64,000 nucleotides of DNA from positions 18,475 to 82,474 of the forward strand of contig CAJJDF010000017.1 in assembly GCA_905182785.1 (NCBI GenBank). Direction: 5' to 3'. This document shows positions 1-64,000 of this stretch, piece after piece; positions within the stretch are counted from its first letter, which is position 1, and the number at the start of each line of letters is the position of its first letter. The notes below the pieces were generated by a model, which made no database searches, was not told the origin of the DNA, and worked only from the letters and a program-made list of their open reading frames with translations. The position numbers and the translations under genes were made by a program. Origin of the DNA: an uncultured Flavobacteriales bacterium (GTDB lineage Bacteria; Bacteroidota; Bacteroidia; Flavobacteriales_D; CAJJDF01).

Positions 1-1
1 C

Positions 2-613
2 TCTAGCTTTATGGATCTATTGAAACGAAAATACGGAGATCAATTTGATGAAAAAGGGCATCAGTATATTCATTTTGCAACAGATGGGGCAAAAAAAATG
101 AAACAAATAATTTTGGATTTGTTGGATTATTCGAGAGCTGGAAAAGTGATCCAAGAGCCTATAACCTTTGATTTAAATAAAACTCTAGAAGATTATAAAA
201 TCTTAAGAAGAAAAATAATTGAAGAAAAAAAGGTAATCATTTTGAATGACCCACTTCCATTGGTTACAAACTATAAAGTACCGCTAACCCAAGCTATTCA
301 CTCCATTCTGGATAATGCAATTAAATACTCTAAAGAAGATGTCCAACCAAAGATTGAAATTTGTGTTAAAGAAAATGACAAGGAGTGGATTATTGAAGTG
401 AAAGATAATGGAATAGGTATAGATAAACATTTTTTTAAAAAAATATTTATCATCTTTCAGAGATTGCATGACAAGGATAAATATGAGGGAACAGGAATCG
501 GCCTATCTATAGCAAAGAAGAATATTGAGTCTTGTAATGGAAAAATATGGGTGGAAAGTACCGTCAATAAAGGAAGTACATTTTCCTTTACCATCAATAA
601 AATCAAATCATGA
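2..613 (+). CDS. Sensor histidine kinase, C-terminal part (open at left window edge)
   Basis: Frame stays open upstream of the ATG at 11. HisKA-like LLDYSRAGK, N box LDNAIKYS, G boxes DNGIGID and GTGIGLSIAKK. Confidence 0.85.
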   Translation, partial: SSFMDLLKRKYGDQFDEKGHQYIHFATDGAKKMKQIILDLLDYSRAGKVIQEPITFDLNKTLEDYKILRRKIIEEKKVIILNDPLPLVTNYKVPLTQAIHSILDNAIKYSKEDVQPKIEICVKENDKEWIIEVKDNGIGIDKHFFKKIFIIFQRLHDKDKYEGTGIGLSIAKKNIESCNGKIWVESTVNKGSTFSFTINKIKS

Positions 614-1008
614 AAGAACTACATATTTTATTAGTAGAAGACAATGAAGGAGATGTTATTTTGACGCTTGACGCTTTTGAGGAAAGCGAGATTAAAACTA
701 AAATAAGTGTCGCTAAAAACGGTAAAGATGCACTTGACTTCCTTTTTAAGAGAGAGAGCTTTAAAGATGTAGAAAAACCAGACCTAGTCTTATTAGATTT
801 AAATATTCCCATATTCAGTGGCATGGAGGTTTTAAAGGAAGTAAGACAACATCCCATATTGAAAAAAATGCCTATAATTATTTTAACAACCTCTTCAAAT
901 CCAATTGAAATCAATAAGGCAAACGAATATCAGGCTAATAATTTTGTAACCAAACCAATCGATATGACTGAAATTCTTAAAACTATTCTTTCTTTAGAAG
1001 AGTTTTAG
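610..1008 (+). CDS. CheY/Rcp1-like single-domain response regulator
   Basis: LLVEDNEGD, phosphoacceptor LVLLDLNIP, ILTTS and FVTKP motifs. Overlaps the 3' end of the upstream kinase. Confidence 0.9.
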   Translation: MKELHILLVEDNEGDVILTLDAFEESEIKTKISVAKNGKDALDFLFKRESFKDVEKPDLVLLDLNIPIFSGMEVLKEVRQHPILKKMPIIILTTSSNPIEINKANEYQANNFVTKPIDMTEILKTILSLEEF

Positions 1009-1042
1009 TTAAAAATTTATAAATTATCAGACAACTAGTAAA

Positions 1043-2461
1043 ATGAAAACAGTTATTACTTCATCCGCTCCATTAACTATTTTAGTTATTGAAGATAATC
1101 CAGGAGATTTTTTTCTTATTGAAGAATACATTGAAGAAATGTTTTTTAATCCGACAGTTACTCATGCGGTTAATTATTCGGAGGCGTATAATCTCTTATC
1201 AAAACAAGATTCTATATTTGATTCGATTTTATTAGACGCTACACTTCCAGATAATCAAGGCTTAAAGCTTATTTCAGATGTATTGCTACTGGCAGGTCAA
1301 TCTCCAGTACTTATGCTAACTGGATATGCAAATTTGGATTTTAGTATTCAGTCTCTTTCTCTCGGGGTATCAGGATATCTTTTGAAAGATGAATTAAGTG
1401 CTCAGCTACTTCACAAAAGTATTTTGTTCAGTATTGAAACAAAAAAGTTTAGTCAAAGCATTGAAGAATCAGAAAAAAAGTACAGTGATTTATTTCTCCT
1501 AAGTCCAATTCCAATGTGGGTATATGAAATATCAACCCTTCAAATATTGAAAGTAAATCCTGCTGCAATTAAACATTATGGGTTTTCAGAATCAGAATTT
1601 TTGGATCTATCTATTTCGCATTTAATTCCTAAAAGCGAGTATAAGAAAATGAGTAAGTTATATAGCGAACCATCCATTGAATCTGCTCAAAATACGCGTC
1701 ATAAATTAAAAGACGGAAAGATAATTCAAGTTAAAATTGAGCAAAACTATTTAACACTAGATGACCGTAAATGCTGTATCTTGTTATCAAATGATATCAC
1801 TGAACTGATAGAGAGTCAAGATTCATTACGCATGGCATATAAAAACATTATAGAAATTGAAGAAAAAGAAAAAGAGAAGTTTGCAGCAGAATTACACGAT
1901 GGTCTTTCTCAAAATATAGTTGCTGCTAAAATGATTTTTTCTTATTTGAAAAAACAATTGCCCCAATTAGCAGCTGAACCAAGAGCAGCTCTATTAAACA
2001 AAGCCTTACAAGATTCTTTGGATGAGTGTTCTCAAATGATTAGAGAAATCAGACCAAAAAGAATAATTGAAAATGGATTTTATACTGAAATACAGGCGTT
2101 AATTGAGACAATTAAAGCTACTGGAGATATAGAAGTCTTGCTTCTAAATAAGGCGGATATGGATAATCTATTTGGTTATTTCGATTTAATGCATATTTAT
2201 AGAATTACACAAGAATTATTTAATAACTCATTGAAATACTCTTCAGCTCGTCAATTTGAATTAAATTTTTCAAATCAGGGCAATGAAATTCAACTACTTT
2301 ATAAAGATGACGGGAAGGGGATCACAAAAAAAATCTTAAATGCTAAAAGTAGCTTCATCAGTTTAAAAAGAAGGATACAAGTTTTAAGTGGCTCTATGGA
2401 GGTTAAAAGCACCTTAAATAAAGGGGCGGTTTTCCATATTAATATTCCATTAAAAAGATAA
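1043..2461 (+). CDS. Hybrid REC-PAS-HisKA_3 histidine kinase
   Basis: N-terminal REC (IEDNPGD, LLDATLP), PAS-like middle, HisKA_3 motif FAAELHDGLSQNIVAAK, HATPase motif DDGKGI. Confidence 0.85.
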   Translation: MKTVITSSAPLTILVIEDNPGDFFLIEEYIEEMFFNPTVTHAVNYSEAYNLLSKQDSIFDSILLDATLPDNQGLKLISDVLLLAGQSPVLMLTGYANLDFSIQSLSLGVSGYLLKDELSAQLLHKSILFSIETKKFSQSIEESEKKYSDLFLLSPIPMWVYEISTLQILKVNPAAIKHYGFSESEFLDLSISHLIPKSEYKKMSKLYSEPSIESAQNTRHKLKDGKIIQVKIEQNYLTLDDRKCCILLSNDITELIESQDSLRMAYKNIIEIEEKEKEKFAAELHDGLSQNIVAAKMIFSYLKKQLPQLAAEPRAALLNKALQDSLDECSQMIREIRPKRIIENGFYTEIQALIETIKATGDIEVLLLNKADMDNLFGYFDLMHIYRITQELFNNSLKYSSARQFELNFSNQGNEIQLLYKDDGKGITKKILNAKSSFISLKRRIQVLSGSMEVKSTLNKGAVFHINIPLKR

Positions 2462-2524
2462 AGTAAGTACTCTTCCTGACTCTATTTTCTTTATAATTAA
2501 TAATATTATAGCTCAGGATTATCA

Positions 2525-2713
2525 CTATTCCAAAATTGATACATGAGAACCAAGATTTCCATAATTATTTTTAAAAGATCTACTGAATTCTTTTTTTTTA
2601 GAATGATTTAAGAGGGTTAAAGCTATATTTTCTAGTATATCGATTAATTGTTTACGAAAGGTAATGAGTGTTTTTTTATCTTTAAGGCTGATTTTGTCAA
2701 TAAGAAGACTCAT
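2525..2713 (-). CDS. Possible small hypothetical protein (62 aa)
   Basis: ORF only; helical, charged composition; divergent from the next CDS. Confidence 0.3.
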   Translation of the reverse strand: MSLLIDKISLKDKKTLITFRKQLIDILENIALTLLNHSKKKEFSRSFKNNYGNLGSHVSILE

Positions 2714-2765
2714 TATATATAATCAAGGAAAGAGATTAATTTTCATCCTAAATTACAGCATAAAA

Positions 2766-3041
2766 ATGGATAAAAAAGATAAAATAAAACAACTTACTTT
2801 AAAATACAATGATATTTTATTGGAATCAATAAGAATCGCTTTGTCCGAAGACTTGATTAATCTTATTGTTGTAAATCAAGAGGATCAAGATTTTGGTTTG
2901 GTTGAATTTATGAGTAAAAAAAAGGAATTTAAAAACTTTGTACTGACTGAGTTTCTGAAAAACAATAGTAATCCTGTGATTAAAGAACTGGCAGAAATGG
3001 AAGAAAGGCAGTTTAAATTTAAAAAGAAGATAAAAAAATAA
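2766..3041 (+). CDS. Small hypothetical protein (about 91 aa; start moved to internal ATG at 2766)
   Basis: Charged helical ORF MDKKDKIKQLTLKYNDILLESIRIALSEDL...; the upstream extension looks non-coding. Confidence 0.55.
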   Translation: MDKKDKIKQLTLKYNDILLESIRIALSEDLINLIVVNQEDQDFGLVEFMSKKKEFKNFVLTEFLKNNSNPVIKELAEMEERQFKFKKKIKK

Positions 3042-3050
3042 AGTTTTTAT

Positions 3051-6000
3051 TTACTGAAACAAATTCACTCTCACTGCAAATCCTACATTTTGATTCATTG
3101 TAGGGAATGAAGTAGAAATAAATGGATTTGTCATAACACGATCGTAATAAAATCTCAATGTAAATTGTTTAGTCAATACATAGTTTGCAGATGCTTTTAT
3201 AGCTATATATCTTTGTCCAGCAGTAATTTGATTTTGTTCTTGATCTATCTTTCTAATAATTGTCTTATTGTTTCTTAGAGAGAAATCAATTTGTGCATCA
3301 ATATCACTTATAGGTTGTTTTTTACCAATCTTAATAGGGAATTTAACATTCTGGAATCTGTACCCAGCACCAATTGTAATTTCAGTTCCTTTCAGTTCAG
3401 TAATTTGATTGTTGGTAAGACTCAATCCAATATTTCTATTTGATCTGTATTCAAAATTTGTTTTAAGACTGTTATTCCAAGTCATGTTAATCTTAATAAG
3501 CGGATTAAATTGCTCAGTAATTGATACAGCCATTACTTGATTCTCTGGCCTTATATTGTTAGAAGCATCCCTTCCAAAGTCTTTTCCATCTATGTCGGTT
3601 ACAGCTTCTAAATCGGTATTGAAATTCGCCACAGTAAAGGTAGAGTTATAGGCATGTGTTATCACAATGTTTTTAAACATTTTTTTAATTGCAGGAATTC
3701 TGTTCAACCCATCAATAGTTAATCTCCAGTTTAAAGCAGGAATTGCACTAAGTGGATTAAGAGTTTTTTTAGTTAATGCTTTTCCAGAGTAGGCAGCAAT
3801 AAATGAAGACATAATAACTTGGGATTGGTTATTTCCATAACCGTCATAAAATCCGTTACTGTCTAGCGCAGCAGTAGAGTAAGGATTGTCATCGTGCAAC
3901 AAGGTAGAAGCTTGTTTTCTGTAATTCAATAAATCATCAAATAATTTTGAGTTTCCATTACTATCCGTTTTTTGAAAAGCTGTTCTTATCGAGTTGAAAG
4001 AATAACTGTAATTTCCAGAACGCATTGTATTAAAATTATCATATCCAAGTGGTAATCCTGTAATTGCATCTCTCGTCCAAATAAAATTCTCATTCATATT
4101 TTCGGAGTAAATATAATTGGCAGATAGTTCTAATCGTATTCCTTTAAAAGGTTCAAGTGTTGCTCTTGAAGAGAAGTTTTTACTGTGACTGGTAGTTCTT
4201 TGCGCATTGATGTATTGACTTGCTTCTCCAACAAGCCATCCATTTTGTGCAGCTTTTGTTGCAAAATCATTATTTGTTTCTCTTCCAAAGAAGTCTCTTT
4301 CTTGCTCTCCTCCAAATACAAAGCCAAGGCCAGGTGCAGAAAAATTGTTTCCTAATCCAAATACATCCGTTTTTGGAGTATAACCAGGTAAAAACTGTCC
4401 ATCAATAGTAGAATAAGTAAAAGAAACAGTTTTTAATGACATCAGTACTTTTGCAAATCCATCTACAAGAGTAATTTTGTTTGGATCTTTTTCTTTTTTC
4501 TTTTTCGCCTTATCTTTATCATCTCCTTTTGTATCAATAGGTGCTCCTTTTTGAGTTTCAAATCTAGATCTTGAATTTCTAGATTTTCTCCCTTTTTGAT
4601 TCACTTTTTTGAAATATGGAACTTTGTTATACAAATTCTTCATATCAAAATTACCTGTCCAGCTTATATTTCTAGAGTTTTGGATTGTGTTACCCAATGA
4701 ATCTTGAGATAAAGGAGCTCTTTGCCAATCGTAAGTTGTTTGGTACTTAGTTGTAAGGTTTACAAAATCCAAGACAGGAATTTTCTTAAATGGCCATGTA
4801 TAAGTTAAATCAGCCGATTGTAAGTAATGGTTATTTTCTCCTAAGTTTTTAAAACTTTCAAGAACACTGTCTCTGTTCATTTCAAATTCATCTGGATATA
4901 AAGTCTTATCAACTTTCAAATCTCCAGGCTCACGAATCAAAGCTTGGTTATTTGCGCTATAATTTAATTGGAGTCCTTGCATTAACTTCCAGTTCATATT
5001 ATAAACTCTATCCCAAGTAAATGTTTTACTAAACTGAGGAATAATTAATGCGTTTCCAGTAATGTCTCTTGCGCTAGTTTCTGAGTAAGTTCTATCAATA
5101 TTAGTGGTAAAAGCAAATTGTTCTGGAAGTGGTTTGATATTTATATCGCGTACAATTCTAAACCATTTATTAGACCTCAATAGCTTGTTATTTCTAAAAG
5201 GGGAATAAGGTTTTAATTTCGTTTGATACGTATATGTTAATGCTCCGTTATATTCCCTAGTTGTGTTATAAGCCGTTTGAATATCTCTTCGGTACAGCTC
5301 ATTGTAAGAATAGGTGAATCCAAAGTTTTTAATATCCCAAGGAAATGATTTGGTTGATTTCTTTTTGGGAGAAATCCTCACATTTGTGAAATTGATACTT
5401 CTTCGTACTGTAATATCTCTGGCGGCTTTTATTCTTTCCTGTTGTTCTTCAATTGAAGCATCTTCAAGTGATTTTTCAAATTCAATGTCAGGATTCAATG
5501 GATCAAACATGGGGTCAATTACACCCTGAGAAAATCCTAAATATAAGGGAAGCTGAACTCCTGCATCCTTGCCAAAAAACTTTCCTAATTGAATACTGGT
5601 TGTTGCATCTACTTGCTTTATTGTTTCTCTTTGTCTTTCACTTACTCTGTCTTCAATTCCTCCAAAACCGGGCGTACTAATAGACCCTGCCAATGAAATT
5701 GTTGCAAAATCTGCCAAGTTTGCTTGTACACGAGATTGTGCAGCCCATCCTCCTGAGTTTTCAAAATCACTCATTCTTAATTCATTCACCCATATTTTTA
5801 CACATTTTTCATCTCCAATATCTGGTTTCCAAGGATGGTCTTTTTTCTTATTTGGGTTTCTTATCCCAATCATGATTGTTTTAAGATCAGCTAAATTTGG
5901 ATTACCAATAACCTTAATCATATGCTTTGCATTCCTAGGTGAAGCTTGTTCAAATATAGATAGGAAAGAAGAAGAAGTGGAACCTAAAGCATTGTTACGC

Positions 6001-9000
6001 ATTATTTTTAATCGCTTAAGCTCTTCAAGTACAATTTCTAAATTGTTTTCTTCAGGCCAAATGTCTTCAGGGCTTGATGCTCCATAATCTGTCATTTTTA
6101 TTGGCATCTCATATTCGTAGTAATTATACTTGAAATCTGTTCCTAACCTTACAAAGATTGTAACGTCTTCATCTCCTACAGTATTGGTACTACTTGTATG
6201 TTGTTCCCCGTGTACATACATTTTAATTTTTTTATAATTCAATACATCAAAATTAATACTTCTGAATGCAGCTTTAGCAATTCCGTCTTCCAATCCACAA
6301 ACTTCCATTTCTAAGGATTGCTCATTTAAATTAGCTTGAACAGCAGAGTTTGGATTTATTTCTCTAATAACTCCAGGAGGAATAGCATATTTGATTGGAA
6401 CTCTACTTCCATTTTCTTCAATATTTACAGCAGAAATATTAAAGATTGTTCCCGAAGGATCACTCTGAATTATTTCTCCTTCATCCACTATATCTTGGTC
6501 ATATCTTCTCCAGGTTCCTCTTAATAATTCTAATCGAGCAAACCTTAGTATAATAGGTTTATCAAAGTTTTTCATGAAGATTCTCATAAATCGAATAGAC
6601 CTAAAATCTTGTATTCCGTTTACAGTTTTGGTAGGTTGTTTTACAGGGATTCTATATTGATACCAAGTCACTGGTTTTTGAGAAGCATCATGAATTCTTT
6701 CTATTTTATCTACAATAAAGTTTTTTCCAACCTCCATTTGTCCAGGACCGATATTAATTTTGTATTGGAAGTAACTTTCGGTTTCGTTTAGGTTATTATC
6801 TCTATTTATATCTTCCACATCTGGGCTTGTGGTTTTTGAAGTAGGGTAAGAAGCTGCATTCAAAGACTGAGATTGCTCATCTGTGGCAGAGTTTCCTTCC
6901 AGTCCATTGTAGCGTTTGTAACGCTCAATAATTGTTGCATTTGCATTGTCATAATTATCATCTCTGTAAAATGTATAATCATCTGCAGAAGGATCACTCA
7001 ATAACTTAGTTTTTGCTGCTGCTGTCAATCCTGATGTATTTACCCAGGCAACCCAAGTAGAGAAAAAAGCAGATTCATCCGTGTTAGAAAGTCCGTCTAG
7101 TCCAACATCTTGAAATTTTCTAGTAGCTGGATTATTATCAAATGCTGTAATAATTTGTTGTGTGGTTGGAATTCTTCCCCAAGCAGTAGTGGAAAGAGTA
7201 GAAGCATTGTAGATTCCATCTGTCGGTAATCCATTTTCATAAGATTTAGTTCCATCTCTTAATATATCTTCAGAAACATTTCCTAGATTAAAGTATAATT
7301 CACCTCCAGTTCCATTTGGCGCATCATCATTTGTTCCTCCACCAACAGAAGAATTAAGTGGATCCATTACCCAAAACTGAATGTATTCTATGTTAGCATT
7401 TTCAAAATCATTGGTTTGGAGTTGCCTCATTATTCCTCCCCATCTAGTTTTAGGACTATTTAAATTTCCATTCACATCCAATCCAGCAGAAATAGCTGAA
7501 GGATTAGCATCAAAGTTATAAGGCCCTCTTTCAGAAGGAAAATAAGCTAAGTTAAACATAGCAATTCTATCAATTTGTCCAGCAGTAGGATCAATAGAAC
7601 GATTAAATAATTCAGTTTCTTGAACCAATCTCATCATATGATTAAATTGAATTGCATCTGCATCTACATAACTAGGAACTAACCCTCTTTCTTCATAAAA
7701 AACGGAAGGATCGTAAACGTTCCAGTTAAATAAAGCTCTATTTTTCCCGTAGTCTCTATTGTCGATAAGAGAAGCTTCAGGAAATAAATCAGGTTGTCCT
7801 TGTGGAGTACTGGCTAATACCCACGTATTAAATGAACGAATATCAATGGAAGATTGGCTCCCTTCAAAATCATCAATAAAAGATTGTCCTTCATCTCCAA
7901 TAGCTTTATTATGTCCAGGTATAAGGTAAGCTGCCTCTACAGAAGCAGTAATGGTAGACTTTTCTTTTGTATTAATAAAGGGTATATTATCTACTAATTT
8001 TGTTAAAAACGGAGCCTCACTTTGGAAGTTACTGTTTATCCCTAGCATAGTATTGACAACTGGCTCATCTCCAATATTCACTTTTTGTGTCATTGGTTTT
8101 TCAGAAAGCCTCAATACGGTTGCACCAACATTGAAGTTTTTATTAAATTCATAATCAAAATGAGTTCCTAATAACGTTTTCTGAATTGAAGTAAAGAGCG
8201 AATTACTTTCTAAGGATATTTTAATTGGAGTCCCAGAATTCATTACTCCATCATTCAATATTTTTACTCTACCTATGTTGTAATTTACCGTATAATCTTG
8301 ATTTTCGATAAGTTTTACACCTCCAGCAGTTACTGTTACAGAACCTTGAGGAATGTTAAACGCATTAAGAGAAATCTCAGAACTATTGGCAGACTCGTAG
8401 GTTCCTTTTATAGTAAACCTATTTAATTCTGGCGATTGAAGTGCTAGTGTTTTTGTACTGTCATACAATTGAGGGTAGGCAATTGTGTTTACAATTGTAG
8501 GTGACAATCCTGCAGTCAGTAATTGTTGTTCCAAGTAAGAACCAAAAGGTTCTACTTTGCTAAAAATAATTCTCCCGTTCTGTGGATTTATTGTCCCTCC
8601 ATTCTCAACTTTATTACCATTATACTGCAAAGGAATAAAATCAAAAATACCATCAGGATATGCTTGTTGTTGCTTATTGATAATATCAGAACCAACAAGT
8701 TGAAGGACTGTTTTTGTATCAACTCCAGTTTGTGGGACATAATTAATTTCAACTCCAGTTTTTGGATTATTGTACCAAATATCCAATTTAAAATTCTCTG
8801 CATTTATTTGATAAGCTCCAATGGAATAAATGTTTTTCATCATCAAATCCCACACTTTATTTTTAGGAGAGTTTACCGTTCCTTTCAGTAATTTAAGAAA
8901 GAGCGCATCATTTCCTTTGATACCATCTGTAGAAAATTCACCAACTTGGTAAGTTTTTCCTTGATAAGTATATTGGTATGAAACTCCCAATATCTCATCA

Positions 9001-10412
9001 TTATTTAGTGGCTGATTTAACGAAATATATCCTAATATAGAATTATAGTTATATTCTGAAACAGATAAAAGTCTTGCATTTTCTAATTTTTCATAGTGCT
9101 TACTTTGAAGAAAAGGACCTGGAGAAGAACTTCTTGAAGCTAAAATAGAAGTGGAAGTGGTTAAATTTCTAGTTCCTGCAGTCGTGTTTAAGTAATTGTA
9201 AAGACCATTCACATCATTGTAAGGAACGCTTGATGGAGGGACAGTTACGCCCGGATTCCCCTCCAAAATTTTTGCTTCACCTAAATCAGAAAAGGCAATA
9301 ATATTTCTGGTATCATCCACATCATTTACCCTGTTTGTTACCCATACCTCCATTTTTGTAATTCTTACCTGCGAAGAAACATTAGGCAAGGATGACATTG
9401 CTCTATCATAGTTATCCCTGTGATAATGATTTATAAAATAATGTTTGTTTTCTTCGTAATTATTTATCGGTAATTCATACTCCTTTTGTTGAGCTCCGTT
9501 TTTAATGTTTATTTCTTTACGTTCCCCTCTGTTTTGCGAAATTACATTTGAAATTCTTAATTTACCAAACTTTAAATCAGCACGTAAACCAAATAAACTT
9601 TGACTCCCTTGGATTAAAGAATTTTGAGAAGGAAAGGTAACGTTACCAGCTTCTATTTTTTGCAGTATTTGATCTTCGTTTCCTTCATACGCTAATTTTG
9701 TTTGATTTTCAAAATCGAAAGTTGCTTCAGTATTGTAATTAAAATTCAGTTTAAATTTATCGCAAATACTTCCTTGGACATTCAACTGAATTTGTTGATC
9801 AAAATCAAAAGTAGTTAACTGTCTTTGTTTTACTGGAATTGCTGGATTTTCAGTCCTAGTGGTATTCAGGCCAAATTTTAATTCAGCAGATCCTTGTGGC
9901 TGAATATCTATTAATTTTCCTTCACAAATATCTCCAAATTCTCTATTTTTTGCTGCTAAAGCCGGAGCAAAATCTCCAGAGTTGGTACTGTTGTCTTCTG
10001 CGATTTTCTGTTTCCAATAATCATCTTTAGCTTTTTCTTGTTCATACTTTCGGTATTCTTCAAGAGTCATGTAAAACGGATCCCTGTATTGGTTGCTGTC
10101 TCCAATAGAAGAGATGAATTCATACTTCCCAGTAGTAGAATTATACCTTATTTTTCTCTTAATGTTAAGAGGTTCTTCAAGGTTTACAATACTATTCTTA
10201 GACTTATTAGGATCGGTTGAGTTTGTAAACGGATATTTTAGCTTTACATCTGGACTATCAATCAAAACATTTATTTCAGGAATTTCACTCTCGTGACTCC
10301 AAAATATAGGTTCAGAAATAGTATTTTTTTTCTTTGAAAACCCAAAGAAAAAAACACAAGTAAATCCTAGAAAAAGGAAGGCACGGTATAATATTTTTGA
10401 TTTGTTTTTCAA
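3051..10412 (-). CDS. sprA: SprA, giant T9SS outer-membrane translocon / gliding protein
   Basis: 2453 aa with signal region, repeated SprA-type beta-rich sequence and a C-terminal barrel ending in F-Q; directly downstream of ruvA. Confidence 0.93.
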   Translation of the reverse strand: MKNKSKILYRAFLFLGFTCVFFFGFSKKKNTISEPIFWSHESEIPEINVLIDSPDVKLKYPFTNSTDPNKSKNSIVNLEEPLNIKRKIRYNSTTGKYEFISSIGDSNQYRDPFYMTLEEYRKYEQEKAKDDYWKQKIAEDNSTNSGDFAPALAAKNREFGDICEGKLIDIQPQGSAELKFGLNTTRTENPAIPVKQRQLTTFDFDQQIQLNVQGSICDKFKLNFNYNTEATFDFENQTKLAYEGNEDQILQKIEAGNVTFPSQNSLIQGSQSLFGLRADLKFGKLRISNVISQNRGERKEINIKNGAQQKEYELPINNYEENKHYFINHYHRDNYDRAMSSLPNVSSQVRITKMEVWVTNRVNDVDDTRNIIAFSDLGEAKILEGNPGVTVPPSSVPYNDVNGLYNYLNTTAGTRNLTTSTSILASRSSSPGPFLQSKHYEKLENARLLSVSEYNYNSILGYISLNQPLNNDEILGVSYQYTYQGKTYQVGEFSTDGIKGNDALFLKLLKGTVNSPKNKVWDLMMKNIYSIGAYQINAENFKLDIWYNNPKTGVEINYVPQTGVDTKTVLQLVGSDIINKQQQAYPDGIFDFIPLQYNGNKVENGGTINPQNGRIIFSKVEPFGSYLEQQLLTAGLSPTIVNTIAYPQLYDSTKTLALQSPELNRFTIKGTYESANSSEISLNAFNIPQGSVTVTAGGVKLIENQDYTVNYNIGRVKILNDGVMNSGTPIKISLESNSLFTSIQKTLLGTHFDYEFNKNFNVGATVLRLSEKPMTQKVNIGDEPVVNTMLGINSNFQSEAPFLTKLVDNIPFINTKEKSTITASVEAAYLIPGHNKAIGDEGQSFIDDFEGSQSSIDIRSFNTWVLASTPQGQPDLFPEASLIDNRDYGKNRALFNWNVYDPSVFYEERGLVPSYVDADAIQFNHMMRLVQETELFNRSIDPTAGQIDRIAMFNLAYFPSERGPYNFDANPSAISAGLDVNGNLNSPKTRWGGIMRQLQTNDFENANIEYIQFWVMDPLNSSVGGGTNDDAPNGTGGELYFNLGNVSEDILRDGTKSYENGLPTDGIYNASTLSTTAWGRIPTTQQIITAFDNNPATRKFQDVGLDGLSNTDESAFFSTWVAWVNTSGLTAAAKTKLLSDPSADDYTFYRDDNYDNANATIIERYKRYNGLEGNSATDEQSQSLNAASYPTSKTTSPDVEDINRDNNLNETESYFQYKINIGPGQMEVGKNFIVDKIERIHDASQKPVTWYQYRIPVKQPTKTVNGIQDFRSIRFMRIFMKNFDKPIILRFARLELLRGTWRRYDQDIVDEGEIIQSDPSGTIFNISAVNIEENGSRVPIKYAIPPGVIREINPNSAVQANLNEQSLEMEVCGLEDGIAKAAFRSINFDVLNYKKIKMYVHGEQHTSSTNTVGDEDVTIFVRLGTDFKYNYYEYEMPIKMTDYGASSPEDIWPEENNLEIVLEELKRLKIMRNNALGSTSSSFLSIFEQASPRNAKHMIKVIGNPNLADLKTIMIGIRNPNKKKDHPWKPDIGDEKCVKIWVNELRMSDFENSGGWAAQSRVQANLADFATISLAGSISTPGFGGIEDRVSERQRETIKQVDATTSIQLGKFFGKDAGVQLPLYLGFSQGVIDPMFDPLNPDIEFEKSLEDASIEEQQERIKAARDITVRRSINFTNVRISPKKKSTKSFPWDIKNFGFTYSYNELYRRDIQTAYNTTREYNGALTYTYQTKLKPYSPFRNNKLLRSNKWFRIVRDINIKPLPEQFAFTTNIDRTYSETSARDITGNALIIPQFSKTFTWDRVYNMNWKLMQGLQLNYSANNQALIREPGDLKVDKTLYPDEFEMNRDSVLESFKNLGENNHYLQSADLTYTWPFKKIPVLDFVNLTTKYQTTYDWQRAPLSQDSLGNTIQNSRNISWTGNFDMKNLYNKVPYFKKVNQKGRKSRNSRSRFETQKGAPIDTKGDDKDKAKKKKEKDPNKITLVDGFAKVLMSLKTVSFTYSTIDGQFLPGYTPKTDVFGLGNNFSAPGLGFVFGGEQERDFFGRETNNDFATKAAQNGWLVGEASQYINAQRTTSHSKNFSSRATLEPFKGIRLELSANYIYSENMNENFIWTRDAITGLPLGYDNFNTMRSGNYSYSFNSIRTAFQKTDSNGNSKLFDDLLNYRKQASTLLHDDNPYSTAALDSNGFYDGYGNNQSQVIMSSFIAAYSGKALTKKTLNPLSAIPALNWRLTIDGLNRIPAIKKMFKNIVITHAYNSTFTVANFNTDLEAVTDIDGKDFGRDASNNIRPENQVMAVSITEQFNPLIKINMTWNNSLKTNFEYRSNRNIGLSLTNNQITELKGTEITIGAGYRFQNVKFPIKIGKKQPISDIDAQIDFSLRNNKTIIRKIDQEQNQITAGQRYIAIKASANYVLTKQFTLRFYYDRVMTNPFISTSFPTMNQNVGFAVRVNLFQ

Positions 10413-10418
10413 GCTATA

Positions 10419-11006
10419 TTAAAATGATTTCAAACTTTTTTTAATTAATTCTTGCACATCAGTGATTTGAGGCTCAGCATGAGTAATTTGATTAATCACT
10501 TTTTCGGCCATTTTTTTGTCAAATCCTAGCACTACAAGAGCAGATAACGCTTCGTTTTTAATTGTATTGTTCATCATGGCAGAATTGTTGTCCGTATTGT
10601 TACCCGCCTTCAGAATTTTATCTTTCAAATCCAATACAATTCTTTGAGCTGTTTTTGCTCCTATCCCTTTTATACTAGTAATAGAAGTAATATTACTGGA
10701 TGCAATGGAAGAGACTAACTCGCTAGAAGTCATAGAAGATAACATCATTCTTGCTGTGTTAGTACCTACGCCAGAAACTGAAATTAATTGCTTAAATAGT
10801 TCTCTTTCTTGACTTTCTGCAAAACCATACAAAGTATGAGAATCTTCTTTTACCGATAAATAAGTGAAAATTTTACAATTTTCTTCATTGCCCAATTGAG
10901 AATAAGTTTGAAGTGAGATGTTGACAAAATAACCCACTCCACCCGCTTCTATAATAAGATACGAAGGGTTTTTTTCTACTAATTTTCCATTAAGGTGTGT
11001 AATCAT
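10419..11006 (-). CDS. ruvA: Holliday junction branch migration protein RuvA
   Basis: MITHLNGKLVEKNPSYLIIEAGGVGYFVNIS, helix-hairpin-helix ISVSGVGTNTARMML and IKGIGAKTAQRIVLDLKDK. Confidence 0.95.
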   Translation of the reverse strand: MITHLNGKLVEKNPSYLIIEAGGVGYFVNISLQTYSQLGNEENCKIFTYLSVKEDSHTLYGFAESQERELFKQLISVSGVGTNTARMMLSSMTSSELVSSIASSNITSITSIKGIGAKTAQRIVLDLKDKILKAGNNTDNNSAMMNNTIKNEALSALVVLGFDKKMAEKVINQITHAEPQITDVQELIKKSLKSF

Positions 11007-11029
11007 TTATCACAGGATTTTTGAGCAAG

Positions 11030-11037
11030 CAAATATA
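11030..11037 (-). promoter_or_regulatory. Predicted Bacteroidota -7 element (TATATTTG) for ruvA-sprA
   Basis: Exact TANNTTTG on the minus strand, 23 nt upstream of the ruvA ATG. Confidence 0.5.
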
Positions 11038-11082
11038 ATAATTTCATGTTGAATAGGCTAAGTTATAAAAGTAAATCAAAAA

Positions 11083-11113
11083 AAAAGAGAGATGAATTAT
11101 TCATCTCTCTTTT
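11083..11113 (-). terminator. Intrinsic terminator, 14-bp perfect stem
   Basis: AAAAGAGAGATGAA-TTA-TTCATCTCTCTTTT immediately downstream of the T9SS-sorted protein gene. Confidence 0.85.
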
Positions 11114-11134
11114 AAAACGTGTTTTAATTTCTAA

Positions 11135-11887
11135 TTATTTAGTAATAACAATTTTTGATGTTCTGATTGATTTGTTATTAGATGTTACCGATACAAAGTA
11201 TACTCCAGGTAATAAGTTTGAAGTGTTAACTCTTAGTTGAGAATTGTTTTCTGCAAGAGTATTTGAGTATACAACCTTTCCTAATAGATCAATTATTTGA
11301 ATATTTTTATTTACCTCGTTAGAAGTAATGGCCACATTCACATAATTAGTTGCTGGGTTTGGAAATATTTTAATAGATGTCTCTTTTTTTAATTCTTCTA
11401 TTCCTACAGCATTTGGATTTCTTATGTCAAAAGTTACATCTACCCATGCACTGTCATTAGGATTTGTTACATCATACCATACGTATTTAAAAACAGTTGT
11501 TCCTGCTTTTAACCTTGGATAAACGTGTCCAGAAAATATTACTTTTTGATTTAAGTTCATTGGAACTTGATCTGTTGTATCTAGAGGTTTTGTTCCCCAT
11601 AATATATTGATTGTACAAACACCCCAGCAAATCGCATTCTCAGAGAGAGGTGAAGTTGTCGTAAGCTCATATCTTTTTACTTTGATATTTGTTGAGCTAG
11701 AAAATTTACTAGTTGCATCAATTTCTACTGCTATATCTTGGTTGTTGTCGTTTTCCAAAGTATCTACAAGTGTAATTGCAGTACTATTTATTAGCGCAGT
11801 ACCATTGTGATTTCTAAGTTCAATATTTTGAGCCATTGAGCTAGAAAAACAAGCTATTACGGCTACAGAAAGTAATTTTTTAATCAT
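11135..11887 (-). CDS. Secreted protein with C-terminal T9SS type A sorting domain
   Basis: Signal peptide MIKKLLSVAVIACFSSSMAQ; CTD ...IKIFPNPATNYVNV...IDLLGKVVYS...LLPGVYFVSV...KIVITK. Confidence 0.9.
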   Translation of the reverse strand: MIKKLLSVAVIACFSSSMAQNIELRNHNGTALINSTAITLVDTLENDNNQDIAVEIDATSKFSSSTNIKVKRYELTTTSPLSENAICWGVCTINILWGTKPLDTTDQVPMNLNQKVIFSGHVYPRLKAGTTVFKYVWYDVTNPNDSAWVDVTFDIRNPNAVGIEELKKETSIKIFPNPATNYVNVAITSNEVNKNIQIIDLLGKVVYSNTLAENNSQLRVNTSNLLPGVYFVSVTSNNKSIRTSKIVITK

Positions 11888-11989
11888 TATGTTTGGTTAT
11901 AGAATAGTTAATATAATATTTGTAGTGAAACTTGGCATGGTTATTACTACATTCACACTGTGTAAATTTACAAAAAAAAAATTAACAAA

Positions 11990-12493
11990 ATGAGCAAAAC
12001 AATCAAATTTTCAATCTTATTAGCCCTTACGGCTTTCGTTTTTTCTTTTACTAGAGGCAATAATAAAACTGTTCCTTCAGTGAATGTTAAAACTCTTCAA
12101 GGGAAAACAATCAATACTTCTACTTTTAAAAATGATGGAAAACCTATGGTTATCAGTTTTTGGGCAACTTGGTGTAGTCCTTGTAAAAAAGAATTGAATA
12201 ATATCTCTGAGGTATATGAAGATTGGCAAGAAGAAACAGGTGTGAAACTTATTGCAATTTCAATTGATGACTCAAGAAACAAGCACAAAGTAAAGCCATA
12301 TGTAGATTCTAAAGGTTGGGAGTACGAAGTTTACATTGACGCAAATCAAGATCTTAAAAGAGCAATGAATGTAAATAATGTTCCTTACACTTTCTTAATA
12401 GATGGAGAGGGAAAAATAGTTTATGAACACAATAATTACGTTCCTGGAGATGAAGATGAATTATACAAACAAATAAAAATGTTGACGAAATAA
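11990..12493 (+). CDS. TlpA/ResA-like periplasmic thioredoxin-fold protein
   Basis: Signal segment plus ISFWATWCSPCKKELN (CXXC) and VPYTFLIDGEG. Confidence 0.92.
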   Translation: MSKTIKFSILLALTAFVFSFTRGNNKTVPSVNVKTLQGKTINTSTFKNDGKPMVISFWATWCSPCKKELNNISEVYEDWQEETGVKLIAISIDDSRNKHKVKPYVDSKGWEYEVYIDANQDLKRAMNVNNVPYTFLIDGEGKIVYEHNNYVPGDEDELYKQIKMLTK

Positions 12494-12516
12494 GTTGGAC
12501 TCAAAACATTTCGAAT

Positions 12517-12547
12517 AAAAAAGTGAAGTAAAAGACTTCACTTTTTT
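12517..12547 (+). terminator. Intrinsic terminator
   Basis: AAAAAAGTGAAGT-loop-ACTTCACTTTTTT with T tract after the tlpA-like gene. Confidence 0.85.
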
Positions 12548-12566
12548 TTTGTGTTTAGTTTATTAC

Positions 12567-12574
12567 TACATTTG
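12567..12574 (+). promoter_or_regulatory. Predicted -7 element TACATTTG upstream of tatA
   Basis: Exact TANNTTTG match 21 nt upstream of the ATG. Confidence 0.5.
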
Positions 12575-12595
12575 TAATAATAAATAGAAAATATT

Positions 12596-12805
12596 ATGAA
12601 CTCAGTTGTTTTATTAGGTATGATTGGTGGGCCACAAATTATTTTGATAGTTGTGGTTGTACTATTAATATTTGGAGGAAAAAAAATTCCAGAATTAATG
12701 AGAGGTTTAGGAAGTGGAATCAAAGAATTTAAGGATGCATCAAAAGGAGACGAAAAAGACTCCAAGTCTAAGGATTCTGTTGATAATGTATTAGAAGATA
12801 AATAA
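12596..12805 (+). CDS. tatA: Twin-arginine translocase subunit TatA/TatE
   Basis: Short TM plus [26 protein letters not shown]. Confidence 0.93.
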
Positions 12806-12816
12806 AAACTCCTGTC

Positions 12817-14232
12817 TTGTTTTCAAGTTATTCTGAATTAAAAAAGAAATTGAACAGCAACAGCACAAATTGTGTTGAGGTTGTACAAAATTATATTGCA
12901 AAAATTGAAGAGAAAAAGCACCTCAATGCCTTTCTCGAAGTTTTTGAAGAATCTGCTCTTGCTCAAGCAAAATTGGTAGATGAAAAATTAGCTAACCAAA
13001 CAGCAGGTAAACTAGCTGGTTTTGTAATTGGTATTAAAGATAATATTTGTTACGAAGGACATAAAGTTTCTTCAGCATCAAAAATTCTTGAGGGTTTTGA
13101 ATCCTTATATTCCTCTACGGCAGTAGAAAGATTATTGGCAGAAGATGCTATAATTATTGGAAGATTAAATTGTGACGAATTTGCAATGGGAAGTTCCAAT
13201 GAAAATTCATCCAAAGGAAACGTACTAAATCCAATACAAGAAGATAGAGTCCCAGGAGGTTCATCTGGTGGTTCAGCAGCAGCAGTTGCAGCAGGATTGT
13301 GTATTGCAACTTTAGGATCTGATACGGGAGGCTCTATCCGTCAGCCTGCTTCATTTTGTGGAGTAGTAGGATTTAAACCAACTTACGGACGAATTTCTAG
13401 ATGGGGGTTGTTAGCTTACGCTTCTTCCTTTGATCAAATTGGACCTTTTACAACAAACATAGAAGATGCAGCCTTGCTTACTCAAGTAATGGCAGGTAAA
13501 GATGAGTTTGACAGCACTGTTTCTGCTCTTGAAGTAGGTAATTATGTAGAATCACTCTCGTCTGATAAAAAATTAAAAATTGGAATACCAAGACAAGTAA
13601 TAGAAAGCAAAGGATTAAGCCCTGAGATAAAAACTACAATTTTTGATTTGGTTACAAAACTAAAATTAAAAGGACATAAAGTTGAAGAGTTTGATTTTCC
13701 TTACTTGGATTATATGGTTCCTACTTATTATGTATTGACCACAGCTGAAGCTTCTTCTAACTATTCTCGTTATGATGGTGTTCATTTTGGGTACAGAAGT
13801 CCCAATGCTCACGACATAGAATCTACTTATGTTTTATCTAGAACCGAAGGTTTTGGAGAAGAAGTGAAACGAAGAATAATGTTGGGTACTTTTGTATTAA
13901 GCTCAGGATATTATGACGCTTATTACACCAAGGCAATGAAAGTAAGAAGATTGATTCAAGACAAAACAAAAGAGGTTTTAACTGAATTTGATGTGATTCT
14001 TGGGCCAACAACACCAGATACTGCTTTTAAAATTGGAGAAAATGTAAAAGATCCAATTACTATGTATTTACAAGACATCTTTACGGTTCACGCTAATTTA
14101 AGTGGAAATCCCGCTATCTCATTACCGTTAGGAAATCACTCTAATGGCATGCCGTTTGGAGTACAAGTAATGGCAAAACCGTTTGCAGAAAAGGAATTAT
14201 TTGCTTTTTCTCAAGAGTTGATGGAGATTTAG
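12817..14232 (+). CDS. gatA: Asp/Glu-tRNA amidotransferase subunit A (TTG start)
   Basis: Amidase signature GGSSGGSAAAVAAGLCIATLGSDTGGSIRQPASFCGVVGFKPTYGRISR; GatA length. Confidence 0.93.
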   Translation: MFSSYSELKKKLNSNSTNCVEVVQNYIAKIEEKKHLNAFLEVFEESALAQAKLVDEKLANQTAGKLAGFVIGIKDNICYEGHKVSSASKILEGFESLYSSTAVERLLAEDAIIIGRLNCDEFAMGSSNENSSKGNVLNPIQEDRVPGGSSGGSAAAVAAGLCIATLGSDTGGSIRQPASFCGVVGFKPTYGRISRWGLLAYASSFDQIGPFTTNIEDAALLTQVMAGKDEFDSTVSALEVGNYVESLSSDKKLKIGIPRQVIESKGLSPEIKTTIFDLVTKLKLKGHKVEEFDFPYLDYMVPTYYVLTTAEASSNYSRYDGVHFGYRSPNAHDIESTYVLSRTEGFGEEVKRRIMLGTFVLSSGYYDAYYTKAMKVRRLIQDKTKEVLTEFDVILGPTTPDTAFKIGENVKDPITMYLQDIFTVHANLSGNPAISLPLGNHSNGMPFGVQVMAKPFAEKELFAFSQELMEI

Positions 14233-14236
14233 GATT

Positions 14237-15067
14237 TTATAAATCTTCAAAAGCATCTACAGGAACAGAAACTCCCTTATACCAAATTTGAAATTGAAAC
14301 ATAGTGTCTTTCACAATTCCTATTTTAGTTCCGCGACTTAGTTCGTCTCCAACTTTAGGAGAAACATCTGTGAAATTTTGATATACACTCACAATATTAT
14401 TTTGATGCTGAAGCACAAGTGAATTATCAGATTTTGAAATAACGGTTCCTTCCATTGCGGTTCTTACTTTCGATTTGTAAGGAGCTTCAAATTTAGCTTG
14501 ATGTAATGCCCCAGTTTTACGTCCAATAATTTTTCCTTCGTGTGGTTTTTCATATTTAAGAATACTCACAAGAATACTTCTCACAATAGAATTTTTATTT
14601 GAGCTGTTGTATTCAACGACTTTCTTTCTTAAAGCAGAGTCTTCTTTTATTCTCTCAAAAACTACTTTTTTGTAATCGAATGTAGAATCCTTTATTAAAG
14701 TATCGTTTATATCTTTCAGTAAGATAGAATCTTCTTCATTCAAGATGTTTTGCAAATTAGTAATCCACAATTCTCGATTTTTGTTTTTGGTATCTAGCTT
14801 ATTTATTTTAATTTGATTGTTTTTATCAATCTCATATAATTCAGAGGCATTTTTTGGAAATCCAGGGATAAATCTTTTCAAAGAAGTATAAGAAATAACT
14901 AAATAAAAAATAAACCCAAATAGTAAGGTAAATACAATCCCAACAAGAATGGAGTTTCTGTTGTTTATAGAAAGTGCAAACTTTTCTTCATAGGTTTTAG
15001 GGTTCAGAAGAATAAGTTTATTTTTTCTGTTTAGATATGCTTTTAATTGTTTAAACTTTTGTTTCAT
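14237..15067 (-). CDS. LytM/M23-fold membrane protein, apparently catalytically degenerate
   Basis: One TM, coiled linker, C-terminal LytM-like fold with GTVISKSDNSLVLQHQNNIVSVYQNF; expected HxxxD and HxH ligands not seen. Confidence 0.75.
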   Translation of the reverse strand: MKQKFKQLKAYLNRKNKLILLNPKTYEEKFALSINNRNSILVGIVFTLLFGFIFYLVISYTSLKRFIPGFPKNASELYEIDKNNQIKINKLDTKNKNRELWITNLQNILNEEDSILLKDINDTLIKDSTFDYKKVVFERIKEDSALRKKVVEYNSSNKNSIVRSILVSILKYEKPHEGKIIGRKTGALHQAKFEAPYKSKVRTAMEGTVISKSDNSLVLQHQNNIVSVYQNFTDVSPKVGDELSRGTKIGIVKDTMFQFQIWYKGVSVPVDAFEDL

Positions 15068-15207
15068 AAAACTATAAGTCGACTTTTGTAGCGATTTAGT
15101 TGATTAAAGATAAAATATTTTAATTTATTATTAGTTATAGTGGCAGTTTATTGATTAATTTTTACATTTACTGATTGATAAAAAGCAGAATACTGCTAAT
15201 TTATTTT

Positions 15208-17901
15208 ATGACAAAACATACTTCATACATACTCTATTTACTTATTTTAGTTTTTGCAATTAGTTGTTCTACTGAAAAGGATAAACGATTAAATAGATTT
15301 TATCACAATACCACTGCTTACTACAATGGTTATTTCAATGCTAGAGAAATAATTAAAGTAACAAATAAAGATTTTTCAAGAAATGTTGTGGAGGACTTTT
15401 CTGTTTTGATCACAGTAAATAGATATCCTAACGAGGAACAATCCAAAGCGTATTTTCCTGAAATGAATAGAGCAATTGATAAAACATCAGTTGTGATTAC
15501 TAAGCATGCTATGCCTAATGAGAAAAAGGGGAGAAGGGCGAAGGATGAATATGGACAATGGATGGATGAAAATTGGCTAACAATGGGAATTAGCTATTTT
15601 TATAAAAGAGAATATCCTGCTGCGATAGAAAAATTTGAGTACATCATAAAAATGTATGAAAAGAATGAGACAAAATACTATGCAAAACTTTGGCTAGCGA
15701 AGTCTTACATAGAAATGGGAAACTATCCTAAAGCATTGAGTTACTTAAATGAAATAAAAGTAGAAAAAGAAGCTAAAGAATTAAGTGACGAAAAAAACTC
15801 AAAAAAAAGCGGAAAGAAATACTCTAAAAGACAAAAGAAAAGGGTAAGAAAAAGATCCAAAGTAAGAGTCACTAAAAAAAGAGAAGAAAGAAAAGAAGAG
15901 CGTTCTTTTCTTGTAGAGTTTCCAGAAAAAATGGCTTCAGATTATTTTGCAACTCTTGCCGATTATTATTTGAGAAAAGAAGAATACAAAGAATCAATTC
16001 AACTTTTGGATAGTGCGTTAAATTATGTGAAGTCTAAAAAATCAAAAGTCCGTTACAAATTTATACAAGCACAATTGAACCAAAAGCTTGGAAGTAATTC
16101 CAATTCAACTGAACTGTATTCTTATGTGATAAAAAAGAGCAACAATTATCAAATGGGATTTTATTCCAGGATAAATAGAGCTTTGCTTGCAAGTAGCTCT
16201 AATAGAGGTGCTCTTAAGAGAGAACTTGAGAAGTTGGCAAAAGATGTAAAGTATATTGAATTTAGAGATCAAATTTTTTATGCTCTTGCCGATATCGAAT
16301 TGCAACAAGCTAACAAAGAAACAGGCGTAGATTATTTGGAGCAATCGGCTAGTTATCCTCCTTCTAATAAGACTCAAAAAGGAAAAACTTTTTTAAGATT
16401 GGCAGACTTGTATTTTGATAATAAAGAATATGTACCAGCTCAAAAATACTACGACAGTACATTAACAGAGTTAGACAAAGAAAGTGAAAGATACACTCAG
16501 ATAAAGGATAAAAATGAAAGTTTGACAAGATTGGTGGGGTATATCAACAATATTATTCTTAAAGATAGTTTGGTGCAGATTGGTCTATTGCCAGAGAAAC
16601 AAAGAAGAGATAGAGTAGAGGATATTTTGTACAAAGAAAAAATCCAAAAACTAGAAGAACAAAGGTTAAAAGAAGAAGCTAGTAATGCAATAGTAATTAT
16701 AGAGGCTGGTTTACCAGGGAATTCTATTGGTCAAAAAGGGAGCTTTTGGATTTACAATGAAAAGGTGAAAGCACAAGGAATTAAATCATTTAAAGCTGTT
16801 TGGGGAAGTGCCAAGCTTGAAGATAATTGGAGGAGGTCAAACAAAAGTCAGATGGGTGATGGTGAAATGGTGGATATAAATAATTCCCCTGTAGTTGGCG
16901 ATAAGGAAATAGAAGAGTATTTATCAAAAGTTCCTGTAACCAAAGAAGCAATTGCAGAGGCACAAATGTCTATTATTAATTCCAATTATCTTTCTGGTCT
17001 TATTTATGTGAATGTATTGGATAATAATCCAGAAGCAATTAAATCTTTTAAAGACAACAAGAAAAGATACCATCCTAATATAAAAATTGCACCATCTCTT
17101 TACCAACTTTACGTCCTGTATCAAGATATAAACCAAAATGAAGATGTAGTAGCAGTTAAGAACTTTATTCTTTCCAATTACCCAGAATCTAAAGAAGCAA
17201 AAATTATTTTGGACCCTAATTATGCTTCTAAAATGAATAAAGGAGAGAAAAAATATGAAAATGCCTACGTGATTGCCTACAATCTTGTAATGAATGGAAA
17301 AAGTAACGAAGCAGTTTCTCACATTGATAAAATTTTGGCAGAGGAAGATCTAAATCCTTATGAGTGTAGACTGTTGTTTTTGAAAGCAAGAGCATACTCT
17401 AATTCTAATGATAAGAAGAATTTAGAAAAATCATTAGCTGCAGTTGTAGAAAAGTGTCCTAACACTGAAGTAGGTTCAATTGCTGAAAAAGCTTTGGGAA
17501 AACTGAGAAATGAAATAAATAAAGGAGAAGACATCCAAAAAGTTGATTTTACTGTGGATGAAAAATCTGTTCATTATTTTGCAATAGTAGTGCCTTTGAA
17601 TGCGAACATAAATAAATTAAAAATTGCTTTAAGTAATTTCAATAGTTCATCATTTGATGAGAAGGGACTTAAAATTTCGGCAATAGGACTTAACAAGACT
17701 CACCAAACAATTTTGGTGAAACAATTAGATAATAAAATAGAGGCTCACAGCTATTATGTAGCTTTTAAAGTAAATCCAAAAATGAAGAATTTTATTACCA
17801 AGTATGAATATTTCACTATTACACCAAAAAATTATTCTACTCTATTTCAGAATAAAGACTTGAAAAAATACCAAGAGTTTTACAACATCAATTACTTATA
17901 A
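15208..17901 (+). CDS. sprE: TPR-rich lipoprotein, T9SS SprE/PorW-like
   Basis: Lipobox VFAISCST, RFYHNTTAYYNGYFNA start, TPR arrays, about 900 aa; next to gldB. Confidence 0.75.
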   Translation: MTKHTSYILYLLILVFAISCSTEKDKRLNRFYHNTTAYYNGYFNAREIIKVTNKDFSRNVVEDFSVLITVNRYPNEEQSKAYFPEMNRAIDKTSVVITKHAMPNEKKGRRAKDEYGQWMDENWLTMGISYFYKREYPAAIEKFEYIIKMYEKNETKYYAKLWLAKSYIEMGNYPKALSYLNEIKVEKEAKELSDEKNSKKSGKKYSKRQKKRVRKRSKVRVTKKREERKEERSFLVEFPEKMASDYFATLADYYLRKEEYKESIQLLDSALNYVKSKKSKVRYKFIQAQLNQKLGSNSNSTELYSYVIKKSNNYQMGFYSRINRALLASSSNRGALKRELEKLAKDVKYIEFRDQIFYALADIELQQANKETGVDYLEQSASYPPSNKTQKGKTFLRLADLYFDNKEYVPAQKYYDSTLTELDKESERYTQIKDKNESLTRLVGYINNIILKDSLVQIGLLPEKQRRDRVEDILYKEKIQKLEEQRLKEEASNAIVIIEAGLPGNSIGQKGSFWIYNEKVKAQGIKSFKAVWGSAKLEDNWRRSNKSQMGDGEMVDINNSPVVGDKEIEEYLSKVPVTKEAIAEAQMSIINSNYLSGLIYVNVLDNNPEAIKSFKDNKKRYHPNIKIAPSLYQLYVLYQDINQNEDVVAVKNFILSNYPESKEAKIILDPNYASKMNKGEKKYENAYVIAYNLVMNGKSNEAVSHIDKILAEEDLNPYECRLLFLKARAYSNSNDKKNLEKSLAAVVEKCPNTEVGSIAEKALGKLRNEINKGEDIQKVDFTVDEKSVHYFAIVVPLNANINKLKIALSNFNSSSFDEKGLKISAIGLNKTHQTILVKQLDNKIEAHSYYVAFKVNPKMKNFITKYEYFTITPKNYSTLFQNKDLKKYQEFYNINYL

Positions 17902-17993
17902 GAATGAGCACTCATTGTGGAGATTTTTTTTTGAAAAACTCCTCTGATATGAATAGAATTAAGAGTTATAGTTGCAAACCAATCCTCCATTAT

Positions 17994-19037
17994 ATGCAGA
18001 AGACAAATCATTTAATTGTTCTAGTATTAATCATATTTCTGATTTCTTGTTCGGAAAAAAGTAAATTGAATGTAGATGTTTCTAATCAAGAAATAGACCT
18101 TTCAATTTCACGGTTAGATAAAGAGTTATTTGAAGCCGATTTGTATAAATTAAGAGAATTAAATTCTAAATGGGTAAATGATTATGGGTATTTATACGAA
18201 ACTTTCATTTCTCAAATGATGAATATGGGACTTCCACAAGACCCAATGATTACTTACAGGTTAGAGAAATTTTTAACAGATTCTACTGTCAATTTTATAA
18301 AACAAGAATTGGATAAATCATATTCCGATTTTAGTTCTTATGAACAGGAGTTAGAAGATGCTTTTAAGCATTACTCCTATTATTTTCCTGAGAAAACGAT
18401 TCCAAAAATTGTAACTTTTTATTCTAATTTTAGCGGAGCAAAATCATTTCCTTATGCCGATACTTTAGGAATAGGATTGGATATGTTTATTGGAAGAAAT
18501 AGTGATGTAGTAAAGTTTCTGCCAGGCGACAAATATTTTCAATATGGGAAAGAGGATATGGATCCAGAGAACATGGTTTCAGAATCGGTTAAAAGCTGGA
18601 TTTACTATAATTTTTCTGATCGAATGGAATTTATAAATAATTCTAATTATGCGTTACGCAAAGATTTTCTTTCTTCTATTATTTACCATGGAAAAATGAT
18701 GTTAGCGTTAGACGCTATGATGCCAAGAAAATCTATTGCTATTAAATTTCAATACACCCAAGTAGAAATGGAATGGTGTGAAAGAAGTGAGAAACAATTG
18801 TATGAGAACTTGATTGAATTTAACCTCATATACTCTAAAAGCGGCAAAGAAATAGCCTCTTATATAAATCCAGGGAGTTTTACTCCAGGATTGCCTCCAG
18901 AGTCACCAGGAGGAATAGGTAAATGGATTGGTTACCGAATGGTAAAGCAATACTACGAAGAAAATGACATCCCACTTCAAGAATTGCTTACAGCTAAAGG
19001 GGATGAAAGGAAGATATTGAGTTTTTATAGCTTGTAA
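17994..19037 (+). CDS. gldB: Gliding motility lipoprotein GldB
   Basis: Lipobox FLISCSE; ISRLDKELFEAD; C-terminal PESPGGIGKWIGYRMVKQYYEEND typical of GldB. Confidence 0.88.
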   Translation: MQKTNHLIVLVLIIFLISCSEKSKLNVDVSNQEIDLSISRLDKELFEADLYKLRELNSKWVNDYGYLYETFISQMMNMGLPQDPMITYRLEKFLTDSTVNFIKQELDKSYSDFSSYEQELEDAFKHYSYYFPEKTIPKIVTFYSNFSGAKSFPYADTLGIGLDMFIGRNSDVVKFLPGDKYFQYGKEDMDPENMVSESVKSWIYYNFSDRMEFINNSNYALRKDFLSSIIYHGKMMLALDAMMPRKSIAIKFQYTQVEMEWCERSEKQLYENLIEFNLIYSKSGKEIASYINPGSFTPGLPPESPGGIGKWIGYRMVKQYYEENDIPLQELLTAKGDERKILSFYSL

Positions 19038-19050
19038 TGATTTCTACTCT

Positions 19051-20277
19051 CTACTTTAATCCATATTCCTTTATCTTGCGGTAAAGTGTTCTTTCAGAAA
19101 TCCCTAATTCATTAGCCGCATACTTTCTTTTTCCTCTGTGTTTGTCAAGTGCTTTGGTTATCATTTCCTTCTCTTTTTCTTCCAAAGAAAGAATTTCTTC
19201 CACTTCTTCGTGTTCATGCATTTGCTGAGATTGGTAAGAAATCGAAGGTTTTGAAGAATAATTACTATTGTAATTTTCCTTCACATCCTTGTTCATTTTA
19301 TTGATGATTTCAATGTCATTTTCTGGAAAATCTGTGTTTACATCTCCATTGCTTTGAACAAGATCTACAATAATTTTTTTCAATTCTGTAATGTCTTTCT
19401 TCATATCAAAAAGCACTTTATGCAAAATATCTCTTTCACTCATTCCAGAGTGTGATTCCCCATCATTGGGCAACAAAACAGGTAAATTATTTTGGTAAAC
19501 AGCCGGTAAATAAGTTGCCAATTTATCGGCATTTATCTCTCTTTTGTTTTCAATAACAGAGATTTGTTCCGTGATATTTTTTAATTGTCTAATGTTTCCC
19601 TTCCAGTCGTAATGTACTAGCATTTCTTTAGCTTCTGGAGTTAAGCTAATGGTTGGCATTCTATATTTCTCTGCAAAATCCGAAGCAAATTTCCTGAATA
19701 ACAAATGAATGTCGTCCCTTCTTTCTCTCAATGGAGGTAATTTAATTGGAACAGTACTCAATCTATAATACAAATCCTCTCTAAATTTCCCTTTTTGAAT
19801 CGCCTCTTCCAATTTTGCATTGGTAGCAGCAATAACTCTCACATCTGTTTTTTGAACTTTAGAAGAACCTACTTTAAAAAACTCTCCGGCTTCCAAAACC
19901 CTCAGTAATCTGGCCTGTGTAGAAAGAGGTAATTCTCCTAATTCATCCAAAAATATAGTTCCTCCGTCTGCTTGCTCAAAATATCCCTTTCGTTTTTCGT
20001 GTGCTCCAGTAAATGAACCTTTTTCATGTCCAAACAACTCAGAATCTATTGTTCCTTCGGGAATCGCTCCACAGTTTACTGCAATGTATTCGGCATGTTT
20101 TCTTTTACTGTATTGATGAATTAATTGTGGAATCGTTTCTTTTCCTGTTCCACTTTCACCAGTTATTAATACCGAAATATCAGTAGGAGCAACCTGCATG
20201 CCAACTTCAAGAGCTCGGTTAAGCCCAATTGAATTTCCTATTATTCCAAACCTTTGTTTTACTGATTGTAAATCCAT
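19051..20277 (-). CDS. Sigma-54-dependent transcriptional activator (AAA+ and Fis HTH, no REC domain)
   Basis: GESGTGKE Walker A, ELFGHEKGSFTGA, GGTIFLDELGEL, C-terminal HTH KYAANELGISERTLYRKIKEYGL. Confidence 0.93.
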   Translation of the reverse strand: MDLQSVKQRFGIIGNSIGLNRALEVGMQVAPTDISVLITGESGTGKETIPQLIHQYSKRKHAEYIAVNCGAIPEGTIDSELFGHEKGSFTGAHEKRKGYFEQADGGTIFLDELGELPLSTQARLLRVLEAGEFFKVGSSKVQKTDVRVIAATNAKLEEAIQKGKFREDLYYRLSTVPIKLPPLRERRDDIHLLFRKFASDFAEKYRMPTISLTPEAKEMLVHYDWKGNIRQLKNITEQISVIENKREINADKLATYLPAVYQNNLPVLLPNDGESHSGMSERDILHKVLFDMKKDITELKKIIVDLVQSNGDVNTDFPENDIEIINKMNKDVKENYNSNYSSKPSISYQSQQMHEHEEVEEILSLEEKEKEMITKALDKHRGKRKYAANELGISERTLYRKIKEYGLK

Positions 20278-20281
20278 TCTA

Positions 20282-21706
20282 TTAAATTAATTCGCCTCTC
20301 ATAGAAGCTTTTGTGCAACTTGTAATTTTCACGTTCACGTATTCTCCAACCTTGTGATTTCCTTTAGGGAATATAATCGAAGAGCTATGTTCATTCCTTC
20401 CCATATACTCTTCGTCCGATTTTTTTGATACTTTTTCAATCAAAACTTCAAATTCCCTTCCTATTTGTTTCTCAAAATAAGCTAATTGATTTTCATGTTG
20501 TACTTTAATTATTTCGGTTAACCTTCTTTGTTTTATTTCTTCTGGAATATCATCTTCGTATTTTCTTTCGGCCAGTGTTTTTGGTCTTTCCGAGTATTTA
20601 TACATAAAGGCAGCTGAGAATTTTACTTCTTTTATCAAACTCAAAGTGTCTTGATGCTGCTCTTCCGTTTCTCCACAAAATCCGGTAATAATATCCGTAG
20701 AAATTGTAGCATTGGGTAAGATTCTATGTATTGCAGCAATTCTATTCAAATACCATTCTCGGGTATATCCTCGATTCATTTTTTTAAGCAAATCACTATT
20801 TCCTGATTGAACAGGAAGGTGAATGTAATTACAAATATTAGCGTGTTTCGCAATAGTTTCAATTACATCATTACCCATATCTTTTGGATGCGAAGTAGAA
20901 AATCTAACTCTCATTAATGGACTAACCAAAGCCACCATTTCCATCAATTGTGCAAAGTTGGTAGTTGGGATTGTCTCGTCTTTTATTTCACCTTTAGAAC
21001 TCATGTTCCATCTGTAACTATCTACATTTTGTCCCAAAAGAGTTACTTCTCTGTACCCTCTTTCATATAAATCTCTTGCTTCGGCAACTATTGTTAAAGG
21101 ATTTCTACTTCTTTCTCTACCTCTAGTAAAAGGAACTACACAAAAAGAACACATATTATCGCAACCCCTTGTGATTGATACAAAAGCAGTAACACCTGTA
21201 TTATCTAATCTCACAGGAGAAATATCAGCATAAGTTTCTTCTCTAGAAAGCAATACATTTACAGATTTTTGACCTCCTTCTGTTATCTGTAATAAATTAG
21301 GTAAATCACGGTAAGCATCAGGGCCTACAACCAAGTCAACTAATTTTTCTTCTTCCAATAAAGCAGTTTTTAATCGTTCTGCCATGCATCCCAAAACTCC
21401 AACCATCAGGCTAGGTTTTGCTTTTTTCATTTTTTTGAAAGTGGTTAGCCTTTTTCTTACTGTCTGTTCAGCCTTGTCTCTAATTGAGCAGGTATTCAAG
21501 AGAATTAAGTCCGATTCTTCTATATTTCTTGTCGTAGAATATCCATTTTTACTCAGTATAGAAGCAACCACTTCACTGTCCGAAAAATTCATAGCACACC
21601 CATAACTTTCTAAATACAGTTTTTTACTGTTTTTGGCAGTATTTGTATCAAGAATTAAAGCCTCTCCCTGCTTGCTTTCGTCTATTTTCTTTTCTGTTGT
21701 TTGCAT
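20282..21706 (-). CDS. miaB: tRNA-2-methylthio-N6-dimethylallyladenosine synthase MiaB
   Basis: [13 protein letters not shown], radical [33 protein letters not shown]-terminus. Confidence 0.95.
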
Positions 21707-21732
21707 TTACTCTAATCTATTCAATTTCTATG

Positions 21733-21740
21733 CAAAGATA
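21733..21740 (-). promoter_or_regulatory. Predicted -7 element TATCTTTG for miaB
   Basis: TANNTTTG on the minus strand 26 nt upstream of the miaB ATG. Confidence 0.45.
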
Positions 21741-21900
21741 AAATAAACTGACATAATTGCAGTGTTTCGCAAAGAGAATTGTATTTAATTCTTTTCAAAA
21801 GGATTCTCCTTTTCTTCTCGTCCAAATAAAAAAAGAGGTTAGTTTTACCTCTAATCATTCAAATTGACCATTGGCAATAATTGTTTAATTCATCAGGTGT

Positions 21901-21908
21901 TAATTTTG
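21901..21908 (+). promoter_or_regulatory. Predicted -7 element TAATTTTG for the GLPGLI gene
   Basis: TANNTTTG about 30 nt upstream of the ATG at 21938. Confidence 0.45.
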
Positions 21909-21937
21909 TAAAATTGGATAATAAAAAATATAGAATC

Positions 21938-22795
21938 ATGAAAAAGTTAAGTTTAATAGTGCTAAGTTTTATATGTGTCACTTCATTTTCTCAAAATAAG
22001 GAAGGTCAAATTACATACATTGAAAGTTTAGATATGACAGAAAAAATTGAAGAAATGAATGAGGGAATGGATAGCCTAAAAAAGTCTAACCCTGAACGTG
22101 CTGCCATGATGGGTGGAAGAACAAAATACATTGAGGAGTTCATGAAAAGTTTTGAGAGAACAGAAACTGTCTTGTACTTCAAAAATAACGAAACTATTTA
22201 CAAAGAAAAATCAGCAGAACTTACAGAAAGTGAAGTTAATCAAGAAGCTAATTATATGATGGCTTTTAAGCCAAAAGCAGATATTATTTATTACAATAAG
22301 AAGGAAAATAAAAACTACATTCAAAAAGACTTTATGGGGAGTGAATTTCTTGTAAAGCAACCATTAATAGATTACAAATGGAAAATTGTAATGGAGCAAA
22401 AAATGATAAAGGGATATCCTTGTATGAAGGCTCAAAAAGAAGATTCATTGTATGTAGTTGAAGCTTGGTTCTCGTCTCAAATCCCAGTTTCTTCTGGGCC
22501 AAAAGGATTGTATGGATTGCCAGGAATGATTTTAGAAGCAAAATTCATCAAAATCAAAAAGGAAGGAGAAGTGAAGAAAAAAGGACGAAAAATGATGATG
22601 ATGCAAGATTTTGCAATGGATGTTATAATTACTGCAGACGTAATAGAAATAAAAGAAGTGAATGATAGAATGGTGAAAGCACCCAGTAAGGGAACAGAAG
22701 TGAAAAGTGAGCAAGCTTACAATAAGCTGATAAAAGAGAGGGTGAAAAAATGGCAAAAAGGGGGAGGTCGAGGAAGAGGAGGCAAAGGGAGATAG
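21938..22795 (+). CDS. GLPGLI family secreted protein
   Basis: Signal peptide MKKLSLIVLSFICVTSFSQN; family motif GPKGLYGLPGMILEAKF. Confidence 0.9.
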   Translation: MKKLSLIVLSFICVTSFSQNKEGQITYIESLDMTEKIEEMNEGMDSLKKSNPERAAMMGGRTKYIEEFMKSFERTETVLYFKNNETIYKEKSAELTESEVNQEANYMMAFKPKADIIYYNKKENKNYIQKDFMGSEFLVKQPLIDYKWKIVMEQKMIKGYPCMKAQKEDSLYVVEAWFSSQIPVSSGPKGLYGLPGMILEAKFIKIKKEGEVKKKGRKMMMMQDFAMDVIITADVIEIKEVNDRMVKAPSKGTEVKSEQAYNKLIKERVKKWQKGGGRGRGGKGR

Positions 22796-22825
22796 TCACC
22801 TATTTTATTAGTTAAAATATACTTT

Positions 22826-25570
22826 ATGAAAACATTAGTTTTATCCATCATAATTAGTTTTTCTTTTTTTGGTGCAATTAGCCAAGATTTAAATTCCTAT
22901 ACAATTCAAGGTTCGGTTGTGGACTCTATAAACACACCTTTACCCTATACCACTGTGGTCATTTTATCGGATAAAGATTCGTCCTTAATCAATTATGCAG
23001 TTTCCAATGGAATAGGAGATTTTGAAATTAAAAATGTAAAACCCAATTCTTACACTCTACAGCTGTCTTTTATGGGCTACCGAACTTTTAGTAAAAAAAT
23101 TGAGGTGGGAGGAGCAAATGAAATTATCGATTTAGATATTTTAAAACTATCCAATAACGATAAATATTTGAAAGAGGTCTCAATAGAAGGGGAATATATT
23201 CCTATTGTTTTTAGAAATGATACCGTGGAATATAATGCGAGTTCTTTCAAAACTCAAAAAGGGGCAAATGTAGAAAAGCTATTAGAGAAAATGCCTGGAA
23301 TTGAGGTAGATTCTGACGGGGAGATAACTGCTCATGGTGAAGTGGTAAATAAAATTTATGTCGATGGGAAGGAGTTTTTTGGAGATGATCCAAAAATTGC
23401 AACTAAGAATATTCCTGCTGATGCAATTGATAAGGTTCAGGTTTTTGATAAGAAATCTGAATTAGCTGAATTTACAGGTGTAGATGACGGGGAGACGAGT
23501 AGAACGATAAATATTACCTTGAAAAAAGACAGAAAAAAAGGATTGTTTGGAGAAGTCAGTGCTGGAGGGGGTCTTGAAAATAGATACAAAGGAAAATTAA
23601 ATTTGAATAGATTTTCTCAAAAGGCACAATTTACCACTTTAGTAATGGCAAATAATGTGAATGAACAAGGTTTTTCTTACAGAGATTATTTCAACTTTAT
23701 GGGAGGGATTAGCAATGTAATGAAAACAGGAAAATCTAATTTTGACCCTTCTTCAACTGGAGTTCCAATAAATGTTCCTGGAGTAAATAACGGAATAGCT
23801 TCTTCTCTTGCTGGAGGAATAAATTACAACCAAGACATCGGAAAATCGACTCACATTATATCTTCTTTTTTCGTCAATAATTCTAATTCTGATATCAATA
23901 GAATAACAAATAGTGTGAATTACTTAGCTAACTCTTCTTTTAAATCAAACAATACAAATGATCAAAATCAAGATTTACAAAATTACAGATTGAATGCTAA
24001 ATTACAACATGAATTTAATGCTCAAAACAGATTGGATTTAAGTTTAGTTGGAATTTATACCGCATCCAAAACGAACGAGATATCCAATGAGAACCAATTG
24101 TTTTCTGATGCTACAAATAACACCTCTACTAGTAGCTCATATGCTACCGGAAATGGATTAAATACGACTCTCGGTATAGATTATAAGAAGAAATTTAATA
24201 AGTCAGGAAGGTCATTAAATTTTTTAGGAGATTTTTACTATTTGAATAATGTGAGTAAGACTCAATTAGAAACAGATAGAAGTATCAATTTAAGAGATGG
24301 CTCTAATTTTATTGGAATCATTAACCAAGATCAATCTCAATTGGTCAATAAATTGGAATATTATGGAAAAGTAGCTTATACTGAAAAGCTGACTAAAAAA
24401 TCTTTTATTATTGCCGACTATAGTTATTACAATCAAGCACAAGAAAACAACAAAGACTTTTACGATTTGGTTGCAGGAAATTCTGTTTTTAATCAAACCT
24501 TAAGTAATTTCTTTAAGAGTAATTACTACTACAACCAATTGGGTTTAAAATACAATTACAAGCTAGGAAAAAGCATGTTAGTTGCCGGAGTTGATGCACA
24601 AAAATCAGCACTTAAAGGGACAAGGGATGAAAACACAGAAAGCATAAATCAAAATTTTCAAGTTCTGTTACCAAATTTTAACTGGAGAAAGCGAAACGGA
24701 ATGAAAACTAACATAAATTTAAGATACTCTACTGCATTTAATGAACCAACGATTAGTCAATTACAGCCAGTTTTTGACAACTCTAATCCATTAAATATAT
24801 ACACAGGAAATCCTAATTTGAAACCAGAATATTCTCATAACATGGGTTTTAATTGGTTTAAGTATGATGCTTTTTCCGAAAGACAAACTGGAGTTAGCTT
24901 GAATGCGTATGCAGTGAATAACGACATAACTAACGCGCGTTATTTTGATTCGATTAGTAAATTACAAACGACAACCCCTCAAAACACTCAAGATAATTTA
25001 GGCGTAAATACTAATTTGAGATATAGCTTCAAGGTTTCTAAAATAAAGACTAAGTTTAGAACAGGTTTAAGTTTTGGTGTAAACCAAGGTTATAATTTAA
25101 TAGATAACCAAGAAAACAGATCATTAACTTACAATTACGGAGGGTCAATTTCGTTAAGAAACACCAACGATAAAATTGTAAGAGCCTTGTTAGAAATAAG
25201 TTCAAGCGCCAATTTAAATCAAATAGGAATAAGTGATCAGGTTAGTTCAATGTACATCAACACCAAGATTGTGGGAGAAATAGACGTGGAATTAAAAAAG
25301 GATTGGGAATTTGGAATTACAGGTACTCAAAATATTTATTCAGGAAAATCTTTAGCGGTCGCTCAAAACTTTTTTATTCTTGATGCATTTGTTGCTAAAA
25401 CAATATTTAAAAACAAAAAAGGATACTTGCGATTATCTATTTATGACGCTCTTAATCAGAGGACTGGAATCTCGAACTACGGACAGGCAAACTATCTAAC
25501 AGAGTCAAGTGTAAACGTCCTAAAACGATACGGATTATTGACCTTTACTTACAAAATTATTAAAATTTAG
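22826..25570 (+). CDS. Outer-membrane beta-barrel protein with CarboxypepD_reg-like N-terminal domain (TonB-receptor-like)
   Basis: Signal peptide; GSVVDSINTPLPYTTVVIL...; plug-like KLLEKMPGIEVDSDGEITAHGEVVNKIYVDGKEFFGDDPKIATKNIPADAIDKVQV. Confidence 0.9.
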   Translation: MKTLVLSIIISFSFFGAISQDLNSYTIQGSVVDSINTPLPYTTVVILSDKDSSLINYAVSNGIGDFEIKNVKPNSYTLQLSFMGYRTFSKKIEVGGANEIIDLDILKLSNNDKYLKEVSIEGEYIPIVFRNDTVEYNASSFKTQKGANVEKLLEKMPGIEVDSDGEITAHGEVVNKIYVDGKEFFGDDPKIATKNIPADAIDKVQVFDKKSELAEFTGVDDGETSRTINITLKKDRKKGLFGEVSAGGGLENRYKGKLNLNRFSQKAQFTTLVMANNVNEQGFSYRDYFNFMGGISNVMKTGKSNFDPSSTGVPINVPGVNNGIASSLAGGINYNQDIGKSTHIISSFFVNNSNSDINRITNSVNYLANSSFKSNNTNDQNQDLQNYRLNAKLQHEFNAQNRLDLSLVGIYTASKTNEISNENQLFSDATNNTSTSSSYATGNGLNTTLGIDYKKKFNKSGRSLNFLGDFYYLNNVSKTQLETDRSINLRDGSNFIGIINQDQSQLVNKLEYYGKVAYTEKLTKKSFIIADYSYYNQAQENNKDFYDLVAGNSVFNQTLSNFFKSNYYYNQLGLKYNYKLGKSMLVAGVDAQKSALKGTRDENTESINQNFQVLLPNFNWRKRNGMKTNINLRYSTAFNEPTISQLQPVFDNSNPLNIYTGNPNLKPEYSHNMGFNWFKYDAFSERQTGVSLNAYAVNNDITNARYFDSISKLQTTTPQNTQDNLGVNTNLRYSFKVSKIKTKFRTGLSFGVNQGYNLIDNQENRSLTYNYGGSISLRNTNDKIVRALLEISSSANLNQIGISDQVSSMYINTKIVGEIDVELKKDWEFGITGTQNIYSGKSLAVAQNFFILDAFVAKTIFKNKKGYLRLSIYDALNQRTGISNYGQANYLTESSVNVLKRYGLLTFTYKIIKI

Positions 25571-25636
25571 TAGGTGGAAAGAGATTAAAATGTCCTCTAT
25601 TTTAATTTTCATTTGGAATAGTACTTAAAAAGTCCT

Positions 25637-25644
25637 TAGTTTTG
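25637..25644 (+). promoter_or_regulatory. Predicted -7 element TAGTTTTG upstream of topA
   Basis: Exact TANNTTTG match. Confidence 0.4.
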
Positions 25645-25724
25645 TGGTTATTAAATGGAGTACATCTTCATTTAAATTAGTTCAAATAATTCCTTCACTT
25701 TAAGTGAATAAAATAGAATACCAT

Positions 25725-28247
25725 ATGTCAAAAAACTTAGTCATAGTTGAGTCACCTGCCAAAGCAAAAACCATTGAAGGTTATTTAGGAAAAGGATTTA
25801 CGGTAAAATCTAGTTTTGGTCACGTGAGAGATATTCCAAAAAAAGGAATGGGAATTGACATCGAAAATGATTTTAATCCTAACTATGAAGTTTCTGAAGA
25901 CAAGAAAAAAGTAGTAGCAGAATTAATAAAATTGACAAAAGCATCAGACATTGTGTGGCTTGCGACTGATGAGGATCGAGAAGGAGAAGCTATTTCATGG
26001 CATTTATACGAAACTTTAGGTCTTGATAAAAAAGAAACCAAAAGAATCACATTCAATGAGATTACAAAAACTGCGGTTCAAAACGCAATTGAAAATCCAA
26101 GAGAAATAAATATTGACTTAGTAAATGCTCAGCAAGCAAGAAGAGTATTGGATAGACTGGTAGGATTTGAATTATCTCCTGTACTTTGGAAAAAAATTAA
26201 ACCGTCATTATCTGCAGGGAGAGTTCAGTCTGTAACTGTAAGATTAATTGTAGAAAGAGAAAGAGAAATAAGAGGGTTTGAATCTTCTGCAGCTTATAAA
26301 GTAAAGGCAGAATTTGTATTGGATGGAACTGTAATCAAATCAGATTTAGGTAAAACTTTCAAAACAGAAGAAGAAACATTAATTTTTTTAAATCAATGTA
26401 AAGACTCTGATTTTAAGATTGATGACATTCAGAAAAAACCAGCAAAAAAATCCCCAGCACCTCCATTTACAACTTCTACACTGCAACAAGAAGCAAGTAG
26501 AAAGTTAGGATATTCGGTAAGTAGGACAATGAGTGTTGCTCAAAAACTGTATGAAGCAGGGAGAATAACTTACATGAGAACAGATTCTATTAACTTGTCT
26601 CAAACAGCAAGAAATGGAGCGAAAGCAGAAATTGTAAAATCTTACGGAGATGATTTTTCTTTTCCAAGAGTATTTAAAACAAAAACAAAAGGAGCACAAG
26701 AAGCTCACGAAGCAATAAGACCCTCAAGTTTTGCTGTTCACTCTGCAGGAACAGATAGCAGTGAGAACAGATTGTATGAATTGATTTGGAAAAGAGCAAT
26801 TGCCTCTCAAATGAGTGAAGCTTTATTAGAAAAAACGACAGTAAAAGTAGCAGGATCAAAAATTAGCGAGTTATTTACGGCAAGAGGAGAGATTATAAAA
26901 TTTGAAGGATTTTTAAAAGTTTACTTGGAAGGGAAAGACGATGAAAACGAAGATTTGGAAAGCGAGAATGAAGGAATTTTTCCTCCAATGAATGTTGGAG
27001 ATGCTGTTTCTAAAAAAATAATAGAAGCAACACAAAGGTATACAAGGCCACCCGCAAGATTCTCTGAAGCAGCTTTAGTTAAGAAACTAGAAGAGCTTGG
27101 AATTGGAAGACCTTCAACTTATGCGCCAACGATTACAACTGTGCAAAAAAGAGGGTATGTTTCTAAAGAAGAAATAGATTACAAATCAAGAAATTACGGT
27201 CAGTTAACTCTTAAGAATGGAAAAATAGAAACGAAAGAATTATCTGAAAACTTCGGAGGAGACAAGAATAAACTTCACCCAACTGATATTGGAACAGTTG
27301 TAAATGATTTTTTAGTAGAGAATTTCGATGGAATCTTAGATTATAACTTTACTGCATCCGTAGAAAAGGAATTTGATGATATTGCAGAAGGATTATTGAA
27401 ATGGACTGACATGATTAAGAAATTTTATAATCCTTTTCATACAAAAGTAGAGCATACACTTGAGCATGGAGAAAGACAGTCAGGAGAAAGAGTCCTTGGA
27501 AAAACGGAAGAGGGAGAAGATATTTTAGTAAGAATAGGAAGATTTGGACCCATGGCACAAATTGGAAGAACTTTGGAGGATGAAGATGCTCCAAAACCTA
27601 AATTTTCTTCACTTCAACCTAATCAAAGTATTTCTACTATCAGCCTTGAGGAGGTAATTGATTTATTCAAATTACCAAAAGATTTAGGAATATACGAAGG
27701 AAGTGATGTGATAGTATCTAACGGAAGGTTTGGACCCTATATTAAGCATAACGAAAAATTTGTGTCTATACCAAAAGGAGAAGACCCAATGAACGTAGAC
27801 TTAGCAAGAGCAACAGAATTAATTATTGAAAAAGAAAAAGCTGATGCGCCAATTTATGAATACGAAGGGTTGCCAGTACAAAAAGGGAGTGGAAGATTTG
27901 GTCCTTTTATTAAATGGAATGAAATCTTTATTAATGTAAATAAAAAGTACGACCACGATAATTTATCGGATGAAGACATTGTGGAACTGATAGAAGTAAA
28001 GAAACAAAAAGAGATAGATAAAGTAATTCATAACTGGGAAGAAGAAGGAATAAGAGTAGAAAAAGCAAGATGGGGAAGGTTTAATGTTTTGAAAGGGAAA
28101 ACCAAAATAGAATTGCCAAAAACGACTAAAGCAGAGGAATTAACTTTGGAAGAAGTAAAGGCAATGATTGAGAAAGCAAAACCAGCTAAGAAAAAAGCAA
28201 AGCCAAAAGCTAAGGCTAAAGCCAAACCAAAAGCTAAGAAAAAATAA
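25725..28247 (+). CDS. topA: DNA topoisomerase I
   Basis: LVIVESPAKAKTIEGYLG, ATDEDREGEAISWHL, EAGRITYMRTDS; Lys/Ala-rich tail. Confidence 0.97.
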   Translation: MSKNLVIVESPAKAKTIEGYLGKGFTVKSSFGHVRDIPKKGMGIDIENDFNPNYEVSEDKKKVVAELIKLTKASDIVWLATDEDREGEAISWHLYETLGLDKKETKRITFNEITKTAVQNAIENPREINIDLVNAQQARRVLDRLVGFELSPVLWKKIKPSLSAGRVQSVTVRLIVEREREIRGFESSAAYKVKAEFVLDGTVIKSDLGKTFKTEEETLIFLNQCKDSDFKIDDIQKKPAKKSPAPPFTTSTLQQEASRKLGYSVSRTMSVAQKLYEAGRITYMRTDSINLSQTARNGAKAEIVKSYGDDFSFPRVFKTKTKGAQEAHEAIRPSSFAVHSAGTDSSENRLYELIWKRAIASQMSEALLEKTTVKVAGSKISELFTARGEIIKFEGFLKVYLEGKDDENEDLESENEGIFPPMNVGDAVSKKIIEATQRYTRPPARFSEAALVKKLEELGIGRPSTYAPTITTVQKRGYVSKEEIDYKSRNYGQLTLKNGKIETKELSENFGGDKNKLHPTDIGTVVNDFLVENFDGILDYNFTASVEKEFDDIAEGLLKWTDMIKKFYNPFHTKVEHTLEHGERQSGERVLGKTEEGEDILVRIGRFGPMAQIGRTLEDEDAPKPKFSSLQPNQSISTISLEEVIDLFKLPKDLGIYEGSDVIVSNGRFGPYIKHNEKFVSIPKGEDPMNVDLARATELIIEKEKADAPIYEYEGLPVQKGSGRFGPFIKWNEIFINVNKKYDHDNLSDEDIVELIEVKKQKEIDKVIHNWEEEGIRVEKARWGRFNVLKGKTKIELPKTTKAEELTLEEVKAMIEKAKPAKKKAKPKAKAKAKPKAKKK

Positions 28248-28249
28248 GT

Positions 28250-29410
28250 ATGGATTTTTCTATTTTTCTCACAACCCACAACCCAGATATTATAAATCAA
28301 TATCAGCAAGGGGAAAACACACTGGGGTCAAAAGTTGAATTTCATCAAGGTAAATCAATAGAAAAAGAGTTTGATTTAGCAATTATTGGAGTCAAAGAAT
28401 CTAGAGGAAGCTCAGTTTCTTCGGTAAAAGAAAGTCCAGATTATGTGAGAGAGCACTTGTATGGATTGTTTTCCGATAGTAAATCTAAAATAATTGATTT
28501 AGGAAATATTATTCAGGGTGAAACTTTGCATGATACTCTCTATGCTTTATCTGAAATGGTTCAAGAATTGGTAAAAAAAGATATCATTCCAGTTGTAATT
28601 GGCGGAAGTCAAGAACTTACGTTAGGAATTTACAAAGCCTATGAAAAACTAGAGCAAGTTGTAAACCTAACAACAATAGATAGAAAAATCGATTTTCAGC
28701 ATATTAACGAAACCAACAACAACTCGTATTTAAAAGATATAATCCTTTCTCAGCCCAATTATTTGTTCAATTATTCAAATTTGGGAAGTCAAGCCTATTA
28801 TCTCAATCCAGAGAATGTAAAATTGATGGATAAATTATATTTTGATAATACACGACTTGGAGACTTGCAAGCTGATATTTCTTTAGCTGAGCCAATATTG
28901 AGAAACACCAATATATTAAGTTTTGATTTGAATAGTATTCGTCAAAGCGAAGTGCCAGGAACAAGTTTTGCTTCTCCCAATGGATTTTTTGGAAATGAAG
29001 CCTGTCAACTATCTAGGTATGCTGGCATGAGTGACAAGATGAATGTAGTAGGCTTTTTTGAAATGACGCCAGAATATGATATTCATGGTCAAACTGCCCA
29101 TTTGGTTGCACAAATGATTTGGTTTTTTATTGAAGGGTTTCAATTAAGAAAAAACGAAACACCTCTAACAAACAATAAGAACTACACCAAATATAAAGTA
29201 GTTTTGTCTGCTTCGGAAGAAGAATTGATATTTGTGAAAAGTGCAAAGTCAGACAGGTGGTGGATGAAGATTCCTTACCCTCCTTCTGGGCAAGTTAAAT
29301 ACCAAAGGTATCATCTAGTTCCGTGTTCCTACAAGGACTATCAAACTGCCCTAAAAGATGAAATGCCAGATATTTGGATAAAAACGTACAATAAAATTAA
29401 TATCAATTAG
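28250..29410 (+). CDS. Arginase/formimidoylglutamase-fold protein, metal-site degenerate
   Basis: Ureohydrolase-like order PVVIGGSQE ... TIDRKIDF ... LSFDLNSIRQSEVPGTSFASPNGFFGNEACQLSRYAGMSD; Mn-ligand positions substituted. Confidence 0.75.
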   Translation: MDFSIFLTTHNPDIINQYQQGENTLGSKVEFHQGKSIEKEFDLAIIGVKESRGSSVSSVKESPDYVREHLYGLFSDSKSKIIDLGNIIQGETLHDTLYALSEMVQELVKKDIIPVVIGGSQELTLGIYKAYEKLEQVVNLTTIDRKIDFQHINETNNNSYLKDIILSQPNYLFNYSNLGSQAYYLNPENVKLMDKLYFDNTRLGDLQADISLAEPILRNTNILSFDLNSIRQSEVPGTSFASPNGFFGNEACQLSRYAGMSDKMNVVGFFEMTPEYDIHGQTAHLVAQMIWFFIEGFQLRKNETPLTNNKNYTKYKVVLSASEEELIFVKSAKSDRWWMKIPYPPSGQVKYQRYHLVPCSYKDYQTALKDEMPDIWIKTYNKININ

Positions 29411-29541
29411 TTTCTGTTTCCCATTCTTCTTGTGATATAATTAAAAATACTTTAGTTTTTTAACACAATTCTTTTGATAAAAAATTTCTAGAATACAATT
29501 TTTTGACTATTTTAGCACTTCATATTAATAAAGAGAACCCT

Positions 29542-30501
29542 ATGAAAAGAATTGTATTAATCGCCTTTGCACTTAGTTTCACGTTTGTTTCCAAAGCACA
29601 ACAGGACCCTCAATTGACGCATTTTATGTTCGATAAATTGTCCTATAATCCAGCTTCGGCAGGATTCACTGACTCTTGGTGTCTTACTGCAATTGCTAGA
29701 AAGCAATGGACAGGATTAAATTCTGGAGAACCATCTACTACTTTAATTAACTTTACTACACCTAAGTTTAGTAAGCTTAAAGGAGGTTTTGGATTTACTT
29801 ATTACAATGATCAAATTGCTTGGGAAACTAACAATACATTAAGATTATCATATTCTCTTCATTTAAAAGACTTAGGACTAACAATTGCAGGCGGAGACTT
29901 AGGAATAGGTTTAGCTGCAAGTTACAATACAAAAACAATAAGTGCCGTTTGGGTAACTCCTGATAATATTCCAGCAGGAATTGATGTAGCTATACCTGTC
30001 TCGGGAACCAAAGATGCAGGGATGAGTTTTAATGCAGGACTGTATTACCAACACCCTAATAGTTTATATTTAGGAGTATCAACTACAAACTTGAGCCAAA
30101 CTCAACTAAAAGACTTGAATGTTGATGGAGTTAGGCATTATTATGTAATGGCTGGATACGATTATGACCTAGGAGCTACTGTAGGAACGGGTTTTAATTT
30201 ATTATTAAGAGCAAATGGTTTAATGAAAACGGATGCTGTTAAACAACAATATGATTTAAATTTTAACGTTATGGCTTTCGGCCTTGTATGGGCAGGAGCA
30301 ACCTACAGGCATAATGATGCAATTGCACCAATGGCAGGAATAGAATGGAACGGATTTAGAGTAGGATATTCTTACGGTATTGGTACCTCGTTTTTGTCAA
30401 GCTATTATTCCAATGGGAATCACGAGTTGATGCTGAATTACTGTTTTAAAATTACACCACCAGTAAAATTTGAAAGAGAGGTTCATCCATATTTATTATA
30501 A
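29542..30501 (+). CDS. T9SS membrane protein PorP/SprF family
   Basis: Signal peptide; AQQDPQLTHFMFDKLSYNPASAGF typical of PorP/SprF; directly upstream of gldK. Confidence 0.92.
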   Translation: MKRIVLIAFALSFTFVSKAQQDPQLTHFMFDKLSYNPASAGFTDSWCLTAIARKQWTGLNSGEPSTTLINFTTPKFSKLKGGFGFTYYNDQIAWETNNTLRLSYSLHLKDLGLTIAGGDLGIGLAASYNTKTISAVWVTPDNIPAGIDVAIPVSGTKDAGMSFNAGLYYQHPNSLYLGVSTTNLSQTQLKDLNVDGVRHYYVMAGYDYDLGATVGTGFNLLLRANGLMKTDAVKQQYDLNFNVMAFGLVWAGATYRHNDAIAPMAGIEWNGFRVGYSYGIGTSFLSSYYSNGNHELMLNYCFKITPPVKFEREVHPYLL

Positions 30502-30551
30502 TAAATTGAAACAAAATTAAATTTTTAGCGTAATAAGGATAGAATTATGAG

Positions 30552-30576
30552 TTATTAACAATATATTTGTTAATAA
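30552..30576. promoter_or_regulatory. Perfect dyad TTATTAACAA-TATAT-TTGTTAATAA upstream of gldK
   Basis: Two exact 10-bp inverted arms with 5-nt spacer; contains TATATTTG (30562-30569). Confidence 0.5.
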
Positions 30577-30598
30577 TTCATAGAAAAGAAAGAGATAT

Positions 30599-32086
30599 AT
30601 GAAAAGAGTAACACTGATGATAGGATTTGCAGCTTTAGTATTTTCAAGCTGTCAAAACGGGAATGGAGAGTTGATTGGAGTTCAGGGTAGACCTGAATGG
30701 TATGGTTATGACCCACTTGATATGCAGTATATTCCTGCAGGAAGTTATACAATGGGACAAAGTGACCAAGATGTGCCATTTACACACCAAAATAAAACTC
30801 GTGTAGTAACTATGTCTGCATTTTATATGGATCATACTGAAATTACAAATAACGAATACCGTCAATTTGTATATTGGGTAAAAGATTCAATAGCAATGAG
30901 GATTTTAGGTGAAAATGATTTTGCTGAAGATTTTTTGTTAGAAACATTGGATGATGAATTCGAACCAAAAGACGAAGAAGACTGGAATCTTAACTGGGAT
31001 AATGTTGGAGATATTGATTGGGCAGATGAAGAAATGGGGCCAATTTTAATTTCTGAAATGGTATTGCCAGAGAATCAAAGAATTTACGGAACAAGAGATA
31101 TTGACGTAAGGAAACTTACTTACGATTATTATTGGATTGATTTTAAAGCAGCAGCTTCTAAAGGAAGACCAGTAGTAAAAACTATGTCTAACTTAGAATA
31201 TGAAGACAGAGAAGAGCACAGAATCAAAATGAAAGACGAAGGTTTTGACTTTCCTGTAGATCAATATGACGAAGAAATTCAGCAAGGAAGAGATTTAGAT
31301 TTAGGATGGAGAAATAGTAAAGGACAAAACAATTCTATCCGTTCTCACTCAGACAGATCGAGGTTTGTAATCCACGAACAAATTAACGTTTATCCAGATA
31401 CATTGGTTTGGGTAAATGATTTTTCATACTCATACAATGAGCCATATGCAAGACAATATTTTTCAAGTCCTGCCTATGATAATTATCCTGTAGTAGGTGT
31501 TACGTGGTCTCAAGCAAAAGCATTTAGTGTTTGGAGAACTAATTTATTGAATAATTTCAGAAAAAGCAATGGAGAAGTAATCATTGATGATTTCAGATTA
31601 CCTTCAGAGGCAGAATGGGAATATGCTGCAAGAGGTGGCTTAAACGAAAGTCCATACCCTTGGGGAGGTCCTTATATTAGAAACTCTAAAGGTTGTTTCT
31701 TAGGAAACTTTAAGCCAATGAGAGGGAGATACATGGAAGATGGAGGTACTTATACAGTAAAAACAACATCATACCATCCTAACGATTACGGTTTATATTG
31801 TATGGCAGGAAATGTTGCTGAGTGGACAAACACAGCCTTTGACGAATCTATGTATGAGTTTTCACATGATTTAAATCCTGAGTATACTTATAATGCATTG
31901 GACCACGATCCAATGTCTATGAAAAGAAAAGTGATAAGAGGAGGGTCATGGAAAGATATTGGATATTACCTACAAACAGGTTCTAGAACTTATGAATACC
32001 AAGATACTGCAAAAAGTTATATTGGATTTAGATGTGTATCTAGTTACCTAGGAAGAGGAGGAAACGAAAGAAACGGAGACTTATAA
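30599..32086 (+). CDS. gldK: T9SS lipoprotein GldK/PorK (SUMF1/FGE fold)
   Basis: Lipobox ALVFSSCQ; FGE motifs DFRLPSEAEWEYAARGG, NVAEWTN, VIRGGSWKD, YIGFRCV; followed by gldLMN. Confidence 0.95.
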   Translation: MKRVTLMIGFAALVFSSCQNGNGELIGVQGRPEWYGYDPLDMQYIPAGSYTMGQSDQDVPFTHQNKTRVVTMSAFYMDHTEITNNEYRQFVYWVKDSIAMRILGENDFAEDFLLETLDDEFEPKDEEDWNLNWDNVGDIDWADEEMGPILISEMVLPENQRIYGTRDIDVRKLTYDYYWIDFKAAASKGRPVVKTMSNLEYEDREEHRIKMKDEGFDFPVDQYDEEIQQGRDLDLGWRNSKGQNNSIRSHSDRSRFVIHEQINVYPDTLVWVNDFSYSYNEPYARQYFSSPAYDNYPVVGVTWSQAKAFSVWRTNLLNNFRKSNGEVIIDDFRLPSEAEWEYAARGGLNESPYPWGGPYIRNSKGCFLGNFKPMRGRYMEDGGTYTVKTTSYHPNDYGLYCMAGNVAEWTNTAFDESMYEFSHDLNPEYTYNALDHDPMSMKRKVIRGGSWKDIGYYLQTGSRTYEYQDTAKSYIGFRCVSSYLGRGGNERNGDL

Positions 32087-32188
32087 GGGTTACCACACTA
32101 TTTAATTTTGAATACCCCATTGAATGAAACGTAACCATTCAATTATTGAAATATATTAATAACAAAAACTAAAAAAAGAAAAAAGTCT

Positions 32189-32995
32189 ATGAAGCCAGGA
32201 ACTAAAGCGTGGAAAAATTTTATGTCGAAACTGTACGGAATTGGTGCAGCAGTAGTAATTATTGGAGCACTATTTAAAATTCAACACTGGCCATATGGTG
32301 GGCTTTTGTTAACAGTAGGATTAGGTACGGAAGCAATAATTTTCTTTTTCTCAGCTTTTGAACCAATACATGAAGATTACGATTGGACATTGGTTTACCC
32401 TGAATTAGCTTTAGGTCATGATTCTGATGATGATGAAATTACTTCATTAACTTCAAGAAACAATGGTTCGGTATCTCAACAATTAGATGGGATGTTTGAA
32501 GAAGCAAAAATTGACGGGGCACTTATTGAAAGTTTGGGTAATGGGATGAGAAATCTTTCTGAGACCGCAAACAAGATTAATACTATGTCAGATGCAACAG
32601 CTGTTTCAGCTGATTATACAAATAGTTTGAAAAATGCAGCTAGTAAAGTAGATGGATTAGCGGACTCTTATACAAAAGCAAGTGAGTCTCTTTTAGGAAT
32701 CACTGGAGCTTCTCAAGCAGGAGAATCTTTTGGAGAAGAAATGCAAAAAGTTGCTGGTAACCTTACTGCACTTAACAAAGTATATGAAATGCAATTAGAA
32801 GGTGCTACAGAATCATTAGAAAACTCTAAAAAGATTCAAAGTGGTATTGGTGAAATGATGGGAACATTAGCAGACTCCGTAGAAGATACTAAAAACTACA
32901 AAGCTAATATCTCTGAATTGAGCAAAAACTTATCTGCATTGAACAAAGTATATGGAAATATGCTAAATGCCATGAATATTAATCCAAACGGATAG
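32189..32995 (+). CDS. gldL: T9SS/gliding motor protein GldL
   Basis: SKLYGIGAAVVIIGALFKIQHWPYGGLLLTVGLGTEAIIFFFSAFEP. Confidence 0.96.
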   Translation: MKPGTKAWKNFMSKLYGIGAAVVIIGALFKIQHWPYGGLLLTVGLGTEAIIFFFSAFEPIHEDYDWTLVYPELALGHDSDDDEITSLTSRNNGSVSQQLDGMFEEAKIDGALIESLGNGMRNLSETANKINTMSDATAVSADYTNSLKNAASKVDGLADSYTKASESLLGITGASQAGESFGEEMQKVAGNLTALNKVYEMQLEGATESLENSKKIQSGIGEMMGTLADSVEDTKNYKANISELSKNLSALNKVYGNMLNAMNINPNG

Positions 32996-33040
32996 TATTC
33001 AATTTTAATAAATTATTAACTTTTTAAAAAATAAATTAAA

Positions 33041-34732
33041 ATGGCAGGTGGAAAAGAAACCCCAAGGCAGAAGATGATTGGAATGATGTATTTGGTATTA
33101 ACAGCAATGTTAGCACTAAACGTTTCCAAAAGTATTCTTGATGCCTTTATAACAATTGACGAACAAGCATTAGAACAAAATAATGTTTTAGTAAAATCAA
33201 TTAATGGAATTGGTAGTACTATTTCGTTTAGAATGCAAGACCCTCAGTCAATGAAGACGGCTAGAGAAATTGATACAATTTATCAAGCGGTAAAAGTAGT
33301 ATCTAATAAGGTGGATGACCATTTCTACTCAGAAATGAATAGGTTGATGGCAGAAACTGAAGGAGATAATTCTTGGTTTAAAAAAGATAACAAAACCCAA
33401 TTGACAACATACAGACCTCTTCAAGAAATTGGTAAAAAAGATGATTACGATACTCCATCGAGATTATTTGGATTAGATGAAGGAAAAGGTAAAAAAGATG
33501 GAATGTTATTAAGACAAAAATTAATCGATTACCGAAATGAATTGATACTTACTTCTGCACACGATGTGAAAGATGACAAGAATATTGTTCATAGCTTTGG
33601 TAAAGAAGTGTTGAAGGATTACAAGACTTTTGCTGCACATTTAAAACAAGATAAACATCCTAATACGATTGTTTTGTTGGAGATGTATAGTAGTTTAACA
33701 AAGCCTGAAAAAATAATTCAAGGTAGAGATAAAGAAAATAAACCTTGGAATGTTGCAATGTTTTTTCATCAACCAATGATAGGTGTGGTTAGTACAATGA
33801 CATCTATGAGAAATGACATTAGAGTTGCTCAAGAAAAAGCTTCTAAAATGTTATTATCTAGAATTGATAAGCCAATGATGAATATCAATAAAATTGATGC
33901 TCAAGTTTTAGCTTCTACTCAATATTTGAATGTTGGTGAAAAATTAGATATAAGTATTGGGATTGTTGCTTATGATTCTACAAAGAAATATCCAGCTAAA
34001 TATAGAATGGCTACTTCTGGAGATTATGTCATAGCAGATTCTGGATCATTCACCTTAAATGCTGGTTCGCCAGGGGAAAGAAATTTAGAAGGATTTTTAG
34101 ATGTAGAAATTAATGGGGAAGTAACACCTTTACCTTTCTCATTTAAATATACAGTTGGTAAACCCTCGGCATCTATTGCAGCTCCAGAGCTTAATGTGTT
34201 ATACAGAGGTTACGACAACAAAATTCAAGCAGTTGCATCTGGTTATCCACCAAGTGATGTTACAACTTCTTGTAGCGGGTGCAGTAGTTTTAGTAAAAGT
34301 GGAGATTTATACATTGCTAAAGTAAAAGGAGGTAAAGAAGCAACCATTTACGTAAAAGCAGCAGGAAAAACTATTGGAGAACAAAAGTTTAGAATTAAAC
34401 CACTTCCTAAGCCACAACCTTATTTTGGAGGACAAACTTATGGTAAAAAGACTATAAAAACAGGAATTTTAAAGCAAACACCACCGCTTACTGCAAAATT
34501 AGCTGACTCACCTTTGAATGTTAGTTTCTCAGTTAAATCCTTTTCACTTGATGTTATAGTAAATGGTAATATTGTTTCTGATAAATCAAAAGGAGGATCT
34601 TTAACACCAAAAATGAAAAACATGGTGAAGAATTCAAAAAGAGGACAAAAGATTTATATTTATGACGTAAAGGTTGCCGGACCAGATGGTAAAGAAAAAT
34701 CTATTGGAGGGCTTACTTTAAAAGTAATATAG
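33041..34732 (+). CDS. gldM: T9SS/gliding motor protein GldM
   Basis: MAGGKETPRQKMIGMMYLVLTAMLALNVSKSILDAF; position in operon. Confidence 0.97.
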   Translation: MAGGKETPRQKMIGMMYLVLTAMLALNVSKSILDAFITIDEQALEQNNVLVKSINGIGSTISFRMQDPQSMKTAREIDTIYQAVKVVSNKVDDHFYSEMNRLMAETEGDNSWFKKDNKTQLTTYRPLQEIGKKDDYDTPSRLFGLDEGKGKKDGMLLRQKLIDYRNELILTSAHDVKDDKNIVHSFGKEVLKDYKTFAAHLKQDKHPNTIVLLEMYSSLTKPEKIIQGRDKENKPWNVAMFFHQPMIGVVSTMTSMRNDIRVAQEKASKMLLSRIDKPMMNINKIDAQVLASTQYLNVGEKLDISIGIVAYDSTKKYPAKYRMATSGDYVIADSGSFTLNAGSPGERNLEGFLDVEINGEVTPLPFSFKYTVGKPSASIAAPELNVLYRGYDNKIQAVASGYPPSDVTTSCSGCSSFSKSGDLYIAKVKGGKEATIYVKAAGKTIGEQKFRIKPLPKPQPYFGGQTYGKKTIKTGILKQTPPLTAKLADSPLNVSFSVKSFSLDVIVNGNIVSDKSKGGSLTPKMKNMVKNSKRGQKIYIYDVKVAGPDGKEKSIGGLTLKVI

Positions 34733-34788
34733 CTAACTTTTTTACGTTAGTAACGTAAGATAGTATTGAGAATTAAAAAAGAAATAAG

Positions 34789-35724
34789 ATGAAGACGAAA
34801 ATTTTAGGAATAGTTATGATGTTGATTGGAAGTCTTGCTTTTGGTCAATTATCTAGTACGGGAGTTTCTCCATCGGGAGTTTTGGATGGTGTTTATATAC
34901 AACAACACATCCCTACAAAAAAAGTAGTTAGCTATGCATCATTGCGAGAAGCTGATGTGATGTGGAGTAAAAGAATTTGGAGAACAATTGACGTACAACA
35001 AAAACTAAATTTTCCTTTGTTTTATCCTGAGGCGCCTTTGACAGATAGAATGGCTTTATGGGATGTCATTAAGTACGGAATTGAAACAGAAGGAAGTCTA
35101 ACTCCTTATGAAATTATCGGAGATGGTAAATACGATTTTGATGGAGAATTTTTATACCCATTATTACCGCCAAACGGGAACACAAAAGATGAAGTATACA
35201 GGGAATCATTGGATGCTATATTTTATTCTACTTCAGAAGTAGAAAAAATTGGAGATGATGGTGAACCAGTTTTTGATTTAGAAGGTGATCCTGAAATGAT
35301 TAAGTCAAAAAAGGCAGTCACAGCAGACCAAATCGTTAAATATTTGGTTAAAGAAGATTGGTTCTTTGACAAACAAAGGTCAGTAATGGATGTTCGTATT
35401 ATTGGAATTTGTCCTGTAATCAAGCAATTTGATGAAAATGGAGACTTGAAAGAAGGAGTAAAGCCATTATTTTGGTTGTATTTTCCTGAGTGTAGGTATG
35501 TATTTCAAAATTACTTTGTCTACAACAGACAAAATGACGCACAAAGAATGTCTTTTGATGATTTATTTTGGAAGAGAATGTTTGCAAGTTTTATTCACAA
35601 AGAATCTAACGTATATGACAGAGATGTTAAAATCTATGAACAAAACGGAATTAAAGCTTTATTACAATCAGAAAAAATTAAAAACGAAATGTTACTTATC
35701 GAACACGACTTGTGGCACTTATAA
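34789..35724 (+). CDS. gldN: T9SS/gliding protein GldN
   Basis: ASLREADVMWSKRIWRTIDVQQKLNFPLFYP; position in operon. Confidence 0.96.
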   Translation: MKTKILGIVMMLIGSLAFGQLSSTGVSPSGVLDGVYIQQHIPTKKVVSYASLREADVMWSKRIWRTIDVQQKLNFPLFYPEAPLTDRMALWDVIKYGIETEGSLTPYEIIGDGKYDFDGEFLYPLLPPNGNTKDEVYRESLDAIFYSTSEVEKIGDDGEPVFDLEGDPEMIKSKKAVTADQIVKYLVKEDWFFDKQRSVMDVRIIGICPVIKQFDENGDLKEGVKPLFWLYFPECRYVFQNYFVYNRQNDAQRMSFDDLFWKRMFASFIHKESNVYDRDVKIYEQNGIKALLQSEKIKNEMLLIEHDLWHL

Positions 35725-35743
35725 TAGATTAAAATCTTTAAAT

Positions 35744-35778
35744 AAAAGGCTGTATGATATAATCATGCAGCCTTTTTT
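35744..35778 (+). terminator. Intrinsic terminator ending the gldKLMN operon
   Basis: AAAAGGCTGTATGAT-ATA-ATCATGCAGCCTTTTTTT. Confidence 0.88.
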
Positions 35779-35886
35779 TATTAATTTTATAAGAAGAAAC
35801 CTATAGTGGGAATAATTTTTTGATTTCCATTGATAATTAATTACTTTATGTGCCAAAGTTGTAAAGTAACGACCAATTTTAAATAG

Positions 35887-36936
35887 ATGAAAAAAATATT
35901 AGTAACAGGAGGTGCAGGGTTTATTGGCTCACATGTTGTAAGATTATTTGTAAATAAATATCCTGAATATCATATAATAAACTTGGATAAGCTTACCTAT
36001 GCAGGGAATTTAGAAAATCTTCTTGATGTGGAAGAAAAGGAGAATTATAGTTTTGTAAAAGGAGATATAGTAGATGAGTCTTTTATAAATGAATTATTTG
36101 CAGCACATGATTTTGAAGGTGTAATTCACCTAGCTGCAGAATCTCATGTAGATAGATCTATCACTAATCCTACAGAATTTATAAAAACCAATATTGTTGG
36201 TACAATTAATTTGCTGAATGCTGCAAAATCATCTTGGGGAGAGGAGATGAAAAATAAAATATTTTACCACATTTCTACTGACGAGGTTTACGGCTCTTTG
36301 GGTAAAGAAGGATATTTCGTAGAAGATACTCCTTACGATCCAAGAAGTCCTTATTCCTCTTCAAAAGCTAGTTCAGATCATTTGGTGAGAGCTTATTTTC
36401 ATACTTATGGAATGCCGGTTAAAATCTCTAACTGCTCTAATAACTATGGATCACATCAATTTCCTGAAAAATTAATCCCATTAATGATTCATAACATTAA
36501 GGAAAATAAACCTCTCCCTATTTATGGAGAAGGATTAAATATAAGGGATTGGTTATGGGTAAATGACCATGCTAGAGCTATAGATATTATCTTTCACGAA
36601 GGCAAAGTAGGAGAAACCTATAACATTGGAGGAAACAATGAATGGACCAATATAGCGCTCGTAAAACATTTGTGTAAAGTGATGGATACGAAACTAGGAA
36701 GACCAGAAGGAGAAAGTGAACAACTGATCACTTTTGTTATTGACAGAGCTGGGCATGACATGCGCTATGCAATAGATGCGAGTAAGATTAAGACAGATTT
36801 GGGCTGGGAACCTTCCATAACTTTCGAAAAAGGATTAGAGGATACTGTAGATTGGTATTTGGAAAATGAAAAATGGCTCAATAATGTAACATCGGGTCAG
36901 TACCAGAATTATTACAAAAAACAATATAATAATTAG
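35887..36936 (+). CDS. rfbB: dTDP-glucose 4,6-dehydratase
   Basis: ILVTGGAGFIGSHVVR, HLAAESHVDRSI, STDEVYGSL, YSSSKASSDHLVRAY, ISNCSNNYG. Confidence 0.95.
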   Translation: MKKILVTGGAGFIGSHVVRLFVNKYPEYHIINLDKLTYAGNLENLLDVEEKENYSFVKGDIVDESFINELFAAHDFEGVIHLAAESHVDRSITNPTEFIKTNIVGTINLLNAAKSSWGEEMKNKIFYHISTDEVYGSLGKEGYFVEDTPYDPRSPYSSSKASSDHLVRAYFHTYGMPVKISNCSNNYGSHQFPEKLIPLMIHNIKENKPLPIYGEGLNIRDWLWVNDHARAIDIIFHEGKVGETYNIGGNNEWTNIALVKHLCKVMDTKLGRPEGESEQLITFVIDRAGHDMRYAIDASKIKTDLGWEPSITFEKGLEDTVDWYLENEKWLNNVTSGQYQNYYKKQYNN

Positions 36937-36957
36937 AATAGAACAGTCTCAACAGAA

Positions 36958-37344
36958 TCAAAAACGGCTTGTAGCTAATTTCTTATTCCACATAAATATA
37001 TAATCATTATTCGTTATTTGATTTATATCTTTTGCGGATATTATATAAATTATATCAATAATAGGTAGAATAGCCATTCCTCCGCCTAAAGTTAATGTGT
37101 AGGAAATAGGAACCAATGATTTGGTGCCCAAGTACAATCTATGAACTCCAAAAACCCCTAAGGTAACAGCTAAAGTAACAGCAATAATTTTTATTTTATT
37201 AATGTTTCTATTCTTTGTCGTATCTATATCTAAGGCTGATAGGGAAGAAAATCCTTTAAATTGTTTCATTGTAATAACCTTATCGTTAGAAGCAAAGCTT
37301 GCCGAAGACAGAAATAAAACAAGAAGTACCACTAAGAATCTCAT
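36958..37344 (-). CDS. TM2-domain membrane protein
   Basis: Signal peptide; GVFGVHRLYLGTKSLVPISYTLTLGGGMAILPIIDIIYII resembles a TM2 domain. Confidence 0.75.
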   Translation of the reverse strand: MRFLVVLLVLFLSSASFASNDKVITMKQFKGFSSLSALDIDTTKNRNINKIKIIAVTLAVTLGVFGVHRLYLGTKSLVPISYTLTLGGGMAILPIIDIIYIISAKDINQITNNDYIFMWNKKLATSRF

Positions 37345-37390
37345 GAATAATGCGTTTATTAAAAATAGAAATAAATTGCTTCAAAAAAAA

Positions 37391-37416
37391 GCCAGAGTAT
37401 ATAATTATACTCTGGC
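37391..37416 (-). terminator. Intrinsic terminator of the superoxide dismutase gene
   Basis: GCCAGAGTATA-TAAT-TATACTCTGGC, perfect 11-bp stem, A tract on the left (T tract in minus-strand RNA). Confidence 0.85.
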
Positions 37417-37438
37417 TTCCAATGTTTATTAAAGTTAA

Positions 37439-38047
37439 TTATTTATTAGCCGTGTAATTTTTAGAAACTTCATCCCAATTAATTACATTGAAAAAAGCTT
37501 CGATATAATCAGGTCTTCTGTTTTGGTAATTTAGGTAGTAAGCATGTTCCCATACATCTAACCCTAAAACTGGAGTCCCTCCACACCCAACACCTGGCAT
37601 AAGTGGGTTGTCTTGATTTGGCGTTCCACAAACATCAACTTTTCCTCCCTCGTGAACACATAACCATGCCCATCCAGATCCAAACTGAGTAGCAGCAGCT
37701 TTTGCAAAAGCAGCTTTAAATTCTCCGAAAGAACCAAAAGCATCATTAATCGCGTCAGCTAAATCTCCTGTAGGTTCTCCACCTCCATTTGGAGACATTA
37801 CTTTCCAAAATAAGCTGTGGTTGTAAAATCCACCTCCATTATTTCTTACTGCACCATTAGAAGCGTCAAGGTTTGTAAGAATATCTTCGATAGATTTTCC
37901 TGCTAAGTCTGTTCCTTCTATGGCTGCATTAAGTTTTGTTGTATATCCATTGTGATGTTTTCCATGGTGAATTTCCATCGTTCTAGCATCTATGTGTGGT
38001 TCTAATGCATTATATGCATAAGTTAAATCTGGTAATTTGAATGACAT
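37439..38047 (-). CDS. Superoxide dismutase (Fe/Mn family)
   Basis: [54 protein letters not shown]. Confidence 0.96.
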
Positions 38048-38082
38048 AATTCTTTATTTTTATCTGTGAATATTATTGATAA

Positions 38083-38090
38083 CAAATATA
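38083..38090 (-). promoter_or_regulatory. Predicted -7 element TATATTTG for sod
   Basis: TANNTTTG on the minus strand 35 nt upstream of the ATG. Confidence 0.45.
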
Positions 38091-38116
38091 ATTAAACTAC
38101 CCAAGAATGTAAAGGA

Positions 38117-38142
38117 AAAGCCTTGTAGTTTTACAAGGCTTT
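38117..38142 (-). terminator. Intrinsic terminator hairpin
   Basis: AAAGCCTTGTA-GTTT-TACAAGGCTTT downstream of the 38169-38657 gene. Confidence 0.75.
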
Positions 38143-38168
38143 CAATATTATTTTTGGATAAAGTTTTT

Positions 38169-38657
38169 CTATCTCAAGTGTTTTAAATTTACTCCGTAAA
38201 GAATGATAAAAAGAATAGAGAAAACACTTCCAAGAAGTATAAAACCTCCCATAATTCCACCACCTATTATTGCTAATGGCCCAATTATTCCTATTAAACA
38301 AGCAACTATATAAATATAGTATCCTGTTTTTTTAAGTTTTCTCATTTGAAAAGCCCCAACAAGACAAAGAAGAGCAACAATAACTGATATTGTATTTAAA
38401 GTTGGTGCATTTTCAATAGCTATTGCAGCTCCTTCCATTAAGCCATCCATTAATTCATTTCCTGATCCTCCTGCAGACTCAAGTTGTGCTCTTGATAATT
38501 CAAAAGCTTCTTTTTGAGAATCCATGGTAAAAAATCCCCATAGACCAGATAATAATGAAAGTCCACTTCCAATAAAAGTAAGAATTGTCAATACATTTAG
38601 CATCTGTGGTAATTCGTTTGTTCCATTCGACTCGTCATCTAATAAATCTTCACTCAT
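38169..38657 (-). CDS. Multi-span membrane protein of unknown function
   Basis: ORF with about four hydrophobic segments; start MSEDLLDDESNG chosen over upstream ATG. Confidence 0.7.
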   Translation of the reverse strand: MSEDLLDDESNGTNELPQMLNVLTILTFIGSGLSLLSGLWGFFTMDSQKEAFELSRAQLESAGGSGNELMDGLMEGAAIAIENAPTLNTISVIVALLCLVGAFQMRKLKKTGYYIYIVACLIGIIGPLAIIGGGIMGGFILLGSVFSILFIILYGVNLKHLR

Positions 38658-38735
38658 AATTTTAGTTTTTATTTGTTTATATACCATAAGGTAATTAGAA
38701 ATCTTAAGTTTCTAATTTTCTGTTGGAGTTTTTAT

Positions 38736-38743
38736 TAACTTTG
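38736..38743 (+). promoter_or_regulatory. Predicted -7 element TAACTTTG for the nfu gene
   Basis: Exact TANNTTTG; favours the start at 38767 over 38752. Confidence 0.5.
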
Positions 38744-38766
38744 CAGTGTAAATGAATAATAAAATT

Positions 38767-39384
38767 ATGATCGCACAAGAAATACCTGTTACTATATACT
38801 CGGAAATGACACCAAATCCTAATACAATGAAATTTGTAGCCAACAAAATGTTGGTCAATGAAGACATAGTTGCAGAGTATAGAAATGCTTCTGAAGCCAA
38901 AGGATCTTCGGTTGTTGCTGAATCTTTATTTGCATTTCCTTTTGTAAGAGGAATCTTTATAGCCCGTAATTTTATTACAGTTTCAAAAGTTGAAAATATT
39001 GAGTGGGATGATATTACATTAGAATTAAGATTATTTATCTCTGATTTGTTGAAAAAAAATCCAATAGTTATTTCAACTGTACCAGAGCCCATAGAAAAAG
39101 AAGAGACTGAGAAAAAAGAAGCGAAATTAAGTTATGAAACTGTAATTACTTCTGATTTTGATCAAACGATAGTAGACTTATTGGAGGAATATGTTAGGCC
39201 AGCTGTAGAAAATGATGGTGGAGCAATTCATTTTAAGTCATTTGAAAATGGAATAGTTACTGTAATCTTGAAAGGTTCTTGCAGTGGATGTCCTTCGTCC
39301 ACACAAACCCTAAAAGGAGGAGTGGAGCAATTATTAAGGTCACATCTTCAAGAGGTAAAAGAAGTTGTAGCCGAATCACATTAA
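38767..39384 (+). CDS. Nfu-type Fe-S scaffold (Nfu_N and NifU C-terminal domains)
   Basis: TIYSEMTPNPNTMKFVANKML and ILKGSCSGCPSSTQTLKGGVEQLL. Confidence 0.92.
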   Translation: MIAQEIPVTIYSEMTPNPNTMKFVANKMLVNEDIVAEYRNASEAKGSSVVAESLFAFPFVRGIFIARNFITVSKVENIEWDDITLELRLFISDLLKKNPIVISTVPEPIEKEETEKKEAKLSYETVITSDFDQTIVDLLEEYVRPAVENDGGAIHFKSFENGIVTVILKGSCSGCPSSTQTLKGGVEQLLRSHLQEVKEVVAESH

Positions 39385-39391
39385 TAAAATT

Positions 39392-39619
39392 ATGCAAAAA
39401 TTTAATAGAGGTCTCGAATTATTTTGGTTGTTTTTTACTATTGTAGTTGCAATTATCTGTGTGTATTCTTTTGCCAAAGATGGAGTTACTTCCGGTAAGT
39501 ATTATTTAATATTTCTAATACTTCCTTTAATTATGTACCTTTTTAGAAGATTAATAAGAATAAGAATGGAAAAAACCGAAGCAAATAACCTTTCCAATAA
39601 GTCGAAAAACAAAAAGTAA
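39392..39619 (+). CDS. Small two-TM hypothetical protein
   Basis: 75-aa ORF with two hydrophobic stretches, tightly spaced after nfu. Confidence 0.65.
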   Translation: MQKFNRGLELFWLFFTIVVAIICVYSFAKDGVTSGKYYLIFLILPLIMYLFRRLIRIRMEKTEANNLSNKSKNKK

Positions 39620-39661
39620 TTTCTTAAATTTTCGTATCTTCAATTCTAGATAAACTCCTCA

Positions 39662-40942
39662 ATGGAAAACTACGTGTTATTAATTATTATTATCTCATTG
39701 CTTTTTTCTGCTTTTTTTTCAGGAACAGAAATAGCCTATTTACAATCTAATAGATTGAAAATTGAGATAGATAGAAAACAAGGCATATTAAGCGCGAAAA
39801 TTCTTTCTTTTTTTGCAAGAAATGAATCTAAGTTTATAACAATGCTGTTACTCGGCAATAATATTGCTTTAGTTGTGTATGGTATTTTCATGGGAGAATT
39901 AATAATTAGAATGATTTTTCCTGAACTTGTAAGTATTTTAGATAATTCTATATCTGATGAAATTCCTTCCTATGTTTTATTGACTCAAACTCTTATTTCT
40001 ACCATAATAATCTTAGTTACTGCAGAGTTTTTGCCCAAAACAATTTTTAGAATAAATCCCAATAGAACCCTAAGTATATTGGCATTTCCATTGGCAATAA
40101 TTTATGGAATTCTATATGTCCTAACTATTTTTATTACTTTTATTTCAAATCTTATTCTAAGTTTATTTGGAAGTAAAACTGTGATAGGAGAAGTGAATTT
40201 CGGAACAATTGATTTGGATGATTATTTAAGAAAATCTACCAGAGTACAGACCGATAAAGAGCAGGATTATGAAGTCCAAATGTTTCATAATGCACTTAAT
40301 TTTAATAAGGTAAAAGCAAGAGATTGTTTAATTCCTAGAACCGAAATTAGAGCTGTAAATATTGAGCAATCCGTAGAAGAACTTAAGTCAGAATTTGTGA
40401 AATCGGGTTATTCCAAAATCATGGTTTTTAGAGATAACATAGATAACATTATTGGTTATGTACACTCTTTCGAAATGTTTAATAACCCTGAAAGCATTAC
40501 AGAAATATTGAGACCTGTAGGAATTGTAGCCGAGTCTATGCCGGTAAATAAATTGTTAAGTCAATTCATAAAGCAAAAACAAGGAATTACAATTGTAGTA
40601 GATGAATATGGAGGAACTGCAGGTATAATTACTATGGAAGATGTGGTAGAAGAAATTTTTGGAGAAATTGAAGACGAACACGACAGCGAGGATTTAATTG
40701 AAGAACAACACGAAGAGTCTGTTTATACATTCTCTGGAAGACAAGAGATAGAATACATTAACAATGAATATAATTTGGACTTACCAGAATCTGATGAATA
40801 TGAGACACTTGCAGGACTTATCGTTACTATTCATGAAAATTTTCCGAGTGAAGGAGATGTGATAGAAATTGATGATTTTAATTTTGAAATATTAGAATCT
40901 TCTAATTCAAAAATAGAAAAGATAAAAATCATTAAAAATTAG
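39662..40942 (+). CDS. CNNM/CBS/CorC-domain (hemolysin family) membrane protein
   Basis: FSAFFSGTEIAYLQSNRLKIEI, CBS region, VDEYGGTAGIITMEDVVEEIFGEIEDEHD. Confidence 0.92.
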   Translation: MENYVLLIIIISLLFSAFFSGTEIAYLQSNRLKIEIDRKQGILSAKILSFFARNESKFITMLLLGNNIALVVYGIFMGELIIRMIFPELVSILDNSISDEIPSYVLLTQTLISTIIILVTAEFLPKTIFRINPNRTLSILAFPLAIIYGILYVLTIFITFISNLILSLFGSKTVIGEVNFGTIDLDDYLRKSTRVQTDKEQDYEVQMFHNALNFNKVKARDCLIPRTEIRAVNIEQSVEELKSEFVKSGYSKIMVFRDNIDNIIGYVHSFEMFNNPESITEILRPVGIVAESMPVNKLLSQFIKQKQGITIVVDEYGGTAGIITMEDVVEEIFGEIEDEHDSEDLIEEQHEESVYTFSGRQEIEYINNEYNLDLPESDEYETLAGLIVTIHENFPSEGDVIEIDDFNFEILESSNSKIEKIKIIKN

Positions 40943-40948
40943 AGATAA

Positions 40949-41404
40949 ATGTTATCAGTTTTTTCGGACGAATATTTCATGAAACAAGCCTTTGATCAAG
41001 CAAAAATTGCTTTTGAAGCAGGTGAAATTCCCATTGGTGCAGTAGTGGTTTCTAATAATAAAATTATTGCAAGAACCCACAATCAAACCGAATTATTGAA
41101 CGACTTTACAGCACATGCAGAAATGCTTGCTTTTACATCTGCATCCGAATATTTTGGAAATAAATACTTGGATAAATGCACGTTATATGTCACGCTTGAA
41201 CCATGTGTCATGTGCACTGGCGCTTCATTTTGGACAAGAATAAGTAAAGTTGTGTACGGGGCTTCTGATCCAAAAAGAGGGTTTAGCTCGGTAGAAAAAT
41301 CTTTGTTTCATCCGAAGACAATTGTGAAAGAAGGAATAATGGAAAAAGAATGTTCTGATATCCTTGATTTATTTTTTGAGCACAAGAGATTATTAGGCAG
41401 TTAA
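40949..41404 (+). CDS. tadA: tRNA adenosine deaminase / nucleoside deaminase TadA
   Basis: IPIGAVVV, FTAHAEMLAF, TLEPCVMCTGA. Confidence 0.9.
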   Translation: MLSVFSDEYFMKQAFDQAKIAFEAGEIPIGAVVVSNNKIIARTHNQTELLNDFTAHAEMLAFTSASEYFGNKYLDKCTLYVTLEPCVMCTGASFWTRISKVVYGASDPKRGFSSVEKSLFHPKTIVKEGIMEKECSDILDLFFEHKRLLGS

Positions 41405-41481
41405 ATTTTGACTCAAAATCCACTCTATTATAAATTCTTGTTTATCTTTATCCTACATTTTCTACAAGTAGAATTTGAAAT

Positions 41482-41976
41482 ATGTCTAGAATATTAAAAC
41501 ATACCGTGGAGCTTTCAGTTTACGAAAGCATAGATGCATTGGCAGACTCTGATAAAGAGTTAATGCTAAGAGCAAAAAAAGTAAGTAAAACAGCTTATGC
41601 TCCTTATTCCCAATTTTATGTGGGAGCCGCAATCCGTTTAAGTTCTAATGAAATAATAGCAGGGAGTAACCAGGAGAATATGGCTTATCCATCTGGAATG
41701 TGTGCAGAGAGAGTTGCAATCTACTATGCAAACTCTTTTCATGTTGATGCCAGAATAGATACCATCGCCATTACTGCCCGTGCCAAAGAGTTTGATGTAA
41801 ATCATCCTATAGCACCTTGTGGGGCATGTAGGCAGGCTATGTCAGAATATGAGTTGAAACAAAAACAGCCAATTCGGTTAATTATGACTGGAGAAACTGG
41901 AGAGGTTTTTATAGCGGAAAGTGTCGAGATGATACTGCCGTTTATGTTTAATGAAATTGAATTGAAAAAAAAATAA
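41482..41976 (+). CDS. cdd: Cytidine deaminase
   Basis: AYAPYSQFYVGAAIR, GMCAERVAIY, APCGACRQAMSEY. Confidence 0.93.
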   Translation: MSRILKHTVELSVYESIDALADSDKELMLRAKKVSKTAYAPYSQFYVGAAIRLSSNEIIAGSNQENMAYPSGMCAERVAIYYANSFHVDARIDTIAITARAKEFDVNHPIAPCGACRQAMSEYELKQKQPIRLIMTGETGEVFIAESVEMILPFMFNEIELKKK

Positions 41977-41978
41977 TT

Positions 41979-43007
41979 ATGGCTACTGCAACAAAAAAAG
42001 CAACAACCAAAAGCAAATTAAAACACTCGAAAGCACAGTACATGAAATGGTACGAAGACATGTTGCTCATGAGGAAGTTTGAAGAAAAAACGGGACAATT
42101 ATATATCCAACAAAAGTTTGGAGGATTTTGTCATTTATACATTGGGCAAGAAGCAATAGTTGCTGGAACTGTGAGCGCTACCAGAAAAGGAGACAAACAC
42201 ATTACAGCCTACAGAGATCATGCTCACCCAATAGGATTGGGAATGCACCCAAAAGTGGTAATGGCTGAATTATACGGTAGAACAACAGGCTGTTCTAAAG
42301 GAAAAGGAGGATCTATGCATATGTTTGACATAGAAAGAGGATTGATGGGAGGACATGGAATTGTAGGTGCACAAATTCCAATGGGAGCAGGAATTGCATT
42401 TGCAGAAAAATATAATAAAACAAAGAATGTTGTTATTACCTCTTTTGGAGATGGAGCAGCAAGACAAGGAGCACTTCATGAAACATTTAATATGGCAATG
42501 ATGTGGAAACTTCCTGTCATATTTGTTATTGAAAATAATAATTATGCAATGGGAACTTCTGTAGAAAGAACTTCTAATGTAAAAGACTTAAGTAAAATGG
42601 GATTGTCTTACGACATGCCTTCTGAAACTGTAGATGGAATGAGCTGTGAAGCTGTGCATGCTGCAATGGAAACTGCTGTCGCAAGAGCAAGAAAAGGAGA
42701 TGGGCCCACTTTGTTAAATATCGAAACTTATCGTTACAAAGGACACTCAATGAGTGATCCTCAAAAGTATAGGAGTAAGGCTGAAGTAGAAGAGCACATG
42801 GATATCGATCCTATCTCTCAGGTTCTTAATGTGATAAAATCGAATAAATTTGCAACAGCAAAACAATTAGAAGTAATTGACAAAAAAGTAAAAGAATTGG
42901 TTGCAGAATCAATTAAATTTGCTGAGGATTCGCCTTACCCAGAAGCGCATGAGTTGTATGAAGATGTATACAAGGAGGAATATCCTTTTATGATTGAGTA
43001 TAAGTAA
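41979..43007 (+). CDS. pdhA: Pyruvate dehydrogenase E1 alpha
   Basis: RKFEEKTGQLY, GKGGSMHMF, TSFGDGAARQGALHETFNMAMMWKLPVIFVIENNNYAMGTSVER. Confidence 0.95.
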   Translation: MATATKKATTKSKLKHSKAQYMKWYEDMLLMRKFEEKTGQLYIQQKFGGFCHLYIGQEAIVAGTVSATRKGDKHITAYRDHAHPIGLGMHPKVVMAELYGRTTGCSKGKGGSMHMFDIERGLMGGHGIVGAQIPMGAGIAFAEKYNKTKNVVITSFGDGAARQGALHETFNMAMMWKLPVIFVIENNNYAMGTSVERTSNVKDLSKMGLSYDMPSETVDGMSCEAVHAAMETAVARARKGDGPTLLNIETYRYKGHSMSDPQKYRSKAEVEEHMDIDPISQVLNVIKSNKFATAKQLEVIDKKVKELVAESIKFAEDSPYPEAHELYEDVYKEEYPFMIEYK

Positions 43008-43048
43008 GATTGTTGGAAAAGAAAAAACTATAAAAAGATTTAAGAGTT

Positions 43049-44332
43049 ATGGCAGAAATAATTAGAATGCCCAAGTTGAGTGATACAATGGTAGAAGGTG
43101 TTGTTGCAGAATGGCACAAGAAAATTGGTGAATCAGTAGAAGAGGGGGAATTAATAGCTGAAATTGAAACAGATAAAGCTACTATGGAGTTCGAATCATT
43201 TTTTGATGGTGTGTTATTACACATTGGAGTTGAAAAAGGAAAGGCAGCTCCAGTAAATGATATTCTTGCTATAATTGGAGAAAAAGGAGAAGATATTAAA
43301 GCGTTACTTGAAGCTGAAGCAAGTGGAGATAACGCAAAAGTAGAAGAGAAAGTAGAAGAAAAAGAAACACGAAAACCCGCACCTGTCTCTGCACCAAAAA
43401 TTGAAGCGCCAAAAGCAGCTTCAGTAAAAGTAATGGTAGAAGCACCAAAAATGGTTGCTCAACCTTCTTATTCGGATAATGGAACAGATTTAAAAATATC
43501 ACCTTTGGCTAAGAACTTGGCAAATGACAAAGGATTAAACCTTTCTCAAATAAAAGGAACAGGAGAAGGAGGAAGAATTGTAAAAAGAGACGTAGATAAT
43601 TTTAAAGGAGGGAATGCAGCAAGTTATGTCAATAGAGAAATCTATTCAGAACAGCCTGTTTCTCAAATGAGAAAAACAATAGCAAGAAGATTGGGGGAAA
43701 GTAAATTTACGGCTCCTCATTTTTACCTTACTATATCTATTGATATGGATAATGCAATGGAAGCAAGGAATGCAATAAATAAATCTATTGCTCCAAGTAA
43801 AGTTTCGTTTAATGATTTAGTAATAAAATCTGCTGCAGCATCATTAAAGTTACACCCAGCAATTAATGCTTCTTGGCAAGAAGATACTATTCGATATAAT
43901 GAGCATGTGAATGTTGGAGTTGCAGTATCTGTTGAAGATGGCTTGCTAGTCCCTGTTGTTAGATTCGCAGATGGAAAAACATTATCTCAAATTTCTAATG
44001 AAGTAAGAGTATTAGCTAAAAAAGCAAAAGATAAAAAACTACAACCACAAGAGTGGGAGGGAAATACATTTACAATTTCTAACTTAGGAATGTTTGGAAT
44101 AGAGGAGTTCACAGCAATTATTAATACACCAGATTCTTGTATTCTTGCAATTGGTGGAATTTCCCAAGTTCCTGTAGTTAAAAAAGGAAAAGTAGTTCCA
44201 GGAAACATAATGAAAGTAACACTTTCTTGTGATCATAGAGTGGTAGATGGAGTAGCAGGATCTAAATATTTGCAATCGTTCAAAAACTTTATGGAGAATC
44301 CAGTTTTGTTATTGGGAGCTTATAATATTTAA
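43049..44332 (+). CDS. pdhC: Pyruvate dehydrogenase E2 (dihydrolipoyl acetyltransferase), single lipoyl domain
   Basis: Lipoyl EIETDKATMEFES, E3BD ISPLAKNLANDKGLNLSQIKGTGEGGRIVKRDV, catalytic LSCDHRVVDGVAG. Confidence 0.94.
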   Translation: MAEIIRMPKLSDTMVEGVVAEWHKKIGESVEEGELIAEIETDKATMEFESFFDGVLLHIGVEKGKAAPVNDILAIIGEKGEDIKALLEAEASGDNAKVEEKVEEKETRKPAPVSAPKIEAPKAASVKVMVEAPKMVAQPSYSDNGTDLKISPLAKNLANDKGLNLSQIKGTGEGGRIVKRDVDNFKGGNAASYVNREIYSEQPVSQMRKTIARRLGESKFTAPHFYLTISIDMDNAMEARNAINKSIAPSKVSFNDLVIKSAAASLKLHPAINASWQEDTIRYNEHVNVGVAVSVEDGLLVPVVRFADGKTLSQISNEVRVLAKKAKDKKLQPQEWEGNTFTISNLGMFGIEEFTAIINTPDSCILAIGGISQVPVVKKGKVVPGNIMKVTLSCDHRVVDGVAGSKYLQSFKNFMENPVLLLGAYNI

Positions 44333-44381
44333 AAACAATACTGGCATATACTTTGATGTATAACTATAAAAAATTAAAAGC

Positions 44382-45176
44382 ATGAAGAAAGATATAATCA
44401 TATACTTGGTTTTAGGAATTTTACTTTTTTCATGTAAAATTAAGAAAGGAGCTCAAAAAGAGTCAATTAAAATAGAGTCAGTAGAAGAAGTGAATTCATA
44501 TGAAAAAATAGATTTAGACCAAATTACAAGTCAAATTGCGGGTAATTATATGATTACTTTCATAGAATCTATCCCTGAGTTTAATGAAATTACACCCTTG
44601 GTAAAAATTGATAAAACAGGAAAAATTAGTGGAAAAAACGGATGTAATTCGTTCTTCGGTCAATTAAATACTGAAGGAAGCGGATTGATTCAAAATTTAG
44701 GTTCTACAAGAATGGCATGTGAAGGTGAAGCTGATGATTTGGAAAGAGCTATGATGGCAACTTTAAAAGAAGTCACAAACATAACTATAGACGAAAATTT
44801 CATTAATTTTTATTCTGACGATAGAATTGTTTTAACTGGAAAAGAATTATCTCTGGAAAGGGGAAATTGGCAAGTGATTTCTATTGAAGGAAAGGAATAT
44901 GAACAAATGCCTTCTTTTGAAGTGGTGAATAATAGAATGAATGGTCATACAGGTTGTAACTCATTTTTCGGGATGGTTGCTCAAAATGGATTTAGTCTAA
45001 AAATTCTTGAACCAGGAATGACAGAAATGGAATGTCAAGATTTTGACATGAAAATGGAATCAAAGTTTATGCAAGCATTGGGTAAGATTACAGAATATAA
45101 TAAAGAAGGAGAAATAGCAATTTTTTCTCATGAAGGAAAAGAATTGTTTAGAGCTTTAAACCCAGAACAAGAATAG
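44382..45176 (+). CDS. Lipoprotein with two tandem META domains
   Basis: Lipobox ILLFSCK; GKNGCNSFFGQL and GHTGCNSFFGMV repeats. Confidence 0.85.
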   Translation: MKKDIIIYLVLGILLFSCKIKKGAQKESIKIESVEEVNSYEKIDLDQITSQIAGNYMITFIESIPEFNEITPLVKIDKTGKISGKNGCNSFFGQLNTEGSGLIQNLGSTRMACEGEADDLERAMMATLKEVTNITIDENFINFYSDDRIVLTGKELSLERGNWQVISIEGKEYEQMPSFEVVNNRMNGHTGCNSFFGMVAQNGFSLKILEPGMTEMECQDFDMKMESKFMQALGKITEYNKEGEIAIFSHEGKELFRALNPEQE

Positions 45177-45212
45177 TTTTGATATATATAAGCAATTGTG
45201 TAATATCTTACT

Positions 45213-45220
45213 TAACTTTG
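45213..45220 (+). promoter_or_regulatory. Predicted -7 element TAACTTTG for the bacilliredoxin gene
   Basis: TANNTTTG 27 nt upstream of the ATG. Confidence 0.5.
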
Positions 45221-45247
45221 CAAAACAATAATAAACAATAAATAGTT

Positions 45248-45661
45248 ATGTACCCAGAAGAAATAGTAGCACCAATAAGAGAAGATTTAGTAGGAGCAGG
45301 ATTTACAGAGTTAAGGAATGCTGACGAAGTTGATGAGTTAATGAAGCAAGGAGGAACAACTTTATGCGTGATTAATTCAGTATGTGGGTGTGCAGCAAGA
45401 AATGCAAGGCCAGCAGCAAAATTATCTGTAGAGATGAGTGAAAAAACACCAACAAATATTGTAACAGTATTTGCAGGAGTAGATGCAGAAGCAGTAGCAC
45501 AAGCAAGAAAATACACTTTGCCTTATCCTTCATCTTCGCCTTCAATCGCTTTGTTTAAGGATGGGAAATTAGTTCACTTTTTGGAACGTCATCACATTGA
45601 AGGAAACACTGCTGAGACAATTGCCGATAATTTATCTGCAGCTTACACAGAGTTTTGCTAA
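45248..45661 (+). CDS. Bacilliredoxin, BrxA/BrxB (YphP/YqiW) family
   Basis: TTLCVINSVCGCAARNARPAA (CGC active site). Confidence 0.92.
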   Translation: MYPEEIVAPIREDLVGAGFTELRNADEVDELMKQGGTTLCVINSVCGCAARNARPAAKLSVEMSEKTPTNIVTVFAGVDAEAVAQARKYTLPYPSSSPSIALFKDGKLVHFLERHHIEGNTAETIADNLSAAYTEFC

Positions 45662-45686
45662 GCGAGTAAATAAACTTTATAGAAGT

Positions 45687-45722
45687 AAAAAAGGGAGAAG
45701 CTATTAGTTTCTCCCTTTTTTT
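45687..45722 (+). terminator. Intrinsic terminator
   Basis: AAAAAAGGGAGAA-loop-TTCTCCCTTTTTT. Confidence 0.88.
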
Positions 45723-45729
45723 ATGTAAA

Positions 45730-45958
45730 TCAATAGCTTCCTGTTCCGTCAAAAATTAATTTCAGAATAGCAACATTAGAATATTTTTCTCCTTTATAAA
45801 GAGCTAAAATTACCAATTCAATTTTTAGTTATGTTTAATAAATTAGAGCTGTAACTCCCAATTTCAAAACTTTGTTCTTTATAGGATCGGTTAAGTATAG
45901 TTTTCTGAACAACCAAGTAAGAGAAATAACAAAAATAGATAATTAATCTTTTTTACAT
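45730..45958 (-). pseudogene. Possible decayed small lipoprotein gene
   Basis: Three frames joined: KKINYLFLLFLLLGCSENYT* / LNRSYKEQSFEIGSYSSNLLNITKN* / KIELVILALYKGEKYSNVAILKLIFDGTGSY*; start codon lost. Confidence 0.4.
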
Positions 45959-45962
45959 AAAT

Positions 45963-47555
45963 TTAAAAATTCTCCAAAACAATTTTTAAATCGTTATTGG
46001 TTCTAGAGTTTATGTATTCACGGCCCTCTTCGTCCCAAATACCTGAGGCAATTTCTTCTTTTATTCTTGCTCTCAATCTCTGTTTTGAAGTTGAAATATC
46101 TTTTGAAGATCCATTGATTTTTTTTGATTGGGCAAAAGCTAAAAAGCGATTGAATAACTGATCATTAACCGTAAAGTTTTTTAAGTAATGATTTAAACTT
46201 TTATCGCTAAGCTTTTTTCTATTCTCACTTAAATAGTTAATAGAAAACTCTGTCAGTACTCGGCTGTAAGCTATTTTTCTATAAAATGAAGAATAACCAG
46301 CTGTATCAAAAGGGATAAAAATATCGGGAGAGATACCTCCACCTCCATATACTACTTTACCTTTTGGTGTGGTAAATTTCAAAGAATCCACAAAAATAGA
46401 AGAATCCAAAGCGAAGAGTGATCCGCTTTTTTCCCTGTCATACATTTCCATCATATAATCGTAATGACTTTTGTTTTCGTATGATTTTTGAATACACCTT
46501 CCCGTAGGGGTATAATACTTTGCAATTGTAATTCTTAGCGAAGAGCTGTCTGTGAGCATCACAGGCTTTTGAACTAATCCTTTGCCATATGACCTTCTTC
46601 CGTAAATAGTTCCTCTGTCGTTATCCTGAATCGCTCCTGCAACAATTTCACTAGCACTAGCAGATTCACTATCAATAAGCACAGCCAATTCTATGTTTTT
46701 AAGAATTCCATTGTTGGTAGAAAAAGCTTTAGAGCCCTTTCCTTGTTTATTTTTGGTGTAAACCATCATCAAATCTTTTTCTAAAAACTCATCGACTATA
46801 TTTTCGGCAACTTGTAAATATCCACCCCCATTTCCTCTCAAATCAAAAACGAGTTTTTTCATTCCTTTTTTCAGTAATGTTTGGGCAGCATAATAAAACT
46901 CTTTTGAAGAATTTTCTGAAAATCTTACTAATTTTATATAACCTATCTTCTCCGATATCATGAAGGAGGCTGTTATACTTTTTATTGGAATTAACCCTCT
47001 AACGATTTCTTTGTCAAAAACTTGGTTGTTTCTCAGTATTTTAACTATTACCTCTGTGCTTGGTTTCCCTTTTAGCAATTTCATTACTTGGTTATTTTTA
47101 AGATTAACTCCAGCCACTTGCGAAGTATCAATTTTTAAAATAATATCCCCATTTTTTATTCCTGCCCTACTCGAAGGTCCATCTGCAATTACATTGGTCA
47201 CATTTAAAGTATCGTTAAGAATAATAAATTTTACTCCAACACCTGCAAATTCGCCTCTCAATTCTTCTTCCTCACGGTTGTATTTTCTATAAGGAATATA
47301 GATCGAATGTGGATCTAGGTTTGATAATAATTGCTTTATCGTTTTCTCAGTCAAATCTTTACTAGAAATAGAGTCTACATAATCGTTTTCTATTATCTCT
47401 AAAACCTGAAATAATTTCTTTTTAGAGTTTGCTCCTCTGTCTGCAGAAACAGAATTACTTGTGAGGTAAGGAAAGTTGTTGTTTTTTCCCAAATAAAAAC
47501 CAAAAGCAACAGCAATAGCAAGAAATAAGGGGAAGAAGTATGAGATTTTTTTCAT
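45963..47555 (-). CDS. S41 family C-terminal processing peptidase
   Basis: PDZ region GVGVKFIILNDTL..IKNGDIILKID; catalytic DSESASASEIVAGAIQDNDRGTIYGRRSYGKGLVQ. Confidence 0.94.
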   Translation of the reverse strand: MKKISYFFPLFLAIAVAFGFYLGKNNNFPYLTSNSVSADRGANSKKKLFQVLEIIENDYVDSISSKDLTEKTIKQLLSNLDPHSIYIPYRKYNREEEELRGEFAGVGVKFIILNDTLNVTNVIADGPSSRAGIKNGDIILKIDTSQVAGVNLKNNQVMKLLKGKPSTEVIVKILRNNQVFDKEIVRGLIPIKSITASFMISEKIGYIKLVRFSENSSKEFYYAAQTLLKKGMKKLVFDLRGNGGGYLQVAENIVDEFLEKDLMMVYTKNKQGKGSKAFSTNNGILKNIELAVLIDSESASASEIVAGAIQDNDRGTIYGRRSYGKGLVQKPVMLTDSSSLRITIAKYYTPTGRCIQKSYENKSHYDYMMEMYDREKSGSLFALDSSIFVDSLKFTTPKGKVVYGGGGISPDIFIPFDTAGYSSFYRKIAYSRVLTEFSINYLSENRKKLSDKSLNHYLKNFTVNDQLFNRFLAFAQSKKINGSSKDISTSKQRLRARIKEEIASGIWDEEGREYINSRTNNDLKIVLENF

Positions 47556-47601
47556 TTATATAAATTGTTAATTTATTTAATTGCTCAGTATGGGGTTTTA
47601 T

Positions 47602-48024
47602 TTATAAGTCAATTTTTTCTAATTCTATCCCTGCATTTTTAAGAAATTGTATTCCAGAGTCATCTTTGTATCCTTTGGTATAAACCACTCTTTTTATTCC
47701 AGCTTGGTGAATTAATTTACTGCATTCCTTGCAAGGAGAAAGTGTAATGTACAAAGTTGCTCCTTTAGAACTGTTTGTAGATTTTGATAATTTCATCAAT
47801 GCATTTGCTTCAGCATGAAGAACATACCAGTTTGTGTTCCCGTCTTCATCTTCACAGCAATTGTCAAATCCAGTAGGAGTTCCATTGTATCCATCAGAAA
47901 TGATTACTTGGTCTTTTACCAAGATTGCTCCCACTTTTTTTCGGGTGCAATGTGATAATTTACTCCACTCTTTTGCCATGTTGAGGTAGGCAGTATCGTA
48001 ACGTAATTGTTTTTCTTTTTTCAT
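47602..48024 (-). CDS. dCMP deaminase family protein
   Basis: YVLHAEANALMKLSKST, TLSPCKECSKLIHQAGIKRVVY. Confidence 0.92.
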   Translation of the reverse strand: MKKEKQLRYDTAYLNMAKEWSKLSHCTRKKVGAILVKDQVIISDGYNGTPTGFDNCCEDEDGNTNWYVLHAEANALMKLSKSTNSSKGATLYITLSPCKECSKLIHQAGIKRVVYTKGYKDDSGIQFLKNAGIELEKIDL

Positions 48025-48106
48025 AGAATTAATTCTCCTCGAATTTAAGGAAAAAATAGATTAAAATCAGAGTTAAGAAATGTAAACTCAACTAAATCTA
48101 AATACT

Positions 48107-48114
48107 TATCTTTG
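48107..48114 (+). promoter_or_regulatory. Predicted -7 element TATCTTTG for murI
   Basis: TANNTTTG only 3 nt before the only plausible ATG. Confidence 0.35.
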
Positions 48115-48117
48115 AGG

Positions 48118-48936
48118 ATGAAAAAAAAGGCATCATCTTTACCAATAGGAGTTTTTGATTCTGGAATTGGAGGACTTACAGTTGCTCATGCAATTAGTAA
48201 ACTCATGCCTAATGAGACTATTATTTATTTTGGGGATACAGCCCATTTGCCCTATGGCGATAAATCTCCTGATTTAATTCATTCCTTTGTAAAGAATATT
48301 TCTAAGTTTCTTATCCGTAAAGAAAAATGCAAATCAGTTGTAATTGCCTGCAATACTGCTTCTGCTATTTCTTACGAATTCTTGCGAGATAAACATGTAG
48401 GAAATGTTCCAATTTTTAATGTTATTGACCCTATTGTTGAAGCAATTTCTGAGGATAAACAGATAACAAAAGTAGGGTTGATTGCAACCAAGACAACTGT
48501 GGAGTCTAGAGTTTACCAAGAGAAACTGAAACGCAGAAACCCTGATTTAAAAATTGAAGTACTTGCAACCCCTTTGTTGGCTCCAATGATAGAGGAAGGA
48601 TTTAGCCAAGATAAAATAAGTAATACCGTAATAGAAAATTACCTTTCTAATCCAAAGTTTAAAGGCATTGATGCTTTAATTTTGGGGTGTACTCACTACG
48701 TTTTAATTGCTGATGAAATCAATGAGTTTTTTCAAGGAAAAGTACAGTTATTTGACTCAACTGATATTCTTGCTTTAAAACTGAAGGATATTTTTGAGAA
48801 TGAAAATATGCTTTCTGAAAAAAAACGGCAAGAAAATAAATTTTATGTTTCTGATTTAACAAAAGGATTTGAAGACTCTGCCTCTCGTTTTTATGGACAG
48901 AGCTTAAAATTGGTTTTAAAGAAGTTGAAAGATTGA
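48118..48936 (+). CDS. murI: Glutamate racemase
   Basis: PIGVFDSGIGGLTVA, SVVIACNTASA, ALILGCTHY. Confidence 0.95.
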   Translation: MKKKASSLPIGVFDSGIGGLTVAHAISKLMPNETIIYFGDTAHLPYGDKSPDLIHSFVKNISKFLIRKEKCKSVVIACNTASAISYEFLRDKHVGNVPIFNVIDPIVEAISEDKQITKVGLIATKTTVESRVYQEKLKRRNPDLKIEVLATPLLAPMIEEGFSQDKISNTVIENYLSNPKFKGIDALILGCTHYVLIADEINEFFQGKVQLFDSTDILALKLKDIFENENMLSEKKRQENKFYVSDLTKGFEDSASRFYGQSLKLVLKKLKD

Positions 48937-48964
48937 TTAAGTCTCGTTAAAAAGAGTACTTAAA

Positions 48965-50278
48965 TTAATTCTTCTTTCTAAAGAAGATATTCATTGGAAC
49001 TCCTTCAAAATTATACAATTTACGCAATTGGTTTTCTACAAATCGTTTGTAATCCTCACGAATGTATTGCGGTAAATTACAGAATATTGCAAAACTTGGA
49101 GTGTAAGTTGGCAGTTGAGTTACAAACTTAATCTTAATGTACTTCCCTTTGTAAGCTGGAGGAGGCGTTCTTTCAATAACTGGGAGTAATCTGTCGTTAA
49201 GCTCTGAAGTAGGAATTTTTTGAGTCCTGTTTTCGTATACTTCAATCGATTTTTCTAATGCTTTATGCAACCTTTGTTTAGTAACAGTAGAAGTAAAGAT
49301 AATTGGAACATCATTGAATGGAGCCAGTCTTTTTCTTACCAATTCTTCCATTTCTTTAATAGTGTTGGTTTCTTTTCCATCTATTAAATCCCATTTGTTG
49401 ATTAAGACAACAACCCCTTTCTTATTCTTTTTTATAATTTGAAATACATTCAAATCTTGATGCCCAATCCCTTCTACGGCATCAATCATAAAAATACAAA
49501 CATCACTTTCTTCAATAGCTCTTACCGAACGCAAAGTAGAATAAAACTCAATGTCTTCTTGCACTTTTGCTTGCTTTCTTAATCCAGCAGTATCTACTAA
49601 AAAGAAATCAAATCCAAATGATTTGTAACGTGTATTTAACGTATCTCTTGTAGTCCCAGAAATTGGAGTTACAATGTTTCTGTCTTCTCCAATCAATGCA
49701 TTGATTAAAGATGATTTTCCTACGTTTGGTTTTCCTACAATAGCAAATTTTGGCACTCCTGATACATCTTCATGTTGGTGATCAGGCTCAAAATCTCCTA
49801 CCATTGTATCCAATATTTCTCCAGTTCCACTTCCGTTAATTGAAGATAAGTTATACACTTCTCCTAATCCTAAGCTATAAAACTCAGCAGACATAGTTTG
49901 GTGAAGAGGTGAATCTACTTTATTAGCAATTAAATATATTTTTTTATCAATTCTACGAAGCATTTTGGCAACTCTCATGTCCAAATCGGTCACACCTACC
50001 TGAACATCTACTACAAATAGAATTGCATCTGCCTCATCTATAGCTAAGTGAACCTGCTTACGGATTTCTCCTTCAAATACATCATCCGAGCCTTGTACGT
50101 AACCTCCCGTGTCAATCACAGAAAATTCTACTCCGTTCCACTCCGATTTTCCATAGTGACGGTCACGAGTTACTCCACTCGTTTCTTCCACTATTGCTTT
50201 TCTTTCTCCTGTAAGTCTGTTAAAAAAAGTAGATTTTCCTACATTTGGTCTACCTACTATTGCTACTATATTTGCCAT
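48965..50278 (-). CDS. der: Ribosome biogenesis GTPase Der (EngA)
   Basis: Two G domains: VGRPNVGKSTFFNRL and VGKPNVGKSSLINAL; NKWDL; KH-like C-terminus. Confidence 0.96.
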   Translation of the reverse strand: MANIVAIVGRPNVGKSTFFNRLTGERKAIVEETSGVTRDRHYGKSEWNGVEFSVIDTGGYVQGSDDVFEGEIRKQVHLAIDEADAILFVVDVQVGVTDLDMRVAKMLRRIDKKIYLIANKVDSPLHQTMSAEFYSLGLGEVYNLSSINGSGTGEILDTMVGDFEPDHQHEDVSGVPKFAIVGKPNVGKSSLINALIGEDRNIVTPISGTTRDTLNTRYKSFGFDFFLVDTAGLRKQAKVQEDIEFYSTLRSVRAIEESDVCIFMIDAVEGIGHQDLNVFQIIKKNKKGVVVLINKWDLIDGKETNTIKEMEELVRKRLAPFNDVPIIFTSTVTKQRLHKALEKSIEVYENRTQKIPTSELNDRLLPVIERTPPPAYKGKYIKIKFVTQLPTYTPSFAIFCNLPQYIREDYKRFVENQLRKLYNFEGVPMNIFFRKKN

Positions 50279-50537
50279 TATTCTTCTTATTAATCTGCGA
50301 ATTTACGATTAAAACTTCATTTAATAAGAAAATAGGGCTAAACTAATATTTCTCTCCAAATTTTGCTTTAAAAAAGACTTTCTATTCTTCGAATCTATGC
50401 TCACGAATTGGTCCTATTTTTGGGTCAGTAGAGAAGTACTAAATAATTCAAGGAGAAATGGTTTTGTATTTTTCCACATACTCGTAATTATTAAGGGGTT
50501 TATTTTTTATCCTTTGTTTTTTTGCGATAGGCTATAT

Positions 50538-52661
50538 TTAGTTTTTAAACCCTTTTTTCTCCAACAACCATTTTATATCTGGTTCCTGTCCTCTAAAATC
50601 GGTATATAGTTTCATTCCTTTTTCTGAACCTCCTTTGCTCATCATTTCTTGGTATTTTTTGGCTACAGTTGCGTCAAATAGATTTCCCGTTTCTTTAAAC
50701 GCTTGAAAGCAATCAGCATCTAAAACCTCTGACCATTGGTAACTGTAATACCCAGCAGAATATCCTCCAGAAAAAATGTGAGAGAAATAAGTACTTCTGT
50801 ATCTTGGCTGAATGACATCTATCAATCCTAATTCAGTTAATTTTTGAGCTTCAAATTCATTCACTCCCAGCTCTGTTGGAGCTTCAAGCGTATGCCAATA
50901 TAGATCCAAATAAGCTGCTGCCATGTATTCAGTAGTTCCAAAACCTCCGTTAAAGCTATTGGCGTCTTTTAGTTTTTTAATTAACTCAGCAGGAATTACT
51001 TCTCCTGTTTCGTAATGTTTTGCAAATAATTGTAGTACTTCTGGTTCTCCCATCCAGTTTTCCATTACTTGTGAAGGAAATTCTACAAAATCTCTAGGAA
51101 CAGCTGTTCCAGATAAGCTTCTGTATTTCACATCAGATAATAATCCATGAATAGCATGTCCAAACTCGTGAAACAAGGTTTCAGCTTCTCGATATGATAG
51201 AAGCGAAGGAGAATTTGAAGTAGGAGCAGGGTAATTGAAGTTTGTCGTTACAATTGGGTGAATCATTCCATTCACATTAGATTGTTTACGGATACTATTC
51301 ATCCAGGCTCCACCTCGTTTGCTATCTCTTGCAAAGAAATCTAAATACAAGATTCCGCAATGTGATCCGTCTCTGTTTTTTACTTCATATACTTTTTGTT
51401 CTGGATGCCAAGTGGGTAAATCTGTTCTTTTTTCAAAACTCATCCCAAATAGCTTATTTGCCAATTCAAAAACACCTTTTGTGACAGCTGTAACTTCAAA
51501 ATAGGGCCTCGTTTCTTCTTCGTTAAAATTGTAACGTTCCTTTCTTACTTTTTCTACGTAATACCTCCAATCGTAACCTTTTATGTCTCCTTCGTTTCCA
51601 TCTGCTTTGTAAATTTTATTCATAGCGGCTTTTTCTTCTTTCGCTTTCGCTAAAGCAAAAGGCCACATTTTATCCATGAATTCAAGAACTGCTTCAGGCT
51701 TTTCGGCCATGTTATTTGCTAATATTCTTTCTGCGTGATTCTTATATCCTAATAGCTTTGCTTTGTCAATTCTTAAGGCAACAATCTCTTTAATTAGTTT
51801 TTTATTGTCTTTGTCATTATCATTGTTAGCCCTTTGTGCATAGGCATTATACAATAATTTACGAGCAGCTCTGTTTGGAGAATTTTGTAAAAAAGGATTA
51901 ATACTTGGTCTTTGTACAGTAAACGACCAACCTGTCTCGTTCCCTCTGTTTTTTGCTTCTTGCATTGCTAGTTCTCTTAAGCTAGAAGGTAAATTTCCTA
52001 AATCGCTAGAATCATTAGTATGGTATTCAAACGCATTGGTTTCATCCAATAAATTATCTCCGTATTGCAAAGTAAGCGAAGCCAATTTTCCATTTATTTC
52101 TTTTAGTGTTTTCTTGTCTTCTTTATTTAAGTTGATTCCTGAACGAGTAAAATTTTTGTATTTCTCTTCGAGTAAATAAGCTTCAATAGGTTTTAGATTT
52201 AAAGCTTCTTTTTCATCATAAACGGATTTTATCTTCTTGAATAAATCTTCGTTCAACATGATGTTATCATAATGCGAAGACAAAATTGGGGCTAATTCTT
52301 TATTGGTTGCTTTCAAAACATCATCTGTGTTTGCAGCTTCCAAACAACTAAATAGAGAAGATACTTTTGTTAAGTTATTTCCTGCAAATTCCAAAGCTTC
52401 AATCGTATTAGTGAAAGTTGGAGCTTCTTCATTTTTAATAATAGCGTCTATTTCTGCTTTGTGCTCTGCTATTGCAGTTTTGTATGCTGGTAAATAATCT
52501 TCACTTTTTATTTTATCAAAAGGAGGTAATCCAAAAGGGGTGTCCCACTCTTGGAGTATTGGATTTTCGTTTTCCACTTGTTGGTTTTTTATTTCTTCAG
52601 TTGAAGCATTGCATGCTGTTAATGTAATTGCTGACAGCACTAAAAGGAGCGTATTTTTCAT
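50538..52661 (-). CDS. M3 family metallopeptidase (Dcp/oligopeptidase A-like) lipoprotein
   Basis: Lipobox ITLTACN; zinc motif LFHEFGHAIHGLLS. Confidence 0.94.
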   Translation of the reverse strand: MKNTLLLVLSAITLTACNASTEEIKNQQVENENPILQEWDTPFGLPPFDKIKSEDYLPAYKTAIAEHKAEIDAIIKNEEAPTFTNTIEALEFAGNNLTKVSSLFSCLEAANTDDVLKATNKELAPILSSHYDNIMLNEDLFKKIKSVYDEKEALNLKPIEAYLLEEKYKNFTRSGINLNKEDKKTLKEINGKLASLTLQYGDNLLDETNAFEYHTNDSSDLGNLPSSLRELAMQEAKNRGNETGWSFTVQRPSINPFLQNSPNRAARKLLYNAYAQRANNDNDKDNKKLIKEIVALRIDKAKLLGYKNHAERILANNMAEKPEAVLEFMDKMWPFALAKAKEEKAAMNKIYKADGNEGDIKGYDWRYYVEKVRKERYNFNEEETRPYFEVTAVTKGVFELANKLFGMSFEKRTDLPTWHPEQKVYEVKNRDGSHCGILYLDFFARDSKRGGAWMNSIRKQSNVNGMIHPIVTTNFNYPAPTSNSPSLLSYREAETLFHEFGHAIHGLLSDVKYRSLSGTAVPRDFVEFPSQVMENWMGEPEVLQLFAKHYETGEVIPAELIKKLKDANSFNGGFGTTEYMAAAYLDLYWHTLEAPTELGVNEFEAQKLTELGLIDVIQPRYRSTYFSHIFSGGYSAGYYSYQWSEVLDADCFQAFKETGNLFDATVAKKYQEMMSKGGSEKGMKLYTDFRGQEPDIKWLLEKKGFKN

Positions 52662-52667
52662 TTTTGT

Positions 52668-53016
52668 TTATCTTAATTGTTGGTTGTATTCAGGTGCAAA
52701 TTTCTCGTTGTCTCTATTGTCAATTAGAATGGAGTAGTTGCCGCTATAGATTTTAGTATTAAATTTATTTTTCAACTCTTTTTTTAATGTTTCGCTAATT
52801 ATATCTTCTAATGAGAGTTTTATAGAATTTCCCTTACTTGGAATTACTAATAAAAGAGGTGTTGGAAGTTTTTCAGTTGGATATTCAAAATCATTTAATT
52901 CAAAATAGCTAGTAAGTTGTGTTTTGAAAATGTCATGATTTCCCCTTCAATAGGTTTCCCTTCAACTTATTTTTCCTGAATTTACCTATTCTAACGTACT
53001 CGAATTTTATATCCAT
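52668..53016 (-). pseudogene. Apparent frameshifted ORF upstream of the M3 peptidase gene
   Basis: ATG at 53016 reads MDIKFEYVRIGKFRKNKLKGNLLKGKS*; +1 frame continues HDIFKTQLTSYFELNDFEYPTEKLPTPLLLVIPSKGNSIKLSLEDIISETLKKELKNKFNTKIYSGNYSILIDNRDNEKFAPEYNQQLR* and stops 6 nt before the M3 ATG. Confidence 0.6.
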
Positions 53017-53440
53017 TTTATTTAAATTACTCTAAAAATACATAAATTAATTCACTTGTTCATTTTTTCGATTGATGAAAAAACGAACCAAAAAAATCTA
53101 AAAGGTTCTTAGGTTTTCCCAGAAACTCCATTTTTATTTACAACTTCTCCTCTCTATAGACGAGAGAGGTTTCTAAGATAATTTCTGCTTTCGTGGCACA
53201 CTAACGAAACATACCTCTTTAAAACCTCTACTTAGAATGAGGCCGAAGCTAAAAAATACAATTTTATTTATTAGTTAAATATTTAAAATTAATAGAATTA
53301 CACTTTCACAAAGTAGATAATTATTTTTCTATTGGGATATTAATCTTTTAGTAATCAAAATACATTTCTATTCTTAATTTTTTTTTGGAACTACAAACAC
53401 AATAGGATGGATTCACATTAATAACAAAAATACAATCCAC

Positions 53441-53472
53441 AAAAAAACCGCCAAGATTTCTCGAGACGGTTT
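53441..53472 (-). terminator. Probable intrinsic terminator of the DUF2911 gene
   Basis: AAACCG...CGGTTT followed by a T tract on the minus strand. Confidence 0.65.
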
Positions 53473-53493
53473 AGATTTTTTTGGGTTAAAAAT

Positions 53494-54330
53494 TTATTTT
53501 TCTTCCCAAACTTTAATGTTTTTTTCAATGTAGTTTGCCCATCCTTTAGATTCAGCTTTGTTAGCTAATTCTAACGCTTCTTTACCAGATTTAATAGCGT
53601 CTTCCATATTTTCTTGCGCTTTATAAATATTCGCTTTAGTAAACATTGCTTGGTGTGTTTTATTAATATTTAAAGATTTATCTACATACATTAAGGCAGT
53701 TTTATACTCTTTCATGTCGCTAAAATAAGAAGCAGCTCTTGAATAGACTTTATCCAATTCTTTTCCTTCTTTTATTGCAGTTGCAATGTTTTCTTTAGCT
53801 ATTCCTTCTGTATTAACAGTGAAAGGAATTTCTACATTCAATTTTTCCCATTTGATAGTAATAACAGCTGAAGTTGCAGTGATTTTATCAAATCCAATAG
53901 TAAATGATTCTGTAAAAGAATTAACCATTGCTTTTGCATTTATTCTTACTATGTCTTTCTTTTCATCATATCCACTCAGTCCACTCAAATTAGCATCTGA
54001 ATTGATCACGATAATCCAATCTCCGTTTTTTGATGGAATTGCTTGCATAGAATATTCTCCTTTTGCCAGTTCTTTTCCTCCGATTGTAATAGGAGTAGAG
54101 ATTTCTAATTGAGTTGCCATATTAGCTCCTAATCTCCACATTTCATCAAAAGGAACAAGTCCTCCAAAAATAGTTCTTCCTTTGGCAGAAGGCCTAGAGT
54201 ATTCAATATTTACATTGGTTAATCCTATTTTTTGTCCCACATTTCCAGTTGGACTTGGTTTAGGTAATTCTTGTGCTGTTGCAGAGAATGCAAAAATTCC
54301 TGCGAATAATAACGTTACTAATTTTTTCAT
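53494..54330 (-). CDS. DUF2911 domain secreted protein with TPR-like C-terminus
   Basis: Signal peptide; NVNIEYSRPSAKGRTIFGGLVPFDEMWRLGANMATQLEIS. Confidence 0.9.
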   Translation of the reverse strand: MKKLVTLLFAGIFAFSATAQELPKPSPTGNVGQKIGLTNVNIEYSRPSAKGRTIFGGLVPFDEMWRLGANMATQLEISTPITIGGKELAKGEYSMQAIPSKNGDWIIVINSDANLSGLSGYDEKKDIVRINAKAMVNSFTESFTIGFDKITATSAVITIKWEKLNVEIPFTVNTEGIAKENIATAIKEGKELDKVYSRAASYFSDMKEYKTALMYVDKSLNINKTHQAMFTKANIYKAQENMEDAIKSGKEALELANKAESKGWANYIEKNIKVWEEK

Positions 54331-54383
54331 TTTGTTTTTTTGTTTTTTATATATGCCATTACTATTTATTAATGGCGATTTTG

Positions 54384-56063
54384 TTAATTGTTAGAACCTA
54401 ATTTATGTTTTTGATTAATAAATAGTTGTATAATAATTCCTACTGTGATTACCGTTAAACTTCCTATGACGTTATAAAGTAAATATCCTAACTCAATTAC
54501 TTCGTAAACTGTAAGAAAGTGACACGAAAGTACAACTATTTGTCCAAAGATTCCACCTATAAAAGCGGCAGTTCCTCCAATTCTTTTAAAGAAAAAAGCT
54601 AAAAGAAATACGCCCAAAATAGTTCCGTAAAATATAGAGCCTAAGATATTCACTAACTGAATTAAGTTTTCGAATAATCCAGCTGTAAGGGCAATTATAA
54701 TAGCTAAAACACCCCAGGCAACTGTTAGTAATTTACTCACCATCAAGTCTTTTTTCTCGTCTCCAGAATCTTTCCAGAATTTTTTATAAAAATCAATTGT
54801 GGTTGTGGAAGCCAATGCATTTAATTCACCCGCAGTAGAACTCATTGCAGCTGAGAATATTACTGCGAGCAATAACCCAATTAATCCATGAGGAAGAAAA
54901 TTGAGGACAAAAGTCAAGAAAATGTAATCGCTATCTTTTGATTCATAACCTTCGTCAATTTTACTCATTTCTGCTTTGTAGCTATTTCTCAAAGAATCTT
55001 GTTGAGCTTGCAAGAATTGAATGGTTTTAGTGTCGGTTTTTGGAGCTAAAAGGGCTTCTTTTTTTTCTTCAAAAACTAGGTTGTAATTACTCTCTATGAG
55101 CACTAAACTTTCTTGTTTCTGAGTTTCGATATTGGTAGCCGAAGTATTAAAAATAATAGGGGGTTTATTGAATTGAAACGATACAAAAACCATGGCACCA
55201 ATAAACAAAATGAAAAATTGCATTGGAATTTTCAGGATTCCATTAAACATCAATCCCATTCTGGACGCTTTTAATGTTTTTCCTCCCAAGTACCTTTGTA
55301 CTTGCGATTGGTCGGTTCCAAAATAAGAAAGAAACAAAAACAAACCTGCAATCAACCCCGACCAAATAGTGTATTTTTCTTTCAAATCGAAGGTAGTATC
55401 AATGATTTCCATTTTTCCTAACTTCCCAGCAATGTCAATTCCTTCGGAGAGGCCAATTGTTTCTGGAAAACTATCCAAAACATAAAAGAAAGCGGCAAAC
55501 ATTCCTCCCATAATAATAGTCATTTGCCATTTTTGTGTAAGCGAAACGGCTCTACTTCCCCCAGAAACAGTGTAGACGATTACTAAGCCACCAATTAGTA
55601 AACAGGTAAGTTGTAAATTCCAATCGAGCAAAGTAGATAGAATAATGGCTGGCGCATAAATTGTAATTCCTGCGGCTAATCCTCTAGAGACTAAAAATAA
55701 AAAAGCTGTAAAAGCTCTTACTCTCACATCAAATCTTTGTTCTAAATATTGGTAAGCGGTATAAACTTTTAGTCTGTAATATATAGGAAGAAAAAAGATG
55801 GAAATTAAGATCATTGCGAGCGGCAGGCCAAAGTAAAACTGAACGAAACCCATTCCACTTTCATACGCCTGACCAGGTGTAGAAAGAAAGGTAATTGCCG
55901 AAGCTTGAGTTGCCATGATAGATAAGCCAATAGTTGCCCAGTTTTCAGAATTATTTCCCTTTAGGTAACTTTCAAGGTTTTTGTTTTTACGAGTTTTCCA
56001 AGAACCATATAGAACTATGGCAAGTAGTGTAAATAATAAGACACACCAATCTATTAAACTCAT
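54384..56063 (-). CDS. Sodium:solute symporter (SSS family)
   Basis: Multi-TM; STPGQAYESGMGFVQFYFGLPLAMI, FLSYFGTDQSQVQRYLGGKTLKASRMGL. Confidence 0.93.
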   Translation of the reverse strand: MSLIDWCVLLFTLLAIVLYGSWKTRKNKNLESYLKGNNSENWATIGLSIMATQASAITFLSTPGQAYESGMGFVQFYFGLPLAMILISIFFLPIYYRLKVYTAYQYLEQRFDVRVRAFTAFLFLVSRGLAAGITIYAPAIILSTLLDWNLQLTCLLIGGLVIVYTVSGGSRAVSLTQKWQMTIIMGGMFAAFFYVLDSFPETIGLSEGIDIAGKLGKMEIIDTTFDLKEKYTIWSGLIAGLFLFLSYFGTDQSQVQRYLGGKTLKASRMGLMFNGILKIPMQFFILFIGAMVFVSFQFNKPPIIFNTSATNIETQKQESLVLIESNYNLVFEEKKEALLAPKTDTKTIQFLQAQQDSLRNSYKAEMSKIDEGYESKDSDYIFLTFVLNFLPHGLIGLLLAVIFSAAMSSTAGELNALASTTTIDFYKKFWKDSGDEKKDLMVSKLLTVAWGVLAIIIALTAGLFENLIQLVNILGSIFYGTILGVFLLAFFFKRIGGTAAFIGGIFGQIVVLSCHFLTVYEVIELGYLLYNVIGSLTVITVGIIIQLFINQKHKLGSNN

Positions 56064-56197
56064 ATTGTGTAAAGATTAGTGATGAATAAATAAATCGCAA
56101 TTTGAACAGCAAGAAAAATCATTAAACCCCAATACCATGCTTTCCAGTTCGTGGTGTCTTTTGATTCAGATATTTTATTTTCGGCTTGTTCTTCCAT
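56060..56197 (-). CDS. 45-aa single-TM microprotein coupled to the SSS symporter (not in ORF track)
   Basis: MEEQAENKISESKDTTNWKAWYWGLMIFLAVQIAIYLFITNLYTI*; stop overlaps the symporter start as ATGA. Confidence 0.75.
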   Translation of the reverse strand: MEEQAENKISESKDTTNWKAWYWGLMIFLAVQIAIYLFITNLYTI

Positions 56198-56298
56198 TTT
56201 CTTGTTTTAATACTTTTTATGAAACTTCGGAATTAGGAGAGTCATTTTTTAGTGCGGTCACTTCCTTTAATTTCTGCTCAAGGAGGGGAACAAATATA

Positions 56299-58728
56299 TT
56301 ATTTTACAGGCGAATAGCTCAATATATTTGCAAATAATCGATAGGCTCCCTCTACACCATTTGGCAATTCTCTGAAAAATGAAATTCCTGTGTAAATGAA
56401 TTGTCCTTCTCCGTATTGGGTAACGATTAGCGCACCTTCTTGGTTGTCTTCGCCTTTGTCATGCCAAGAGAATAATGGAGTATAAGATTCATCCCAGTTT
56501 CCTGCAAAATACAACCCTCTTTCTTGAACCCAATTGTCAAAATCGGCTTTCGTAATTTTATTTGGATAATTTAATATTGGATGATTTGGAGCTAAAAAAG
56601 TCACTTCAGCATCCTCTTGAGTAACTCGTTTTCTTGTCAGTTCAAAAGGAACGGGACCAAAAGGAAGAGCAGTTTTTTTTCTTGATGCGGTGTTGTATTG
56701 CATCACCACGTTTCCTCCATTCTTTACGTATTCAAATAGTTTTGCATCAAAATTTCTTAATTCGGGATGCACATTATAAATTCTTATTCCTAACACCACA
56801 GATTGATATTGAGATAGATCGACTCCAGCCAACTCTGAAACTTCAAAAGTTTTTACATTAAATCCAAGTTGAGCAATTGCAGCTGGGACAACATCTTCTA
56901 CTCCTTTGATGTAGGCAACCTTACCTGGTTTTATTTTAGCATCTATTTTAGAACATTTCAATTCTGCATTACCAAAAATCACTTGAGTGGGAATGTGGTC
57001 GTAAGCAATTTCGGTATATGATTTCACAGTTTCTCCTTTAGAATTTGTCAATTTCAACCAACCTGATTTACTTTTTGTAGTAGATTTTATCGTTACTTCT
57101 AACCATTTCTCTTCGTGTATTTTTTCTAATGAAACGTCAAACCCATTTTTGTTTGCTTTCCACCCTTCAGGTAGTTGTAAAGTTATTTTTGCATTAAGAT
57201 TAGCTTTAAAACTATGAACTTTTAGTTTCATAATTTTTTCTGTTCCCGGCTTTAGGATAGCAATTTTCTGATCAAAATTTACTGAAAAGGAAGGAGTTTT
57301 TATTACATCTCTTCTTTTTTCTCCATAAGATGGGATTCTCCATTTGTAAGTTCCTTCTAATGGAATACAAACTGTATCGTTTTCGACCAGAAAAGTTATC
57401 TTTTTGATAAAACTTGAAAACGATTGAGGTTGCAACAAGTTATTGTCGTCTTTTACTTGAAATAGAGTAGTGAAACTTTCATTCAACCAATAAGGATTGG
57501 AAATTGAAGTTGGGTTTTTCAAAATTACAGATTCAGTATAAGTTTCGTCTTTTTTTAGATTAACAGGCAATCCATTTACTATAATTGCTACAGGAGTTTT
57601 CGATCGGTTTAGCAATTCCAATTGAAAGAAAGAAGAGTCTTCCTTTTGATACACAAAGTCTTTTGCTAATAACTCTGCATATAGTCCCAGGCAATTTAAT
57701 ATTAAATCGTTACATCTTTTAATTTTTTCTTTTTTAAAGAAAGAATTGGGTAGTTTTTCCAATTCATTTTTTATCTCAATTAATCCGGGAACATTCTTTT
57801 CTGGGTGTAAAAAGTCAAAACTTGAAACCAATCCGTTTATTTTATCTTCAAAATTTTTATTTATAATTTTGGACCAAGATTTATTATTCTGTTCAAAAAA
57901 AGAATTGGATAATTTTTCCCCTTTCATGTGTTCAAAATATTCTTTCCTTGATCCTCTTTCTACTACTGCGCCAAAACCTTGACACTTGTGTTGTGAGCGA
58001 GCAACTGTTCCGATTTCGTTATAAGATTGACCCAATTGAGCATTGTAACCGCCAATCTCAGCTACTAAATAATTACTATTGCTTTCTGCTTCTTTGTCAA
58101 TATTTTTGTTCCACCAAATAGAGGAGTTCCAGTACAAAGAAGTTGTTTTCCAAGTCCCGTATTTTTTTACTTGTTGTGGTAAATAGTTTTTATTGGCAGC
58201 TTTTTCAAAAGCCTCTATTGCGAGTATCGCAGAAGCAGTGTGATGTCCGTGTCCACCTCTTTTGTCTGGGGGGAAACGAGTGATGATTACATCTGGTTTA
58301 AATTTTCTAATCATCAGTACTACATCCGAAAGGAGTTCATCCTTTCCCCATTTATCAAATGATTCCTCTGCTGATTTTGAATAACCAAAATCCACAGCTC
58401 TAGTGAAATATTGCGAAGCTCCATCATAGGATCTTGCTGCAAGTAATTCTTGAGTTCTTAAAACTCCCAGTTGCTCACTCAGTTCATTTCCAATTAGGTT
58501 TTGACCACCATCTCCACGAGTTAGTGAAAGGTAAGCTGTTTCTGCTTTCTCTCCTAATGAAAGCCAAGCAAGTGCTCGAGTGTTTTCATCATCTGGGTGA
58601 GCAGCAATGTATAAAACACGTTTTAATGATTGTAATTTTTGAAGGTCTACAAATAATTTAGATGCTGGTTCATTTGCAGCAGCAATAAGAGTTGTAAATA
58701 GGATTAAAGCGAGAAGTATTTTTTTCAT
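56299..58728 (-). CDS. Secreted PIG-L/LmbE family deacetylase, large form with C-terminal ThuA-like region
   Basis: Signal peptide; VLYIAAHPDDENTRALAW; GGHGHHTAS; C-terminal VKNGGNVVMQYNT. Confidence 0.9.
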   Translation of the reverse strand: MKKILLALILFTTLIAAANEPASKLFVDLQKLQSLKRVLYIAAHPDDENTRALAWLSLGEKAETAYLSLTRGDGGQNLIGNELSEQLGVLRTQELLAARSYDGASQYFTRAVDFGYSKSAEESFDKWGKDELLSDVVLMIRKFKPDVIITRFPPDKRGGHGHHTASAILAIEAFEKAANKNYLPQQVKKYGTWKTTSLYWNSSIWWNKNIDKEAESNSNYLVAEIGGYNAQLGQSYNEIGTVARSQHKCQGFGAVVERGSRKEYFEHMKGEKLSNSFFEQNNKSWSKIINKNFEDKINGLVSSFDFLHPEKNVPGLIEIKNELEKLPNSFFKKEKIKRCNDLILNCLGLYAELLAKDFVYQKEDSSFFQLELLNRSKTPVAIIVNGLPVNLKKDETYTESVILKNPTSISNPYWLNESFTTLFQVKDDNNLLQPQSFSSFIKKITFLVENDTVCIPLEGTYKWRIPSYGEKRRDVIKTPSFSVNFDQKIAILKPGTEKIMKLKVHSFKANLNAKITLQLPEGWKANKNGFDVSLEKIHEEKWLEVTIKSTTKSKSGWLKLTNSKGETVKSYTEIAYDHIPTQVIFGNAELKCSKIDAKIKPGKVAYIKGVEDVVPAAIAQLGFNVKTFEVSELAGVDLSQYQSVVLGIRIYNVHPELRNFDAKLFEYVKNGGNVVMQYNTASRKKTALPFGPVPFELTRKRVTQEDAEVTFLAPNHPILNYPNKITKADFDNWVQERGLYFAGNWDESYTPLFSWHDKGEDNQEGALIVTQYGEGQFIYTGISFFRELPNGVEGAYRLFANILSYSPVK

Positions 58729-58785
58729 GAAATTGGTGTCTCTAAATTTAAAAGTTGAAGATAATAAATTAGAAATTCAGTTTCG

Positions 58786-60996
58786 CTATTTTTTTCTTTT
58801 CAATAGAACCAAAAGAACAGGCAGTAAATACAAATCACATAACAAAGCGGTTACCATTCCTACACAAACTAATAATCCTGTAATGAAAGTAGCAAAGAAG
58901 GTGGAGGTAATTAAAACTCCAAACCCACTCACAAGAACTAACGTTGTAAGAAAAATTGCTCCACCACTTGTTTTAAGAGTATTGATTAAAGCTTGATGAT
59001 TTTTAGCTCCACGGTCTATTTCAATCTTGTATCTCCCTAGAAAATGGATGGTATCGTCCACAGCAATTCCAAATGCAATAGTATAAACAATAGTAGTGGC
59101 AATATTCATCCCAAAACCAAACCACCCGACTACTGCAGTAATGGTGAGTAAAGGAATAATATTAGGAAATAAAGAATAAAAACCAACAGCAAAGGATTTG
59201 AAAATATAGGAAACAATCAGGAAAATTAAAACAATAATAATTAATAGGTTCCACATCATACCTTCCGATACATTTACATTGGTTTCATCAATGATAAAAG
59301 CAGTTCCTCCAAAATTCACTTCTAAATCGGGAGTGTTGATTTTTGCGAATTTTAATAAGTTATCATTTAATTTTCTTGTTTCATAACTTCCTTTATCCTT
59401 CGTTTTCGTTTTTATAAACGTGGAATTAGTAGCGAAGTTAGTAAAGCTTTTTAGTCGGATAGCATTAGCAATTTTTTTTATTTTATTTTTTATTTTATTA
59501 ATTTCGTAATCCTCTTCAGGAATTTTATAATATGAGGCTAAGCCCCCGTTCATAGCTCTATTTGTTTGCTTTGCTCTAGCTGCGAGGCCTACATCAATAG
59601 TCGCTCCGTATTCATTTTCAATGAATAACTCTATCGCATTCAGTTGATTTAGAATCTTTTTGTCAAATAAATCATAATTCGTGTCGGGAATAGAAATTGT
59701 AACTGTGATATCACGAATTCCATACATTTCTTTCTCCATAAAATTCATCACTTGAGAAATGTCATCTTTTTTATTCAAGTTTTCAAATACATAATTGTCG
59801 TGCTTTACTTTAGAAATTCCAACCCCAGTAATTACTAAAAAAATAATAGTAATTACTATCACAGGTTTTGTATGTATTTTTTGTGGTATGAGTTTCTCTA
59901 AGGTGTTGTGTAGTGTTATTTTTTTTGCAGAAAAAAGAAGTATGGGTAGGATAAAATAGGCTAAAATAAAAGCATAAAATACGCCCACAGCAGTAAATAA
60001 GGCAAATTCTGTAAATACCTTTATATTAGAGTTGGCAAGTGAAAGAAAACCAATAGAAGTGGTAAGAGTCGTTAGTATTATTGCTTTAAGAATATCTTTT
60101 TGAGTCATTCTTATTTTGAGCAATTTATCCCCAGATTTTTCTTCGCTATAGCGTGAGATTATATGAATAACATCACTCAAAGAAATAACACCTACAATTA
60201 CTGGGATAGCTACGGTTAGTACATTTAAATTCACATCAAAAGCAGCAATTGTTCCTAATATCCAGATGATGGAACTGACCACAATTGTAAATGGAATAAA
60301 TATCCCAGCTAGGGATCTAAAAAAGTAAAGGAGAATGATAATTATAAGAATGAAGGCAATAGAAATCATTCTTTGCGTGTCTTTCTTTATTTTGGTTGTA
60401 ATTAAATGATTGTTATGAATGGTATTGACAAAAACAGTTTTTTCTATTAATAAATCTGAAGCAATTTGTTCTACTTGCGACTTTAAAACTAATAAAGAAT
60501 CAATAGGTAGAGAATCTTTTATTTCCATATAAAAGATAATAGATTTTTTATCCTCACTGATGTATTTATTCTTAATGTCTGGGAGTGAGTCTAGCTCTGT
60601 AAAGGATAAATTAAAATCTTCTTTGGTTTCTAAATTTAATACAGGATAAGGAAGTGTGCCAAAAGCCGAAAATACAACCAATTGTTGGTTGGTGATGGAA
60701 TAAACATCCTTTACAAAAACAGTGTTTTTTAGTCTGCTTACAAGAGAATCAATTTTTACAATTAATTCGTAATCAATTTTTTCTTGGCTTTTTACTCCAA
60801 TAATTACATTATTTGGAAGAATCTCATTGAATTGATTAAAAAACTCTTTATTGAATAAGTAGACTTCTTCTTTCTTATCAAAAAAGTCATCCATAGTATG
60901 ACCAAAAGAGATTTCGGACAGTTTATATCCAAAGAATAGCGTAATAAGTGAAAACAGAATTAGGACTAGTTTTCTATGTTTTGTTGCGAAAATCAA
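58786..60996 (-). CDS. RND/MMPL-superfamily transporter
   Basis: Two repeats of a multi-TM block with SSD-like IPVIVGVISLSDVIHIISRY and AFGIAVDDTIHFLGRYK. Confidence 0.9.
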   Translation of the reverse strand: MIFATKHRKLVLILFSLITLFFGYKLSEISFGHTMDDFFDKKEEVYLFNKEFFNQFNEILPNNVIIGVKSQEKIDYELIVKIDSLVSRLKNTVFVKDVYSITNQQLVVFSAFGTLPYPVLNLETKEDFNLSFTELDSLPDIKNKYISEDKKSIIFYMEIKDSLPIDSLLVLKSQVEQIASDLLIEKTVFVNTIHNNHLITTKIKKDTQRMISIAFILIIIILLYFFRSLAGIFIPFTIVVSSIIWILGTIAAFDVNLNVLTVAIPVIVGVISLSDVIHIISRYSEEKSGDKLLKIRMTQKDILKAIILTTLTTSIGFLSLANSNIKVFTEFALFTAVGVFYAFILAYFILPILLFSAKKITLHNTLEKLIPQKIHTKPVIVITIIFLVITGVGISKVKHDNYVFENLNKKDDISQVMNFMEKEMYGIRDITVTISIPDTNYDLFDKKILNQLNAIELFIENEYGATIDVGLAARAKQTNRAMNGGLASYYKIPEEDYEINKIKNKIKKIANAIRLKSFTNFATNSTFIKTKTKDKGSYETRKLNDNLLKFAKINTPDLEVNFGGTAFIIDETNVNVSEGMMWNLLIIIVLIFLIVSYIFKSFAVGFYSLFPNIIPLLTITAVVGWFGFGMNIATTIVYTIAFGIAVDDTIHFLGRYKIEIDRGAKNHQALINTLKTSGGAIFLTTLVLVSGFGVLITSTFFATFITGLLVCVGMVTALLCDLYLLPVLLVLLKRKK

Positions 60997-61016
60997 TGGC
61001 TATTTTTTTAATAATC

Positions 61017-61024
61017 CAAATTTA
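61017..61024 (-). promoter_or_regulatory. Predicted -7 element TAAATTTG for the RND gene
   Basis: TANNTTTG on the minus strand 20 nt upstream of the ATG. Confidence 0.4.
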
Positions 61025-61036
61025 TAAAAATCAAGT

Positions 61037-61056
61037 TAAGAACGGGAGGGTTCTTA
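61037..61056. promoter_or_regulatory. Dyad TAAGAAC-GGGAGG-GTTCTTA between divergent genes
   Basis: Exact 7-bp inverted repeat with 6-nt spacer. Confidence 0.4.
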
Positions 61057-61113
61057 GTTTTATTTTAACCAAAACTATGCTTATTTTTATAAAAAATTCA
61101 TCAACTTACTTTT

Positions 61114-61374
61114 ATGCCAATCCTCCCATTCAAAAATGTAGAACATCTAATTTACGAGCATCAATCCAAAGGAAAATTACTGGCGATAGAAAAGGAAGAA
61201 TCTAAAAAAGTTGGTGTTTTTTTAAAAAAGTATAAAGGAAAAAGAGTAAAACCGAGTGATAAGGTAAAAGCACATTGGTTTGTTATGGATGAAGAGTATA
61301 ACTCATTAAAAATTGATTTTACGAGCGAAATTGAGGTAGAAATTAAAGAATTGGAGATTTTTCCAATGAAATAA
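61114..61374 (+). CDS. Small hypothetical protein upstream of recQ
   Basis: 86-aa ORF MPILPFKNVEHLIYEHQSKGKLLAIEKEESKKVGVFLKKYKG..., 9 nt before recQ. Confidence 0.7.
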   Translation: MPILPFKNVEHLIYEHQSKGKLLAIEKEESKKVGVFLKKYKGKRVKPSDKVKAHWFVMDEEYNSLKIDFTSEIEVEIKELEIFPMK

Positions 61375-61383
61375 GAAGAAAAT

Positions 61384-63501
61384 TTGAATAAACAAACACA
61401 CACAATTCTCAAAAATGTATTTGGGTACGATAATTTCCGTCCTTTACAAGAAGAAATTATTGATAGAACGCTAGAGGGAAAAGACAGTTTTGTGTTGATG
61501 CCGACTGGGGGAGGAAAATCTATGTGTTTTCAGATTCCAGCTTTGTGCATGGAGGGAATTACAATTGTGGTTTCTCCTCTTATATCCTTAATGAAAGATC
61601 AAGTTCAAGCATTGAATGCAAATGGCATCAAAGCTGATTTTTTTAATAGTAGTATTTCTCCAGAGGAAGAGAATAGAGTGATAGAGGAAGCTATGAAAGG
61701 TGAATTGAAATTATTGTATTTGTCTCCTGAGAAATTAATTTCTGTGAGCAATACCTGGCTCAAGTCATTGAAAATAAAATTAGTAGCCATTGATGAAGCA
61801 CATTGTGTCAGTATGTGGGGTCACGATTTTAGGCCAGAATATACTCAGTTAAAAGTGTTTAGAAATTCTTTGCCAGAAGTGCCTTTTATGGCATTGACAG
61901 CTACAGCAGATAAATCGGCAAGGAAAGACATTGAAGACCAATTGGGGTTGAAAAATTCTAAATTATTTATTTCTTCTTTTGACCGAAAAAACTTGAGTAT
62001 AGAAGTAAAAGGAATGGTTCCTAAAAAGCAAAAATTACAAGAAATAAAGCGATTTATAAAATCCAAAAAAGGAGAAGGAGGAATTATATATTGTTTGAGT
62101 AGAAAGAATACGGAAGAAGTTTCGGCTTATTTGGAAGAAGAAGGATTGTCTGTAGCTCATTATCATGCAGGAATGAACTCGGAAGACAGGGAGGGGGTAC
62201 AGACAAGTTTTATAAATGATGAAACAAAAATAATTGTCGCTACAATTGCTTTTGGGATGGGAATAGACAAACCAAATGTGAGGTGGGTCATTCATTATAA
62301 TTTACCAAAAAATCTGGAAGGATATTACCAAGAAATAGGAAGAGCAGGAAGAGATGGTTTGCCTGCAGATACTATTTTGTATTATAACATGAGGGATTTT
62401 GTATTGTACAGTCAGTTTGCCGATAATGGAGCAAATTCTGGGATGCAAAAGGAGAAACTAAATAGAATGTTGCAATTTGCGGAAGCAAAATCGTGTAGGA
62501 GAAAGATTTTACTGTCTTATTTTGGCGAACACCTTACCAAAGATTGTGGAAACTGTGATGTGTGTAGTAATCCTCCAACTAATTTTGACGGAACAGTTTT
62601 GGCTCAAAAAGCATTGTCTACCGTAGTGAGATTAAGAGAAAAAGAAGGATTGGGAATGGTGGTGAATGTGTTAAGAGGTTCTCAGAATGCAGAGATTCAC
62701 GCCAAAGGTTATTCTAAAGTAAAAACTTACGGTATAGCCAAAGAAACAAGCTTTTATGATTGGAGAGATTACATGGTTCAGTTGGCCAATCAAGGTGCAA
62801 TAGAAATAATGTACAGTGAAAACTCTTCGCTTAAGATGTCGAAAATAGGGTGGGAGATTGTAAAAGGAGAAAGAAAAATACAATTGACAAAGCCTGTTCA
62901 ATTAAAAGATAAAGAAAAGTTAACAAAGAAAAAACCAGCAAAAGTAGTCTCATTAAATGATGTGAATTCAGATTTATTTGAGGAATTGAAAAAGTTGAGG
63001 TTCTCTATTTCGAGAGAAGAAAATGTACCGGCTTACATTGTGTTTGGAGATAAATCTCTGAAAGAGATGGCGGCAGATTTACCAATTACAGAAAATGAGT
63101 TTTTGGCAATTTCTGGAGTTGGGATGAACAAAATGCAACAGTTTGGAGAGGAGTTTATGGAGGTGATAAGAAAGTACAAGGCAAAAGCTAAACCTAAGAA
63201 GATTCCTACTACAATTGTGACTTTTGACTTGTATAAAGAGGGATTAACTCCAGAACAAATAGCAGAGAAAAGAGGAATACAATTGATGACAGTTTTCTCT
63301 CATTTATCACAGTTGTTTTCGGAAGGGAAAGAGGTTGATTTAGCACAATTTGTAGAGGCTGGAATTATAGAAAGAGTGAAAGGTGCATTTGAAAAGAATG
63401 AAAGAAAATTTGAGTTGAAACCAATTTTCGATTCTTTGGACGAAGAAGTGCCTTACCACGAAATAAGAATTGCATTAACACTAATTCTTAAGGATGAATA
63501 A
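61384..63501 (+). CDS. recQ: ATP-dependent DNA helicase RecQ (RQC, HRDC and C-terminal HTH)
   Basis: MPTGGGKSMCFQIPAL, DEAHCVSMWGHDFRPEY, QEIGRAGRDG, CGNCDVC, HRDC, LYKEGLTPEQIAEKRGIQLMTVFSHL. Confidence 0.96.
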   Translation: MNKQTHTILKNVFGYDNFRPLQEEIIDRTLEGKDSFVLMPTGGGKSMCFQIPALCMEGITIVVSPLISLMKDQVQALNANGIKADFFNSSISPEEENRVIEEAMKGELKLLYLSPEKLISVSNTWLKSLKIKLVAIDEAHCVSMWGHDFRPEYTQLKVFRNSLPEVPFMALTATADKSARKDIEDQLGLKNSKLFISSFDRKNLSIEVKGMVPKKQKLQEIKRFIKSKKGEGGIIYCLSRKNTEEVSAYLEEEGLSVAHYHAGMNSEDREGVQTSFINDETKIIVATIAFGMGIDKPNVRWVIHYNLPKNLEGYYQEIGRAGRDGLPADTILYYNMRDFVLYSQFADNGANSGMQKEKLNRMLQFAEAKSCRRKILLSYFGEHLTKDCGNCDVCSNPPTNFDGTVLAQKALSTVVRLREKEGLGMVVNVLRGSQNAEIHAKGYSKVKTYGIAKETSFYDWRDYMVQLANQGAIEIMYSENSSLKMSKIGWEIVKGERKIQLTKPVQLKDKEKLTKKKPAKVVSLNDVNSDLFEELKKLRFSISREENVPAYIVFGDKSLKEMAADLPITENEFLAISGVGMNKMQQFGEEFMEVIRKYKAKAKPKKIPTTIVTFDLYKEGLTPEQIAEKRGIQLMTVFSHLSQLFSEGKEVDLAQFVEAGIIERVKGAFEKNERKFELKPIFDSLDEEVPYHEIRIALTLILKDE

Positions 63502-64000
63502 ATCTATTTTAAATAAAGAGATTCAAGACTATATTGACGTAAATTTACGGTCTAATGTCAATAAAATCATTCTTAAATCACAATTATTTGAAGAGGCAGA
63601 AAACCGTGAAATTGCTGTTCAGATTTCAGGAAAGCTAAAATCTAAGTTTAAATTACCTTCTTGGTTTGAGGCTAAAAACATTTATTATCCAGTAAAAATA
63701 TCGATAGAACAAACTTCTTCGGAACAAACTGCGGAGTATAAATCGAGCTTAGTATTGGGGAATAAATTTATAGATTTAACAGGTGGATTTGGAGTAGATG
63801 ATTATTATTTTTCTAAGCAATTTGAATCCGTAATTCACTGTGAAATAAACGAAGAATTATCGCAAATTACTGCACATAATTTTGAGCAATTAGGAGTAAA
63901 TAATTGTAGATTTTTTGTGGGAGATGGAATTGAGATTTTGAAACAATCGGAAGAGAAATTTGGTTGTATTTATGTAGATCCGTCCAGAAGGAGTGAGGTT
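63494..64000 (+). CDS. Class I SAM-dependent methyltransferase (THUMP-like family), N-terminal part, truncated by window end
   Basis: MNKSILNKEIQDYIDVNLRSNVNKIILK...KFIDLTGGFGVDDYYFSKQF...CIYVDPSRRSEV; 8-nt overlap with recQ. Confidence 0.8.
   Translation, partial: MNKSILNKEIQDYIDVNLRSNVNKIILKSQLFEEAENREIAVQISGKLKSKFKLPSWFEAKNIYYPVKISIEQTSSEQTAEYKSSLVLGNKFIDLTGGFGVDDYYFSKQFESVIHCEINEELSQITAHNFEQLGVNNCRFFVGDGIEILKQSEEKFGCIYVDPSRRSEV

Follow-up and report, generated by a model that had tools for sequence, protein, structure and literature searches.

A conserved arginase-fold protein with a degenerate metal site, encoded between topA and gldKLMN and tentatively linked to the T9SS/gliding motor in a class of Bacteroidota

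What is a protein with the layout of a ureohydrolase, but with altered metal-binding segments, doing next to the genes of the T9SS/gliding motor? The T9SS powers gliding and secretion across Bacteroidota, and to our knowledge few cytoplasmic partners of the GldLM motor are known. As a conserved arginase-like protein from the same gene block, the product of the gene analysed here (ARGx) is a candidate for such a partner that can be tested directly. The gene lies in a stretch of 64,000 nucleotides (the window) from an uncultured Flavobacteriales bacterium. A literature search, which had most subscription journals outside it, retrieved nothing joining arginase or formimidoylglutamase with gldK or the T9SS, and neither a paper on the ARGx family nor mutant data.

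The locus and the fold family of ARGx

The relevant part of the window contains the following genes:

25725..28247, + strand: topA, DNA topoisomerase I, the upstream neighbour (TIGR01051, 668.9 bits, cut-off 456.4)
28250..29410, + strand: ARGx, gene of the putative arginase-fold pseudoenzyme (386 aa, ATG start)
29542..30501, + strand: T9SS membrane protein of the porP/sprF family (TIGR03519, 172 bits)
30599..35724, + strand: gldK, gldL, gldM and gldN (TIGR03525, TIGR03513, TIGR03517 and TIGR03523, each above its cut-off)

The topA stop codon ends at 28247, leaving a gap of 2 nt before ARGx, which is followed by porP, gldK, gldL, gldM and gldN in this order, all of them above the NCBIfam cut-offs. 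ORF coordinates and NCBIfam matches thereby confirm both the spacing and the position before porP/sprF-gldKLMN that an earlier interpretation of the DNA (the sequence-only reading) had given. A promoter scan returned hits at chance level only.

The ureohydrolase layout ascribed to the protein in the same reading is well supported. ARGx matched Pfam Arginase with an E-value of 1.7e-18 (67.5 bits, gathering cut-off 22) and reached 2.6e-14 in a PDB profile search, and when its AlphaFold model (mean pLDDT 76, moderate confidence) was compared to the PDB using Foldseek, all top 50 matches were ureohydrolases (best E-value 7e-14). Metformin hydrolase subunits appear among the matches. By profile match and predicted structure, ARGx is thus assigned to the arginase fold family. 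Model confidence is lowest in the loops that surround the metal site, so our claims on this site rest on alignment.

The closest curated model is that of HutG (TIGR01227), and HutG structures (PDB 3m1r, 4mxr) are among the closest solved ones; hutG was also the curated model matched by 31/31 scanned ARGx members. The window protein scored 73.4 bits against this model, far under the curated cut-off of 229.15, and no NCBIfam model exceeded its own cut-off. ARGx further differs from HutG by the loss of second-metal ligands and by an extra C-terminal domain. Annotation as formimidoylglutamase by automated pipelines is plausible.

A metal site lost in part from a gene under purifying selection

In arginase (rat numbering), one Mn is bound via H101, D124, D128 and D232, and the other one via D124, H126, D232 and D234. 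The plant arginase equivalents of the ligands of both metal sites have been described (PMC7370999). The corresponding and neighbouring segments of ARGx are:

28601..28615, + strand: GGSQE, replacing GGDHS, with ligand H101 changed to Gln121 (reading and alignment)
28679..28693, + strand: DRKID, replacing DAHxD, with D124 and D128 kept as Asp144 and Asp148 and H126 changed to Lys146
28919..28933, + strand: SFDLN, replacing SxDxD, with D232 kept as Asp226 and D234 changed to Asn228
28976..29035, + strand: PNGFFGNEACQLSRYAGMSD, a segment conserved in the ARGx family (family alignment)
29156..29407, + strand: C-terminal domain, residues 303-386, predicted to form four strands and two helices

At H101, D124, H126, D128, D232 and D234, the window protein reads Q-D-K-D-D-N instead of the conserved H-D-H-D-D-D, and thus keeps only three of the six ligands expected of a catalytic ureohydrolase. 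The three Mn-binding segments are altered exactly as had been quoted, but the alteration is incomplete, with Asp144, Asp148 and Asp226 (3/6 ligands) intact. When ARGx is aligned with 3m1r and further enzymes of known structure, as had been suggested, the lost ligands are clearly placed; 3m1r itself, the HutG of B. subtilis, carries Asn at the place of H101.

Across an alignment of 62 orthologs, from which L049 was excluded due to a frame break, each protein keeps 3 or 4 of the 6 ligands. D124 and D232 are present in all 62 and D128 in 60, while H126 is lost in 60 (kept in two) and D234 in 62/62. The H101 position is occupied by Gln in 45, His in 15 and Asn in two orthologs, and 43/62 carry Lys or Arg at position 146. 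Glu271 is shared by every canonical relative checked but by only 34/62 orthologs. All six ligands together were found in none of the members from 46 genomes, a sample that overlaps the 62 orthologs, and in families f6 and f8 of this sample most ligands are gone and the gene is still kept. The ARGx of f6 (L067-L070) evolves very fast and lies apart from gldKLMN; in L068-L070 it remains near topA. The alignments point to a family-wide loss of the second metal site and to retention of most of the first one. Because part of the metal site is lost in every relative examined, we infer from these residues that ARGx is probably non-catalytic and has a non-enzymatic job. Two further family members with all six ligands, one arginase-like and the other HutG-like, are encoded in the genome of the window and can cover the enzymatic need. 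The second weak arginase-family gene of this genome, L003:1501-2280 (G000:C2:18141-18920), has its six ligands intact; its product scored only 61 bits against hutG (cut-off 229).

Relative to canonical relatives, the ARGx proteins form a single clade (support 100/100). In the comparison with the closest relative (75% amino acid identity), dN was 0.18 and dS about 2.6 (saturated); as dN is low while dS is near saturation, selection on ARGx is purifying. Pseudogene decay was ruled out by this purifying selection and by the breadth of occurrence; the earlier statement that the gene is not decaying agrees with the dN/dS values and with a degenerate site common to the whole family. The C-terminal domain of about 84 residues bears WW and PC..DY..A motifs, with F328, W337, W338 and C359 invariant in A4. 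It is missing from the canonical relatives aligned and shorter in f5 and f6, and searches of Pfam, PDB sequences and PDB folds gave no match for it.

Gene order, distribution and evolutionary rates

In 82/126 tabulated genomes from 24 families, including that of the window, the genes are arranged as ARGx-(porP)-gldK-gldL and their spacing hardly varies; the fraction is not a population estimate as the table consists of the best-scoring class matches plus families known to be unlinked. ARGx and gldL share a strand in these 82 genomes, with ARGx upstream at a distance of mostly 1.6 to 2.9 kb. It lies away from gldKLMN in at least nine families (f4, f5, f6, f8, f9, f10, f68, f89 and f97), some of these cases being merely different contigs. 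The linkage between ARGx and T9SS genes is real but not universal: a repeated order with gldKLMN is seen in 24 families and missing from at least nine, a mixed outcome for the synteny test that had been suggested. Within a set of 51 genomes, ARGx had both topA and gld neighbours in 26, gld without topA in two (one from f2, the other from f71), topA without shown gld in three and neither in 20. In f8 (L071, L072, L074), a very diverged ARGx-like ORF lies next to a gldJ/gldK-type lipoprotein gene and to two genes that we take to be murF and a large porU-like gene.

At three scanned loci lacking ARGx in the slot, HemD (uroporphyrinogen-III synthase) and DUF4271 proteins are encoded directly upstream of porP or gldK (L092:5760-7886, L096:8042-9924 and L095:6983-8814). 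HemD is a housekeeping enzyme with no obvious T9SS role, and since HemD and DUF4271 fill the same slot, function is not readable from position alone. Masked N bases account for an apparent 'GldK fusion' of 2885 aa in L094, which was dismissed as an artefact.

Among 296 sampled genomes of this Bacteroidota class, ARGx was found in 281, a few of these detections being weak matches, and GldL in 289. Both were present in 279, ARGx only in two, GldL only in ten and neither in five genomes (Fisher p 3e-6, to which we give little weight because the genomes are not independent). The GldL-positive genomes without ARGx include f11, f13 and f12 g55. A good ARGx match and no GldL match, despite 99% completeness, was observed for L023 (genome G352, f4); GldL is present in its congener G007.

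Branch rates were compared on a fixed tree with topA, fmt, murB and rlmN removed as controls. Given these four controls, the ARGx rate correlated with those of GldK, GldL and GldM with r values of 0.29, 0.38 and 0.21, respectively, and of 0.41, 0.27 and 0.42 when fast lineages were removed. For the 18 genomes with unlinked loci, r between ARGx and GldL was 0.59 (p below 0.001), and 0.33 (p 0.08) without the fast f6/f8 branches. The correlations of fmt, murB and rlmN with Gld rates were mostly near zero. As the correlation of topA with Gld rates is about as strong as that of ARGx, part of the signal is not T9SS-specific. Several variants of the test were run and weaker values are included here; the covariation of ARGx and Gld beyond housekeeping controls is a modest, suggestive hint.

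Possible functions of ARGx

Our preferred reading, to which we assign a probability of roughly 0.45, is that ARGx is a catalytically dead ureohydrolase that persists as an accessory protein in the cytoplasm, most likely for the T9SS/gliding motor. In this view, an arginase-fold protein of long standing in this Bacteroidota class would no longer form the binuclear metal centre of ureohydrolases, and with it would have lost the hydrolysis of guanidino or formimino substrates. The protein, whose sequence shows no obvious signal peptide by eye, would survive in the cytoplasm as a scaffold or sensor, with the three Asp of the former active-site pocket perhaps holding a cation or ligand; as a point against this reading, these Asp could also reflect a residual metal function. 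We further infer that the added C-terminal domain makes partner contacts and that ARGx most likely serves the assembly, stability or regulation of the motor. A role in T9SS/gliding is plausible. The sequence-only reading had seen a non-catalytic or differently catalytic protein repurposed for this system or for regulation; the degenerate family-wide site and the gld gene order speak for it, but the repurposing is put in doubt by the lack of linkage in at least nine families, by genomes with GldL and without ARGx, and by HemD in the slot. It appears rather improbable that ARGx is an undescribed class-wide component or regulator of the T9SS/gliding machinery recruited from a ureohydrolase, which would sense a small ligand in its former active site and, via its C-terminal domain, adjust how the GldLM motor is assembled or works to the metabolic state.

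The same observations bear on a rival reading in which a non-catalytic ARGx has a general cytoplasmic role outside the T9SS and owes its gld linkage to inheritance of the gene order, like HemD and DUF4271 in other lineages. We regard this as somewhat unlikely, although topA adjacency is as frequent as gld adjacency (26 genomes with both neighbours, two with gld alone, three with topA and no shown gld), ARGx and gld are unlinked in many families, hemD and DUF4271 fill the slot elsewhere and topA rates follow Gld as well. Against it, one f2 and one f71 genome retain ARGx and gld without topA, the f8 ARGx is found beside gldJ-type and porU-like genes, and the rate covariation remains in unlinked genomes. 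An active enzyme of changed chemistry, with one metal on Asp144, Asp148, Asp226 and Gln/His121, would fit the near-complete retention of D124, D128 and D232, the His at H101 in 15/62 orthologs and the Asn at this place in B. subtilis HutG. It is unlikely in view of Glu271 being E in only 34/62 orthologs, of Lys/Arg at position 146 in 43/62, unfavourable beside a second cation, and of the gene being kept in f6 and f8 despite losing most ligands. An ordinary formimidoylglutamase with mis-aligned ligands is hardly credible: the match of 31/31 members to hutG is outweighed by a score of only 73 bits (cut-off 229) and by the clear placement of the lost ligands on 3m1r and other solved enzymes.

As a dead ureohydrolase, ARGx would extend the few known arginase-fold pseudoenzymes by a large, old family in which the second metal site is consistently lost. 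The arginase-like TbARG of Trypanosoma brucei, a eukaryote, is reported to have the arginase fold without arginase activity. The closest precedent is MetCb, a metal-free arginase-family subunit needed for metformin hydrolase activity, in which five of the six ligands are changed (three to five across the MetCb clade) (PMC11271267). MetCb/MfmB (PDB 8ryi, 8snf, 8x3g) is an arginase-fold protein under selection that, like ARGx, has lost several of the six ligands, and ARGx would share its status as a pseudoenzyme. No metal is seen in the MetCb structure. ARGx could thus be envisaged as the partner of a catalytic ureohydrolase in a hetero-oligomer, as MetCb caps its catalytic subunit (PMC11271267) and metformin hydrolase subunits are among the ARGx matches. 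This is very improbable given that most metCa/metCb genes are adjacent, whereas no catalytic ureohydrolase paralog adjoins ARGx in the part of the window and the neighbourhoods read, its neighbours being topA and gldKLMN. ARGx also differs from MetCb/MfmB in carrying a C-terminal domain of its own.
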